This document shows positions 1 through 64,000 of a stretch of 64,000 nucleotides of DNA, one piece after another. The notes under the pieces were generated by a model. It had not been told where the DNA came from. It ran no database searches and worked only from the letters and a program-made list of their open reading frames with translations. Position numbers and translations under genes: made by a program. Numbering within the stretch: position 1 is the first letter of the stretch; each line of letters begins with the position of its first letter. The DNA is from Prochlorococcus sp. AG-442-M23 (GTDB lineage Bacteria; Cyanobacteriota; Cyanobacteriia; PCC-6307; Cyanobiaceae), in the NCBI GenBank assembly GCA_003209655.1, contig QCPW01000006.1, positions 1 through 64,000 on the forward strand. The letters run 5' to 3'.

Positions 1-170
1 ATAATAAATGAACTTTAAAAAAATTCTTCCAAATATTAAAAAAAACTTTGTTAATTTCTAGAGCATATTTAAAAGATGATTGAAAAAAAATTTGTTGATA
101 AAAAACAAAAAATTTTAATAAAATTATCCAAACTTAATTAAAATAATCAAATATATTAAAATCTATATTT

Positions 171-2000
171 ATGTGTGGTTTCTTTTCTATCTATAGTCCA
201 AATAAAATAGATTCAATAATAATAAACAAGGCTCGCGAATCAAGTAAATCAATGTTTGCGAGAGGTCCAGATGATGATTTTGAATATATAGATGATAATT
301 ATGCTTCTTTTTTTTATAGACTAGCCATTAGGGATTTGACGAATAAATCAAGACAACCTTTTGTTTCTAAATCTAAAAATTATATTATTTCTTTTAATGG
401 AGAAATATATTCGTTTAATGATAACAAAAGTAAACAAAATTTATATTCATCCGATACTATACAACTTGCAAACCTCATAGATAAATATGGAGAAGATAGT
501 TTTGAAAAAATAAGAGGCATGTTTGCAATATGCCTTTATGATATTAAAAATAAAAAAGTAACAATAACAAGAGACAGCTTAGGAATAAAACCTTTGTTCT
601 ACGCGGATTTAATAGTTAATGGATCAAAATTATTTATATTTTCTTCAACTCAAAGAGCAATTACGGATTTTATGAAATTCCAGCTAGACGATAAACAAAT
701 CTTTAGGTACTTAAAAATGGGTATAAGCTGCGATAAACAAAATACTTTTTTTAAAGGAATGCACAGACTTGAGCCTGGTACTAAATTAGTAGTAAATTAT
801 AAGGGAGAATTAGTTAATAAAAATTTAAAAACCAACTTAAGCAAAATAAATAAAAATTTGAATAATAAATACTATGAGGAAGAGCATAGAGAAAAGATTT
901 ATAAAATATTTAAAGAACACTTAATTGCTGATATACCTGTTTCTACAACAATTTCTGGAGGTATTGACTCTTCTTTTTTAAGTTGCTTTGCAGCTAATGA
1001 ATCAGATACCAAATCATTTACTTTAGATTCTGATTTATTTAAATCTGAATCAGATGAATTATCTTCGATTAAAAATTTTAAAAATTTAACAATATCAAAA
1101 ATAAAAACAAATAATGAAAATATACCATTAATTATAAGAAAAATTGTAAATTTAATTAAATCACCATTTGCTAATTCAAGTTGGATTTTTCAATTTCAAT
1201 TATTTGAAAAAATTAAGTCTATAAATGACTGTAAAGTTTTATTAGTTGGTGAGGGCGCAGATGAAATATATTCTGGTTACAGGCGGATGTTATATCCTTA
1301 TTTACTAAGAATTGAAAGTGAATTTGGTTTAGAGCATGTAAAAAAATTATCAGCAAATTATATTTCTTTTATGGGAATAAATGAAAACAAAATTCTTGAA
1401 AATTATAGTAAATTTAGATTCAACTTAAATAAAGAAACTGATTATGAATGCCAAAATTTTGACAGGATATCTATTGAAAAAAATCCAATGACTTCTTATG
1501 AAAGATATATGCCAAAAAGCTCCTATTTAGGTGAACAAAATATTTATTATAAAAATATGTTATTGAGATATCTTTCAAGATCTGATATCCCTTCAACCTT
1601 AGAAATTTTAGACTCAATTTCTATGGATAATAGTATTGAATTAAGAGTACCTTATCTTGATTTGGATTTAATTTCTTATGTATTTAGTCTAGATAGTAAA
1701 TATCATTTTAAAAATGGATTCAATAAATTCATTTTAAGAGATGCAGCTAAAATATTACCTGAAGATATTCGTTGGAGAAAAAATAAAAAACAAAGACCCT
1801 CAGCTACATATGAGGTTATGAAAAATTTTTGTTTTAAAGATATGATTGGTCTATTAAAAAGAGATAACAAATATTTTGATAGTGATAAAGCAAGAAACTA
1901 TTTTTGCCATGATATGCAGTCTTCAGAAAATAATAACGCTTCTTTTTGGTTCAGAATATATACTTTTATGATATTTTTAGACTTAAATCAGTCAAAATGA
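171..2000 (+). CDS. asnB: Asparagine synthase (glutamine-hydrolysing)
   Basis: N-terminal MCGFF class II glutamine amidotransferase start; SGGIDSS PP-loop; VGEGADEIYSGY; 609 aa. Confidence 0.93.
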   Translation: MCGFFSIYSPNKIDSIIINKARESSKSMFARGPDDDFEYIDDNYASFFYRLAIRDLTNKSRQPFVSKSKNYIISFNGEIYSFNDNKSKQNLYSSDTIQLANLIDKYGEDSFEKIRGMFAICLYDIKNKKVTITRDSLGIKPLFYADLIVNGSKLFIFSSTQRAITDFMKFQLDDKQIFRYLKMGISCDKQNTFFKGMHRLEPGTKLVVNYKGELVNKNLKTNLSKINKNLNNKYYEEEHREKIYKIFKEHLIADIPVSTTISGGIDSSFLSCFAANESDTKSFTLDSDLFKSESDELSSIKNFKNLTISKIKTNNENIPLIIRKIVNLIKSPFANSSWIFQFQLFEKIKSINDCKVLLVGEGADEIYSGYRRMLYPYLLRIESEFGLEHVKKLSANYISFMGINENKILENYSKFRFNLNKETDYECQNFDRISIEKNPMTSYERYMPKSSYLGEQNIYYKNMLLRYLSRSDIPSTLEILDSISMDNSIELRVPYLDLDLISYVFSLDSKYHFKNGFNKFILRDAAKILPEDIRWRKNKKQRPSATYEVMKNFCFKDMIGLLKRDNKYFDSDKARNYFCHDMQSSENNNASFWFRIYTFMIFLDLNQSK

Positions 2001-2404
2001 TGAGCGGAGTTTGAAATTATGTAAAATCTTATCTTGGATAATGAGATTTCTCAAATATAGTTTAAGAGAAATTTGATTAGTGTCTAAAATCTGTTTATAT
2101 AATTTAAATCATTTTAATAAATAAAATCTAAGATTTTTTTTCTAATGTAATTTTATCAATCTTTTCCTTCTAGAATTTTATAACAATTCGTTTAATATTT
2201 GAAGCATGACTTATTAAAAAACATCGAAGTTTTTTAGAAAATAATTCCAATCAATTCTTCAACTTTCTCCAAATTTTTCTTACTTTTCTATTTTTATCAA
2301 CTCAAACTAATTTTGTATTTTTGGAACAAATAAAATTTTTTATAAGTACATTACAAGCTTATGTATGTAATATTAAATTAAGTATTTTAAATTTAGATTT
2401 TTAG

Positions 2405-3046
2405 ATGAAAATTTTAATTAAAAGATATTATTATCATTTCTTAAATAAAAGCAGATATTTGTTCAATAATTATTTTGGTAAATATAAATATACCTTTGGC
2501 ATGGACTGGTTTTATAAATCAGAAATATATCAGAACGTTAAGTACTTGTTGGATCATAAAAATAAATTAGAAATTCTTGAAATTGGTAGTTTTGAAGGAT
2601 TATCAACAACTTACTTTATAGATAATTTTTTAAGTAAACCAAATTCAAAAATAACTGTAGTTGACCCTTTTCTTTTACATTCTGAAAATGACCATATAAC
2701 CATTCTGGATAAGATCCAAATTAGAAATTTTTTCTTTAATATTTCAAAATCTGCCTATCCTAATAAAGTTCAATATCTAGGATTAACATCCGATCAATTT
2801 TTTGATTTTAATAAAAATAAATATAATTTTATTTACATAGATGGAATGCATACTAAAGAACAAATTCCAAAGGATATTATTAACTCATGGGAATCACTTT
2901 CAAAAGACGGGATAATTTGGATGGATGATTATCTCGGTGATCATGGTAAATTAAAGAATACATTCGATAAAACTTTAGAATCTTTAAAAGGCGAGCATCA
3001 AGTTATCCATAGAGGATATCAAATAGCAATAAAAAAGTTGGGTTAA
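2405..3046 (+). CDS. Class I SAM-dependent methyltransferase (Methyltransf_24-like)
   Basis: LEIGSFEGLSTTYF motif I, FIYIDGMHTKEQIPKDI, WMDDYLGDH. Confidence 0.75.
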   Translation: MKILIKRYYYHFLNKSRYLFNNYFGKYKYTFGMDWFYKSEIYQNVKYLLDHKNKLEILEIGSFEGLSTTYFIDNFLSKPNSKITVVDPFLLHSENDHITILDKIQIRNFFFNISKSAYPNKVQYLGLTSDQFFDFNKNKYNFIYIDGMHTKEQIPKDIINSWESLSKDGIIWMDDYLGDHGKLKNTFDKTLESLKGEHQVIHRGYQIAIKKLG

Positions 3047-3072
3047 AATAATTTTACCTTTTATAAATTTTA

Positions 3073-3969
3073 TTAAGTATTTAATAATTTTTTTAAATTA
3101 AGAAAAATTCTTCGAATAAATTTCTTAGTTCTCAAAATATATAATTTTGGTAGGTTTACCCATATATATTGTTGAAATTCTTTAGATGATTTTCTTTTTA
3201 CCTTACTTAGATTTAAATTAGAAGATTTTTTTATTGCAGATAAGCACTCTTCATACCAAAAACTTCCCTCTCTTCCTAAATAATTTTTTGGAATCCTTTC
3301 TCTTGATAAAATTTCGTTCCAAAGATGGGAAAAATATGAATTTTTTAATTTCTCTAAGATGAATTTATTTTTATTTTTTTTAAAAATATCGAGACTATGC
3401 TTCATTTCTATGGGATATGCGTATTCGTAAAAATAAACTTCATTTAATCTATTTAAACTTTTTACTGCTTTAGTTATTAGCGGTGGCGCAAAAACGCCCC
3501 AACTTAATTTCTTATATTCAAAATTATTTGCAATTTCCCAATCCTTTATGTAGTCAACACAATACTTCATTACCGCATCACCTTTAGGAAATTTTAAGCA
3601 GGCATTATTAATCGCTTTATTATCGTAAAAACACATGAACGTATCTTCAGATTTAATATCTATTTCTTTTTTTAAGCAAATAATATCTGTATCTACCCAC
3701 CAACCTCCTTTTTTATAAAGTAAATTATATCTAAACTTATCACTAAATAGATCCCACCTATTAGGCAGTTTTTCTTTATATAGTAAATATTCTTCTTTAG
3801 AAACTATCTCAGCTGCATCTTTTAACTCTGCCCCTTTAGGAAGGCCCTTTAGTTCTTCATAACTATAAACACAAAAATCATGGGATTTATCTAAAAAAGA
3901 ATTTATACATACATATTCTCTTAAACTTATTTTGCCAGACCAGAAAGTTGAGAATACATGCCTATTCAT
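3073..3969 (-). CDS. Glycosyltransferase with DXD motif (capsular polysaccharide / mannosyltransferase OCH1-like)
   Basis: FRYNLLYKKGGWWVDTDIICLK signature of Gly_transf_sug family. Confidence 0.8.
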   Translation of the reverse strand: MNRHVFSTFWSGKISLREYVCINSFLDKSHDFCVYSYEELKGLPKGAELKDAAEIVSKEEYLLYKEKLPNRWDLFSDKFRYNLLYKKGGWWVDTDIICLKKEIDIKSEDTFMCFYDNKAINNACLKFPKGDAVMKYCVDYIKDWEIANNFEYKKLSWGVFAPPLITKAVKSLNRLNEVYFYEYAYPIEMKHSLDIFKKNKNKFILEKLKNSYFSHLWNEILSRERIPKNYLGREGSFWYEECLSAIKKSSNLNLSKVKRKSSKEFQQYIWVNLPKLYILRTKKFIRRIFLNLKKLLNT

Positions 3970-4600
3970 TTAAAAGAAAATACCTCCAGATATTCTATTA
4001 AGGAATATAATTTGATTTTTATCACTAAAATAAATTTTAATAAAAATGAACTTTTAAAACCTCTTTTGAAAAAATATTATTTGAATTAAAAATTTATAAG
4101 AAAGACTAATTAAAAATTATTCAGGGCATATTTTAGATATTCCTAATGGAAAAGAAAAAATTTAAATCGTTTTAAAATCCGCCAGCACCTTCTAAAAGAT
4201 AACCCCAATAAATAACAACACCCTTTTTATAATGGCTAAATCATCTTTGCGAATATAATGTCTAATTTTGTGTCTCTCTTCTGAATACTCTTTATCAAAC
4301 TTGGCTTCAGGTATAGCCAAGTAATCTTAAATATTTATTTTGGTTTAAAAATCTAGCTCGCTAATACCTTTTTTAACTGATTTCATATTTTTTTTCAATT
4401 AATTAGCTTAGCAAACATTAATTTAATATATAAATAGATCATAAGATTTGTGTTCCTTCAAAGCTATACGGTCATCAAATAACTAATAATTTTCAGAACT
4501 AGTAGGAATCTTCGATATGAATCAGTAAATATAATAATTTTATGGAAAAGTTTACTTTGATAAATAAGGATAGATAGAGAATATAAGTATTTAAAATAAA

Positions 4601-5947
4601 TTATGGGATTGGATATTTTTTATCTTCTTTTGATATGTAGTAAAAATCCTTACTATGTCTACTTAATTGAATTAATTTTTGATCATCAGTAATTAAAATA
4701 ATTTTACCATTAGTTCCTAATTCAATATCTCTTATTCTATGTCCTATATATATTTTTTCAGATGAAAGAACTCTATTTTCAGCAAAGTCAAAATCCATTA
4801 AAAATAAAGACTTTTCCTTTAAACTTGTAACTAATAATTTGTTATTCCAATATGGAAATTCATTCCCTTTATAAAAAATAATTTCACTAATTCCTATAGA
4901 AGGTGTGAAGTAATAAATAGGCTTTTTATATGGTGCTTCATGAGGAAATCTATACTTTAAATTATTATTATAATCACCACCATAAGAATAAAATGGCCAG
5001 CCATAATGTGCCTTTTCCTCAATTACATTAATCTCATCACCACCTTTTGGACCATGCTCAGTACTAATTAATTTATTTTTATAGACCATTAACCCTTGTT
5101 GATTTCTATGACCCATTGACAAAATTTTATATTTGCCTGAAGAATCTATCTCTATTATTTTGCCAAGTGCATTATTTAATGATTGAGGAATAATATATTC
5201 AGATTTTTTCATATAGTATGCTTCAAAATCTAAGGATCCCACGGTAAGTATAATTTTTTCATTTAATTTCTGAATTCTTCCTCCCGCTGCATGCCCATTA
5301 AAATTCTCATTGCAAGCATTTGTTTTAAAAAACTCTGTAAAATTTAAATCACCTAGAATCTTAGATTTTTTATCATAATTGAAATTTGACTGATATACAG
5401 CAATTCCATAACAACCCTCATTTGTTACATCTGCAGTTAAAGAAGCGTAAATTTTCTTATTTTCTTTATCTAAGAAAATATCTTTAATTCCAAATCTACC
5501 AAAATATGTTGATGGCAATAATTCCCTGAATTTTTGATTATTGAAAATATCATTTAAATTGCTTCTCTGCTTAATTAAAGTTTTATCCTTAATGATGTAT
5601 ATAAACATCTCACCTTTTCCATTAGTACCAATTATTTTCCCATCACCAAAGTAATCTATATATCCACCTGGAAGGCCATATGTCTCACCTTCATTATAGT
5701 TATAAAGAAAATCATTAGCCTCAACAACTTCTTTAACTACACAATGCCATGCGGTGCTTGTTACTTTATTTTGATCATAACAAGGGAATTTACTATCGTC
5801 TCTTAATTCTTTTAGAAAGTTTAAAACTTTAGACTCTTTATCATATCTAAAAACATCTTTGGCAACATAAAAAAATGGCAGACCTAATAAAATAGAAAAT
5901 AATGATAAAAGTAAAATTCTTTTCCTCAAAAATAATAAATTATTCAT
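4601..5947 (-). CDS. PQQ-dependent sugar dehydrogenase-like beta-propeller protein, N-terminal membrane anchor
   Basis: GHRNQQGLMVYKNKLISTEHGPKGGDEINVIEEKAHYGWPFYSYG is typical of glucose/sorbosone dehydrogenase family; hydrophobic N-terminus. Confidence 0.8.
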   Translation of the reverse strand: MNNLLFLRKRILLLSLFSILLGLPFFYVAKDVFRYDKESKVLNFLKELRDDSKFPCYDQNKVTSTAWHCVVKEVVEANDFLYNYNEGETYGLPGGYIDYFGDGKIIGTNGKGEMFIYIIKDKTLIKQRSNLNDIFNNQKFRELLPSTYFGRFGIKDIFLDKENKKIYASLTADVTNEGCYGIAVYQSNFNYDKKSKILGDLNFTEFFKTNACNENFNGHAAGGRIQKLNEKIILTVGSLDFEAYYMKKSEYIIPQSLNNALGKIIEIDSSGKYKILSMGHRNQQGLMVYKNKLISTEHGPKGGDEINVIEEKAHYGWPFYSYGGDYNNNLKYRFPHEAPYKKPIYYFTPSIGISEIIFYKGNEFPYWNNKLLVTSLKEKSLFLMDFDFAENRVLSSEKIYIGHRIRDIELGTNGKIILITDDQKLIQLSRHSKDFYYISKEDKKYPIP

Positions 5948-6256
5948 AATCTAAAAATATTTTTCTTTTACCATTTAAAAAATAACACTACAAAAATATT
6001 TTACTATAAATAAAGTCTTAATAAATTCAATTTGCATAAACATTTTGCCACCGAGTTCTCATACTCTTAGATCCGTCTTTTTCTGCACATAGGCTCTTAA
6101 ACTTTTAAATCAATCGAGAGTTGGTATAATTAATGAACTTTCAGCAATAATCCTATTGCAGAATTTAGCTATATGTACAACTGTCAACCTATATAAGTCT
6201 AATCATTAGATATTTGAGAATCGCTCGAATCTATTACTATTAAAAAGAAAATAGAA

Positions 6257-6302
6257 TGGAGCCAAGGGGATTTGAACCCCTGACCCCCTGCATGCCATAC
6301 AG
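6257..6302 (-). repeat. 3' fragment of a tRNA-Ala gene (attachment-site remnant, direct repeat of part of the tRNA at 12406-12478)
   Basis: Reverse complement CTGTATGGCATGCAGGGGGTCAGGGGTTCAAATCCCCTTGGCTCCA; 41/46 identical to the 3' part of the intact tRNA-Ala; no 5' half present. Confidence 0.9.
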
Positions 6303-6361
6303 TAGCCAAAAGCCTTGCAAATATTGGCAATTACAGGGTTTATGACAGTATTTTAACATAG

Positions 6362-6395
6362 CTGAGAGCAGACATAAGAGCAGAATTGTCCAAAC
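6362..6395 (+). repeat. Left copy of 34-bp sub-terminal direct repeat (ctgagagca-N6-agagcagaattg-N2-...aaac)
   Basis: 26/34 identical to 12292-12325, identical spacing between the two AGAGCA motifs. Confidence 0.7.
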
Positions 6396-6675
6396 GATAA
6401 GAAGTTATTAAATACATTGATATTACTAGATTTTAGTTGTATATTTAATTATACTTTATAGTAAATTTTCATTTAAAAAGGGGCATTTACTAGACCCCTA
6501 TTTATTGATATATATCATTAATACCAATGCTTTTAAAATACTAAAAACAAAAATTTGTTTTGAGAACTAAGTCTTATCAAAGGTTAACTAGAGGAATATA
6601 TACAAAATTTAAACTTTTTTTTTATAATTCACTATTAAATTAATAAACTATATTATTATAAAAAAAAATTTTCAA

Positions 6676-7011
6676 TTGAAGAACCAAATAATTGATCTTG
6701 CTATAGAGTCTTGGCGATTATCAAAATTCACTCAGGAATTAATAGAAGATAGAGATATAACTGAACAAGAAAAATTTAATAGAAAGGTCTTATGGTTTAA
6801 CGATAAATTAGAAAAAATTCTTGAAACTTTAAATATTAAACTTGTTAACTTAGAAGATAGTAAATTTGATATTGGCATGCCTGTTAAAGCAATTAATATT
6901 GAGGAGTTTAAAGGCTGTGAAGAGCTTGTAATTACAAAAATGTTAGAACCAGTTGTTATGTGTGATGATTTGCTTGAAAGAACAGGTACTGTTTTGATTG
7001 GACTGAATTAA
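6676..7011 (+). CDS. Small protein of unknown function upstream of Hsp70; possible GrpE-like nucleotide exchange factor
   Basis: TTG start; ends 2 bp before Hsp70; C-terminal pattern ...ITKMLEPVVMCDDLLERTGTVLIG vaguely resembles the GrpE beta-domain (inference). Confidence 0.6.
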   Translation: MKNQIIDLAIESWRLSKFTQELIEDRDITEQEKFNRKVLWFNDKLEKILETLNIKLVNLEDSKFDIGMPVKAINIEEFKGCEELVITKMLEPVVMCDDLLERTGTVLIGLN

Positions 7012-7013
7012 TT

Positions 7014-9500
7014 ATGAAAAATTTCATTGGAATTGATTTAGGCACCACTAATAGTTCTATCTCTTCTTTTGATGGAGATAAAGTAAAGATTTGGAAAAGT
7101 CCAGAACAAAACGATATAACTCCTTCAGTAATTTTTATGAATAAAAGAACAAAATATTATGGACAAAGAGCTTATGATAATGAACCTTTTAACTCCGAAA
7201 ATACTGCAAAACTTTTTAAGCGTTTTATGGGTACAAGTACAAAAATAGAATTTCCAGCATTGGAATTGAGCAAAACTCCAGAAGAATGTTCTTCAGAAAT
7301 CTTAAGTGTTTTATATGGTTATCTACCAGAAGAAATGAGAAATTCAGATGATACATTTTCCGTAATAACAGTCCCAGCGGCTTTTAATCAAATACAAAAA
7401 ACAGCTACATTAAAGGCTGCTTCTATGGCAGGTATAGGAAAAGTTGCTCTCATGCAAGAACCTATTGCAGCTGTAATGAGTGTGATGAGGTCAGATAACT
7501 CGGATGGTATTTTTTTAATATTTGATCTTGGTGGAGGTACTTTAGATATTGCTATTGCTGAGAGTATAGATGGATCTGTATCTCTCCTTTCACATGGAGG
7601 TATTGCGATGTGTGGAGGGAGAGATTTCGATAGATTACTAGTTAAAGAAGTTATAAAACCATGGCTAGAGGAGAACTTTTTGCTACCCAAAGATTTTTCT
7701 AATATGAAGGATTATGCAACTCTAATTAAGTTATGTAATTGGGCCGCTGAAAAAGCAAAAATTGAACTTTCTTCAAAACATAATTCTTTAATTACACTTT
7801 CAGAAAATGAAATAAGATTGAATGATCTTGATGGAGAGCCTCTATATCTAGATATCCCAATTGATAGAAAAATTTTTAATTCAATTATTGAGGAATATTT
7901 GGAGCAAGCAATTGATTCAATTAGACAAACATTAAAAAAAGTTGGTTTAGCAGAGGAGGATATAGAAAAGATTGTATTTATTGGGGGACCGACAAACTAT
8001 AAACCGCTCAGGGAAAGAATTACATCATCCCTAAATATTGAAGGAAGTACAGAATTAAATCCTATGACTGCAGTATCAGAAGGGGCATCAATATTTGCTG
8101 AATCTATTGATTGGGATTCTATAAATAGAGAACGAAAACGAAGTTCTGCAGAGATTAATGATATTGGCGAATTGAGCTTAAAATTTAATTACCTTGCCAG
8201 AACCCCATCTAAACAATCAAGGCTTAGAATTTCCTTAGAGAAAGATGCCCCGAATAATATTGAATTGGAAATTAAAAGTAAAGATACTGGATGGTCATCA
8301 GGAAGGATAAAAGTTGAAGATGGGACTTCATTAGAGTTGCAACTTTATAAAAGTGGTATAAATAGATTTTTGGCTTCAGTTTTCGATGAGAATGGAACTG
8401 AAATCAAAATAAAGAATAATGAGATTTCTATTACTAAAACAGCAGCATCAATTGATGGAATTCCAGCATCTCACTCAATTGGTGTCGAAGTTCTTGATAG
8501 ATTAGGCGGAAACTCTACTCTTGATTTTATTGTCAAAGAAGGTGATCTTCTCCCTAAAAAAGTAAAAAAGATTTTCAAAACCAGCCAATCTCTTCAGGCA
8601 GGTAAAACTGGATTTATAAAAATAAAGCTTTGGGAAGGAGAGATAAAATCACCAATTTATGACAATAGATATATTGGTAATTTGGAAATAACTGGAAATG
8701 ATTTTTATGAAGGATTCATCCCCGTAGGTGCAGATTTAGAATGTGAATTTGAAGTCTTAGATTCTGGGAATATAGTAATTGGGTTAAAAATACCTTCAAT
8801 TGGCGAAATATTTAATAATAAAAATTTTTATTCTATTCAAGATGGTAAGTACACCTCCGAAACAATGTATGACTTAGCTCAAGATCAAGTAGATAATCTT
8901 ATGGTGCGCTTAGAACAGCTTGAAACAGTAATAACAGATGAGAAAATTCAGAAAGCTAAACAGAAAGTTGATTATATAAGTAAAAATAAAGTCAATGTAA
9001 ATGATCCCGAGGATGTTCAAAAATCTTTAGAAAATGTTCAAGAGAGCAAAAAATTACTTGCTGAAGTGAGGCAAGAACATCTAAAAGATATTCGTAAATT
9101 AGATTTAAAAAAAGCTATGAATACCTTTAATAATTATTCAAAAGAATATTCAACTACATCTGAATCGGAGAAAATTGAAACTCTTTATAATTCAGCGAGT
9201 AAAACTATAGAGCTAGATAATAATAATTTTGAGTTATCTTTAAATCAAATGCATCAAATAAATTATAAAATTCTTTGGCGTCAAGATGAATTTATTATTA
9301 GAAAATTTAAGGAATTTGAAAATTCACCTTATCTATTTTTAGATAAAGAAAATTATAGAAAACTAATAGCTGAGGGTAATGAAATGATATTTAAAGAAAA
9401 TATTATGAATTTAAGAAAAATTCTCAATTCCCTCTGGGGTTTAGTTATATATGATGATGACGAGAATAGGTTGGATGATGCAAATATTTTGAGGGGTTAA
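7014..9500 (+). CDS. Hsp70 family protein (divergent DnaK-like, 828 aa)
   Basis: IGIDLGTTNSSIS, FSVITVPAAFNQIQK, LIFDLGGGTLDIAIAE, IVFIGGPTNYKPLRE; long divergent C-terminal region. Confidence 0.93.
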   Translation: MKNFIGIDLGTTNSSISSFDGDKVKIWKSPEQNDITPSVIFMNKRTKYYGQRAYDNEPFNSENTAKLFKRFMGTSTKIEFPALELSKTPEECSSEILSVLYGYLPEEMRNSDDTFSVITVPAAFNQIQKTATLKAASMAGIGKVALMQEPIAAVMSVMRSDNSDGIFLIFDLGGGTLDIAIAESIDGSVSLLSHGGIAMCGGRDFDRLLVKEVIKPWLEENFLLPKDFSNMKDYATLIKLCNWAAEKAKIELSSKHNSLITLSENEIRLNDLDGEPLYLDIPIDRKIFNSIIEEYLEQAIDSIRQTLKKVGLAEEDIEKIVFIGGPTNYKPLRERITSSLNIEGSTELNPMTAVSEGASIFAESIDWDSINRERKRSSAEINDIGELSLKFNYLARTPSKQSRLRISLEKDAPNNIELEIKSKDTGWSSGRIKVEDGTSLELQLYKSGINRFLASVFDENGTEIKIKNNEISITKTAASIDGIPASHSIGVEVLDRLGGNSTLDFIVKEGDLLPKKVKKIFKTSQSLQAGKTGFIKIKLWEGEIKSPIYDNRYIGNLEITGNDFYEGFIPVGADLECEFEVLDSGNIVIGLKIPSIGEIFNNKNFYSIQDGKYTSETMYDLAQDQVDNLMVRLEQLETVITDEKIQKAKQKVDYISKNKVNVNDPEDVQKSLENVQESKKLLAEVRQEHLKDIRKLDLKKAMNTFNNYSKEYSTTSESEKIETLYNSASKTIELDNNNFELSLNQMHQINYKILWRQDEFIIRKFKEFENSPYLFLDKENYRKLIAEGNEMIFKENIMNLRKILNSLWGLVIYDDDENRLDDANILRG

Positions 9501-9508
9501 AACTAAAA

Positions 9509-11473
9509 ATGGATTTAAATGATAATCCTTTTTATTTATTAAAAGCAAAAACTACTGACGACAAAAGAAAGTTATTAAAACTTTCTGAAGAAGCTCTTCT
9601 AGATAATGATTCATCAAAAATTAACTCAGCTAGACTTGTGTTAAGTAGTCCTAAGAGAAGAATTTTTGCAGAATGTTCTTGGTTTTTAGGCGAAGATAAT
9701 AAGAACCTAGATAGGATTTTAGAATCTATTAAAAATATAAATATAAAAAAAATTGATTTTGATTTAACTAATTTATCTTCGGCTAACTTTTTTGCTTATT
9801 CAATTCTAAATTCAGATTTAAATGAAGATGGTTTATTTTTAATAAAAAATCTTATTATTTTTTTCGATTTTATTGATACTAAAAAAGTACTTGAAGCAAT
9901 TAATCAGGATAGAAAAATAAGCAATATAAAACTTGTTAATGAAGCTAAAGACTTAAATGAAGAGTTTAATAATTTGAGGAGATTTTACATATCAACAATA
10001 CATAAATATTTTGATAAATTAACTATTAATGAGTATTCTAATTTATTTTCAAATATAATTTACGATTTATACTCTGACGGGAAAGAAGAATACACCTTAC
10101 TACCAGAATTAGTAGATAGATATGAATTAACTGCAAAACAAATTATTGATGAAGGAGAAGTTAAAATATCAATGCAAATTGAAGCTATAGAAAAGTATAT
10201 TTCACCAAAGTTTTATAAAGGTAATATTTCACTTGGTTTAATGACAGATAAGTTAATTAAATCAATAAGCGAATGGGTAAAACTTGTAAAGCCTATCCAA
10301 ATAAATTTTGAACGAAGAGGTCTAGTTCATTTACAAAGTAGGAATTTAGCAGTTGTTCTTAGAACACTTGTGGGGAATATATCTGATCTTGATATAAACC
10401 TTTCTCTAGAAATTTCAATTGAACTCAAAAAACAATTTATTGAGATATCAGAAATAAATAATTTAATTAGTCAAGATATTCAATCCTTAACTTTAGCTGG
10501 AGCAAAAATCAAGTCAAAAACTGAATCAAAATTTAAATCAAAAACCCAATCAAAATCTAAATCAAAAAACCAATCAAAATCATCAGAAGTAAAATATAAA
10601 AATTTTAGTGAGGTCAGAAATGAAAAGAAAACTACGAAAAAATCCTTCAAAAAAAGTTTTTTTGGATCTCTTAATTCATTTTTAAGATCTTTTTTATATT
10701 TCGGTTTGATTTCTTTTATTGTATATTTAGCCCCCACAATTTTTGATGATATTAATCAAAATAGTTCGAAAAAAGAAAATAATTTTATAAACAATAAATC
10801 AGATCTTTTATTATCAGGTAATAGACTTTTTGATAATAAAAATTATAAAGATGCAATAGAATATTATAAAAAAGCCTTAGATATTGATCCAAATTATTAT
10901 CAAGCTATTTATAATTTGGGACTTGCTTTTTACCTTTCTAAAAACTATTCCGAATCTGATTTTTATCTAAGAAAAATTATTTCAGGAGAACAATTTGATC
11001 CCTTTGAGAAAATGAAGGCGAACATATTACTTGGTGATAGTCTTTATATGCAAGAGGATTATTCAGCATCAATCGAAGCATATACTAAAGGAATTAAATT
11101 AGATATTAAAAATCCCATTGGGTATCTTGGGAGAGGTAGAGCTTATAAGAAAATTAAAGAATATGATCTTGCTGAGGATGATTTTTTAAAGACTATTAAT
11201 TTAGGTATGAAAAATTCTCTCGTTTATAGGATAATTGCCGCATTTTATTTTGATATAAAAGACTATAAGCAAAGTATTTTCTATTATGATTTAGCAATAA
11301 AAAAAACTGATCAAGATATAGATAATTCTTCTAATTATTTTTTTAGAGGATACTCTAAAAAAAATCTCAATAAAATAAGTGCTGCTTGCCAAGATTTTGA
11401 AACTGCTTCGAAATTAGAACCAAATAACAAAAATTTTGAAAAAGTGTACAAAGGTAATTGTAATTTACAATAA
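9509..11473 (+). CDS. J-domain-like N-terminus + Lys/Ser-rich linker + transmembrane helix + TPR repeats
   Basis: N-terminus NPFYLLKAKTTDDKRKLLKLSEEALL...SARLVLSSPKRRIFAECSWFLG; TM FLRSFLYFGLISFIVYLAPTIF; several TPR motifs (ALDIDPNYYQAIYNLGLAFY). Confidence 0.75.
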   Translation: MDLNDNPFYLLKAKTTDDKRKLLKLSEEALLDNDSSKINSARLVLSSPKRRIFAECSWFLGEDNKNLDRILESIKNINIKKIDFDLTNLSSANFFAYSILNSDLNEDGLFLIKNLIIFFDFIDTKKVLEAINQDRKISNIKLVNEAKDLNEEFNNLRRFYISTIHKYFDKLTINEYSNLFSNIIYDLYSDGKEEYTLLPELVDRYELTAKQIIDEGEVKISMQIEAIEKYISPKFYKGNISLGLMTDKLIKSISEWVKLVKPIQINFERRGLVHLQSRNLAVVLRTLVGNISDLDINLSLEISIELKKQFIEISEINNLISQDIQSLTLAGAKIKSKTESKFKSKTQSKSKSKNQSKSSEVKYKNFSEVRNEKKTTKKSFKKSFFGSLNSFLRSFLYFGLISFIVYLAPTIFDDINQNSSKKENNFINNKSDLLLSGNRLFDNKNYKDAIEYYKKALDIDPNYYQAIYNLGLAFYLSKNYSESDFYLRKIISGEQFDPFEKMKANILLGDSLYMQEDYSASIEAYTKGIKLDIKNPIGYLGRGRAYKKIKEYDLAEDDFLKTINLGMKNSLVYRIIAAFYFDIKDYKQSIFYYDLAIKKTDQDIDNSSNYFFRGYSKKNLNKISAACQDFETASKLEPNNKNFEKVYKGNCNLQ

Positions 11474-11488
11474 TAAAATTAAAATTAT

Positions 11489-12175
11489 ATGGTTTATAAA
11501 TTGTCTAAAAACATAAATAAAAATATTAAATATATTGGATTATATCTTTTAGTAATAATTTCCTTTCTTTTAGTACAAGAAATTATGTTTTATTTGTTTG
11601 ATAGTAACTCTTTTTTATTCTTGCTAGGTTTTTTATTTATACCATCTTGGTTTAATTTGATGCTAATTTCAATTACTCCTCCGTCGTTATTTTTAAGTTA
11701 TTTAGTTATTTATCCTCTTAAGAAGTTATTTAAAAACTGGTCTTATCTGCAAAAAAAGACAGATTTCAAAGATTTTAAAGAACTATTGTTTTTTACTTTA
11801 AAAAATTACTACTTATCACCTTTGAATTTTTTAGATCCTATCTATAGATTAATAATTAATAGACTCTTAAAACATAGAACTATAATTTTGGGTGGAGATT
11901 CTATGGAACCTACAATTTGTGAAGATGATATTATAGTTTATAAATTATTTAATAAAAATCTTTCTAATTTAGATATTGGAAAAATAATCATCTGTAGATA
12001 CAAATTAGATATATTAGTAGGCCGTATTTATTCAATTAAAGACAAATTTATATTAATTACCCCTGATAATAAAAAATATTTGAATTATTATTTAGAAAAT
12101 TATTCAATACCAATAAATAATATCATTGGAATTTATCTTTTTCATAATCCTCAATTAGATTTAAATAAGAAATAA
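11489..12175 (+). CDS. S26 signal peptidase-like membrane protein
   Basis: GGDSMEPTICEDDIIVY serine box; several hydrophobic segments at N-terminus. Confidence 0.7.
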   Translation: MVYKLSKNINKNIKYIGLYLLVIISFLLVQEIMFYLFDSNSFLFLLGFLFIPSWFNLMLISITPPSLFLSYLVIYPLKKLFKNWSYLQKKTDFKDFKELLFFTLKNYYLSPLNFLDPIYRLIINRLLKHRTIILGGDSMEPTICEDDIIVYKLFNKNLSNLDIGKIIICRYKLDILVGRIYSIKDKFILITPDNKKYLNYYLENYSIPINNIIGIYLFHNPQLDLNKK

Positions 12176-12291
12176 TTGCGATCTTTATTTTTAATATCTT
12201 TTGCCATAAATTCAAATAATATTAAAGTTTAAAGTGTCATTTTTATAGGCAATCCAGCAAATTGGAATTCCTGCAAAAATTAAAAACACTT

Positions 12292-12325
12292 CTGAGAGCA
12301 TTTTAGAGAGCAGAATTGACAAAAC
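12292..12325 (+). repeat. Right copy of 34-bp sub-terminal direct repeat
   Basis: 26/34 identical to 6362-6395. Confidence 0.7.
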
Positions 12326-12405
12326 AAGCGTTGACAAGCAGTGAAAAAAGTAATGTGTCTACGAAACCATCTCTAAAAACCCTTGATATAAAATGAAAAA
12401 TTAAG

Positions 12406-12478
12406 TGGAGCCAAGCGGACTCGAACCGCTGACCCCCTGCATGCCATGCAGGTGCTCTACCAACTGAGCTATGGCCCC
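12406..12478 (-). tRNA. tRNA-Ala(GGC)
   Basis: GGGGCCATAGCTCAGTTGGTAGAGCACCTGCATGGCATGCAGGGGGTCAGCGGTTCGAGTCCGCTTGGCTCCA; full cloverleaf, anticodon loop ATGGCAT, acceptor GGGGCCA/TGGCTCC. Confidence 0.97.
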
Positions 12479-12951
12479 AATTCGAAAAACGTCAGTTATA
12501 TCAATCTTTTAAAGATTTCTTTCTTAACGTCTGCAATTTCTATAATACCTCATATAATTTGATTATTGAATGATTCAAATCAATTAATTACACGCGTAAA
12601 TATTTTTTAATAAGGTTAACTTATAATATTTACCCTAGATTTATCGTTTTTTAAATGATTCAAATGCCAAAATGATTTACTCAATAAAAAATACATAATA
12701 GAATTTATCCACTAACTAAAACTAATTTAAATTTTTATATATTTTAAAAATTAAACATATTAAAAAATCATCATGGAAGTTTTTATTCCTTATTGAGCTA
12801 TATGATTAAAACTAAATTATACTGATATTTAGAGTTAAAAAATTATAGGAATTTTTTTAGGTTGCAAAAAAAGAGTATTAATTAATCTTCTCTTACTTGA
12901 AAAGGAAAATAAATTCATGTAATATTTTTTTATAAAAAAGCACATATATTA

Positions 12952-13950
12952 ATGAGTTTTTTAACTAAAGATAAAAGATTAAAAAAGAAAAATATAGAAG
13001 AATTTAATTCTAGAGGATGGACATTAATAGACTTAAAATTATCTCAAAATATTATAAATAACACCCTAAGAGGATTAGAAAATATAAGGAAAGATGCCAT
13101 AAAAAAAAATTATAAACCAAGAAGAATTTATTATGATCATTTAATTAGTAATAATCTTTCAGCAATAGAACTGCCATTTAATAAAAGTATTTGTAATAAA
13201 GATATTCATAATTTATTTATAAAAGCAAAAATAGGTTCCTTAATTAAATCTTTAATGAACTGGCAAAGTCCTTGTTGTGATCTATCCAGACTTTTTTGCA
13301 TGGGTGATTTTAAGTATAGAGGTAATTGGCATAGAGATTACAAGGGTGATTTAACTACAATTCAAAATAGTTCTTCAGAAAGGAGTGTTCTTTTAGCAGG
13401 AATTTATCTTACTAATCAAAAAGGATTTAGAATTCTAAAAAAGGATTATGACTTTAATGGTATAAAAACGATTATTAAAAATGAATATGTGGAAGATACT
13501 GTAAATTCATTTCAATATCCACTTAATCCTCCAAGTGAATCTTATTATGAAATTGAGGGTAAAGTTGGCCATGTATTATTTTTTGATCCTTTCTTGATGC
13601 ATCAAGGTTCAACATTTGGATCAAGATTTGATTTTCATATGAAATTTTATGATTCTAAAGAGAGCAAATTTAAGAGAAATATTTTCCAGGATTTTGATGT
13701 AATTGATATACTGGATGAAAATCTAGAATTACCTGTAAATTCTCAAGAAATTGCTAAATTTAAAAAATTTCATAAAATTCCATTTGATAAAAAATCTACA
13801 GTTATTCAAAGAATCAGAAATTCAATTGACTATAGAATTGGTTTAAGAAAAATTCTTAAATTTAAAAAAATAAAAAATAGTAAATATAAATTAATCAAAA
13901 AGTCAGGTTGGAATATTGATTGGTTCTCCAATACTCAATGGCAAAAATAG
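12952..13950 (+). CDS. Phytanoyl-CoA dioxygenase (PhyH)-like Fe(II)/2OG hydroxylase
   Basis: NWHRDYKGD (HxD) and GHVLFFDPFLMHQGS with distal His. Confidence 0.6.
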   Translation: MSFLTKDKRLKKKNIEEFNSRGWTLIDLKLSQNIINNTLRGLENIRKDAIKKNYKPRRIYYDHLISNNLSAIELPFNKSICNKDIHNLFIKAKIGSLIKSLMNWQSPCCDLSRLFCMGDFKYRGNWHRDYKGDLTTIQNSSSERSVLLAGIYLTNQKGFRILKKDYDFNGIKTIIKNEYVEDTVNSFQYPLNPPSESYYEIEGKVGHVLFFDPFLMHQGSTFGSRFDFHMKFYDSKESKFKRNIFQDFDVIDILDENLELPVNSQEIAKFKKFHKIPFDKKSTVIQRIRNSIDYRIGLRKILKFKKIKNSKYKLIKKSGWNIDWFSNTQWQK

Positions 13951-14073
13951 TAATCACCATATCATTTTTATACTTAGAAAATATTTCTTAAATTTTATAA
14001 AAGGATAAAAAATTTCTTCTAAATATAGCTTGAGTAAAATTTAAAAAATTATAGAAAGAAAAATCTTTTACTC

Positions 14074-15375
14074 TCAATAAATACTTAATGCAGAATTATA
14101 AGCATCAAAATATTTTTTAGCAATAATTTTGGAATCCCAATGTTTTTTAGCTTTTAATCTCGCTTGTGCTGAAAGCTTTTTATTTCTCTCTTGATTATCT
14201 AAAGTCCAATTTATACCATATGCCAAGGATTGGGGGTTGTATGGATCAGCCAAAAATCCTGTTTCTTTATGACTTACTATATCAATCAAACCTCCAACTT
14301 TGAATCCCACAACAGGAGTTGCGCATGCATGCGCTTCAGATGCTGTTTGTCCAAAAGCTTCTTGAATTGATGGAACCACCATTACATCCGCAGCTGAATA
14401 AATAACTCTTAAAGATAAATCATCTTGAAAAGAACCCAAAAAATCAACTGGCAAATTATTAATAAATTTTTTATTACTTGCTTCTCCAAAAACTAAAATT
14501 TGCATGCTATTTTCAATATTTTCAGAATAAGATTCTGTCAAAACCTTTAATGCTTTTTCTAGTAGATGAGATCCTTTTCTGGCATCTTTAGTCCCACCAA
14601 TTGCTCCAAATAAAATAACTTTCTTAGTTTTATCAATACCAAGTATATTTTTTGCATGTAGTTTATTAATAGGTTTCCAACTTTTAGTATTGATTGGATA
14701 TGGAATTAAGTGTATTGGCCAATTTTTCATTAATGAGCTTTTTTTTACACAATCATATAACCAATTAGAGGTGGCTACGATATTCATTGGCTTTGTCCAT
14801 GATCTTTTCTTTCTCTCCCATGTCCACTTATTTATATCAAAACCTCTTTCTTGAAAAATCCTACTTTTGGACGAATAATTTTTTCTATATCTAAAATCAT
14901 GAATTTGTAGGCCGTCTTTATTAATAGGCGGGTGAGTGTAATGTTCAGCCCCGCAAAAAGGCCATTGGTCATGTAGTGTCCAAAAAATTGGACCTTTTAA
15001 TTTTCCTACTTCCTCAATTGAAATTGTATTATCGCCTAACCAGTGGAGATGAGTTATTTTATTTAATGCATTATTATTATTTATTTCTTTTAATATTCCA
15101 GTATTAGGATAAGCAATATTATGCGCTGACTGATTATTTGTTTCATAAAATCTTTTTATAAATTTTGATATTCTTGGTTGTAATCTTTTCCACAAATATG
15201 AATTATTATTTAAACAAGTAACTGTTGGATCGGAACCATACTTTGTAATAACCTTCATTGAAGAATTTAATAAATAGTCATTTTTATTATCTTCAAGACA
15301 TCTATGGATTCTATAAGCAGCTCTTGAAGCTCCTCCAACTATATCGTTATTGCTTAAATGAACTATGGATAGCAT
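14074..15375 (-). CDS. Glycosyltransferase family 4
   Basis: HLSNNDIVGGASRAAYR..., FGAIGGTKDARKGSHLL, VPSIQEAFGQTASEAHACATPVVGFKVGGLIDIV. Confidence 0.9.
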   Translation of the reverse strand: MLSIVHLSNNDIVGGASRAAYRIHRCLEDNKNDYLLNSSMKVITKYGSDPTVTCLNNNSYLWKRLQPRISKFIKRFYETNNQSAHNIAYPNTGILKEINNNNALNKITHLHWLGDNTISIEEVGKLKGPIFWTLHDQWPFCGAEHYTHPPINKDGLQIHDFRYRKNYSSKSRIFQERGFDINKWTWERKKRSWTKPMNIVATSNWLYDCVKKSSLMKNWPIHLIPYPINTKSWKPINKLHAKNILGIDKTKKVILFGAIGGTKDARKGSHLLEKALKVLTESYSENIENSMQILVFGEASNKKFINNLPVDFLGSFQDDLSLRVIYSAADVMVVPSIQEAFGQTASEAHACATPVVGFKVGGLIDIVSHKETGFLADPYNPQSLAYGINWTLDNQERNKKLSAQARLKAKKHWDSKIIAKKYFDAYNSALSIY

Positions 15376-15505
15376 TATGTTATTAAAACATAATAATAAT
15401 ATTACTCTATTCTCATCAACTAAAGCAGTTAAATCGATCCTTTGAGATTAATTGATATTACAAAAACAATTTTTTTATCAAAAGAAAAAGATATTTAAAT
15501 ACTTA

Positions 15506-16645
15506 CTATTTGTTTAAGACTTTTATTAAATTAATTATTGTACTATCCCAGGCAAAACTTTTATATTGTTTTAAAAGCTTTTTCCTTAGACCAATATACT
15601 TATCATAGGGATTAAAAATATCCATAAGCCAAGAATAAACAATTAAAGGGCTTGGGTTGGCATCGAACATCTTCCCGAAATTAGATTCTGGTAAAGTTGA
15701 AGAAATACCTCCAATGTCATGGCAAATTACTGGCACTCCGAGTATTAAACATTCTCTATTAGATATTCCAAAAGCCTCAGCTTTTGAGAATAAAGTTCCG
15801 AAGTGCCAAGATTTTAATTCTTTTATAAAAAGATCTAAGTTTAAAAACTTATCAATAAATCCAACATACTTTAAAGACTTATGGTTAGGTAAAGTATTTT
15901 TTTTAGGACCAACTACTCTTATTTCAAAAGGTATATTATTTTCAATAAAAATATCCGCCAATTTTAATAAGAAATTTCCACCTTTTCTTTCCCAATCCAG
16001 GCCTATAAATCCAACAATTATAGGATTGTTAATAGAAGGTTTTGGAGGGAAAAAAAGCAATTTACTTCTATCAACTTCTTTTAAATCTAAATTTGCACCT
16101 CCAGGTATTAGAGAAATCTTAGATTCCTCAATCTGATAATCGTTAATTAAAGATTTAATAGCCCAATTTGAACGGCAAATAATTTTATTAGCTCTTAGAT
16201 AATTTAATTTCTCTCTACTAATTATCTCTACTTTATAAGACTTACTTATTAGATTTGAAAAATTGTATTCATCAAGTATTTGTGAAATTGTAGCGTCAAT
16301 ATAAAAATCTACATCCCATTTATCAGGCCATGGATAACTTGGTAAAAGAGGATAGATACTTAATATACTTAATTCTTGATCATTTAAATAATTTATTTGC
16401 TTAATTAACTTTTTTGCATATAATTGACTCCATTGAAATCCCTTGGGTTTCCCATACTTCAATAATTGAAAAAGGTTCCATATTGATTTCCAATATTTTA
16501 ATTTTTTATAATCAAGGCTAATAGCTTTATCTATTAATCCATATTTTTTTGCATTTTTAAATAAATTATATGGCAAACCGCCATGTGTGATATATGAATT
16601 AGCATCTCCATTGCATATTAAATACTTTTTACTTATATTTTCCAT
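15506..16645 (-). CDS. Glycosyltransferase (GT4-like)
   Basis: VGFIGLDWERKGGNFLL, FSKAEAFGISNRECLILGVPVICHDIGGI. Confidence 0.82.
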   Translation of the reverse strand: MENISKKYLICNGDANSYITHGGLPYNLFKNAKKYGLIDKAISLDYKKLKYWKSIWNLFQLLKYGKPKGFQWSQLYAKKLIKQINYLNDQELSILSIYPLLPSYPWPDKWDVDFYIDATISQILDEYNFSNLISKSYKVEIISREKLNYLRANKIICRSNWAIKSLINDYQIEESKISLIPGGANLDLKEVDRSKLLFFPPKPSINNPIIVGFIGLDWERKGGNFLLKLADIFIENNIPFEIRVVGPKKNTLPNHKSLKYVGFIDKFLNLDLFIKELKSWHFGTLFSKAEAFGISNRECLILGVPVICHDIGGISSTLPESNFGKMFDANPSPLIVYSWLMDIFNPYDKYIGLRKKLLKQYKSFAWDSTIINLIKVLNK

Positions 16646-16901
16646 ATAGTCTTATTATACCTATTTAATTAGAATAATCTTTAAAGCTTAAAATCAAATT
16701 AATAGAATTAGAAAATTTATCAGAGCCTAATTTTAATAAATAATATAATTAAAATGTTAAATTTTTTCTTTAGCAAAATTTATCAGTAATATTTATGAAA
16801 AGGTAATTATATTTTAGTTTCTTTAACTAAACTACAAACTGGAAATTAATTCCACAATATTTTAATATAGTTTCTTAAGTAAGCATAATTTATTTCTAAA
16901 G

Positions 16902-17840
16902 TTGGAAAGAATAAAACCTAATTTAAGAACTAAAAATATTACTGTTGCATTATTAAAATCTTGCAGGCCAAAACAATGGACAAAAAATATCCTGATTTTT
17001 GCAGTTATTTTGTTTTCTTTCATCTTTAATAAATTAGTATTTATTAATTGTTTATTAGGCTTTATAAGTTTTTGTTTTATTTCATCTTCGATTTATTTAT
17101 TTAACGACATTAAAGATATATCAAAAGACAAAATACATCCTCAGAAGAAGTTTAGGCCTATTGCTAATGGAGACTTGCCCATAGATATAGCAATCAAATG
17201 CTCTATATTATTTGCATTTATAAGTCTTATTTTTGGTTATTTAATATCATTTAAATTCTTATTAATAATTATTATTTATGGAATTATTCAAATCGCATAT
17301 TGTTTAAGGCTTAAAAAATTCCCAATTCTAGATGTTTTATGCATAGCATCAGGTTTTATGTTAAGAGCTCTTTCTGGCGTGGCGGCCTCTGAAATAGGAT
17401 TTTCCCCTTGGTTTATTTTAACTATTGGTCTACTAGCATTATTTCTTGCTGTTGAGAAGAGAAAAGCTGAATTAAACTTCTATATGAAGGAATCTATATT
17501 AACCAGAGAAATATTAAATAAATATACTTTGCCTCTTCTTCAACGATATGAAAATTTATTAGCCACAAGTACTTTTATGAGTTATAGCTTGTGGGCAGCA
17601 GGACCATCCTTAAATGGGGCACAATCTTCATGGATGTTGTTATCTATCCCTTTTGTTTTGATTGGCATTTTTAGATATCAATTCATAAGTGATAATCAAA
17701 TTTCAATCATTCGGAAAGCTAAAGGGAAATATATTTCAACAGAAAATCCAGAATTAATTTTGCTTTATGATAGAGGTATTCGATTTTCAATTATTGGATG
17801 GCTACTAACAATAATTTGTGTAGGATTATTTCTCACTTAA
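16902..17840 (+). CDS. UbiA-family prenyltransferase, decaprenyl-phosphate phosphoribosyltransferase (DPPR synthase)-like
   Basis: SCRPKQWTKNILIFAVILFS, YLFNDIKDISKDKIHPQKKFRPIANGDL, multiple TM helices. Confidence 0.85.
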   Translation: MERIKPNLRTKNITVALLKSCRPKQWTKNILIFAVILFSFIFNKLVFINCLLGFISFCFISSSIYLFNDIKDISKDKIHPQKKFRPIANGDLPIDIAIKCSILFAFISLIFGYLISFKFLLIIIIYGIIQIAYCLRLKKFPILDVLCIASGFMLRALSGVAASEIGFSPWFILTIGLLALFLAVEKRKAELNFYMKESILTREILNKYTLPLLQRYENLLATSTFMSYSLWAAGPSLNGAQSSWMLLSIPFVLIGIFRYQFISDNQISIIRKAKGKYISTENPELILLYDRGIRFSIIGWLLTIICVGLFLT

Positions 17841-17908
17841 CAATAATTTTTCTTTTAAATGTGTTTGATACATATTAAATTAGTTACAAACTAAGAAATG
17901 CTTTATTA

Positions 17909-18847
17909 ATGAAAATTTTTATTCCTGGCGGCGCTGGATTGGTAGGTATAAATTTAATAGCAGCGATTAAAGAAAGGTATCCAAATTGGGAATTAATAGT
18001 TGTTGATAAAAAATATCAATCAATAAAAGTTGCAGAAAAAATCTTTCCTAAAGTTAAATTTATTTGTGAGGATTTAACTAAAGATATTAATCAAAAATGG
18101 CCTATAGAAATTCAAGAATGCGATATTTGTATAATGCTTCAAGCAGAAATTGGCTCAAAGCAATCAAATTTATTTGAATTAAATAATGTTGTGTCTACAA
18201 AAATAATATTAAAGCAACTGAAGATAGCTGGTATTAAAAGAGTAATTCACGTAAGCAGTTCAGTAGTTAATTCAAAAAGTGATGATCTATATACTTTAAC
18301 TAAAAGGAAACAAGAATTACTCGTAGCAGAAAGTTTCCCTAAATGCGTTGTTTTGAGACCTACCTTAATGTTTGGATGGTTTGATAGAAAACATTTAGGA
18401 TGGTTAGCCAATTTCATGGTCAAAGTACCGGTTTTCCCAATCCCTGGGAAAGGAGACTTTACAAGACAGCCGCTTTTCGTTGGTGATTTTGCTTCAATAA
18501 TTATTAGTTGTATTATAGATTCGTCAATTTCGGGCAAATATAATATATCTGGTTTAGAAAAAATTAGATATTTAAGACTAATGAGAATAATAAAGGAGAT
18601 TAAAGCATCACGAATTTTGTTTATCCATTTACCAATACCAATATTTGCTTTTTTTTTAAAACTTTGGGCTATAATTTCAAAAAATCCTGCCTTTACAACT
18701 TCTCAACTTTATTCACTAATTGCTGGAGATCAATTTGAAATTATAGACTGGCCAAATATTTTTAATGTAAAATCGACACCGTTTATAGAAGCATTAAAAA
18801 TAACTCATAATCATAAAAAATTTAGCAAAATAAATATACCTTTTTAA
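17909..18847 (+). CDS. NAD-dependent epimerase/dehydratase (extended SDR)
   Basis: IFIPGGAGLVGINLIAAI Rossmann glycine motif; RVIHVSSSVV. Confidence 0.8.
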   Translation: MKIFIPGGAGLVGINLIAAIKERYPNWELIVVDKKYQSIKVAEKIFPKVKFICEDLTKDINQKWPIEIQECDICIMLQAEIGSKQSNLFELNNVVSTKIILKQLKIAGIKRVIHVSSSVVNSKSDDLYTLTKRKQELLVAESFPKCVVLRPTLMFGWFDRKHLGWLANFMVKVPVFPIPGKGDFTRQPLFVGDFASIIISCIIDSSISGKYNISGLEKIRYLRLMRIIKEIKASRILFIHLPIPIFAFFLKLWAIISKNPAFTTSQLYSLIAGDQFEIIDWPNIFNVKSTPFIEALKITHNHKKFSKINIPF

Positions 18848-19103
18848 TTAAATTTCTTTTTTAATTATGAGAAACATTTAAATGAATTTTTTTATTATAT
18901 AAATTACATTCATCATGAAGATTTGGGATATGCGAGAGTATTAAATTAAGTCTAATTTTATATAGCAAATACTAAAAAAATGCAAAAAATACTATAATAA
19001 AATTTAGAGAATTAAAAAACAATTTAGAACAAAAGGATTTTTTTTTAAGAAGATATTAATCATTTGTTTCTCTTTTAAAATACTCAGATATCAAATAAAA
19101 AAG

Positions 19104-19547
19104 ATGCTTTTTTCTAGAAAAAAACTTTCTAGTATAAAAAATGAAAGTAAAAGAAAAGAATTTCCCTTATTTATTTTGGCAGGATCTATTGCTGCATTGA
19201 CTAACGTAATTTGTAGAATTCTACTAACAATATTTTTAAATTTTGAAATTTCTGTTTTTATTTCCTATTTAATAGGCATGGTCACTTCATTTTTACTTCA
19301 ACGTAAATATGTTTTTAAAAGTACTAAAAAATCTTATAAGAAATCCTTTGCAGCATTCTCTCTAGTAAATCTTTTTGCATTAGTACAAGTATGGATTGTG
19401 AGTTTATTAATTAAATTTTGGTTGGTTAATTTTATTTCATCAGTTCCTCTTGTTGAGTTTATCGCTCATTGTTTTGGAGTTGGAATTCCAACTTTTTCAA
19501 GTTATTTTGGTCATAAATACATAACCTTTAGTGAAAAATCTAGATGA
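19104..19547 (+). CDS. GtrA family membrane protein
   Basis: 147 aa, 4 hydrophobic segments, FILAGSIAALTNVICRILL...FLLQRKYVF. Confidence 0.82.
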   Translation: MLFSRKKLSSIKNESKRKEFPLFILAGSIAALTNVICRILLTIFLNFEISVFISYLIGMVTSFLLQRKYVFKSTKKSYKKSFAAFSLVNLFALVQVWIVSLLIKFWLVNFISSVPLVEFIAHCFGVGIPTFSSYFGHKYITFSEKSR

Positions 19548-19623
19548 GAGGGGAATTTATTTAAGTAAGTTATGTACTAGAATATTGAAATATTTTATTT
19601 TAGGAAATCAGATATAACTTCAA

Positions 19624-20358
19624 ATGAAGAATGATTGTTTCAAGAGCGCGTTTATACTGGGAGGAACAAGTACTATTGCTAAAAAGATATGTATAAAATT
19701 AGCTGAAAATGGCTGTAAAAAATTTCATCTTGTTAGTCGAGAGACAGGCGTTAACAATCAATTAATTGAGAAGTTAAGAATTTTTTATAAAGCAAAGGTT
19801 ACTGAAGAAAGGAATGATTTACTATTAAATACTTCGTTAGTAAAAAAGTTCAACCCAAAAGTCGACTTCTATGACATTTATTTAATAGCTTCAGGATTTA
19901 TTGGAAACAATAATCTCGCTAATTCAAATTCAGAAGAGGCACTAAAAATTAATTCCGTAAATTATGCAGGAATTATTCCATGGCTCATAGAAATAATGAC
20001 AGAAAAAAGAATTAAACATAAAGGAAGTTTATGGATCTTAAGTTCTGTAGCCTCAGATAGGGGTAGGCCCTCAAATTATCATTATGGTGCTTCTAAGGCA
20101 GCATTATCTATTTTCTCTGAAGGACTTCTGCTTCGCTGTGTTGATAAACCTTTTTCAGTAAGAATTATAAAAGCAGGTTATATCTCTACTCCTATGACTG
20201 TTGGTGCACCTAAGTTTCTTTGTACATCTCCAACTAAAGTTGCTTCTATACTTATGAAGGATCCTTATAAAAGAGGAATTGAATATCTTCCATGGTGGTG
20301 GAATTTAATTATGATCGCAGTCAGGAGATTACCTTCCTTTTTAGCAGCAAGATTATGA
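19624..20358 (+). CDS. SDR family oxidoreductase, DprE2-like
   Basis: ILGGTSTIAKKICIKLAENG; SSVASDRGRPSNYHYGASKAALSIFSEGL; position directly upstream of DprE1-like gene. Confidence 0.8.
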   Translation: MKNDCFKSAFILGGTSTIAKKICIKLAENGCKKFHLVSRETGVNNQLIEKLRIFYKAKVTEERNDLLLNTSLVKKFNPKVDFYDIYLIASGFIGNNNLANSNSEEALKINSVNYAGIIPWLIEIMTEKRIKHKGSLWILSSVASDRGRPSNYHYGASKAALSIFSEGLLLRCVDKPFSVRIIKAGYISTPMTVGAPKFLCTSPTKVASILMKDPYKRGIEYLPWWWNLIMIAVRRLPSFLAARL

Positions 20359-21731
20359 CGGAAAATTTAAAAAATATTTCTAAAACTCTTTCAGGATGGG
20401 GTCGTAATTCAAAAGCAGTAGTAAAGATTCTAAATCCAAAAGACAAAGAAGAATTACAAGATATTGTTTTGAATTCAAAAAAAAATTCACTTATTGCAAG
20501 AGGTCTTGGGAGATCTTATGGTGATGCTGCCCAATTAAATAATGGATGCGTTATTAATCTTGATTATTTTCAACATATTTATTTAGATAAGGCAAAGGGG
20601 ATATTAAGTGCTGGAGGTGGCGTTAGCTTTGATAACTTATTAAAAAAAATAATTCCTGAAGGATTTTTCTTACCAGTTTCTCCTGGGACAAGAAATGTGA
20701 CAATTGGAGGAGCTATTGCTGCAGATGTCCATGGTAAGAATCACCATGTAAATGGTAGCTTTGGAAATCATGTAATTAATTTGTTAATAGTAGATGGTTT
20801 AGGTCAAATCAAATATCTAAGTCCTAGTAAAGATGCAAAGCAATCTGAAAGAGATGAATTTTGGGCAACCATAGGGGGTATGGGTTTAACTGGAGTAATT
20901 ATTGAAGCGACATTCTCTCTTATCCCTATTAAAACTTCAAAAATTAGCGTAGACACTTCAAGACATAAAGATATTGATTCCCTTATGGAAGAGATGATTG
21001 TTTGTGATAACAAATATCAATATAGTGTTGCGTGGTTGGACACACTCAATAAAAGTGGAAGAGGAATTCTTACTTGTGGTAATCACGCAAGCCCTGAACA
21101 ACTAAAAAATGAAGTCAATATAGATAATCTCTTAGACTATCGCCCAAAATCATTAGCTACTGCCCCTTCTTTCATTCCTAATGGGATATTGAATAGACTC
21201 ACAGTGAAAGCTTTCAATGAAACATATTTTAGAAAAGCCCCAAAATCAAGGGAACAAGAATTACAAGATATATCCAGTTTTTTTCATCCTCTTGATGGGA
21301 TTCAAGAATGGAATAGGGTATATGGCCCAAAAGGATTTCTTCAATACCAATTTGTCGTTCCTGATAGCTCAGCACATCTAATTAAAGAATCTTTAGAGAT
21401 ATTTAGAACAATTGGGATACCTAGTTTTCTTTCTGTATTAAAAAAATTTGGTGAAGAAAATTCTGCTTTTCTATCATTCCCTAAAAAAGGATGGACTTTA
21501 GCTGTTGATATCCCAATATCTATTCCTAAACTTGATAGAACATTATTTGAATTAGATATCAAAATAGCTGAAGCTGGTGGAAGAATTTACCTAGCAAAAG
21601 ATTCTAGACAAACTTCAGATATTTTTTCCTTAACTTATCCTAGATTAAATGAATGGAAAGCAATACAAAGATCAATGGATCCAAAAAGAATTTTCTCTTC
21701 TGATTTATCAATGCGACTAAATTTAACTTAA
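20355..21731 (+). CDS. FAD-binding oxidoreductase, decaprenylphosphoryl-beta-D-ribose oxidase (DprE1)-like
   Basis: IARGLGRSYGDAAQLNNG...PVSPGTRNVTIGGAIAADVHGKNHHVNGSFGNHV...YLAKDSRQT...; ATG overlaps the upstream stop (ATGA) at 20355, so the track start 20292 is probably too long. Confidence 0.9.
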   Translation: MTENLKNISKTLSGWGRNSKAVVKILNPKDKEELQDIVLNSKKNSLIARGLGRSYGDAAQLNNGCVINLDYFQHIYLDKAKGILSAGGGVSFDNLLKKIIPEGFFLPVSPGTRNVTIGGAIAADVHGKNHHVNGSFGNHVINLLIVDGLGQIKYLSPSKDAKQSERDEFWATIGGMGLTGVIIEATFSLIPIKTSKISVDTSRHKDIDSLMEEMIVCDNKYQYSVAWLDTLNKSGRGILTCGNHASPEQLKNEVNIDNLLDYRPKSLATAPSFIPNGILNRLTVKAFNETYFRKAPKSREQELQDISSFFHPLDGIQEWNRVYGPKGFLQYQFVVPDSSAHLIKESLEIFRTIGIPSFLSVLKKFGEENSAFLSFPKKGWTLAVDIPISIPKLDRTLFELDIKIAEAGGRIYLAKDSRQTSDIFSLTYPRLNEWKAIQRSMDPKRIFSSDLSMRLNLT

Positions 21732-21971
21732 TAAATTTCTATATTAAAACTCTTTAATTTTCATCCGTCTATACTCATACTATTTTCTGTTTATTTTATG
21801 AGTTAAATTTTTATGCTTAAATTTAATTTAAATAGTTTTACTTTAGTAAATAGCATGATTAATATCATAAATTTTTTACTTTTAAAATAGATACCTTTAA
21901 GTAATTTTTATAAATAACCCTATTAATTTTTTTATGATTGCGATAATTTATAAATGAAGAGTTAAATTATA

Positions 21972-23171
21972 TTGAAAAATTTTATAAATAACTTAATGCA
22001 AAGATCGCTAAAGATGAATTCAATAATTATTGGTTTTTTTAGTTGGCTATTTAGTATTTTCCTTTTTTCACCTAGATTAACTCTATTTCTAGGGGAAGAG
22101 TCTGGAACTACTCGTCGAGATGAACTTTTGGCTCAGTGTATTGATCCTTTTACAAAAAATCTTAAAGAGCCAATACTAGCTTATCGTATTATTCAGCCAT
22201 CAATAGCAAAGGCTTTAGGGTGGTGTGGTGAACGCCGTGAAGTTTTAGCGTTAATGGGATCTCCTGGAATTGCCTATATTGCACTAATCTTGACTCTGAT
22301 AATTTTTCATTTTTCTTTAAAAAAGAGATTCAGTAATAATTTATCCCTTTTAGCTACTTTCGGATTGGCTACGACTCATTTAACCCAATGGGTTAATACT
22401 CATTGGGGACATCCTGATTCCTTAACCTTTTTACCGATAAGTCTATTAATGATGTCTCGTAGGCCAATACTTACAATTGTTGCAGCTTCAATTGGATTTC
22501 TTAATGATGAGAGATTTATCCTATCATTACCCTTTATATTGCTGTGGTGGTGGCCCAAAAAACAAACATGGAATGAAAGCCTTCAAAACCTTTCTCCAAT
22601 AATTTTTTCTTCCTTTTTTGGAATAGCTATAGCTATTTTCATCAAAATATCTTTAAAACACGGCTTGATTGGTCCAGGCATCTACGAACCTTATCAAGTA
22701 GAAACTATTAACAATTATGTTCGTATACTAGATCCATCCAATTGGTTTGGGTTAACTTTTATGGTTTTCCTTGGCTTTAGATGGTTTTGGATTTTACCTT
22801 TTTCAGCTCTAATTTTTCTCTTAAAGGATAAGTTATCTATTCGATCATTTATATTTATTATTTCATCTTTAAGTGCAATAATAGCAACTTTCAGTGTTGC
22901 AGATATTAGTAGGTCATGTGCATTCTTTTTTCCTATTATTCCTGTGGCAATAACAATTCTTAAAGATGAATCTAATTGGCCCGAATCAAAATTAAAATTA
23001 TGGATTTGTTGGATTATTGGTCTAAATGTTTTAACACCTGCATTAAAAGTGTATGGCATTCCTCCAGATTGGTGGGCAGTTAGTCCTCTTGAGTGGGTAA
23101 CCCCTGCACTACCTCTTCCAGTAAATTTATGGAAATGGTTTACTTCCCCAAATGGAGCAATTACTTGGTGA
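21972..23171 (+). CDS. Polytopic membrane protein, GT-C-like candidate glycosyltransferase
   Basis: ~400 aa, many hydrophobic helices; charged loop RRDELLAQCIDPF...; WVNTHWGHPDSLTF; FLNDERFILSLP. Confidence 0.5.
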   Translation: MKNFINNLMQRSLKMNSIIIGFFSWLFSIFLFSPRLTLFLGEESGTTRRDELLAQCIDPFTKNLKEPILAYRIIQPSIAKALGWCGERREVLALMGSPGIAYIALILTLIIFHFSLKKRFSNNLSLLATFGLATTHLTQWVNTHWGHPDSLTFLPISLLMMSRRPILTIVAASIGFLNDERFILSLPFILLWWWPKKQTWNESLQNLSPIIFSSFFGIAIAIFIKISLKHGLIGPGIYEPYQVETINNYVRILDPSNWFGLTFMVFLGFRWFWILPFSALIFLLKDKLSIRSFIFIISSLSAIIATFSVADISRSCAFFFPIIPVAITILKDESNWPESKLKLWICWIIGLNVLTPALKVYGIPPDWWAVSPLEWVTPALPLPVNLWKWFTSPNGAITW

Positions 23172-23487
23172 ACGAGTCTTTTAAAACAATAACTTTGAGC
23201 CAGCAATTGTTTATTAATTAATTATCATTTTATTTTTGACTTGTTTATTTCAGGAAATATATAATAAATCTCGTTTAGAAAAAATTTGTTTTTTTTATGT
23301 TTTAATATTCCAATATTTTTCTATTCTACAATTTTCTAAACTTCTAACTGGTGATTAATTTAACATCATAAACAGTCTATTATTTATCATAAACTCAAAG
23401 CTCTATGAAGAAGGTTTTAAAATAACTAAAAAGCGATCAGATCTAAAGAAACAGTAAGACTACATATTAAAATAAAGATACTTAAAA

Positions 23488-24792
23488 TTGCTTATAAACA
23501 TGAAAAATAAATCACCTAAAGTTGCCGTAGTTGGAGCAGGGCCGATGGGGCTTGCAGTAGCTTATGAACTAACTTTAAAAGGATATAAGCCAGAGATTTT
23601 TGAAGCAGATAATAGATTAGGGGGTATGGCCGCATCATTTAATTTTGATGGCTTGGAAATCGAAAGATATTATCATTTTCATTGTCTTAACGACCATGCA
23701 TTTTTTGATTTACTTGATGAAATTGGCTTAAAGAAAGAATTAAAATGGAAAAAAACAAAAATGGGTTTTTTTTATCAAAATAAATTATATAAATGGGGGT
23801 CTTTAAATTCAGTATTATTTTTTAATAAAGCTTCAATATTTATAAGAATTAGATATCTTTTACATGCTTTAAGATGCTTAACAATAAAAGACTATAGCTA
23901 TTTAGATAAAATTTCAGCAGTTGATTGGTTAAAAAATTGGCTTGGACTAAAGGGATATTATATTTTATGGGAAAAACTTTTTGAATATAAATTTTATAAT
24001 TTTTCTAGTACAATTTCTGCCGCATGGATTTGGAGTAGAATAAAGAGATTAGGAAAATCAAGAAAATATTTGGTTGAAAATCTTGGTTATCTAAAAAATG
24101 GATCCCTAGAACTTATAAATAAATTAGAAAAAATAATAATAAAAAATGGGGGTGTTATTCACCTATCCAATCCAGTTTTATGCATCAATCCAATAAAAAA
24201 TGGAGGCGCAATAATAAAATCAGTTAATAAAACAGATATCTACGATAGTGTAGTAACAACAATTCCAATTCCACTGCTAACAAAAATATTTATAGCAAGT
24301 GGAATAGATAAGGACGTAATTAAGAATTATGAAAAAACTATATCTATTGCATGCGCATGTGTGATTTTAAAAACAAGTAAAAAAATTACAGATAATTTCT
24401 GGACAAATATAAATGATAATAGATATTCAATACCTGGAATAGTAGAAATGAGTAATTTGAGAGAATTAGATTCTTATATTACTTACGTTCCATTTTATAT
24501 GCCAGAAGATCATCCAAACTATTTAAAATCTAATGCAAACCTTATTAATGAGGCATGGGATTGCATTAAAAAAATAAACCCTAATTTAGAAGATAAAGAC
24601 TTAATTAGTTCATGTTGTAATCGGTATAGATATGCACAACCAGTTATTGGCAAAGAATACAAAAAAACTTTGCCATCAAAAGAACCATTTAAAAGATTAT
24701 TCACAGTAGATACAACTTTTTATTACCCCGAAGATAGAGGCATTAGCGAAAGCGTTGGTTTCGGAAGAGATTTAGTGAGGAAGAATTTTTAA
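23488..24792 (+). CDS. FAD-dependent oxidoreductase (UDP-galactopyranose mutase/amine oxidase-like)
   Basis: VAVVGAGPMGLAVAYELTLKGYKPEIFEADNRLGGMAASF; C-terminal DRGISESVGFGRDL. Confidence 0.82.
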   Translation: MLINMKNKSPKVAVVGAGPMGLAVAYELTLKGYKPEIFEADNRLGGMAASFNFDGLEIERYYHFHCLNDHAFFDLLDEIGLKKELKWKKTKMGFFYQNKLYKWGSLNSVLFFNKASIFIRIRYLLHALRCLTIKDYSYLDKISAVDWLKNWLGLKGYYILWEKLFEYKFYNFSSTISAAWIWSRIKRLGKSRKYLVENLGYLKNGSLELINKLEKIIIKNGGVIHLSNPVLCINPIKNGGAIIKSVNKTDIYDSVVTTIPIPLLTKIFIASGIDKDVIKNYEKTISIACACVILKTSKKITDNFWTNINDNRYSIPGIVEMSNLRELDSYITYVPFYMPEDHPNYLKSNANLINEAWDCIKKINPNLEDKDLISSCCNRYRYAQPVIGKEYKKTLPSKEPFKRLFTVDTTFYYPEDRGISESVGFGRDLVRKNF

Positions 24793-24960
24793 AAAAATTA
24801 TTTAAATAATAAACTCGCAAAAAGCTTCTATTAAATTTAGGAGTTATGAGTAAATAATATATTAATAACGTTCTATATGAAAAAATATCGAATTTTATTA
24901 TTCAAAAAATCATCAATTTATCTGAAAGGGGAAAAATTTATTAATAAATTCTTTACGCTA

Positions 24961-26361
24961 TTAAGTGGTTCCCAAAGTCCAAATCTTGAAACCAATATCT
25001 TTTAATCTTTGTTTGTCTAAACAATTTCTTGAGTCAAAAACCCACGCAGGTTTTCTCATTACCTCAAAAATATGTTTCCAATCTAAGTCTACAAATTCCT
25101 CCCATTCTGTTAAAACAAGGATAGCATCAGCTCCCTGAGCAGCTTTTAAAGCCGAATCACTAACTAGAACATTATTTCGATATATTTTCTCATTAAATTC
25201 TATGAGTATATCCTTTTCACAAACTTTAGGATCATAAAAATTTAATTTTGCACCTTCTTGCAGTAAATTCTTAGAAATATTTATACTCGGAGATTCTCTG
25301 GTATCATTTGTATTGGCCTTAAAAGAAAATCCGAATATTGCTAATTTTTTATTTGATAAAGTTCCAAATAAATTTCTAATTACCAAAGATGATATTCTTT
25401 TTTGTTGCCATGTATTAATATCAACTACTTGTTCCCAGTAATCTGCGACTTCATTCAATCCATAATATCTACATAAATATACAAGATTTAAAATATCTTT
25501 TTTAAAGCAACTTCCTCCAAACCCAGGTCCTGATTTTAAAAATTTTCTCCCTATTCTCGAATCAGTTCCTATTGCTTTTGCTACTTCATTAATATTAGCC
25601 CCTGTAGCTTCACAAAGTGCTGAAATAGAATTAATAGATGAAATTCTTTGCGCTAGAAAAGCATTAGCAACTAATTTTGATAACTCTGAACTCCATAAAT
25701 TTGTCGTTATTATTTTTTCTGGATTAACCCAACTTTTATAGATATCAGAGATTAAATTAATTGAATCATCATCATCTCCTCCAATTAAAACTCTATCAGG
25801 ATTTTGAAGATCATTAATAGCAGAGCCTTCCGCAAGAAATTCAGGGTTAGATATTATTGAAAAAGTCTGGCCTTTATGATCTATAGCTGAAATATTATTT
25901 TGTTCAGATGAAGTTAAAATTGTTTTTATTGTTTCAGCAGTCTTTACAGGTAAAGTACTTTTTTCAATAACAATAGTGTGGTTTTTAGAAAATTTGGCTA
26001 TTTGTCTTGCTGAAGACTCTATCCATTTCAAGTCACTAGCGTAACCAGCCCCTACACCGTTTTTCTTTGTTGGTGTGTTTACAGAAATAAAAATAATATC
26101 CGCCTTGGCAATATTTTCTTCTATTTTGGTTGAAAAGAAGAGATTTTTTCCTCTACACTTTTTAATAATTTTTTCTAAACCAGGTTCAAATACTGGTAAC
26201 TTAGATAAATCTTTATTATTCCATGCATTAATTCTCTCAGCATTTAAATCAACTACGTTAACTTCGCAGTCAGGACAATTCATTGCTATCACTGACATCG
26301 TTGGTCCTCCAACATAACCAGCACCTATGCAACAAATAATTTTATTTAGATTGTTTTCCAT
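24961..26361 (-). CDS. ugd: UDP-glucose 6-dehydrogenase
   Basis: IGAGYVGGPTMSVIA, KSGPGFGGSCFKKDILNLVYL, FSFKANTNDTRESPSI. Confidence 0.92.
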   Translation of the reverse strand: MENNLNKIICCIGAGYVGGPTMSVIAMNCPDCEVNVVDLNAERINAWNNKDLSKLPVFEPGLEKIIKKCRGKNLFFSTKIEENIAKADIIFISVNTPTKKNGVGAGYASDLKWIESSARQIAKFSKNHTIVIEKSTLPVKTAETIKTILTSSEQNNISAIDHKGQTFSIISNPEFLAEGSAINDLQNPDRVLIGGDDDDSINLISDIYKSWVNPEKIITTNLWSSELSKLVANAFLAQRISSINSISALCEATGANINEVAKAIGTDSRIGRKFLKSGPGFGGSCFKKDILNLVYLCRYYGLNEVADYWEQVVDINTWQQKRISSLVIRNLFGTLSNKKLAIFGFSFKANTNDTRESPSINISKNLLQEGAKLNFYDPKVCEKDILIEFNEKIYRNNVLVSDSALKAAQGADAILVLTEWEEFVDLDWKHIFEVMRKPAWVFDSRNCLDKQRLKDIGFKIWTLGTT

Positions 26362-26517
26362 TTGAAGTTAATATTATTATGTTTTTCGATAATTCTTTAG
26401 ATTTAATCTTCAAAGAAAAATATTTCATATCTAAGTCTTTAAAACAAATTAAACATTTAATATTCACCTAAATAATTTACTATAGTTTTAAGTCAAAAGA
26501 AGTTACATTACAAGTTA

Positions 26518-27444
26518 ATGAAAAGAAATTTAGTTACTGGTGGTAGTGGATTTTTAGGATCTCATTTGTCAAAGAAATTATTAGAGAAAGGAGAAGAAGT
26601 AATTTGTTTAGACAATTTTTTTACAGGGACAAAGAAAAATATTGAGCAAATGATGAATCATCCCAATTTTGAACTTATAAGACATGATGTCACAGAACCA
26701 ATAAAAATTGAAGTTGATAAAATTTGGCATTTAGCTTGCCCTGCTTCACCTATTCATTATCAATTCAATCCAATTAAAACTACTAAAACAATTTTTTTAG
26801 GAACTTATAACATGTTGGGATTAGCAAAAAGAATTGGGGCAAAGTTTTTATTAGCAAGTACAAGTGAAGTTTATGGAGATCCTGAAGAACATCCTCAAAC
26901 AGAGTTTTATAAGGGGGCTGTTAATACAACTGGGATAAGAAGTTGTTATGACGAAGGGAAAAGAATCGCAGAAACGCTTTGCTCAGATTACAAAAGAATA
27001 AATGGGGTTGATACGAGAATTATGAGAATATTTAATACCTATGGTCCAAATATGAGATTTGACGATGGAAGAGTAGTAAGCAACTTTATAATTCAAGCTT
27101 TAAAAAATGAAAAAATTACACTTTATGGGGAAGGAGAACAAACAAGATCATTTTGTTATGTTGATGATTTAATTGAGGGTATGATTCTTCTTATGGAAAG
27201 TAATTATCAGGATCCAATGAATATTGGTAATCCAAATGAGTTTTCAATCAAGGAATTAGCTTATTTAGTAAGAGGTTTAATAAACCCAAATTTGGAATTT
27301 GAATATAAAGACTTACCGCAAGATGATCCCAAACAGAGAAAACCTTCTATTGCATTAGCTAAGGAAGTTTTGAATTGGGAACCAACAATTGAATTAAAAG
27401 AGGGGCTTATAAAAACCATTCAATGGTTTAAAAGTAATTTATGA
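26518..27444 (+). CDS. UDP-glucuronate decarboxylase (UDP-xylose synthase-like SDR)
   Basis: [71 protein letters not shown]. Confidence 0.92.
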
Positions 27445-27473
27445 AAAATTTGTTAATGAATTTGATTTATAAT

Positions 27474-28088
27474 CTAAATCTTTCTCCAAACAGCTAAAAG
27501 TTTACCCTGAAAAACCACATTATCCAAATTCAACTCAATCGGTTCATATGCTGGATTTGCTGCCTCAAGAAATATTTTTCCACCTCTTTTAAAAAAATAT
27601 TTTAAGGTTGTTCCTAATCCCGGTACCATCGCGCTGACAATTGTTCCATTTCTCAATAGGTATGAATCAGTAATAGGTTCCATCAAAACCATATCTCCAT
27701 CTGCAATACAGGCGTCTATCATTGAATCTCCATTAACTGTAAGAGCAAAAATATTTTTCTTTTTTAAAACATCTGAAATATCTAATTTTTCATTAACATC
27801 AGAATAAGTTTCAATTAAACCTCCTGCTGCTACTGATCCCATAACTGGAATACCTTCAATAACTTCATCAATTAATTGAAGAGTTCTAGCTTTACCTTCT
27901 TGCCATGAAATATAACCTTTTTCTTGCAAATGTTTTAAACGGCTTTGTATTGGAGCAGGAGATTTCAATCCCATCGCCTGCATCATCTGCCTTATTGATG
28001 GACTATGTTGAAAGTTTTTCATATAATTTTTAATCCATCCATAAAGCTCATTTTGAGCTTCTGTGAGATTTTCGGAAGAATTAACCAC
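27474..28088 (-). CDS. lexA: LexA repressor (S24), probable GTG start at 28088
   Basis: LTEAQNELYGWIKNYMKNFQHSPSIRQMMQAMGL HTH; AAGG cleavage motif; GDSMIDACIADGD Ser; track start 28208 would overlap argF by 62 bp. Confidence 0.85.
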   Translation of the reverse strand: MVNSSENLTEAQNELYGWIKNYMKNFQHSPSIRQMMQAMGLKSPAPIQSRLKHLQEKGYISWQEGKARTLQLIDEVIEGIPVMGSVAAGGLIETYSDVNEKLDISDVLKKKNIFALTVNGDSMIDACIADGDMVLMEPITDSYLLRNGTIVSAMVPGLGTTLKYFFKRGGKIFLEAANPAYEPIELNLDNVVFQGKLLAVWRKI

Positions 28089-28105
28089 AATACAAATGTT
28101 CGCTA

Positions 28106-28118
28106 ATACATTTGTACC
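28106..28118 (-). promoter_or_regulatory. Candidate LexA (SOS) box upstream of lexA
   Basis: Minus strand GGTACAAATGTAT, close to cyanobacterial RGTACNNNDGTWC consensus (one mismatch), 17 bp upstream of the GTG. Confidence 0.4.
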
Positions 28119-28146
28119 TCTTTTTAGTGGCTGTTGCAAGTGCCAT

Positions 28147-29073
28147 TTAGGAAAGTAAACATGCCAAAAGAGCTTGTTGGGCATGCATTCTATTTTCTGC
28201 TTGATCAAAAATTCTACTTTTACTACTATTAATCACTTCATCAGTTATCTCTTTTGATCTATAAGCAGGAAGGCAATGAAGAATTATTGCATCTTTATTA
28301 GCTTTGTTTACTAAATTTCTATCAATAGTAAATCCTATAAAATTTTTATCTTTATTTTCTTTAACATTTTCTTCCCCCATAGAGGACCATACATCTGTAT
28401 ACAAAACATTTGCACCTTTAACAGCACTATATGGATCATTAGTAATTTTCAATAGATTCTTATCTTGATATATTTCAAGTGCCTTTTTGATTACAGATGA
28501 ATTAGGTTCATAACCTTTAGGGCAAGCAATCCTAACTTCCACACCAAATAGTGCGCCGCATAGAATAAGGGAATTCGCGACATTATTACCATCACCTATA
28601 AAAGTCAAAACTACATTTTTAAAATCGAGAAACTCCTCCTTTATAGTTAAAAAATCAGCTAATGCCTGACATGGATGCTCTAAATCTGTAAGAGCATTAA
28701 TAACTGGTTTTGAGGACCACTTTGAATATTCTTCCAAATCCGAATGATTAAAAGTTCTAATTGCAATGACATCACAATATCTGCTTAGGACTCTCGCTGT
28801 ATCTTTAATTGGCTCCCCTCTCCCTATTTGCGAGGTCGTTGGATTTAGATCAATCGTGGTACCCCCAAGTCTTGACATGGCTACCTGAAAACTTACTCGT
28901 GTACGAGTTGATGACTTATTAAAAATTAAACCTAATACTTTATTTGTTAGATCAATATAAAGTTCTTTATTTTTTAATTTTTTTGCCAGGTCTAAAATAT
29001 AAAAAAATTCTTCAGTTGATATGTCCAAGCTTGATAAAAAGTTTTTATTACTAAGCTTGTTAGATTTAAGCAT
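28147..29073 (-). CDS. argF: Ornithine carbamoyltransferase
   Basis: FNKSSTRTRVSFQVAM (STRTR), HPCQALADFLTI, HCLPAYR. Confidence 0.95.
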   Translation of the reverse strand: MLKSNKLSNKNFLSSLDISTEEFFYILDLAKKLKNKELYIDLTNKVLGLIFNKSSTRTRVSFQVAMSRLGGTTIDLNPTTSQIGRGEPIKDTARVLSRYCDVIAIRTFNHSDLEEYSKWSSKPVINALTDLEHPCQALADFLTIKEEFLDFKNVVLTFIGDGNNVANSLILCGALFGVEVRIACPKGYEPNSSVIKKALEIYQDKNLLKITNDPYSAVKGANVLYTDVWSSMGEENVKENKDKNFIGFTIDRNLVNKANKDAIILHCLPAYRSKEITDEVINSSKSRIFDQAENRMHAQQALLACLLS

Positions 29074-29101
29074 AAATATTTCTAATAAGATTTAGATTCT
29101 A

Positions 29102-30964
29102 CTATGTAGGCATTTTTGTTTCAGCAAGCAATTTTTTTAGATCTTCTCCTTCTATAACTTCTTCTTGGAGAATTTTTTGAGAAATAGATTCAAGCAAAGG
29201 TAAGTTATTCCTTAAAATATTTAATGCAGTTTCATGAGCATCATCTACCAAATCCCTTACCTCTTTATCTATAGCTTGAGCTGTTGCATCACTAACAGAT
29301 CTTCTAGGGTTATTACCGTTCCCTAAAAATTGTCCCCCACCTTGCTTATCATAAGCAAGAGGTCCAAGAATATCGCTCATCCCAAAAGTACCCACCATTT
29401 GTTCAGCGATATCTGTGGCTCTTTGAAGATCATTAGAAGCACCCGTAGTAATTTTTCCAAAAACTACCTCTTCTGCTGAACGACCTCCTAATAGAGTAGC
29501 TATTTGGCCTTTTAATTCATCCTTAGAATTAAGAAATCTTTCCTCGGTTGGGAGTTGGAGTGTATATCCTAGTGCACTCATGCCTCTTGGAACGATTGAA
29601 ATTTTTGCAACTTTTGATCCTCCTGGCATGAGATGGCCAACTATGGCATGTCCTACTTCATGGTAAGCGACAACTTTCTTTTCATCATCTTGGAGAACTC
29701 TACTTTTTTTCTCTAAACCTGCTACTACCCTCTCTATTGCTTCACTTAAATCCTGTTGCTCAACACTTTTTCTTTTTGCTCTAGCCGCTAATAAAGCAGC
29801 CTCATTTACCATGTTTGCCAGGTCTGCCCCTGCAAAACCACTTGTAGCTTGGGCTATTGAATCTAAATCAATTGATTCTGCTAATTTTACTTTTTTGGTA
29901 TAAATTTCGAGGATTGTTTTTCTACCAGACAAATCTGGTCTATCAACTAAAACTTGTCTATCAAATCTACCTGGCCTCAACAAAGCTGCATCTAAAACCT
30001 CTGGTTGGTTTGTTGCCGCAAGAACAATGACTGGCTTATCAGTTGAAGCGAAGCCATCCATTTCTGTAAGCAATTGATTTAGTGTTTGCTCTCTTTCATC
30101 ATTACCTCCAACAACCCCCATTGATCCAGAACGACTTTTACCAATAGCATCTAATTCATCAATGAAAATTATGCAAGGAGCCTTTTTCTTAGCTTGTTCA
30201 AATAAATCCCTTACTCTAGCCGCACCAGCTCCTACGAAAAGTTCAACGAATTCTGATCCTGAGATTATAAAGAACGGAACTTCTGCTTCTCCAGCAACGG
30301 CTTTAGAAAGTAAAGTCTTTCCTGTCCCAGGAGGACCTACCAATAAAACACCTTTTGGAATTCTTGCTCCAATATCTGTATATCTTTCTGGTCTCTTTAA
30401 AAAATCTACTATTTCAGTTAATTCATCTTTGGCTTCATCAACGCCCGCAACATCATCAAATGTTATTTTTGACTCATCATCAGGTACATAAACTTTAGCT
30501 TTACTTTTGGTAAAACTTAGTGCTCCTTGAGCGCCACCTCCACCCATGCTTCTTCTGGCGAAGAATTGCAATACCAGAATAAAAATTAATGGTGGTACAA
30601 CCCAACTTAAAATAGTTGAAAAGAAATTTGGTTTTTTGGGTGGAGCTGCTGCAAACTCTACACCTTTACTCTCTAATCTTTGAGGCAAATCCATATCAAA
30701 AATAGGAGTGGTTGCTAAGACTGAGGGAGCTCCTTCTTCTGCTCCATTTAATTCGTATCTAATTTGTTCTTGAGTAATGTAAGCTCTCTTAACTTCACCA
30801 TCATTGACTTGATCAATAAATAAAGAGTAAGGAACTCTTGGTATTTGCATATTTTGATTAGGGAATAAACTGCTGAACAGTAGTAAAGCTCCTACTCCAA
30901 TTAAAATAATATTTACTATTCCAAATCTTCTATTAGGTTGGTTATCGTCTTGTCTTATGGGCAT
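29102..30964 (-). CDS. ftsH: ATP-dependent zinc metalloprotease FtsH
   Basis: [23 protein letters not shown] Walker [11 protein letters not shown] zinc site; SRH region. Confidence 0.97.
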
Positions 30965-31039
30965 GATTATTGTCTGTTGTTGTTACATTATAAACTAAAT
31001 GAAAGAGTTCCGTACCTGTATAAATATTTTTGGGTAAGA

Positions 31040-31049
31040 ACCGTACGGT
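31040..31049. promoter_or_regulatory. 10-bp palindrome ACCGTACGGT upstream of ftsH, possible regulator site
   Basis: Perfect palindrome; second half-site CCGTAC at 31010-31015 overlapping the -35 position of a TATAAT-bearing minus-strand promoter (30987-30992). Confidence 0.3.
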
Positions 31050-31075
31050 GTCATTATTAAAGACTACTTTCAGTT

Positions 31076-32167
31076 TTAATTAATAGCACTCCTTACAAAA
31101 ATATCATCGTCAATTAAATTAATTTCAGTAGCATTTAAATTAAAAACTTCTTTCATATCTGTAAATTCAAAATCTGAAAAGGCATTCATACTATTATCGC
31201 CACCCAATATTTTCGGAGCAATAAATGTCATTAATTCTTGAATACATCCTGCTTTCATAGCAGCGGTTGCCAACTTAGGTCCACATTCCCAAAAAACACT
31301 ATTACAACCTTTTTGAGCTAGTAAATTGGAAAGCAATTTAGGATTATCAGAGGGCAATTCTTCAATCTCCACGCATTCTGGAATTCTATTAAGAAGTTTC
31401 TTATTTGCTGTAGAAGAGTCATAAACAACAAGAGTCCTAGCTACATTACAATCCCACAAATTTGCTTTTTCAGGGAGGTCTAAAGTTTTTGTGAAGACTA
31501 CTCTTAGTGGCTCAAGCTTTCTTACACCTCGCGTAGTCAGTAGCGGATTATCTTTTCTTAATGTATTGCCACCAATAATTATTGCGTCAAAACCTGCCCT
31601 ATAAGTATGGACCAAAGATCTTGAAAATTTATTGGTAATCCATTTACTTTCACCATTTTTCAGTCCAACTCTTCCATCTATACTCATTGCCCATTTAAGT
31701 ACTCCAAACGAATTTTCGGTAATATTCCTATGTATAAAAAATTTGTTTAACTTTAGAGATTCTTCCCTACATAATCCTTTATGAACTTGAATCCCTGCAT
31801 TTTTAAGTAATTTAATACCTTTACCTGAAACTCTATCATCTGGATCTTCAATAGATATAAAGGCTTTCTTAATCCCAAAAGAAATTATTTTATCAACACA
31901 TGGAGGGGTTTTACCATGATGGCAACAAGGTTCAAGATTTACATAAATTGTCCCACCTCTTGCATCTTTTTTTAAGTTATTGAAAGCCATCGCCTCCGCA
32001 TGAGGCATTCCTGATTTGTAATGAAAACCCTCTGAAATAAGATTTCCGTCTTTATCTAAAATTACTGCACCTACCATAGGGTTGGGGCTTGTGAAACCTT
32101 TACCTAATGAAGCTAAATATATAGCTCTTTTCATCCATTTTATATCATTAATATTACTATCAGTCAT
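31076..32167 (-). CDS. ribD: Bifunctional diaminohydroxyphosphoribosylaminopyrimidine deaminase / 5-amino-6-(5-phosphoribosylamino)uracil reductase
   Basis: HAEAMAFNNL...YVNLEPCCHHGKTPPCVD zinc deaminase motif; reductase domain. Confidence 0.95.
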   Translation of the reverse strand: MTDSNINDIKWMKRAIYLASLGKGFTSPNPMVGAVILDKDGNLISEGFHYKSGMPHAEAMAFNNLKKDARGGTIYVNLEPCCHHGKTPPCVDKIISFGIKKAFISIEDPDDRVSGKGIKLLKNAGIQVHKGLCREESLKLNKFFIHRNITENSFGVLKWAMSIDGRVGLKNGESKWITNKFSRSLVHTYRAGFDAIIIGGNTLRKDNPLLTTRGVRKLEPLRVVFTKTLDLPEKANLWDCNVARTLVVYDSSTANKKLLNRIPECVEIEELPSDNPKLLSNLLAQKGCNSVFWECGPKLATAAMKAGCIQELMTFIAPKILGGDNSMNAFSDFEFTDMKEVFNLNATEINLIDDDIFVRSAIN

Positions 32168-32182
32168 CTCAAAAAAAATTAA

Positions 32183-32683
32183 TCAAATTAATGATCTCCA
32201 TTCCTTAACTACGAAAGGAGGAACGGGCAAATCTGAAAAAACTCCTGATAAAGATAACCTTAGTGGTCTATTTTTATCGATATTAGTAATGAGTTCATTC
32301 AAATCAAATTCTGCAGCAGCTTGTCTTTCATCTTTAACTAATTCAGTATTTAATAAAGTTTTATCACTTAAAATCCACTGTTTTCTTCCAGATTCTACTT
32401 GTAAATTTGTTGGATGATCAATCCTAAGATTACCGGGATATCCGATTACCCTTAAGATTAATTTATCTTCAAAAAGTGGTGATTTATATGCAACTAATTG
32501 CCATGTTTCAAAATCTAAATCTCTTAAAAACTCGCTGCTAGCATTAATTAAATCTCCATTAATTTCCGTTTCTGATATTTCAGCATGAACTTTGGATGGG
32601 GTAAATGCCATAGAGATTAAAATTACAAAAGAAAATAAACTTTTGAAAAAAATATTTTTATTTAATTTTGTAATTTTCTTCAT
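32183..32683 (-). CDS. DUF3122-like secreted cyanobacterial protein
   Basis: Signal-peptide-like N-terminus; conserved cyanobacterial sequence pattern. Confidence 0.6.
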   Translation of the reverse strand: MKKITKLNKNIFFKSLFSFVILISMAFTPSKVHAEISETEINGDLINASSEFLRDLDFETWQLVAYKSPLFEDKLILRVIGYPGNLRIDHPTNLQVESGRKQWILSDKTLLNTELVKDERQAAAEFDLNELITNIDKNRPLRLSLSGVFSDLPVPPFVVKEWRSLI

Positions 32684-32909
32684 TTTCAGAATCCATAAGG
32701 GCGTCCAGAGTAACAGCTGTTCTTACAATAGCTTGATATCTTTTTATGATTTTACGATTTTTTTCAATAACTCGAGATAAATTTGCTGTATCTTTTTCAG
32801 AATAATTCGATGTTAAATTATCAGAGTCATCCTCTACTAACTCAAAATTACTTTCCTTATTAATTAGAGTTAACAATATTTCGTGTAATCTTTTTCTCCT
32901 TTCAGACAA
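32658..32909 (-). CDS. Conserved hypothetical protein (83 aa)
   Basis: ORF between cobL and DUF3122 gene, overlaps the latter by 26 bp. Confidence 0.55.
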   Translation of the reverse strand: MSERRKRLHEILLTLINKESNFELVEDDSDNLTSNYSEKDTANLSRVIEKNRKIIKRYQAIVRTAVTLDALMDSENEENYKIK

Positions 32910-32991
32910 GTAATTAATTATTATGAGTTAAATAATAATAAGATAATTCAATAAAAGATACAAATAAATTATTAAATTCCTCCCAAAATTT

Positions 32992-34272
32992 ATGTCTGAA
33001 ATAAAAAGAAAAATACATGTGATTGGAATTAATTCTTTTGAATTTCAAGAATTACCTTCGAATTTACAGAATTTATTTATTGAAACAGTTAATATTGCAA
33101 TCCCAGATTCATACTTTAAACATATTCAACTATGGGCTGAAAAGCATACAAAACAGAAAAAACTATTATTTGCTAGTAAAAGTAACAAAATACTGATTAA
33201 TTGGCTTCACTCTCAAAAAAAAGACGTCATATTGATTTCTAGAGGAGATCCACTATGGTTCGGCATCGGAAGAACTCTTCTACAGAATTTTTCAAGAAAT
33301 GAGTTGAATTTTTACCCTTCAAATACTTGCGCTCAATTAGCATTTAATAAATTAAAAGTACCATGGCAAGAAGCCTGTTTTGTAAGTATTCACGGTAGAG
33401 ATTCAACTAAGCTGATCGAGGCCTTTAAATCTCGACCAGCAAGTTTAGCAATAATTACAGATTCAAAAAACAATGGTCTAGAAATAATCCAACGTAACTT
33501 ATTAGAATTAAATCTTGATGATTTTTATGATTTTTGGCTTTGTGAGGAATTAGGTTTTGAGAATGAAAAGATAAGAAAATTAAATATTAAAGAGAAATTG
33601 CCCTCTAATATTTCTAAGCTAAATATCGCTGTTCTTCTTAGAAAACAAAAGGACAATTTAGATAGTAATTTAGCTCTATTTGGATTAAGAGATGATACGT
33701 TTAAAACTTTTGAGGATAGACCAAATTTATTAACAAAAAGGGAAATTAGAATTCAAATCTTAGCTGATTTAGAGTTGCCGGAGAATGGCATAATTTTTGA
33801 TATTGGAGCTGGTTGTGGTTCTATTGGTTTGGAGGCATTAAAACTAAGGCCTAAATTAAATTTGATAAGTATTGATAAAAGAATTGGATCTAAAGAATTA
33901 ATAGCTGAAAACGCTAAAAGATTAGCGGTTAGTCCTTTAGATATTCTTGAAGAGGATATTAATTCTTTATTGATTTCAAATTACATAAATACTGCAAAAA
34001 ATATAAAAAGAGTAATAATAGGTGGCTGTGATAAGAATACTAAGCTTCTAATTATTAATAAATTATCTAAAAATATGAATTCTGGAGACATTATTTCTAT
34101 TCCATTAATTGATATTCAAATTATTAAAGATTTAAAAGAGGCATTAACAGAAAATAATTTCTTGGTAAGTATAAATCTAATACAAACTTACAAAAGTTTA
34201 AGTATTTCTCAGGGGTTAAGATTGGAACCGAACAATCCAGTGTTTTTAATTAAAGGGAAAAAATTTACTTAA
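32992..34272 (+). CDS. cobL: Precorrin-6Y C5,15-methyltransferase (decarboxylating)
   Basis: SRGDPLWFGIGRTLLQ; C-terminal FDIGAGCGSIGLEALKL CbiT domain. Confidence 0.93.
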   Translation: MSEIKRKIHVIGINSFEFQELPSNLQNLFIETVNIAIPDSYFKHIQLWAEKHTKQKKLLFASKSNKILINWLHSQKKDVILISRGDPLWFGIGRTLLQNFSRNELNFYPSNTCAQLAFNKLKVPWQEACFVSIHGRDSTKLIEAFKSRPASLAIITDSKNNGLEIIQRNLLELNLDDFYDFWLCEELGFENEKIRKLNIKEKLPSNISKLNIAVLLRKQKDNLDSNLALFGLRDDTFKTFEDRPNLLTKREIRIQILADLELPENGIIFDIGAGCGSIGLEALKLRPKLNLISIDKRIGSKELIAENAKRLAVSPLDILEEDINSLLISNYINTAKNIKRVIIGGCDKNTKLLIINKLSKNMNSGDIISIPLIDIQIIKDLKEALTENNFLVSINLIQTYKSLSISQGLRLEPNNPVFLIKGKKFT

Positions 34273-34280
34273 TTTTAAGG

Positions 34281-35189
34281 TTACTTATCTGGTTTACCAA
34301 CATGAGGTAAACCCCAACCTAATTTATTTCTTAAGACTTGAAAAAACTCATGATCCTCAAGTCTTATAAACTTTACCGAATGTTTACTTTTTCTAATTAG
34401 GACTCTATCTTCAGGCCAAACATAACAACCTGCATTTCCATCAACTACCATAACCAACCTTTCGGGAGTTGCTGGGAAAACTGTTACGGGTTCTGAATCA
34501 GAAAAAACTAAAGCCCTTGAAGCTAAGGAATGAGGAGCAATTGGAGTTAATTGAACTACTGGGCAGTCAGGTGTGATGACAGGACCACCAGCACTTAAAG
34601 AATAAGCTGTTGAGCCAGTTGGAGTGGAGAGGATAACCCCATCAGCAGATATATCTACTGGGGCATGTCTACCTATAGAAATCTCAAAATGGCACATGCT
34701 AGTTAAGGGTTCCCTATGTAGGGCCATTTCGTTCAAACAAAGTGACTCCCATCTTCTTTGCTCATCTCTCATTACACTAATAATTAAACTTTTTCTTTCT
34801 TCTATCTCCCAATTACCGTTAATAAGTTTAACAATTGCTTCTTCTAGATTAGAAAGATATGCTTCTGCAAGAAAACCTAAATGTCCAGTATTTATTGTAA
34901 GGATTGGAATTTTAGCGGGAGCTGTCTGTCGTGCCGCAGAAAGGACTGTCCCATCTCCTCCAAGCACAATCGCAAATTCTAAAGACGAATCGAACCCTTC
35001 CGGCACACAATTCGTATATCCCAAGGGACGAACGTGTTGATCAGGATTTGCAAAGCCAACCATACCTCCAGAACTACTCACTCTAACAACTTCGTAATTG
35101 GACTTTTCCAATTTTTTTTGAACAGAAATTGCGGTTTGAACAGCTAGTTCCTTACCATCATTGACGATTAGTCCAGCTTTACGTACCAA
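34281..35189 (-). CDS. nadK: NAD(+) kinase
   Basis: [39 protein letters not shown]. Confidence 0.95.
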
Positions 35190-35260
35190 TCGATAAATTA
35201 AAAACTATTAATATTTTAAACTAAATCGACAAAGAAACCTAATTTAAAATATTAATCATA

Positions 35261-36268
35261 CTAAAACTGTTCTAAGAATCTAAGATCATTAGTATAGAAC
35301 CTTCTTATATCATCAATCTGATGTCTTACCATACAAAATCTCTCTACCCCTAATCCAGCTGCAAATCCAGTCCATTTTTCAGAATCAATTCCTAATTTTT
35401 CTAACACCTTTGGATCTACCATTCCACAACCCATTACTTCTAACCATTTACCTTGCCATTGAACATCAACTTCTGCTGAGGGTTCAGTGAAAGGGAAATA
35501 ACTAGCTCTAAATCTTACAGGAATATCTCCAAAAAAAGTTTTTAAGAAAGTAAGTACAGTACCTCTTAAATGACTAAAATTTATATCTTGATCAATACAT
35601 AAAACCTCTACTTGATTGAAAACAGGAGAGTGTGTAGCATCAACAGCATCTCTCCTATAAACTCTTCCTGGTGCAATAATTCTTACTGGAGGAGGATTAT
35701 TCTCAAGATATCTAATCTGAACAGGGGATGTATGAGTTCTAAGCAAACGATTGTCATCTAAATAAAAAGTATCCTGCATATCTCTTGCAGGATGGTTTTT
35801 AGGTATATTAAGAGATTCAAAATTATAAAAATCGCTCTCTATTTCGGGGCCATTTTCAACAGAGTATCCTAGTCCACAAAAAATATCTATGATCTCATCC
35901 TGAGTTGAAACTAGTGGGTGTTTATTACCTGAGAGTGTTCCTGTAGAGGGAATAGTTACATCAATTTTTTCATCTTCAATCTGTTGATCTAATGCTTCAC
36001 TAATAATTTGATCTTTCCTTTCAGTTATTAACTCTTGCAAATTTATCTTTATCAAGTTTGCCTTCTGCCCAACAGTAGGTCTATCAACCGAGGATAATTT
36101 ATTCATGTTTTTTAATATCATTGACAATTCCCCTTTTTTGCCTAGTAAAGAGACTCTTAATTGATTTAATTCTTCATCACTATTAGCTTTTTTGATATTT
36201 TCATTCGCCAAGAAAGAAAGGTTATTTAATTTTTTCTCTATTTGGCTTAATGATTCAATTTGACTCAC
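35261..36268 (-). CDS. pheS: Phenylalanyl-tRNA synthetase alpha subunit
   Basis: [34 protein letters not shown]. Confidence 0.97.
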
Positions 36269-36336
36269 TGATATAGTTAAAATAAGTATAGATTCATCTT
36301 ACTTAAATATCGTCCATAAATAAAATCTATTATTAA

Positions 36337-37146
36337 ATGGAATCATTAAATATTTTAATAAGTAATGATGATGGAGTTTTTGCTGAAGGAATAAGAGCAT
36401 TAGCAAAATCCGCTTTAAAAAAAGGGCATAAAGTCACTGTAGTATGTCCAGACCAAGAGAGATCGGCCACTGGTCATGGACTTACTTTGCAATCACCTTT
36501 GAGAGTTGAAAGAGCAGATGAATTATTTGAACCTGGTATTAAAGCTTGGGGATGTTCAGGCACTCCTGCGGATTGTGTAAAGTTAGCCTTATCGGAATTG
36601 TTAGATAAAAAACCTGACTTGGTTCTTTCTGGAGTAAATCATGGACCAAATTTAGGTACAGACATCTTTTGTTCAGGAACAGTCGCTGCAGCAATGGAAG
36701 GGACTTTAGAAAATGTTCCATCTATGGCAATTAGTGTTGCGAGTTTTAAATGGAAAAACTTTGAATTTGCTAGTGAAATTGCAATGAATATTGCAGAGCA
36801 ATCAATAAAGGATAGTTGGCCAAAAGCACTTCTTTTGAACTTAAATATTCCTCCATGTGAGAAGAATAAAATAAAAAAATTATCTTGGACAAGATTATCA
36901 ATAAGAAAATATAAAAACCAGTTTTCTAAAAGGGAAGATCCAAGGGGTGATGACTATTATTGGTTGGCTGGAGAGGCTGTTTTAGATTTAAAATCAAAGG
37001 GTTATGGTCCAAAGAACTGGCCTAGTGACGTATCTCAAATACAAGAAAATAAAATTTCTCTTACCCCTGTTGAACCAGATTTATTTTGGAGAGGAAGTTT
37101 AGAAGCTTTACCAAAAATCAATACTTCATTTATAGATGCTCCTTAA
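36337..37146 (+). CDS. surE: 5'-nucleotidase SurE
   Basis: [39 protein letters not shown]. Confidence 0.96.
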
Positions 37147-37659
37147 CAACCATAAAGAAAAGCAAAGTCCAAAGAAATGAGCGGCAATAACTTGGGTATT
37201 ACTCAGTACAGATAAAATTTCTAGACCAGTGATAGGAATATCAGATGAAGCCGTAATAAGTTGACCAGTTGTTTGAGAAGATGCCTGTATAAAGAGTGCA
37301 CCCATGAGTGCCTGATATCCGATTAATCCAAATAATATCCCCAACAAATCATTTATTAAGCCTCTTTTTATTAATTTGCTTGTTTGTCCTCTGGAGGGTC
37401 TAGCATTACTTGAAAGAGCTCTACCAGTTCTTACTATTAACCAACCTTGCCAGAGACTAAAAAGTAGTAAAATTAAAGAAATTGTTGTCAGTGATAGTCC
37501 TGGTGTAAGACTTAACTGCCCTTCGCTATTGTTTACAACATTTGAAAAAAGCAAAACAGCTGTTACTACAACGCCTAAAATGGATTGAATCCAAAAGCGT
37601 ATCCAGCCGATACGACGCATTCCAAATGAAAGCGACTGAAAATCTATTTTATCAGACAT
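37126..37659 (-). CDS. DUF3611 family membrane protein
   Basis: [18 protein letters not shown]...; four hydrophobic segments; [18 protein letters not shown]. Confidence 0.7.
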
Positions 37660-37727
37660 TCATTTGATTGGATAAATTATAATCTATTCAAATTTGCCAT
37701 CTAAATCATAAAATTGCACGTTATCTT

Positions 37728-38648
37728 GTGATCTCTTTAATATCACCATCTGAAGTTAAGAATCCTACTTCAATTGCTATTGGAAGTTTTGATGGTCTAC
37801 ATGCTGGTCATAGAAAATTAATAGATAGTGTTGTTAAAGAAAATGAATATACACCTACAATCGCAAGCTTTTGGCCACACCCACGGGAAATTCTATATAA
37901 AGAAACACGTCTTAGGCTTGATCTCCCAGAAGAAAAACTTCCTATCCTTGAAGAACTTGGTATTCAACAATTAGTTTTAATTCCCTTTGATAAGAAACTT
38001 TCTAAATTAAGTGCCGAAAAATTTATTAAAGACATATTAATTAATCAATTACAAGCAAAAAGTATTTCTGTGGGTTCTAATTTTAGATTTGGTTTTAAAA
38101 GAAGTGGAGATATTGATACAATAAAACTTCTTACAAAAGATATGGATATAAAACTAAAAATTATTTCAATTTTAGAGGATAATGAAGGAAGAATTAGTAG
38201 CAGCAGAATTAGAGATTTATTACAAAAAAGTGATTTAAAGAATGCTTTTAAAATACTTAAAAGGCCATATAGTTTTACGGGTAAAGTTGTTAAAGGTAAA
38301 GGAATTGGAAAGAGTCTAGGATTTCCCACTGCAAATCTTGAGATAGACGGGAGAAAATTTCTACCTGGTGAAGGGGTTTATGCAGCTTGGACAACTATAA
38401 ATAGTTCTCCGAACAAAATTCCTTCTATCATGAACCTTGGTTCTCAACCAACTATTGATCCTCTTTTGCCATCAGCTGTTGAAGTGCATTTAATTAATCA
38501 AGATATCAATTTATATGGTTTGCATTTATCAGTGGAACCTATTAGAAAAATAAGATCTCAAATCAAGTTTCAGAATATTAACCAATTATCACATCAAATT
38601 ACACAAGATAGAGAAAATGCCTTAAAAATTCTTAATTACCTAAATTAA
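37728..38648 (+). CDS. ribF: Bifunctional riboflavin kinase/FAD synthetase
   Basis: IGSFDGLHAGHRKLI; GKSLGFPTANLE. Confidence 0.95.
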   Translation: MISLISPSEVKNPTSIAIGSFDGLHAGHRKLIDSVVKENEYTPTIASFWPHPREILYKETRLRLDLPEEKLPILEELGIQQLVLIPFDKKLSKLSAEKFIKDILINQLQAKSISVGSNFRFGFKRSGDIDTIKLLTKDMDIKLKIISILEDNEGRISSSRIRDLLQKSDLKNAFKILKRPYSFTGKVVKGKGIGKSLGFPTANLEIDGRKFLPGEGVYAAWTTINSSPNKIPSIMNLGSQPTIDPLLPSAVEVHLINQDINLYGLHLSVEPIRKIRSQIKFQNINQLSHQITQDRENALKILNYLN

Positions 38649-38657
38649 TAATTTAAT

Positions 38658-39713
38658 ATGGAAAAATCAAACATTATTCAACCAGGAGATTCTCGAATAT
38701 TTCAAATTATTGACGCTAATTTGGATAGAGCAAGAGAAGGTCTGAGAGTCCTGGAAGACTGGGCCAGATTTGGTCTTGGTAAAGAAGATTTGGTTATAAG
38801 AATAAAAAACTTCAGACAAATATTAGGTAAACATCATTTAGAAATTTATAAATTATCAAGAAATCATATCGAAGATCAATGCAAAGGACTATCTCATGAT
38901 GAACAAAATAATAGAAAAAATCCTCATGAAATAATATCTTCAAATTCTGCAAGAGTACAAGAAGCTCTAAGAGTTGTTGAAGAATTTTCCAGGAATCATA
39001 ATAATGAACTATCTAAGCTAACTTCAGATATTAGATATGAAATTTATACTTTAGAAATTGAATTATTAAATTTCAATACTCGTAAGGAAGCACAATTAAT
39101 AATAATTGAAAACAACCTATATGCGATAACAGATTATAGAGTCAACTTATTTGAAATAATAGAAAAAATATTGTTAGGAGGAGTAAAAATGATTCAACAC
39201 AGATTTAAAGAGGGAAATGATAAAAACCATTTAGAAGAAGCCAATAAAATAAAGAACTTATGTAAAAAATATAATTCTTTGTTCATTGTTAATGACAGAG
39301 TCGATATTGCACTAGCATCAAATGCAGATGGAGTTCATATTGGACAAAATGATATTGATATTTTAATGGCAAGAAAATTATTGGGCAGCTCAAAAATCAT
39401 TGGAGTAACGGCAAATAATTCAACTGACATTTCTGAAGCTATAAAAAATGGATGCGATTACATTGGAGTCGGACCAGTCTTTAAAACTTTAACAAAAAAA
39501 AATAAAGAACCTCTTGGGATAGAGAAGATTAAGGCTTTAACAAAAGATATAAATATTCCATGGTTCGCTATAGGTGGTATTAATAAAACAAATATCTCCT
39601 CTTTAAAGAATGTAGGAATTAATAAAGTTGCAGTAGTTTCTGGGCTGCTAGATTCTGAAGATCCCAAAGAAGAAGCTATTATTATGTTAAAAGAATTATC
39701 TTATGAAAATTAA
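38658..39713 (+). CDS. thiE: Thiamine-phosphate synthase with cyanobacterial N-terminal extension
   Basis: Extension DANLDRAREGLRVLEDWARF; ThiE motifs IQHRFKEG, VNDRVDIALASNADGVHIGQ, GVGPVFKT. Confidence 0.93.
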   Translation: MEKSNIIQPGDSRIFQIIDANLDRAREGLRVLEDWARFGLGKEDLVIRIKNFRQILGKHHLEIYKLSRNHIEDQCKGLSHDEQNNRKNPHEIISSNSARVQEALRVVEEFSRNHNNELSKLTSDIRYEIYTLEIELLNFNTRKEAQLIIIENNLYAITDYRVNLFEIIEKILLGGVKMIQHRFKEGNDKNHLEEANKIKNLCKKYNSLFIVNDRVDIALASNADGVHIGQNDIDILMARKLLGSSKIIGVTANNSTDISEAIKNGCDYIGVGPVFKTLTKKNKEPLGIEKIKALTKDINIPWFAIGGINKTNISSLKNVGINKVAVVSGLLDSEDPKEEAIIMLKELSYEN

Positions 39714-39912
39714 AGTTAATGGTGAAGAGAGACGTGTAGAAATGGGGAATAAAAGAGCGCTTCTATCAAATACATTACATCTTTTAGGATATAAGCAAAA
39801 TACTGTTGTTGTTGAAGTAAATGACCTAATTGTTAACTCAAAAAAATGGGATAATCTAACCTTAAAAGAGGGGGACAGGTTAGAAATTGTTTCGATAGTT
39901 GGAGGCGGATGA
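39703..39912 (+). CDS. thiS: Sulfur carrier protein ThiS
   Basis: ~69 aa ending VSIVGGG (Gly-Gly C-terminus); overlaps thiE. Confidence 0.93.
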   Translation: MKIKVNGEERRVEMGNKRALLSNTLHLLGYKQNTVVVEVNDLIVNSKKWDNLTLKEGDRLEIVSIVGGG

Positions 39913-40024
39913 TTGGTTAAAAGATAAAAATCTAAAAATCTTCATAATTTTTTAACTTAAAGCTTGAAACAATAACCCAAATTTGAATTTTTTCATTTTA
40001 TATTCTTAGTACTTAATTTCAAAA

Positions 40025-40192
40025 ATGCAAAAAAATCCTAACCACAATTCAAGGTCTTTGAAATGGGAGTCGAATGGAGAATTAGCCCAGAAGGATTTAT
40101 CCGAATTAATCGAAAGATTAAAAAATGTTGAAAGTGAAGACACCTCTTCAGAATTAACTAGATTAGGTACTAAATCGAACAAAATAAATTAA
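40025..40192 (+). CDS. Small conserved-type protein, 55 aa (not in ORF track)
   Basis: MQKNPNHNSRSLKWESNGELAQKDLSELIERLKNVESEDTSSELTRLGTKSNKIN; ORF in otherwise empty intergenic region. Confidence 0.5.
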   Translation: MQKNPNHNSRSLKWESNGELAQKDLSELIERLKNVESEDTSSELTRLGTKSNKIN

Positions 40193-40259
40193 TTTTGTTA
40201 CTTAGCGCTTGTTTTTAGAAAATTTTATATCAAATTATAATTACTCGGTAATAAATTAA

Positions 40260-40394
40260 ATGCCAAGAAGATTCCCTGAATGGGTAAATACTGAAGTAAT
40301 TATTAAAGCTATCAAAATGCGTGAAGAGGGTATTCTTCCCAAACAACTTAATTTATGGATAGAAAATCTATTAGAAATTGAAAAAAATAATTAA
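40260..40394 (+). CDS. Small protein, 44 aa (not in ORF track)
   Basis: MPRRFPEWVNTEVIIKAIKMREEGILPKQLNLWIENLLEIEKNN; coding-like composition. Confidence 0.45.
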   Translation: MPRRFPEWVNTEVIIKAIKMREEGILPKQLNLWIENLLEIEKNN

Positions 40395-40398
40395 TCTT

Positions 40399-41055
40399 TC
40401 AGGAAATCCTTTTTATGATTCTTATCGCAGCCATTGCCGCACCATAACCATTATCTATATTCATAACGGCTATACCAGGTGCACAACTTGATAACATACT
40501 ATTTAAAGCAGTTTCTCCATTCTTACTAACTCCATATCCTACTGATACAGGTACTGCAATGATTGGTTGAGGTAGTAATCCTCCAACAACAGTTGCTAGA
40601 GCTCCTTCCATTCCAGCACAAACTATAAGTACATCATATTTATTAATTTCCTTTATCTCACTGAATAAACGATGTAGGCCTGCTACTCCCACATCTATAA
40701 ATGTCTTACAATTAATTCCATAGAGTTCAAGAGCTATTTTCGCTTCAAGAGTCGCAGCTAAATCACTAGATCCTCCTGAAATTATTGCTACTTTTTTGGC
40801 TGTTGATAATTTGTTAACATTTTCACCAATTATGAGGCAATTTGCTTCTTCATAGAAGATTGCATCTCCATATAAATTTAATAAACTGATAGCTTTTTCT
40901 TGATTAATTCGAGTAATAAAGACAACTTCTTTTTTGTTTAAAACTTCTTCAGATATTCTTTTTAATTGATCGATACTTTTATCAGCCCCCCAAATTGCTT
41001 CAATGAGTCCAATTCTGTCTCTTCTTTGAAAATCAAACCTGATATCTAAATTCAT
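40399..41055 (-). CDS. larB: LarB-like nickel pincer cofactor biosynthesis protein / AIR carboxylase-like
   Basis: VAIISGGSSDLAATLEAKIALE; VCAGMEGALATVVGGLLPQPIIAVPVSVGYG. Confidence 0.85.
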   Translation of the reverse strand: MNLDIRFDFQRRDRIGLIEAIWGADKSIDQLKRISEEVLNKKEVVFITRINQEKAISLLNLYGDAIFYEEANCLIIGENVNKLSTAKKVAIISGGSSDLAATLEAKIALELYGINCKTFIDVGVAGLHRLFSEIKEINKYDVLIVCAGMEGALATVVGGLLPQPIIAVPVSVGYGVSKNGETALNSMLSSCAPGIAVMNIDNGYGAAMAAIRIIKRIS

Positions 41056-41498
41056 ACTTGTTTTTCTAGTTCTCCCTCATAAATTAATTCAAAAGGATTT
41101 ACTTTTACATTCAAAGATGTTTTAACATTTTCTTCGAATTTTTCTTGTATCAAAATCACCTCCTGCATTGATATACTTTTCCATAGTTTTTTATTTTTCC
41201 AATTAACCAAAATTAGAGCCTCCTCTTTTTCTTTATCCCAAAAGATTTGTCTTCCTAAAAAACCCTCTTGAATAGATAGCCATGGCTCCCAAACTTTTTT
41301 TTCAGCCTTAAGCCATACATCTTTAAATTTAGAGGGAACTTTAAGTCTTAATTCTTCTATAACAATTCCACTTTGATAATTATCCATGGGTAAAGATTTA
41401 AGAATTGAAGAATTGCTTTGAAAAAAAAATACAAATAAGCAAATTAAGAAGGACCAAAAGCTTTTTAATTTATTATTAACATTAAAATTAAATTTCAT
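41052..41498 (-). CDS. TIGR03792-like secreted cyanobacterial protein
   Basis: [62 protein letters not shown]. Confidence 0.65.
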
Positions 41499-41998
41499 TC
41501 TTTTTTCTCAAGCAACACTACAGAGTGGCAACTTATACCTTCTTCTCTTCCCTCAGGTCCTAATTTTTCATTTGTGGTTGCTTTTATTCCTATAAATCTA
41601 TAATCGATTTGTAAGGTATTAGAAATATTCTTTTGCATTGATTCTACGTATGGTTGAATTTTTGGCCTTTCAGCCACAATAACACTATCAATATTATTTA
41701 CTTCCCAACCTTGTTTTCTAATTAATTCAATAACTTTGGATAACAAAAATAAACTATCAGCATTTTTCCATTTTTGATCGGAGGGAGGAAAATATTTCCC
41801 AATATCTCCAAGAGATAAAGCTCCTAATAATGCATCCATTATTGAATGACTAAGAACATCAGCGTCGCTGTGACCATCAAGACCTAAATTTTCAGGATGC
41901 TGTAATTTTACTCCTCCTATTATTAAGTTCCTATTCTCTACTAGTCTATGAATATCATATCCATTACCGATGCGTAACTTTGGAGATTTACTATTCAT
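41495..41998 (-). CDS. ispF: 2-C-methyl-D-erythritol 2,4-cyclodiphosphate synthase
   Basis: [30 protein letters not shown]. Confidence 0.97.
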
Positions 41999-42117
41999 AC
42001 CAAAAGATTTGCAGCATCATAAATAGACCCATAACTAATCTGGAATTCCAACTGGATATTTCACTTATCATTTAATGATGCTTTATACCTCCTTATTTAA
42101 TATTTTACCAATAAAAA

Positions 42118-42141
42118 GAACCATTAAATTAAAAATGGTTC
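42118..42141 (-). terminator. Hairpin GAACCATT-N8-AATGGTTC with minus-strand T-tract
   Basis: Perfect 8-bp stem followed on the minus strand by TTTTTA. Confidence 0.45.
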
Positions 42142-42315
42142 GTAAAAAGTATGGTGTGTAATTTACATAAAGGAAGTATTTGTATATGAAATAGTTATAC
42201 TTTCAAAAGAAATTGCGAATAAAATTAAATAAAGTTCTTGAGAATGTTTCATTTCTTTGTGAATTAGCTTTTTTAAAAAAAATTTATTAAGATTTAAAAT
42301 TAATCCAACTTAATA

Positions 42316-43365
42316 ATGAAGTCTAAAAATCATGATAAGGAGATGCATGATGTGTACGCCAAGATATACAAAGATTTTTATATATTTAGTGAAGAGGCCT
42401 TAAATTATACAAGAAGGATAATTCTTAAAAATTTAACTGAATCAAATATAAGTTTAGAAAATATTAAAAATCTCAATGTTCTTAATATTGGGCCTGCAAG
42501 AGAGGCTAGGGTGTTTTCTGAACTAGGGGCGAAAAATGTATTTCATTTTGATATTTCAAAAACAGCAGTCAATGCATTAACTAAATTAAAAGAATCTGAT
42601 CCAATTTTTTCAAATATTCATTCAAATTTAGTTGACGCTTGTGCTCCAGGGGCACTAAAAACAGAAAAGAAAATTGATTATGTTTATTTAGCAGGTGTTC
42701 TTCATCATTTACATGATCCTTGCCAAGCTATAAAAAATATACTTGCTTGTATTTCTCCAGAATCTAAACTATTTTTTAGGATTTATAAATCAGGAAGTTT
42801 TGGATTTTATATTACAGATTTTATAAGAAAATTCATAACTTACGATACTCAAAGTGAAGTACATAAAACTTTTTCAGAAAAGTTTGAAATTAATGATTAT
42901 AGTAAGCAGCTAGAGGCTGATCTTCATGATAACTTTTTTGTGCCAATACTCAACTTATTTGATCCTAAAGAAATAGATAAATTTTTCCAAATATTAGATT
43001 TTAAACTTATTCACAGTGATGATTATGTTTCTTACGATCATTCTTCAATTGATCATTCCTCGCAAGGTACGACTTTAATTTACGAAACAAAGAATTTTGA
43101 ATTATCAAAACTTTCAAGAATCAATGAATTCCCTTCTCATCTTGATCAGATAGAGGACGTAACATATTCTGAAGAATTTATATTAAATACAAATATACTT
43201 ATGACTAGATTTCTTAAAAATATTAATCTGTATCGTAAAAAAGAAATCATCAATTTATCTATTGATTTATACAAGGAGTCTCAGCTATATAGGAAAAAAG
43301 AATATCAATCTTCCGAGTCAAATCATTTGCGCATACAGAAGTTTCTTAAAAATAAATATTTTTAA
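42316..43365 (+). CDS. SAM-dependent methyltransferase (accessory)
   Basis: NVLNIGPAREARVFSELGAKNVFHFDISKTAV motif I/II; VYLAGVLHHLHDPCQAIKNI. Confidence 0.75.
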   Translation: MKSKNHDKEMHDVYAKIYKDFYIFSEEALNYTRRIILKNLTESNISLENIKNLNVLNIGPAREARVFSELGAKNVFHFDISKTAVNALTKLKESDPIFSNIHSNLVDACAPGALKTEKKIDYVYLAGVLHHLHDPCQAIKNILACISPESKLFFRIYKSGSFGFYITDFIRKFITYDTQSEVHKTFSEKFEINDYSKQLEADLHDNFFVPILNLFDPKEIDKFFQILDFKLIHSDDYVSYDHSSIDHSSQGTTLIYETKNFELSKLSRINEFPSHLDQIEDVTYSEEFILNTNILMTRFLKNINLYRKKEIINLSIDLYKESQLYRKKEYQSSESNHLRIQKFLKNKYF

Positions 43366-43571
43366 TTTTTATAAAAATTTTTAAAATATTTAGTTCTATT
43401 TTCTAACTTGTTTAATGTTTCATAAGTAATGATGGAATGTTTTCAAAAATTAGTAATACTAAATAAGTTTAGAAAATTTAATAAAAAAACTAATTATCCA
43501 AATTTTATAGGTTGTGGAGGTTCTTAAGAATATATTAAGTTTAAATATTAAGTATGCAATTCAGAAAACTC

Positions 43572-43709
43572 TCAAATAATCCTAACCCCATCTTTGTTAA
43601 GATCTTCTGAATTTAATAATAAATCATAAGCATTTAATAATAAATAATTATCTTTATCTGGTTTGTGATTTCCAATTTCTTTGAAATTTGGTTGAACTTG
43701 GTTTGAAAA
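43572..43709 (-). pseudogene. Short open remnant FSNQVQPNFKEIGNHKPDKDNYLLLNAYDLLLNSEDLNKDGVRII* without start codon
   Basis: 45 open codons directly preceded by an in-frame TAG; coding-like composition. Confidence 0.25.
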
Positions 43710-43750
43710 CTACCTATTATTTAAATTTTATTACAAAATCCTAGTTATAA

Positions 43751-44533
43751 CTACCAATCAGGGTAAATTTCGTTTTCATTTCCTATGTTAAATTGCACCT
43801 TTTCTTTTGAGTAATTATTTTTACTTTTATCTTTTAGTAATTCTTTATAGTCTTCATTAGAAAACAAGTCATTTCTTCTATCTAGCGTTCTTTCAAACAT
43901 TTTTTGTTTGCGCCATAATTTAATCTCTTCATGATTTCCACTTACCAGAATATCTGGTACTTTCATTTCTTTAAAAATTAAGGGCCTCGTATAATGAGGA
44001 TATTCTAATAGAGAGGAATTGTGACTCTCATCTTTCAAAGATCCTGGATCTCCAAGAGTTCCTGGCAATAATCTTGTCAACCCATTAATTATTGATATCG
44101 CAGGGATTTCTCCTCCTGAAAGTACATAATCACCGATAGAAACTTCTTCATCAGCCAAGCATCTAACTCTTTCATCAAAACCTTCGTATTGTCCGCAGAT
44201 AATAATTAATTGATCCAAAGAAGTCCACCTTAAAAGATCTTGCTGCTTTAAAACTTTACCTTGTGGAGTCATTAACAAAGTTTTACTATTTGTTAATTTA
44301 TTTATTGAATCATGAGCTTTATAAATTGGTTCTGGTTTTAAAACCATTCCTGAACCTCCTCCATAAGGCTTATCATCTACTTTTCTATACGAGCCTTCTC
44401 CATATTCTCTTAAATCATATAAATTAAGATTTATCAGGTTTTTCTCTAAGGATCTTGATATAACACCTAAGTTATTTATTAATTCAAAAGCTTTGGGAAA
44501 TAAAGTAATTACCTCAAATTTAATTGCACTCAT
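43751..44533 (-). CDS. trmD: tRNA (guanine-N1)-methyltransferase
   Basis: [40 protein letters not shown]. Confidence 0.97.
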
Positions 44534-45445
44534 TTAATAATCAACCTCATAGCCAAACTCCATTAATTTAGATTCTTTTTTCCTCCAATTAGGTATAACT
44601 TTGACAAATAACTCTAGATGAACAGGACCATTTATTAGTCTTTTCATATTAGATCTTGCTGTCTGACCAATAGTCTTTAACATCAAACCTTTTTTACCAA
44701 TTAAAATCCCCTTTTGACTTGTTCTTTCAACAATAATAGTAGCCATAATAGCAGTAAACTTTTTACCATTGTCTTTTTTGATTTCCTGGATTTTTTCTAT
44801 TTTTACCGCAACACTATGAGGTACTTCTTCCCTTGTATTTATTAATACTTGTTCTCTGACAAAATCTGATAATAAATTATCTAATGATTGATCACATATT
44901 TTATCTTCCTCATAGAGCATTGGGCCTTTTGGGAGAAGATTTAATATCATATCAATCAATTCAGAACATCCATCTCCCTCTGATGCGCTTACAATTTGAA
45001 AATTTTTACTAGCTCCAATAAGTTTTTTATATTGATCTAAGCGCAGATTCTTAAGTTCCTTATTCACTAAATCCCATTTATTTAACACAACAATAAATTC
45101 AGTTTTATTTGCAACTAAAAAATCTTTTATGTATTCATCTCCTCTACCAGGTTCAACACTTGAATCAAGAACCAAAACAACTATATCAACTCCTTTTATC
45201 GCCGATTTGGCATTCTTTACAAGTATTTCACCAAGAAGATGATGAGGTTTATGTACTCCTGGGGTATCTACAAAAATTATTTGTCCAACTTTTGTAGTAA
45301 GTATTCCTTTTAATTTTTTTCTTGTAGTCTGAGCTACGGGAGAAGTAATTGTTATTTTCTCTCCAATTAACTTATTTATTAAAGTAGATTTCCCTACGTT
45401 TGGTCTCCCAAGTAAAGTTACAAAACCAGATTTATAATTATTCAA
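44534..45445 (-). CDS. era: GTPase Era
   Basis: LLGRPNVGKSTLINKL; FVDTPGVHKP; LNKWDLV; KH domain IGKKGLMLKTIG. Confidence 0.96.
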   Translation of the reverse strand: MNNYKSGFVTLLGRPNVGKSTLINKLIGEKITITSPVAQTTRKKLKGILTTKVGQIIFVDTPGVHKPHHLLGEILVKNAKSAIKGVDIVVLVLDSSVEPGRGDEYIKDFLVANKTEFIVVLNKWDLVNKELKNLRLDQYKKLIGASKNFQIVSASEGDGCSELIDMILNLLPKGPMLYEEDKICDQSLDNLLSDFVREQVLINTREEVPHSVAVKIEKIQEIKKDNGKKFTAIMATIIVERTSQKGILIGKKGLMLKTIGQTARSNMKRLINGPVHLELFVKVIPNWRKKESKLMEFGYEVDY

Positions 45446-45484
45446 AAGACTTTTAAATTATCAATAATAAAATTCTGATCAAAA

Positions 45485-46012
45485 ATGAAAAAAAAAGCTA
45501 TAAAAGTAAAAGAAACTTCTTTTACCCAAGCAATAAATATCTCAGCTCAATGGTGTAAAGAATGGGGTGAAGATCTTTTAAGCGATGAAGTTTTATCCGA
45601 TAGAGTCGCAGAACTAATTAAAACAAAGAATGGATTGAGAGGGTTTTTTGCATATGCATTGTCTGATCAAAATTGTTACTTACTAGATAAACTTCCTTTT
45701 TCTTTTTTATTCAAACTTCAAGAAGGTGGAAATGATGTAGTCGAAATAGTAATAAAAAATTTAATTATGAGTTCTGCACAAATAGTTGTACATGAAAGAG
45801 AAAACAATCTTGAATATCAATCTTATTCTGAAAATATATCAGAGAGATGTAAAAGTATACTGAGGGTATTAGATACTAAATTAGTTACAAAAAATATTAA
45901 TCAAATAATAAAAGATTTAGATAATCTTGGAAATAGCTTTGATAATTCAAAAAAATACGATAACAAGCAAAAGGAATTTATAAAGAGTCAAATTTTCGAT
46001 ATTGCACAATAA
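45485..46012 (+). CDS. Conserved hypothetical protein
   Basis: 175 aa ORF between divergent/convergent core genes. Confidence 0.6.
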   Translation: MKKKAIKVKETSFTQAINISAQWCKEWGEDLLSDEVLSDRVAELIKTKNGLRGFFAYALSDQNCYLLDKLPFSFLFKLQEGGNDVVEIVIKNLIMSSAQIVVHERENNLEYQSYSENISERCKSILRVLDTKLVTKNINQIIKDLDNLGNSFDNSKKYDNKQKEFIKSQIFDIAQ

Positions 46013-46013
46013 A

Positions 46014-46038
46014 AAAGCGTAGTTGAAATCTACGCTTT
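46014..46038 (-). terminator. Intrinsic terminator (AAAGCGTAG-ttgaaat-CTACGCTTT)
   Basis: Perfect 9-bp stem, minus-strand T6 tract, downstream of the Bax inhibitor-1 family gene. Confidence 0.75.
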
Positions 46039-46068
46039 CAGAATGATCTAATTTATTAAATTAAATTA

Positions 46069-46806
46069 TTAGTTTCTTCTCCCACCTCCCTGGAGAGCAA
46101 TCATTAATCTCAAAATAAAGACAAACAAATTTATGTAAGTTAAATACATACCTAATGCTCCAGCCAGATATTGTTCATCACTATATCTTCTAGGCATTGT
46201 GTAAAAGTCTAAAAAAGACATTGCAACAAATAGAACAGTTCCAAATCCTGCGATCATGAGTTCAAAACCTGAACCCCCAAAAACTGCTGGAGCAAAGAAA
46301 CCCCCGATTAATTGAACAAACATTGCTATCAATAAACCAATCAAGCCAAGTCCTACAACACCACTAAGAGCCTGTCCGACGCTATCACTCATCCTTTGAC
46401 CTGTATATGAAGCTATTACGAAAGTGATTCCTGTTGCCAGTGCAGCAGTACCAACAGATCCAATTCCAATTGTTCCAATTGCCAAAGCTACTATTCCACT
46501 CAAAGTAAATCCTGTCAACAAACTAAATCCGGTTAATAATGGAAGAGCTTTTGCATTATTCGCATTATTGGCTGCACTGGTTGCAACAAAGAACAAAATC
46601 AATTCAGCTATTAGAGCAACGATGGAAAGAGGTTGAAATAGTGCAGGATTTGTTGCAATAAGTGAAACTCCTGCCAAAACACCTAAAGATGTCAAAACCA
46701 TACCCCCTCCAACGTATGGAAGAGCTTTCTGTACAACATTTGGTCCTACAACTGAACTTGTTTGAGCTTCGCGAATAGCCTGATTAAAATTACTACTTGC
46801 TGGCAT
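46069..46806 (-). CDS. Bax inhibitor-1/YccA family membrane protein
   Basis: Seven hydrophobic segments; FLDFYTMPRRYSDEQYLAGALGMYLTYINLFVFILRLM. Confidence 0.85.
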   Translation of the reverse strand: MPASSNFNQAIREAQTSSVVGPNVVQKALPYVGGGMVLTSLGVLAGVSLIATNPALFQPLSIVALIAELILFFVATSAANNANNAKALPLLTGFSLLTGFTLSGIVALAIGTIGIGSVGTAALATGITFVIASYTGQRMSDSVGQALSGVVGLGLIGLLIAMFVQLIGGFFAPAVFGGSGFELMIAGFGTVLFVAMSFLDFYTMPRRYSDEQYLAGALGMYLTYINLFVFILRLMIALQGGGRRN

Positions 46807-46879
46807 TTTTTTACCTTTTAATTATTTACATTCTACCTGAATTTTTAAATTTCAGTGTACGGATCACCCAAATAATACT

Positions 46880-47836
46880 TTATTTATAAGCCTCTATAAT
46901 TTTTTGTACTAATGGGTGGCGAACTACATCAGCAACAGTGAAGTAACAAAAATTTATTCCTTCAGTATTACAAAAAATTTTTGATGCTTCTACGAGACCA
47001 CTTAACTGATCGTTGATTAAATCAACTTGGGTAATATCTCCATTTACAACCATCTTTGATCTTTCCCCTAATCTTGTTAAAAACATTCGCATTTGAGAAG
47101 TGGTAGTATTTTGAGCTTCATCTAGAATAATGAAAGAATTATCTAATGTTCTCCCTCTCATAAATGCTAATGGCGCGATTTCAATAATGCCTTTATCAAT
47201 TAATGAAATTGTTTTGTCATATCCAAAAATACTATGTAAAGAATCAAACAACGGTCGTAAGTATGGATCAACTTTTTGTTGCAAATCTCCAGGCAAAAAT
47301 CCTAAATTTTCACCAGCTTCTACTGCTGGTCTAGTTAAAACAATTTTCTCAATTTTTTTCTCACTTAATAATCTACAGGCACAAACAGTTGCCAAAAATG
47401 TTTTACCAGTACCTGCTGGACCAATAGCAAAAGTTAAATCAAAGTTCTCGATAGATTCAACATATTCTTTTTGTCGTATAGTTCTAGGCCTTAGATATAT
47501 ACCCTGTTTTGAACGAGCAAGAATCTTTTTACCTAGTTCAGCATGAGATGAAGATTCTCCCATATTCAGCGAGCTAAGAGCAGCCTTAAGATCAACTTCC
47601 GGAACTTCTAATCCTTGTTCCCAAATAGGTCTTGTTAGTTCAACCAATGCTGATGCTCTCTCGAGATTAGGTATCACTCCATTCATTTCAAGTTGTAAAC
47701 CTCTAATAGTTAAAGAAACACCTGTTAGGGATTCAAATTTTTTTAAAAAAGAATTTCCAGGACCAGATAGCGCAGTAGCAGCATCTGTGTTTGGCAAATC
47801 TATAATGAAGTGACCATTTTTGGAAACTTCTTTCAT
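46880..47836 (-). CDS. phoH: PhoH family ATPase
   Basis: FAIGPAGTGKTFLATVCA; RPAVEAGENLGFLPGDLQQKVDPYLRPLFD; ILDEAQNTT. Confidence 0.95.
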   Translation of the reverse strand: MKEVSKNGHFIIDLPNTDAATALSGPGNSFLKKFESLTGVSLTIRGLQLEMNGVIPNLERASALVELTRPIWEQGLEVPEVDLKAALSSLNMGESSSHAELGKKILARSKQGIYLRPRTIRQKEYVESIENFDLTFAIGPAGTGKTFLATVCACRLLSEKKIEKIVLTRPAVEAGENLGFLPGDLQQKVDPYLRPLFDSLHSIFGYDKTISLIDKGIIEIAPLAFMRGRTLDNSFIILDEAQNTTTSQMRMFLTRLGERSKMVVNGDITQVDLINDQLSGLVEASKIFCNTEGINFCYFTVADVVRHPLVQKIIEAYK

Positions 47837-47872
47837 CTGGTTAATATATGTAAAATTAAATTTAACAACTAT

Positions 47873-48217
47873 TTAGCTTTCAGCTTCTTTATTGTCGCTT
47901 TCATCTTTTTTATTCTTAGCCTTTGCGATCTTTTCTTTTTCCAGCTTAGCTTTACCAATGGCAATAGCAGGTCTTACTTTTTTTTCTAACAAGCCACCCT
48001 TTTCTAATAAAGTCCTAACTACATCAGTAGGTTGTGCTCCCTGAGTAAGTCGTTTTCTTAATGCTTCTGTATCCAACCTTGTTTCTTTAGTTCTTGGGTT
48101 GTAAAAGCCTAACTCTTGAAGAGGTCTTCCGTCTCTTCTAGATGTACTATTACATGCAACGATCCTGAAACTTGCTTCTTTTTTCTTTCCAAAGCGCTTA
48201 AGGCGCAATTTAATCAT
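47873..48217 (-). CDS. rpsP: 30S ribosomal protein S16
   Basis: [41 protein letters not shown]. Confidence 0.97.
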
Positions 48218-48272
48218 CTTAAATTAATTCAATTTAATTTAATAATATCATTTGAAGGTGGCTATTAAAAAA

Positions 48273-49877
48273 CTACAAGTCCCCAAAACCTTTTTTCTTT
48301 TTATTAGATTTTTGTTTTTTAAATGTTTTATTAAAATTTCCTCCCCCCATTCCAGGCATTCCACCCATTCCAGGCATTCCACCCATTCCAGGCATTCCAC
48401 CCATTCCAGGCATTCCACCCATTCCAGGCATTCCACCCATTCCAGGCATTCCACCCATTCCAGGCATTCCACCCATTCCAGGCATTCCACCCATTCCAGG
48501 CATTCCACCCATTCCAGGCATTCCACCCATTCCAGGCATTCCACCCATTCCAGGCATTCCACCCATTCCAGGCATTCCACCATTTGACATTTGTTTCATA
48601 AAACCTCTCATTCTTTGAAAATCAGCAAGTACTTTATCCACATCTTTCATTTGATATCCGCTCCCTTGAGCAATCCTTCGTCTTCTGGATGGTTGAGCAG
48701 CAAGAATCTCTGGCTTTTGCTTCTCTTCTGAAGTCATTGAAGAAATCATTGATTCAATTTTTTTTAGTTGTTCTTCGCCATTTTTTATCATTCCATCATC
48801 AATTTTATTCATCCCCGGTATTAATTTAATTAAGCCTCCCAGAGATCCCATCCTCTTCATTAATCTCATTTGCTTAAGAAAGTCATTAAAGTCAAAAGTT
48901 GCCTCTTGAAGCTTCTTTTGCATAACTTCTGCATCAGCAAGCTCAACTTCTTTTTGAGCCTTTTCAACGAGTGTTAATACATCTCCCATTCCGAGAATTC
49001 TGCTTGCCATTCTCTCTGGATGGAATGGCTGCAATGCTTCTATCTTTTCACCAGTTCCTATAAATTTTATTGGTTTTCCACTTATTTTTCTAATTGAAAG
49101 TGCAGCTCCACCTCTTGAGTCACCATCCAATTTAGTTAAGATTGCTCCAGATATTCCCACTTTTTCATGAAATGACTTCGTCAAATCAGCTGCCTCTTGT
49201 CCAATCATAGAATCCACAACCAATAAAACCTCATCAGGTTTTGTAACTTCTTTTATCCGAACCATTTCACTCATCATTGATTCATCGATTTGCAATCTTC
49301 CTGCAGTATCAACAATTAGTGTATCTACGTTATTCTCATTAGCGTAATTCAAAGCATCCTTGGCTATTTCTTCAGGTCTACTATTTTTTTCTTTCGCTGA
49401 AAAAACTTCTAAATCGTACTCGCTACCTATTGTCTTAAGTTGTTCAACAGCTGCAGGTCTATAAGTATCAGCTGCCACAAGTAAAACCTTTTTTTCTTTT
49501 TCCTTCAGATAAAGACCTAATTTACCCGTAGCTGTTGTTTTCCCAGCACCTTGCAAACCTGCCATCAAAATAACTGTAGGTGCAACTTCTTTTTCGTTTA
49601 ATGGGGAATTCTCTTTTCCCATAATATTTATTAGCTCTTTATTAACTACATCTATAAATTTCTGTCTTGGATTAATACCTCTTACTACCTCCTCACCAAT
49701 AGCTTTATCTTTGACATCTGAAACAAAATCTTTAACTACAGATAAACTAACATCTGCATCTAATAAAGCTTTTTTAACTTCCTTTAAAGCATTATTAATA
49801 TTATTTTCACTAATTTTCGCTTCACCTCTTAAACCCTTTACTGCGTTTTCAAATCGTGAGGAGAGTTCATCAAACAT
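48273..49877 (-). CDS. ffh: Signal recognition particle protein Ffh with GMPGMG-repeat C-terminal extension
   Basis: GLQGAGKTTATGKLGLYL; DTAGRLQID; TKLDGDSRGGAALS; M-domain SGYQMKDVDKVLADFQRMRGFMKQM. Confidence 0.97.
   Translation of the reverse strand: MFDELSSRFENAVKGLRGEAKISENNINNALKEVKKALLDADVSLSVVKDFVSDVKDKAIGEEVVRGINPRQKFIDVVNKELINIMGKENSPLNEKEVAPTVILMAGLQGAGKTTATGKLGLYLKEKEKKVLLVAADTYRPAAVEQLKTIGSEYDLEVFSAKEKNSRPEEIAKDALNYANENNVDTLIVDTAGRLQIDESMMSEMVRIKEVTKPDEVLLVVDSMIGQEAADLTKSFHEKVGISGAILTKLDGDSRGGAALSIRKISGKPIKFIGTGEKIEALQPFHPERMASRILGMGDVLTLVEKAQKEVELADAEVMQKKLQEATFDFNDFLKQMRLMKRMGSLGGLIKLIPGMNKIDDGMIKNGEEQLKKIESMISSMTSEEKQKPEILAAQPSRRRRIAQGSGYQMKDVDKVLADFQRMRGFMKQMSNGGMPGMGGMPGMGGMPGMGGMPGMGGMPGMGGMPGMGGMPGMGGMPGMGGMPGMGGMPGMGGMPGMGGMPGMGGMPGMGGGNFNKTFKKQKSNKKKKGFGDL
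48346..48583. repeat. In-frame 18-bp tandem repeat, 13 copies (CCAGGCATTCCACCCATT)
   Basis: CCAGGC recurs every 18 bp from 48352 to 48568 with no substitutions seen. Confidence 0.97.
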
Positions 49878-49925
49878 TATTTATGATAAATTTATATTTA
49901 TTATAAATGATACTAAAAAGTTATC

Positions 49926-52040
49926 CTAAACACCGCTTATAAAATCAACTAATTTCCAGGAGTTATTAGAGAAACCTAAAATGTATTTCACTTTCAAAAA
50001 AGGAGTAAAAGTTGTTTCATTTATCAAGTCTCCATCTTTGTTTAATATTTTTTCTGAGTATTTTAGATCAACAGCTACTGATATCCTAGATGCTGTTTGA
50101 GTTAAAAGTACAATTTTTTCAATATTAGTGTTGATATTTTTATAGATACCTTTTTGAATATCAAGTTGTCTTTCCTTAATTAATCTATTAATTAAATCAT
50201 TTTGAACTATTTTTGATAAATTAATTTCGCTAGTTCCTGCTAGAAAATTACTTTTGTTAAAAAGCCAAGTATTAATTAAATATTTAATTTGTTCTAGAGA
50301 AGGAGAAGCATTTTTTAATTCTTCAACTGAAAAAGTTTTTTTACTGATTTTTTCTGATGGGTTAATTTTGGATTTTTTAAAAGATTTTTCTTTATCATTT
50401 TGATTTAAATCTTCATTTAAAAATTTCTTTTTTTTATCTATTAAAAATGAATCATCAACTATTTCCTTCTCCTGCGGAGAGTTTTTGAAATTATTTCTTA
50501 AGAATCCTATTCCTAAGCCAAAAGTAAACAAAATCAAAAAAGCATAAAGGTATATTAAATAAGGAGATTTATTAAATAATCTATTGTTCTGTATGGTTTC
50601 TCCAAAATTAAATTTTAATTCGGCAAATTTTTCTATTATGTACTTATAAAATTCTATTAATTTATTTTTCATAGTTTCCTCTGTTTGGTTATTTCCGTCT
50701 ATTAGTTGTTTTTGTTCTTGATCTTCTCTTAATCCCCCGGGCAAAGGTAATCGCCCCTCTTCAAAATTATTTGATTCAGAAGCAGAATTCAAATCTAAAT
50801 CTTTTTGAAATTCTTGAGTTTTATAATTTAATTGATTTTGTAGTTTTGATTTTAATAAAGTTCTGTTCGAGTTCTTTTCTAATTGTTCTATAAATTCTTG
50901 GATTTCTATATCTTGAAACCAAGAATCTAAATCGATTTCTTTTAAATCAATATCTCTATAACCAACCAAAACATCATTCTCTAACCAATTTTTGCAAAAA
51001 ATACAGATGGCCTCTAATTTCTCTCCAGGATAATTATTTAACCATGCTCTTAAATTATCATCAGAACTACTTAAAAACCTTGCTAAGGATTGATCAATAT
51101 CTGCTAAAAGTAAATCTAAGCAGCCTATTAGAGGCATTGAATCGAGTCCTGATAAATTTAGTTTTTTTAGTATTTTTCTTGCTTCTAATAATTTTTCAGG
51201 TTTTCTTTTCGCAAAACCCATTGCTGTTAACGATAAAAAAGCTAAAAATCCTGCTTCACTTGAACCCTTTTTTTGTAATTCTAAAAATAAATCTATCTGC
51301 TCTTTAACAGTCAAGAATGGTTTTATTTGTTGAAAAAAAGATTCAAAATCTTGCTGATTAAGATAATTATTATATTCAGATTTATTTTTCCCTTCCAAAC
51401 CTCCTCTTTTAATAATTAAATTTTCCAGCATACCTAATCCCTTTTTATGAGACTGATTTTCGTTTAAATCTCTACTTAACAAATCAAGAATTCGATAAGG
51501 CAGAAGTGAACCCAAGTCCTCCTCAAGATTTTTACGTAATTCCCCTAGCTTTCCCATCCTTTGAAGAAGCTGTATGCCCTCTTGTAAAAAATCTGCTGCA
51601 TTTGAATATAATCGTTGTTCTTGTTCTTGAATTGCAGCATCTCTAGCTGACAATGCGGCTAATAATGTAAGGTCAGCTTCCCTACTACTTCCTAAGGCAG
51701 GGGTTTGAGGTGGCTGCAATGCTTTTCTTGTTAATTTGAAGGCTTCTTTAGGAGAACCTGATTCCCAAAGAAGAATTAATCCTGCGACCTCCCTATTTGA
51801 AGACAAATCTAAACCTGATGCTCCATCTAATAATAAATTTTCGTATTCTCTTCTACTCTCTGGATCAGTAAGCAAATCTGCAGTAAGACGCAGTAATTCT
51901 GATCTTTGAGTTAAAACCTCGTATGTAAAACCTACCTCAGGGGTTTTATCTAAACGCAATTGAAAAGCCCTTAATATTTCCTCAGATGTTGCTGAGGGGC
52001 TTACGCCTATTAAACGAAAGTGGTCTAATGGAAGTTCCAA
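49926..52040 (-). CDS. ARC6/Ftn2 (ZipN)-like cell division protein with J-like N-terminus and IMS domain
   Basis: MELPLDHFRLIGVSPSATSEEILRAFQLRLDKTP...; TM at centre; C-terminal IMS-like domain. Confidence 0.88.
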   Translation of the reverse strand: MELPLDHFRLIGVSPSATSEEILRAFQLRLDKTPEVGFTYEVLTQRSELLRLTADLLTDPESRREYENLLLDGASGLDLSSNREVAGLILLWESGSPKEAFKLTRKALQPPQTPALGSSREADLTLLAALSARDAAIQEQEQRLYSNAADFLQEGIQLLQRMGKLGELRKNLEEDLGSLLPYRILDLLSRDLNENQSHKKGLGMLENLIIKRGGLEGKNKSEYNNYLNQQDFESFFQQIKPFLTVKEQIDLFLELQKKGSSEAGFLAFLSLTAMGFAKRKPEKLLEARKILKKLNLSGLDSMPLIGCLDLLLADIDQSLARFLSSSDDNLRAWLNNYPGEKLEAICIFCKNWLENDVLVGYRDIDLKEIDLDSWFQDIEIQEFIEQLEKNSNRTLLKSKLQNQLNYKTQEFQKDLDLNSASESNNFEEGRLPLPGGLREDQEQKQLIDGNNQTEETMKNKLIEFYKYIIEKFAELKFNFGETIQNNRLFNKSPYLIYLYAFLILFTFGLGIGFLRNNFKNSPQEKEIVDDSFLIDKKKKFLNEDLNQNDKEKSFKKSKINPSEKISKKTFSVEELKNASPSLEQIKYLINTWLFNKSNFLAGTSEINLSKIVQNDLINRLIKERQLDIQKGIYKNINTNIEKIVLLTQTASRISVAVDLKYSEKILNKDGDLINETTFTPFLKVKYILGFSNNSWKLVDFISGV

Positions 52041-52189
52041 GCAATTATCCTATTGAAAATTCTCTAGCTGAATTTTATCAATTAATATTTTTTTTTCATA
52101 AGGTCTTGGAGAGTTATTAAAAAAAAAGGGAAAAATTGTCCATTGCACCTTAGAATGTCAACAAATCAAAACTTCATTAAGGTATTTTC

Positions 52190-53227
52190 TTGGAAAAACA
52201 CGTAGAGAGAATTTCAAATCTTCAGGACTTAAAAAAAGCTACGTTAGATCGTGAAACTGGATTGTTTCTCTATGAAGATATGACGTTAGGAAGAAGATTT
52301 GAAGATAAATGTGCTGAAATGTACTACAGAGGTAAAATGTTTGGATTCGTTCATCTTTATAACGGACAAGAAGCCATTAGCACTGGTGTCATAGGTGCAA
52401 TGAAAAGGAAGCACGACTGGTTTTGTAGTACTTACCGCGATCATGTTCATGCATTAAGTGCGGGTGTCCCATCTTTTGAAGTAATGAGCGAATTATTCGG
52501 CAAGGCAACAGGATGTAGTAAAGGCAGAGGTGGTTCTATGCATTTGTTCTCGAAAGAGCATCATTTACTAGGTGGATATGCCTTTATTGGAGAGGGTATT
52601 CCAGTTGCTTTGGGATCAGCTTTTTCAAGTAAATATCAAAAAGAAGTAGCAGGTAACGACCAAAGCGACTCTGTAACAGCTGCTTTCTTTGGAGATGGAA
52701 CTTGTAATAATGGACAATTTTTTGAATGTTTAAATATGGCACAGTTATGGAAATTACCAATAATTTTTGTAGTTGAAAATAATAAATGGGCGATTGGTAT
52801 GGCTCATGACAGAGCTACAAGCAATCCAGAAATATGGAGAAAAGCGTCAGCTTTTGGTATGCATGGTGAAGAAGTTGATGGAATGGATGTATTAGCTGTG
52901 AGGGGGGCGGCTCAAAGAGCTGTTGAAAGAGCAAGGGCAGGAGAGGGGCCTACTTTACTCGAATGCTTAACTTACAGATTTAGAGGTCATTCTTTGGCAG
53001 ATCCAGATGAATTAAGAGCTGAAGAAGAAAAAGAATTCTGGGCGAAAAGAGATCCAATTAAGAAATTAGCGAAGCTATTAATAGAGGGAGATTTTGCTAA
53101 AGAAGAAGAATTGAAAAGCATAGAGAAGAAAATAGATTTAGAAATCTCTGAATCCGTTAAAAATGCTCTTAATGCACCTGAACCCCCCTCTAACGAATTA
53201 ACTAAATATATTTGGGCAGAGGATTAA
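52190..53227 (+). CDS. pdhA: Pyruvate dehydrogenase E1 alpha subunit
   Basis: [27 protein letters not shown]-type motif; [33 protein letters not shown]. Confidence 0.95.
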
Positions 53228-53228
53228 A

Positions 53229-54170
53229 TCAAATTCCACTAGGTAATTTTCTAGTTAAATTTCTTAATTTCCTAAGAGCCTTTAATTCAACTTGTCTTAC
53301 CCTTTCTCTAGAGACCTCTAACAGCCTTCCTATCTCAGCTAAAGTATGTCGCTCGTTACCATCTAATCCGAATCTCAACTTCAGAACATGCTGTTCTTGT
53401 TCACTTAAATGAGTTAGCCATTTCCCTAACTGCTCTTGATGCATTTTCTGCTCTACTTGGTCTAAAGGCTCTTCGGTATTACTATCTGCGATAAGATCAC
53501 CTAAGAAACTTCTCCCATCATCTCCATTTACAGGTGCATCCAAACTACTAGTAGATAAAGCTTGTCTCAATACAGAATCAAGTTCCTCTACATCTACTTC
53601 CATTGCCTCCGCTATTTCAATTCTACTAGGCATGGCTCCAAGTTTGTGAGCCAGTTCCCTACTTACTTTTCTAATAGTGGCAAGTCTCTCACTTAGATGA
53701 ACAGGTAAACGAATAGTTCTGGATTGACAAGCAATCGCTCTTGTCATACTTTGACGAATCCACCAAAAGGCATATGTTGAAAACTTATATCCTCTTGTAG
53801 GATCAAATTTTTCAACGGCTCTCTCTAAACCTAAAGAACCCTCCTGAACTAGATCCAAAAGTTCTAATCCTTTTCCTTGATATTTTTTTGCAACGCTAAC
53901 AACTAGTCTCAAATTAGCTTTCATCATCCTCTCTTTTGCTCTTTTACCAATTTTTATTGTTCTTTTTTGTGGAGGAGTAAATTCTTTTATTTTTTCGTTT
54001 AGTTGACCATCTTCAGTAAGAATCATCATTTTTTGAACTTGGTTACCTAATTCAATTTCTTCAGCAGGTGTTAATAAAGGGACACGACCAATATTAGAAA
54101 GATACCAACTAATTGGATCATTTCCTCTTCTTTTTTGAGGTTCAGTCGATGCAGATACTGATGAAGACAT
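53229..54170 (-). CDS. RpoD-family (group 2) sigma-70 factor
   Basis: DLVQEGSLGLERAVEKFDPTRGYKFSTYAFWWIRQSMTRAI; region 4 HTLAEIGRLLEVSRERVRQVE. Confidence 0.93.
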   Translation of the reverse strand: MSSSVSASTEPQKRRGNDPISWYLSNIGRVPLLTPAEEIELGNQVQKMMILTEDGQLNEKIKEFTPPQKRTIKIGKRAKERMMKANLRLVVSVAKKYQGKGLELLDLVQEGSLGLERAVEKFDPTRGYKFSTYAFWWIRQSMTRAIACQSRTIRLPVHLSERLATIRKVSRELAHKLGAMPSRIEIAEAMEVDVEELDSVLRQALSTSSLDAPVNGDDGRSFLGDLIADSNTEEPLDQVEQKMHQEQLGKWLTHLSEQEQHVLKLRFGLDGNERHTLAEIGRLLEVSRERVRQVELKALRKLRNLTRKLPSGI

Positions 54171-54312
54171 TTTTTACCTAATATTGAGGTAGTAAATACT
54201 CTCCTACACTTTTTAAGAAATGCGCAATTACTTAATACCTGCTTCAGATTTCAGGCGCAAATTGTATAGTTATGTGTTTAAAACTATAAAAAACTGCTCA
54301 TAATTGTTTCTT

Positions 54313-55878
54313 TCATGACATTTGTCTCGTTTTTATTTTTCTCATTAACTTAGACAATTGATCTCCTATTATTGTTGCACTTGATCCTTTTTTACACTTT
54401 GCTGCAGCAAATGAATGTAAAAGTACATATTTAGCAAAAAAATCAGTTGGTATATTTCTATAAATTGTTAAATCAACTGAAGAACTCCCAGCAACAAATC
54501 CAGATAAAAGATCACCTAATCCTGCTCTAGCTGTCTGAGAGTCGGTGCCATAAAGTTGCCATGCTTTTTTATTATCAGCAACTATGCTGTTGGCTCCCTT
54601 TAACAAAACACTAATATTAAATTCTCTTGCCGCTTTAAGAGCTAGTCCAACATTAGTGTCACTTTTTATATTAGGGAATAATCTTGAAAATTCTTTACTA
54701 TGAGGTGTAATCCATGTTTTAAATTTTCTCTCTAAAAAGAATTTTGATCCTAATTTAGATTCCGAAATTCTATTAAGTGCATCTGCATCCAAGATCAATA
54801 ATCCTTCAAAACCAATAAGGTAGTCTTTTGATTTTTGCCAATCATCATTATCAATTCCTATTCCTGGGCCTACGGCTAATGAATCATAATTACTTAGATC
54901 AATATTCTTCAATGCACTAAATAAAGATGCATGACCATTTTGATTAGATTGCATAGTGCCTTTTAAAACTATTTCTGGGGAAACTTGCCAAAAAGATTCC
55001 GCAACTAACTCAGGCAGGATAGCCGAGATGAAACCAGCTCCACTTGATATGGCTCCTTTTAATGCTAAGTGTGCAGCCCCTGGATATTTTTCACTTCCTG
55101 CGATTAATAATGTTCTTCCTCTTTTATATTTGTTGGAATTTTTTGGTAAAGAAGGTAAATTAATATTTTTTATGTCTTTATAAGTAACCTTAAAAAATTT
55201 TTTTTCAACCTTAGATAATTTATTAACCGGTAACCCAATATCGATATGGTGCAATTCTCCAATAAAAGGCAAAGCAGAATCTTGCACTACCCCAATCTTA
55301 TTAAGACCAATGGCTAAAGTGTAGTCTGCCTTTACTGCATCATCTAAAAAAGGCACTCCTTTATTAGGACATAATCCCGTTGGAATATCAATACTTATTA
55401 CCTTGCCATATTTGTTGTGAAATTTTTGATTAAATAGTTTAATTAATTTATTATCAACTTTTCTTGTTTGATTATTACCAAAAACTGCATCAATCCAAAG
55501 ATCTTTCCCGTTTGCGTCAGGGGTCTCTACTAATTTTGTGACACCAATAGATGTAAGATAATTAAGGTGGTTTTTTGTTAATGTTTTTTTTATCGGGAAT
55601 GGACACCATACCTGAACATAAAAACCTTTCAAAAAAAGCTCTCTAGCTATTACGGCACCATCACCACCATTATTCCCAGGACCTATAAAAACAGTTATTC
55701 CATGCTTGAGAAGAGGTTTCTTATTTAAGAGCCATCTACTAATTTGAATACTAGCTTTTTCCATCAATGCTTCTTGTGGCATTCCATCAGAAAACATTTC
55801 TTTCTCTAATATCAACATTTGCTTTGAATCAACAATTAAATGTTCAGAGTCAATTGTTGGCCATAGAATTTCGTTCAT
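54313..55878 (-). CDS. Bifunctional NAD(P)H-hydrate epimerase/dehydratase
   Basis: FIGPGNNGGDGAVIAREL (YjeF_N) and GSEKYPGAAHLALKGAISSGAGF, ARAGLGDLLSGFVAG (carbohydrate kinase-like domain). Confidence 0.93.
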   Translation of the reverse strand: MNEILWPTIDSEHLIVDSKQMLILEKEMFSDGMPQEALMEKASIQISRWLLNKKPLLKHGITVFIGPGNNGGDGAVIARELFLKGFYVQVWCPFPIKKTLTKNHLNYLTSIGVTKLVETPDANGKDLWIDAVFGNNQTRKVDNKLIKLFNQKFHNKYGKVISIDIPTGLCPNKGVPFLDDAVKADYTLAIGLNKIGVVQDSALPFIGELHHIDIGLPVNKLSKVEKKFFKVTYKDIKNINLPSLPKNSNKYKRGRTLLIAGSEKYPGAAHLALKGAISSGAGFISAILPELVAESFWQVSPEIVLKGTMQSNQNGHASLFSALKNIDLSNYDSLAVGPGIGIDNDDWQKSKDYLIGFEGLLILDADALNRISESKLGSKFFLERKFKTWITPHSKEFSRLFPNIKSDTNVGLALKAAREFNISVLLKGANSIVADNKKAWQLYGTDSQTARAGLGDLLSGFVAGSSSVDLTIYRNIPTDFFAKYVLLHSFAAAKCKKGSSATIIGDQLSKLMRKIKTRQMS

Positions 55879-55924
55879 AATGAGTACAAAGCAATTGAAG
55901 TACTGTTCAAAAATTTAAACTTCC

Positions 55925-57097
55925 ATGTTAAAGACACAAAAGGATAAAAAATTAGAGAACTTTTTTTCTTCTAATAATAAAACTAAAAAGAAGAAAAATA
56001 TTATTGTAGGTCTTTCTGGTGGCGTAGATAGTTCCCTTTCAGCTGCTCTTCTTGTAGAAAGAGGTTGGAATGTTGAGGGACTAACTCTTTGGCTAATGAA
56101 AGGACAAGGCTCCTGTTGTTCTGAAGGATTAGTAGATGCTGCTGGCCTTTGTGAAGATTTGGGAATTAATCATAAAATAATAGACTCAAGAGAAATTTTC
56201 GAAAGAGAGGTAATTAAAAAAACTACTGAAAGCTACGAGAAAGGATTCACTCCACTTCCGTGTTCGATGTGCAATAAGAATGTGAAGTTTGAAGAGATGC
56301 TTAATTACGCAATAAACAAAAAAGACTTTACTCATATTGCAACCGGACATTACGCAAGGATAAAAAAATCCTCTAATGCTGAAACACTTCAGTGCAAGAG
56401 TTTTGTATTTAAGGACTTCCTTCTTCTTAGAGGTGCTGACAAAAACAAAGACCAAAGTTATTTTCTTTATTCTCTTTCACAAGAAGTACTAAGCAGATTA
56501 GAATTTCCTCTTGGTGAAATGAAAAAAGAAGAAACAAGAAAGGAAGCCCTGAGATTAGGACTTAGAACTGCTCAAAAACCAGAAAGTCAAGATTTATGTT
56601 TAGTTGAGCATTATGGATCAATGCAGATATTTATCGACAAACACATTGAACCTAAAGAAGGAGAAATTGTGCATGTAAATGGGAAAGTCCTAGGAAAGCA
56701 CAGTGGTATTCAGCACTTTACGGTAGGTCAAAGAAAAGGATTGGGCATTGCTTGGCCGGAACCATTATATGTAAAAAGTTTAGACAGGGTAAAAAACATA
56801 GTTTATGTAGCAGATAAAAGGGATCTATTTAATAGAGAAGCAATAATTAGTAAGGTTAACTGGGTTTCAATCGAAGAACCTAAGCAAGAGATAGAAGTTG
56901 AAGCACAAATCAGATATAGAAGTCATCCAGTAAAAGGAACTTTAATACCATTTAAAAAGGTAGATAATCCAACTACAACATTTAAATTAATTTTTGAAGA
57001 AAGTCAAATTTCGGTAACACCTGGACAAGCTGCAGTTTTTTATAAAGGAGAAATTTTATTAGGTGGCGGATTAATTAATTTCCCAAAAGAAATTTAA
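55925..57097 (+). CDS. mnmA: tRNA-specific 2-thiouridylase
   Basis: [44 protein letters not shown]. Confidence 0.96.
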
Positions 57098-58558
57098 TCC
57101 CATAAAAAATATAAACAATAACAAAATAGGTTTATCTCCAAATTTTGTATAGAAAGTCTTGTCGGATGAAAAATTAGGGAACAATATTTTATTTTGCTCT
57201 ACATTTAAATCTAGAAGTTGAATTATTTTTCCATCATCTTTAACTAAACCTGAAGGTCCGGTGTTTGATACAAGTAGATTATCTTTTTTGTTTTCAATAC
57301 TTCTCAACCTTGCCAAAGACAGGAATTGATTATAAAGCTTAGTTGGATAGGGATCTAAATTTGCTGCAGTTATTATTAATTGTGCACCGCTATTAATAGC
57401 CTTTCTTATTTTCAAACCATCACTAATTTCATAACAGATAGCCACTGCTAGAGGTTGTGTAAATTTAGGATCAAAAAATCTTGAATCAAAGCCTGGTTGA
57501 ATTCCTCCTACTGCAGATAATCCTCTTGAAAAACTATCTAGAAATATAGGTATTTTTTCACCTAATGGAACCAGTCTATTTTTATCTATATATGAGGTAA
57601 AAGATTTATCTCCAATTTGAAATCCGAGTAAAGAACTTCTTAACTCATTATTAGAATTTCTGAAACCTCCTGCCAAGGTATTAACCTTAAAGCCTTTAGA
57701 TAAATAAAAATTATTATATAAAGTACCTTCAGGAGCAACAAGAAGTTTTGCTTGATTGGCTAAGGCATACTTTTGAGCGATAGATAGTTTTTCTTTAATA
57801 AATTCATCATCTATTTTTAATTTTTCTCTTGTAGGTATATTGGTTTGCCAAATAGCTACAGGATATTCATAATTTCTTTTAATTGGAGTTGTTAAACCTC
57901 CAAATAGATGTAAGAAAAAAATAATAAAAAGTCCGAAAATAAATGTTTTATCAAAGTGATTTTTTCTTCTCCATCTGCCGTAACTAAAAAAAATCCAAAA
58001 TCCAATCAATATTTGTAATACGCATAAACCACTGGCGCCAATCCATCTTGCCAAACCAGCAAGATAAATATCACCTGGAACAAGACTCTCTCCTAAACCT
58101 ATCCAAAAATAAGGTGTTTGAGAAAGTATCAATTCACCAATACCCCAAGTCAAAGATAAAAAAAACACTTTTACGGTTAAAGGTAAAAATTTCATTTTAA
58201 AAATATCTTCTTCCCAGAGAATCTTTTCGACTAAAAGCCCCCATAAATAAACTAATAAACCACCCAAAAAAGAACAAAATAATAATATTAAAATTGTGGA
58301 TATTAAACTTGTAAACCATGTAAAACCTAGCCATGTTAATGGATGAAGATCATAAAGCCAAGAATGACTTATCAAAATAAAGAAAAACCCCCACCAAAAA
58401 CTTGCTATTCTTCTTTCACTCTCCTTCCATAGGATAAATAAAGATATCGGCATAAAAATTGGCCAAAAGTGAGTTGCAACAGAAATTCCTCCTAATATGC
58501 CACCTAAACACGGGTAAAAATATTTTCTTAAACTTTTAAAGTGTGTTGGGATTAACAA
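57071..58558 (-). CDS. lnt: Apolipoprotein N-acyltransferase
   Basis: Polytopic N-terminus; nitrilase domain [26 protein letters not shown]. Confidence 0.9.
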
Positions 58559-58644
58559 TCTAAAATTTTAAAATTAAATTTAAAATCACTCATTTATTGT
58601 ACCTTTATTCTGTAATATTAGTTTTAGTAACTTTCAAATATTAA

Positions 58645-59217
58645 GTGAAAGAAGTCTTTATCAGTTTTACAGTTTTTGTTTTTTGTGTTTCATTAACTCT
58701 TTTTAGTCAATTCAAGTCACCTCAAGTTGTTAATGCTGCCGAATCAGAAAATCAATCATTTCAAAAAGCAGTTGTTGCAAAACCATCAAATGTTTCAAAT
58801 AATAATATATTTGAACTAGACCCATCAGATCCAAATCCTATCCTTTTCGCTATGGCAGAAGAAACACAATTAGACAGTAATTCAAGGACTACGGAAAGTG
58901 GTCTTGTTATTACAGATATCATAAATGGTGATGGAGATGAAGCCATTGCGGGGCAAACAGTTTCTGTCAATTACACAGGAACTCTTGAAGATGGAACACA
59001 ATTTGACACAAGTATTGGTAGAGCTCCATTTAGCTTCCCCTTGGGTGCTGGAAGAGTAATAAAAGGTTGGGACGAAGGCGTTGCAGGCATGAAGATTGGA
59101 GGAAAAAGAAAATTAATAATTCCTCCAGAACTTGGTTATGGCTCAAGGGGCGCAGGAAATGTGATTCCTGCTAATGCAACTTTGATCTTTGAAGTTGAAT
59201 TATTAAAAATCAATTAA
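58645..59217 (+). CDS. FKBP-type peptidyl-prolyl cis-trans isomerase
   Basis: GTG start; [66 protein letters not shown]. Confidence 0.95.
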
Positions 59218-59242
59218 ATTAAGTAAGACAAATTAAGTAAGA
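59216..59242. repeat. Two tandem copies of AAATTAAGTAAGA (14-nt period) spanning the FKBP stop
   Basis: Direct reading of 59216-59228 and 59230-59242. Confidence 0.7.
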
Positions 59243-59308
59243 AAACATCTAAGACTTTTCAATTTAGTTAATCTGCAAGTAATATGTATACAACACCAAC
59301 TATTTGAA

Positions 59309-59782
59309 ATGTTAAGTAAATTCATCAATTCTTTTCTAGATAAAAAATCCCCAATGACAGTCCATGCTCACTGTGACGGTCCTTGTGGTGTTTACGACCC
59401 AGCATCTACGAGAGTTGCTGCTGAAGCAGTTTTATCAATGACAAAAAAACTTATTGCATTAGAAGCTCCTTCTAGCACTGATTCAGCAGAGTGGGCTGCA
59501 TACAGTAATACATTTTCTAGATATGTTGCAGTTAAAGAAGAGCAAGCAAAAGAAACAAAGAAAGAAATTCTAATTTTGTGGACAGACTACTTTAAACCAG
59601 TTCACTTAGAAACTTATCCAGACTTACATGAAACCATTTGGAAGGCGGCCAAATTATGCAGTGCATGCAAAGTTAATATTGACTTAGCTCAAGCTGAAGA
59701 ACTCATGAGTTATGTTGAAAAGATTCATAATATTTTCTGGGCTTCAAAAGGAAGATCAGACGCCTTTATAAAAGCTAGTTAA
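59309..59782 (+). CDS. sodN: Nickel superoxide dismutase
   Basis: Ni-hook HCDGPCGVYDP after a short propeptide. Confidence 0.97.
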   Translation: MLSKFINSFLDKKSPMTVHAHCDGPCGVYDPASTRVAAEAVLSMTKKLIALEAPSSTDSAEWAAYSNTFSRYVAVKEEQAKETKKEILILWTDYFKPVHLETYPDLHETIWKAAKLCSACKVNIDLAQAEELMSYVEKIHNIFWASKGRSDAFIKAS

Positions 59783-59790
59783 TCACAATT

Positions 59791-60183
59791 ATTTTCAAAA
59801 GTTTTTTTGATTTTATTTTATTTTTTTTAGGTTTAAGAAAAACTGCCATTATTAGTGGTGAATCGATGTTACCTTACCTAAAAGAAGGGGATATTGTATT
59901 TTTTAAAAAATATAAAAAGAATAAATCAATACTAAAAAATCGTCAAATAGTTATTTTTAATCATCCACTTAAAAATAAAAACCTAATAAAAAGAATAAAT
60001 TCAGTAAATCAAAATAATATTGAGGTTCTTGGCGACAATATTGAATTTAGCGGAGATAGTAATAAATTTGGATTAATCAATAACGAAAAAATAATTGGGA
60101 TTGTCACCTCTAAATTAATTATTCCTAAATTAAAAAATTTTTTAATTCAAAAAAACAGAAGCACTTCTTTGAATCCAAAATAA
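59791..60183 (+). CDS. sodX: Nickel-type superoxide dismutase maturation protease (S26 family)
   Basis: FKSFFDFILFFLGLRKTAIISGESMLPYLKEGDIVFF... directly follows sodN; track start (59866 ATG) would cut off the catalytic Ser; true start uncertain. Confidence 0.8.
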   Translation: MFKSFFDFILFFLGLRKTAIISGESMLPYLKEGDIVFFKKYKKNKSILKNRQIVIFNHPLKNKNLIKRINSVNQNNIEVLGDNIEFSGDSNKFGLINNEKIIGIVTSKLIIPKLKNFLIQKNRSTSLNPK

Positions 60184-60813
60184 TCCCAAAGAAAAGGAAA
60201 GCCCTCCTGCTAAAGCTATTAATCTTTTAATAAATTTTTGACTTGCTTTAAAGGTGGTAAAAGATATTAAAAAAGTAAAAAGATTCATACTTATTAGTGA
60301 ACCAATCAAATATGAAATCAAATATAAGCATGCTCTAGTTAAAGGTAGTGCTAAAGCAGGAAGAACTGCAATAAAATGTGACCCTCCAGCTATACCATGT
60401 AACAAGCCTAAACCTGTCAAAGCATGAGAGTGCTTATTATTATTTTTTTGTTCTTTAACATGAAAGTGAAAGTGACGATGGTCAATTCCATTCTCATGCT
60501 TATGGGAATGAGAGTGGATACTTAATTGAAAAGAATTTTTTATAGCAAATACTCCAACAATTAGAAGAGAAATTCCAACAAGGAATTCGGCAATATTAGA
60601 AAATTTGTTTAATGGTGTAATATCTTTAATAAAAATCGCTAGGAAAGCTAACAAGAGGACACCTGAAGAGTGTCCTAAGCCCCATGAGAAACTATTTTTA
60701 AGAGCTTTTTGGGGATTATTAATCGCTGCTGGTGCCATTGCAATTAGATGATCAGCGCCACTAACAACATGCACAAATCCTGCAACTATACCTGTTAAAA
60801 TTACAGCCTGCAT
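60142..60813 (-). CDS. HupE/UreH-like (nickel) transporter with His-rich loop, sodT-type
   Basis: GADHLIAMAP, WGLGHSSGVL, HSHSHKHENGIDHRHFHFHVKEQ, LLHGIAGGSHF; next to sodN/sodX. Confidence 0.8.
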   Translation of the reverse strand: MQAVILTGIVAGFVHVVSGADHLIAMAPAAINNPQKALKNSFSWGLGHSSGVLLLAFLAIFIKDITPLNKFSNIAEFLVGISLLIVGVFAIKNSFQLSIHSHSHKHENGIDHRHFHFHVKEQKNNNKHSHALTGLGLLHGIAGGSHFIAVLPALALPLTRACLYLISYLIGSLISMNLFTFLISFTTFKASQKFIKRLIALAGGLSFSLGLFWIQRSASVFLN

Positions 60814-60869
60814 ATATATTCAATACAACTCTTTTTTTATTAATTTTATAGCACGATTTGAAGTCAAAA

Positions 60870-61757
60870 TTAAATTGAGTTAAATAATTTTTTGAAAGAT
60901 TTTTCAATATTGCTTTCTCTCATGAAAGTTTCACCAATTAATACTCCCTTGATTCCAATAGATCTAAGCGATTCTATATCTTCTGCAGAATTAATTCCGG
61001 ATTCACTAATGGGAAGAATATTTTGTTTTGCTAATATATCTGCATATATATTCATCAATTCTATTGATGTTTTTAAATCCGTTTTAAAAGTCTTTAAGTC
61101 CCTATTATTTATTCCAATCAAATTAAAAGATTTTAACTTTAGAATCCTTTCTAATTCATTTGAGTTATGGACTTCAACAAGAATGCTCATCTTTAAATTA
61201 TCAGCAATTTTTTTTAAATAAATTAAATCATCATCGCTTAAAATCGCAGCGATTAACAATATCGCATCAGCACCAGATACCCTTGCTTTATAAATCTGAT
61301 AAGCAGAAATAATAAAATCTTTGCAAAGTAGAGGGAGATTGGTTGATTTTCTTACATTTTCAAGTATTTCATAACCCCCTTGAAAAAACCTTTTATCGGT
61401 AAGTACTGAGATACAGGATGCTCCTAATCCTTCATAACAAATAGCTATATCTTCAGGGTTAAAATCTTGTCTAATAACTCCTTTACTCGGACTAGCTTTT
61501 TTAATTTCAGCAATTACTCCAGGTTTTATTTTTGAATTCAAGATATTTTCATAAAAATCTTTTGGGGCAGGAAGTTTATCAATCTTTTTTATTAGATCTT
61601 CTAAAGAAACTGTTTTTTTAAAATTCTTAATTTCAATGTCCTTGTGCCAGACAATTTCTTCTAGAGTATTTTTAGCTTGTGCTTCTCTATGAGGAACAGC
61701 ATATTCTAAATTTTCTACCCTCACTGTTGGATTTGGTGGCCTGCGTCTAATCTCCAT
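60870..61757 (-). CDS. trpC: Indole-3-glycerol-phosphate synthase
   Basis: [41 protein letters not shown]. Confidence 0.96.
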
Positions 61758-61769
61758 TAATTTTAGATA

Positions 61770-63209
61770 TTATTTTATTTGAGAAGCCGCTTGTTTATAT
61801 GCTACCTCAACTACTTCACTAAGAGTGGGATGAGTATGAACTTCTGTAGATAATTGAATTACATCTTGTTTCCTTGATATAGCGTTCGAAATTTCTTGAA
61901 TCAAATCAGCTGCATGTAACCCAAAAATATGAGCACCTAATACTTCCCCATTATTTTTATTGAAAATCAACTTCAGCAATCCATCACTCTCCAACTCGGC
62001 CAATGCTTTTGAATTGGCCTTAAAGAAACTTTTGACAACTCCCAAAGTAAAATTTTCTTTTGCCGATATCTCTTTAGCCTCAGCTTCAGAGAGTCCAACT
62101 GAACTTATCTCAGGGTGAGTAAAGGTTGCTGCAGGTATACTTTTATAATTAATTTCGACGTTACCACCACAAATATTATCAACAGCAATAGTACCTTGCG
62201 CTGCAGCTGTATGAGCAAGCATTAGTTTGCCTGTCACATCTCCAACAGCCCAAATATTAGGTATTATTTCCTCACCATTCTTAACCCTCATTTGATCATC
62301 TATAGGAATGAAACCTTTTACAGTTTCGATCCCAACCGACTCAAGATTTAAGTTATTACTATTAGGACTTCTGCCAGTTGCAACTAGTACAGCATCAACT
62401 TCTAAAGTTTCTACAACTTCTTTAGACTCTGCATCTGTCAGTTCTATTTTTACAGGACATCCAGGTGTTATTTTTGTCGCAAAGACGTTTGATTTTGTAT
62501 CTATATCTCTTGATTGAATCAGATTCTTCTTAGCAATTTTTGTAATATCTGGATCAAATGTGGGCATAATATTTTCTAAAGCCTCGATCATTGTAACTTC
62601 ACAACCTAGCGCGGTATAAACATCAGCAAACTCTAATCCTATATATCCGCTTCCAATAATAGCTATCCATCGTGGAAGCCACTCAAGTTTAACCGCATCA
62701 TCACTAGTAAATACAGTCCTATTATCCAAAGTTATCCCACGGGGCACAAAAGGAGAAGAACCAGTCGCTATAACAATATTCTTACATGTGAAAGTTTTAT
62801 CAATTCCGTTTTTATCCCTTACACCTACTCTTTGATTTCCTTCAATTCTGCCAATGCCCAAAATAATTTCAACTCCACTCCTTTTGAGAGTTTTTGTTAA
62901 ATTTTCTCTAACATTTAAAACTAAATTATTCGCATGATCTGCAATTTTTGATCTCTCAAACCTTACTGGGGAAGCATGAATACCAAATTTAGCTAAATGT
63001 TGATAATCGGCCATTTCTCTAACTTTTCCACTTGCTGCCAAAAGAGCTTTAGAAGGCACGCACCCCTTATTAACGCAAGTACCTCCCATATCTCCAGACT
63101 CTACGATGGCAACTTTAAGACCTTTATCTGCAGCATGTTTGGCGGCATCAAAGCCTCCGTATCCTGCACCTATCACTATTAAATCAAAGTCAAAATTTGG
63201 ATCTGTCAC
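61770..63209 (-). CDS. lpdA: Dihydrolipoyl dehydrogenase
   Basis: VIGAGYGGFDAAKHAADKG; GGTCVNKGCVPSKALL; WAVGDVTG; HTHPTLSE. Confidence 0.96.
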   Translation of the reverse strand: MTDPNFDFDLIVIGAGYGGFDAAKHAADKGLKVAIVESGDMGGTCVNKGCVPSKALLAASGKVREMADYQHLAKFGIHASPVRFERSKIADHANNLVLNVRENLTKTLKRSGVEIILGIGRIEGNQRVGVRDKNGIDKTFTCKNIVIATGSSPFVPRGITLDNRTVFTSDDAVKLEWLPRWIAIIGSGYIGLEFADVYTALGCEVTMIEALENIMPTFDPDITKIAKKNLIQSRDIDTKSNVFATKITPGCPVKIELTDAESKEVVETLEVDAVLVATGRSPNSNNLNLESVGIETVKGFIPIDDQMRVKNGEEIIPNIWAVGDVTGKLMLAHTAAAQGTIAVDNICGGNVEINYKSIPAATFTHPEISSVGLSEAEAKEISAKENFTLGVVKSFFKANSKALAELESDGLLKLIFNKNNGEVLGAHIFGLHAADLIQEISNAISRKQDVIQLSTEVHTHPTLSEVVEVAYKQAASQIK

Positions 63210-64000
63210 TTTTTTATTCTTGAAATAGAAGTATATGCGACTCTTTTTCGTTCAAGTAATAACGGTACTGCAACACAAGCCACATTTAATGATTCTACAA
63301 GCTCACTATGCGGAATAGTAATTGTTTCATTAAAAGTTTCTTGAATTCTTTTATGAATACCTTGTCCTTCATTACCCAATATGAGTGCAGTACGAATAGA
63401 CCAATCAATTTCCCAATATGGTTTTTGCGATTTATCAGAACAACTATTGTGACTACTTGTAGAAATTATTTGAAACCCTTTCTTTGAAAATTGATTTAAT
63501 GATGTTAGTAAAGAATTAATTATTTCATCTTCACCCCCATCAAATCTTTCAAATGGCAGATGAAACACAGATCCACACGAAGCTCTTAATACCTTTTGCC
63601 CTAATGGGTGAGCCCCTCCCGCCAATAATATTTTGTTCACACCTGCAGCTAAAGCTGTTCTAAAAAGGTTTCCCATATTCCCAGGATCCTGAATCCTATC
63701 AAGGACAAGAATAAAGTCATCTTCATTATTAAATTCACGATTAATTATTGATGAAATCTCCACCAAAGCTGCTACCCCATTTGAACTTTTGGTTGATACT
63801 GCAGATGTTAAAACCTCTTCAGAAACTACCGTTATTAATGATTTATTGATCTTGTTAAAGAGTTTCCTATTTTTATTAAGCCATTTTTCAGTTACTAAAA
63901 TTTTAGAGGGATGATTACCAGACTTCAGCAATTCTTCCATCAAATGAGTACCTTCTATGCAAAAATAATCTTTATCTTTTGTATTAAATCCTTTTTTAAA
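63206..64000 (-). CDS. TrmH/SpoU family RNA 2'-O-methyltransferase (5' end beyond the window edge)
   Basis: VLDRIQDPGNMGNLFRTALAAGV; LGNEGQGI; SLNVACVAVPLLLER; reading frame stays open (…NTKDKDYFCIEGTHLMEELL) to the window end. Confidence 0.9.
   Translation of the reverse strand, partial: FKKGFNTKDKDYFCIEGTHLMEELLKSGNHPSKILVTEKWLNKNRKLFNKINKSLITVVSEEVLTSAVSTKSSNGVAALVEISSIINREFNNEDDFILVLDRIQDPGNMGNLFRTALAAGVNKILLAGGAHPLGQKVLRASCGSVFHLPFERFDGGEDEIINSLLTSLNQFSKKGFQIISTSSHNSCSDKSQKPYWEIDWSIRTALILGNEGQGIHKRIQETFNETITIPHSELVESLNVACVAVPLLLERKRVAYTSISRIKK

Follow-up and report, generated by a model that had tools for sequence, protein, structure and literature searches.

We found that positions 6303-12404 of the window very probably (probability about 0.9) represent an integrase-less, cargo-only element of the tycheposon type, which a recombinase inserted at the anticodon loop of tRNA-Ala(GGC) beside an older, broken element. 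The window is the whole stretch of DNA that was analysed, namely positions 1 to 64,000 of contig QCPW01000006.1 of Prochlorococcus sp. AG-442-M23 (GCA_003209655.1, hereafter G000), whose 27-contig assembly is ~98% complete. It was compared with a genus set of 266 genomes, that is, G000 and 265 others.

The tRNA-Ala gene and its displaced fragment

ARAGORN detected a single tRNA in the window, tRNA-Ala(GGC) at 12405-12478 on the minus strand. The tRNA features that bound the segment are the following:

6257-6302, minus strand: displaced 3′ fragment of tRNA-Ala(GGC), 46 nt, AGGGG/CCCCT T-arm, attR side (BLAST, allele match)
6280-6298, no strand: 19-bp shared core, copy 1 (anticodon-loop region), identical to 12429-12447
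12405-12478, minus strand: intact tRNA-Ala(GGC), AGCGG/CCGCT T-arm (ARAGORN); 3′ half element-derived under the integration model
12429-12447, no strand: 19-bp shared core, copy 2, identical to 6280-6298

The fragment is oriented like the intact gene, its 3′ end pointing outward, and matches it at 41 of 46 positions without gaps. In a BLAST search of the whole G000 genome, this match had E = 3.2e-11, and five shuffles of the fragment region gave only 21-23 matches out of 46. The core is CTGACCCCCTGCATGCCAT, and both copies agreed in a letter-by-letter comparison. In addition, the T-stem difference between the fragment and the intact gene is base-pair compensated. The initial annotation had described the fragment, its orientation, the 19-nt identical block and the compensated change from AGCGG/CCGCT to AGGGG/CCCCT, and all of these were confirmed.

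Furthermore, the first 42 bases of the fragment have an exact match in 25 other genomes of the genus, where they belong to an intact tRNA-Ala allele with the AGGGG T-arm. The earlier proposal of two real tRNA 3′ halves, one from the host and one from the element, is strengthened by this allele, with one correction. Under the standard integration model, we infer that the AGCGG half came with the element, and that the AGGGG fragment was the earlier resident and is linked to the older second element.

Ordinary duplication of tRNA-Ala followed by decay, with no mobile element involved, could account for the one anticodon-stem mismatch in the fragment, and fragments are common near the tRNA-Ala gene. 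However, the fragment reproduces a real allele exactly over 42 bases, it is fused to a conserved 118-bp end that is common to full elements, and excision in silico regenerates a real tRNA. Such plain decay is extremely improbable; like a chance match, it was rejected on the basis of the shuffles, the E-value, the 42-base allele and the regenerated tRNA.

The older element in the left flank and the empty site

When 4601-6420 was used as a query across the 266 genomes, the hits formed two classes, one to the right and one to the left of the fragment. The left-hand class corresponds to the following features:

6027-6256, no strand: tRNA-proximal end of the older second element, which adjoins intact tRNA-Ala in about 13 relatives
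6026-6121, minus strand: broken remnant of the N-terminus of a tyrosine recombinase of the second type; lies outside the chaperone element (tblastn)

In several of the about thirteen genomes, the homologue of 6027-6256 continues into the start of another tyrosine recombinase. A tblastn search of the window placed the remnant against the N-terminus of the G071 recombinase (53% over 36 aa, 2 stops, E 0.001), and the 3′ flank of the G071 tRNA matches window 6027-6252 (72% over 250 bp, E 2.4e-38). The reading frame of this second-type recombinase is nearly open in G071, and its identity to the first type is 28-32% (E 1e-16 to 1e-17). Since the homologues of 6027-6256 run into the second recombinase and the window holds a broken copy of it, the older event belongs to a second-type element. 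The chaperone element is inserted into the tRNA half of that element. A native, element-free flank at 6027-6256 was considered and rejected, because relatives carry the start of the second recombinase there. The first base of the window is also the first base of the contig (C6:1), and thus the far end of the outer, older element is out of view.

Joining the flanks at the core in silico regenerated a canonical tRNA-Ala(GGC) that is identical at 73 of 73 positions to the intact genes of G140 and G278. In both genomes, the 3′ flank of the intact gene is homologous to window 6027-6256. Thus, the predicted empty site exists in relatives. It agrees in the tRNA and in about 230 bp of shared flank, but an empty site with the full left neighbourhood, including the gene at 4601-5947, was not found in the genus set. 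For this gene itself, the matches in the rest of the genus were weak and short.

In the mechanism that we propose, a tycheposon tyrosine recombinase of the G073/G151 type would carry out recombination between core sites that lie in the tRNA-Ala(GGC) anticodon loop. The crossover in the 19-bp core would split the resident tRNA, and the attachment site of the element would supply a new 3′ half with the AGCGG T-arm, by which the gene is restored. The displacement would leave the old resident 3′ half (AGGGG) at 6257-6302, the far end, along with the 6027-6256 end of the older element.

Conserved ends of the segment

Two conserved ends, MODA and PROX, were recognised by alignment, and each contains a putative arm-site pair (none of these features is assigned a strand):

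6303-6420: MODA, the conserved distal end of the element, which covers ~118 bp inward from the fragment
6364-6388: pair of putative recombinase arm sites, GAGAGCAGACATAAGAGCAGAATTG, with conservation in the MODA alignment
12271-12404: conserved tRNA-proximal element end (PROX), ~134 bp between the cargo and the intact tRNA
12294-12318: putative arm-site pair GAGAGCATTTTAGAGAGCAGAATTG, conserved in the PROX alignment

The MODA end shares 92% identity with the full element of G073 and 72-89% with about 20 other copies. The fragment and its adjoining right-hand sequence occur at about twenty places in the genus (about 72-92% identity), often 1.5-13 kb 3′ of an intact tRNA-Ala. Meanwhile, PROX together with the tRNA is 90%, 88% and 83% identical between G000 and G231, G272 and G073, respectively. 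The PROX homology ends at about the start codon of the recombinase of full elements. The sequence to the left of 12271 was also aligned as a remnant of the first recombinase codons, and this alignment was unconvincing.

In the alignments, a paired motif is common to the two ends, either GAGAGC...GAGAGCAG or its GTGC flavour. The motif resembles recombinase arm sites and may function as such. When the flavours (GAGC versus GTGC) were classified by eye, they agreed between the two ends of one element in 8 of 9 classifiable pairs (P about 0.05), which is suggestive only. The end patterns had no match in the viral collection. The segment keeps both of the ends that a recombinase would need, that is, the core and the putative arm sites in 6303-6420 and 12271-12404, and the G073/G151-type recombinase adjoins the same arm flavour as the proximal end of G000.

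Cargo operon and its distribution

Between the ends lie four genes:

6676-7011, plus strand: 111-aa protein, no family match; two helices and beta strands in a moderate-confidence model
7014-9500, plus strand: divergent Hsp70-family ATPase, 828 aa, nucleotide-binding domain at 5-389 (Pfam HSP70, E 2.7e-54)
9509-11473, plus strand: 654-aa protein with an all-helical N-terminal half and C-terminal TPR repeats (family search, structure model)
11489-12175, plus strand: peptidase S24/signal-peptidase-like protein, 228 aa (Pfam PF00717, E 2.4e-06; weak TIGR02228)

Only the nucleotide-binding domain of the ATPase is recognisable, and its score of 202.7 bits is far below the NCBIfam DnaK equivalog cut-off of 822.55. 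The 111-aa protein has no sequence match to GrpE, which appeared in Foldseek at rank 16-17 with a nonsignificant E of 3.5. The structure models, which were of moderate confidence, gave no significant fold match, and this includes the N-terminal half of the TPR protein. As the most likely role, we suggest with low confidence a dedicated Hsp70 system for membrane or secreted proteins. A known anti-phage defence system was also considered, and the cassette matched no PADLOC model. In addition, Pfam detected no virion, packaging or other phage genes in the cargo, no relatives of the cassette were found in viral contigs, and phage records match only the Hsp70 nucleotide-binding domain (about 30-34%).

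We searched the genus for the cassette using the TPR protein as a query. At the tRNA-Ala site of the window, it was not found in the other 265 genomes. Elsewhere, it occurs only in G063 and G209 (AG-347-I04), with 88-89% DNA identity, and in diverged form in G183 (AG-388-A01), where the Hsp70 is 53% identical and the cassette lies on the 5′ side of tRNA-Ala. The same cargo, which the initial annotation suggested looking for at other tRNA genes, is thus present elsewhere, but the G063 and G209 copies are located away from tRNA-Ala.

Identity to the G063 and G209 copies is 94-98% for the first two genes and lower for the TPR and peptidase genes. This mosaic identity, together with the location of those copies, would fit homologous recombination between conserved ends or neighbouring genes as the process that moved the operon, in which case site-specific recombination made only the older framework. 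However, the homology of G000 to G063 and G209 stops at the operon or close to it, and both element ends lie outside; therefore, the ends were not the source of homology there. We consider this route unlikely, and insertion by a recombinase remains the preferred reading.

Full, broken and cargo-only relatives

The MODA and PROX ends also bound other segments in the genus, and the contents of these segments vary. For instance, G073, G115 and G151 hold a complete or near-complete tycheposon-like element between them. These full elements encode a tyrosine recombinase of 429-430 aa, which starts 136-137 bp from the 3′ end of the tRNA, and a small excisionase-like HTH protein; those of G073 and G151 also have an AAA protein. 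G115 and G287 carry apparent siderophore/TonB-type cargo, as read from the sequence. In G287, the recombinase between these ends is broken. It is also broken in G149, and short recombinase remnants are found at the 3′ sides of many tRNA-Ala genes. Furthermore, cargo without an intact recombinase lies between both ends in six genomes, namely G268, which retains a 43-aa recombinase remnant, G093, G095, G162, G063 and the genome of the window.

In 6303-12404, the ORF list, Pfam and the recombinase comparison revealed no integrase ORF and no integrase family match, and the search for recombinase remnants found none. Likewise, no AAA/helicase-like, excisionase-like HTH or replication gene was seen among its ORFs and Pfam matches in comparison with the full elements. 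The absence of a visible integrase had been noted before and is upheld here, and the cargo-only reading offered with it is supported by the full elements, which carry a tyrosine recombinase between the same ends. The cognate recombinase was not found anywhere in the ~98% complete genome of G000; its own Phage_integrase-family proteins are distant, and their similarity to the cognate recombinase is weak and limited to short stretches. Thus, the unit would be stable as long as the cell does not acquire a full element whose recombinase fits. None of the phage records matches the recombinase, and no excised or virus-borne copy of the element was found in the viral contigs searched.

Integration does not by itself imply movement in cargo-only form. 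A complete tycheposon may have inserted here, after which deletions removed its integrase and replication genes while the Hsp70 operon arrived or stayed, so that the unit never moved as cargo alone. We give this course of events slightly less than an even chance. The graded decay in relatives (the broken recombinases of G287 and G149, the 43-aa remnant of G268 and the short remnants elsewhere) shows that in-place integrase loss does happen, and the PROX homology of G000 halts at about the recombinase start codon. In addition, because the match with the G063 copy of the cassette is confined to 6651-12201, an exchange could have brought the operon in. On the other hand, no recombinase coding remnant was reported at E<=1e-3 between the ends of G000, G093, G095, G162 and G063, and several different cargo-only units retain both ends.

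Comparison with known systems

Tycheposons are described as transposons that carry cargo, have a tRNA at their border and encode a tyrosine recombinase (PMC10872708), and they are named among proposed phage satellites (PMC11389934). The segment resembles them in its genus, in the tRNA target with a displaced fragment and a regenerated tRNA, in the genomic-island setting and in its variable cargo, and its ends show homology to the ends of elements at this tRNA that do carry a recombinase. However, it differs in lacking a recombinase or any other hallmark gene, and it consists of only ends and cargo. We do not file it as a full tycheposon but as a relative that has no integrase and has its ends in common with recombinase-bearing elements. 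The naming of the full elements of G073, G115 and G151 as tycheposons rests on gene content and setting and not on comparison with the original tycheposon set.

Islander defines a tDNA island by an intact tDNA and a displaced fragment in the right order and orientation, with an integrase within (PMC4383910). The segment has the intact tDNA, the 3′ fragment in the same orientation on the correct side and an anticodon-centred crossover, but it has no integrase and would be missed by the integrase filter (PMC4383910). Searches that require an integrase will overlook cargo-only units. Like hitcher genetic elements, the segment would need the recombinase of another element to move, although its dependence on a helper is deduced and G000 has no helper (PMC11389934). 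In the cargo, the nucleotide-binding domain links the ATPase to DnaK/Hsp70 systems, whereas its identity to other Hsp70s is about 29-36%, mainly in that domain, and for the accessory proteins, sequence comparison gave no match to a known co-chaperone family.

These results bear on the question of how streamlined Prochlorococcus cells exchange island genes, and cargo-only units appear to be one way in which they do so. At one tRNA, a single family offers both ends and the empty site, along with full relatives of the helper type and several versions that hold only cargo. Therefore, trans-mobilisation is directly testable with defined DNA sites and recombinases.

T-arm polymorphism of tRNA-Ala(GGC)

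A pattern search that itself demanded the acceptor 3′ strand TGGAGCC found at least five T-stem versions in intact tRNA-Ala(GGC) genes of the genus, and all of them are paired: AGCGG (most), AGGGG, AGGAG, TGCGG/CGCAG and AGGCG. In a tally of the compared loci, either D-loop base (A or G) occurs with each of the AGCGG, AGGGG and TGCGG T-arms. This mixing fits recombination between tRNA halves. The covariation itself is probably a block swap at the anticodon-loop crossover, because the whole T-arm, with both T-stem strands, lies on one side of the crossover and would be exchanged en bloc. If so, the covarying polymorphism would be accounted for by recombination instead of ordinary mutation.

More tentatively, a class of integrase-less tycheposons may exist, made of pure cargo between two conserved ends. 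Their mobilisation would occur in trans, through full elements with a recombinase suited to the arm flavour (GAGC versus GTGC). For this family, the near-palindromic anticodon arm of a single tRNA would be a target in both orientations. As members of the family come and go, the 3′ half of this tRNA would be swapped repeatedly, and block-wise, compensated T-arm polymorphism would arise in an essential gene. We regard this general scheme as possible but rather doubtful.

The acceptor 3′ strand has to pair with the resident 5′ half of the tRNA, and it is TGGAGCC in the aligned, element-linked intact tRNA-Ala genes.

Elements on the 5′ side of tRNA-Ala

The 5′ side of tRNA-Ala also bears elements, in mirrored arrangement, at the loci L237 (genome G171), L233, L234, L235, L236 and L140. 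A complete one was found in G171:

G171, L237, 9741-16184: complete mirrored element, between a tRNA 5′-half fragment and the intact tRNA-Ala

This element encodes a 431-aa recombinase, a 462-aa protein and HTH proteins. Homologous recombinases (51-59%) were present in G096, G151, G166, G152 and G181, where about 140-160 bp separate them from the 5′ end of the tRNA. Both orientations may be made possible by the anticodon arm, whose sequence is nearly palindromic (CTGCATG-G-CATGCAG). In the Islander set, 5′ fragments were reported in only 159 of 3919 islands (PMC4383910).

Cargo and other loci

A further copy of the Hsp70 cassette was found in AG-388-A01:

G183 (AG-388-A01), L109, 8402-13178: diverged Hsp70 cassette copy, adjoining a 5′-side element end without recombinase

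Because this copy adjoins a 5′-side end, the cassette may be cargo on either side of one and the same tRNA-Ala. The same cassette also occurs in G063 (L107) and G209 (L108), at a locus common to both genomes and with no tRNA there; in these copies, the C-terminal half of the TPR protein and the peptidase gene are far more diverged than Hsp70. In addition, the tRNA-Ala elements of G115 (L116) and G287 (L142) carry putative TonB/ExbB/ExbD/siderophore transport genes, as read from their sequence.

In G201 (L135, 13838-14001), the tRNA-proximal element end adjoins a different tRNA-like 3′ end, with the anticodon GGG by eye. This is perhaps a case of the same element ends at another tRNA.

The window genome also contains an unrelated integrase:

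G000, contig C1, 115623-116072 (L199): phage-type integrase of 426 aa, with a tRNA-Ser(GCT) about 4 kb away

An integrase 41% identical to it lies near the same tRNA type, tRNA-Ser(GCT), in G278.
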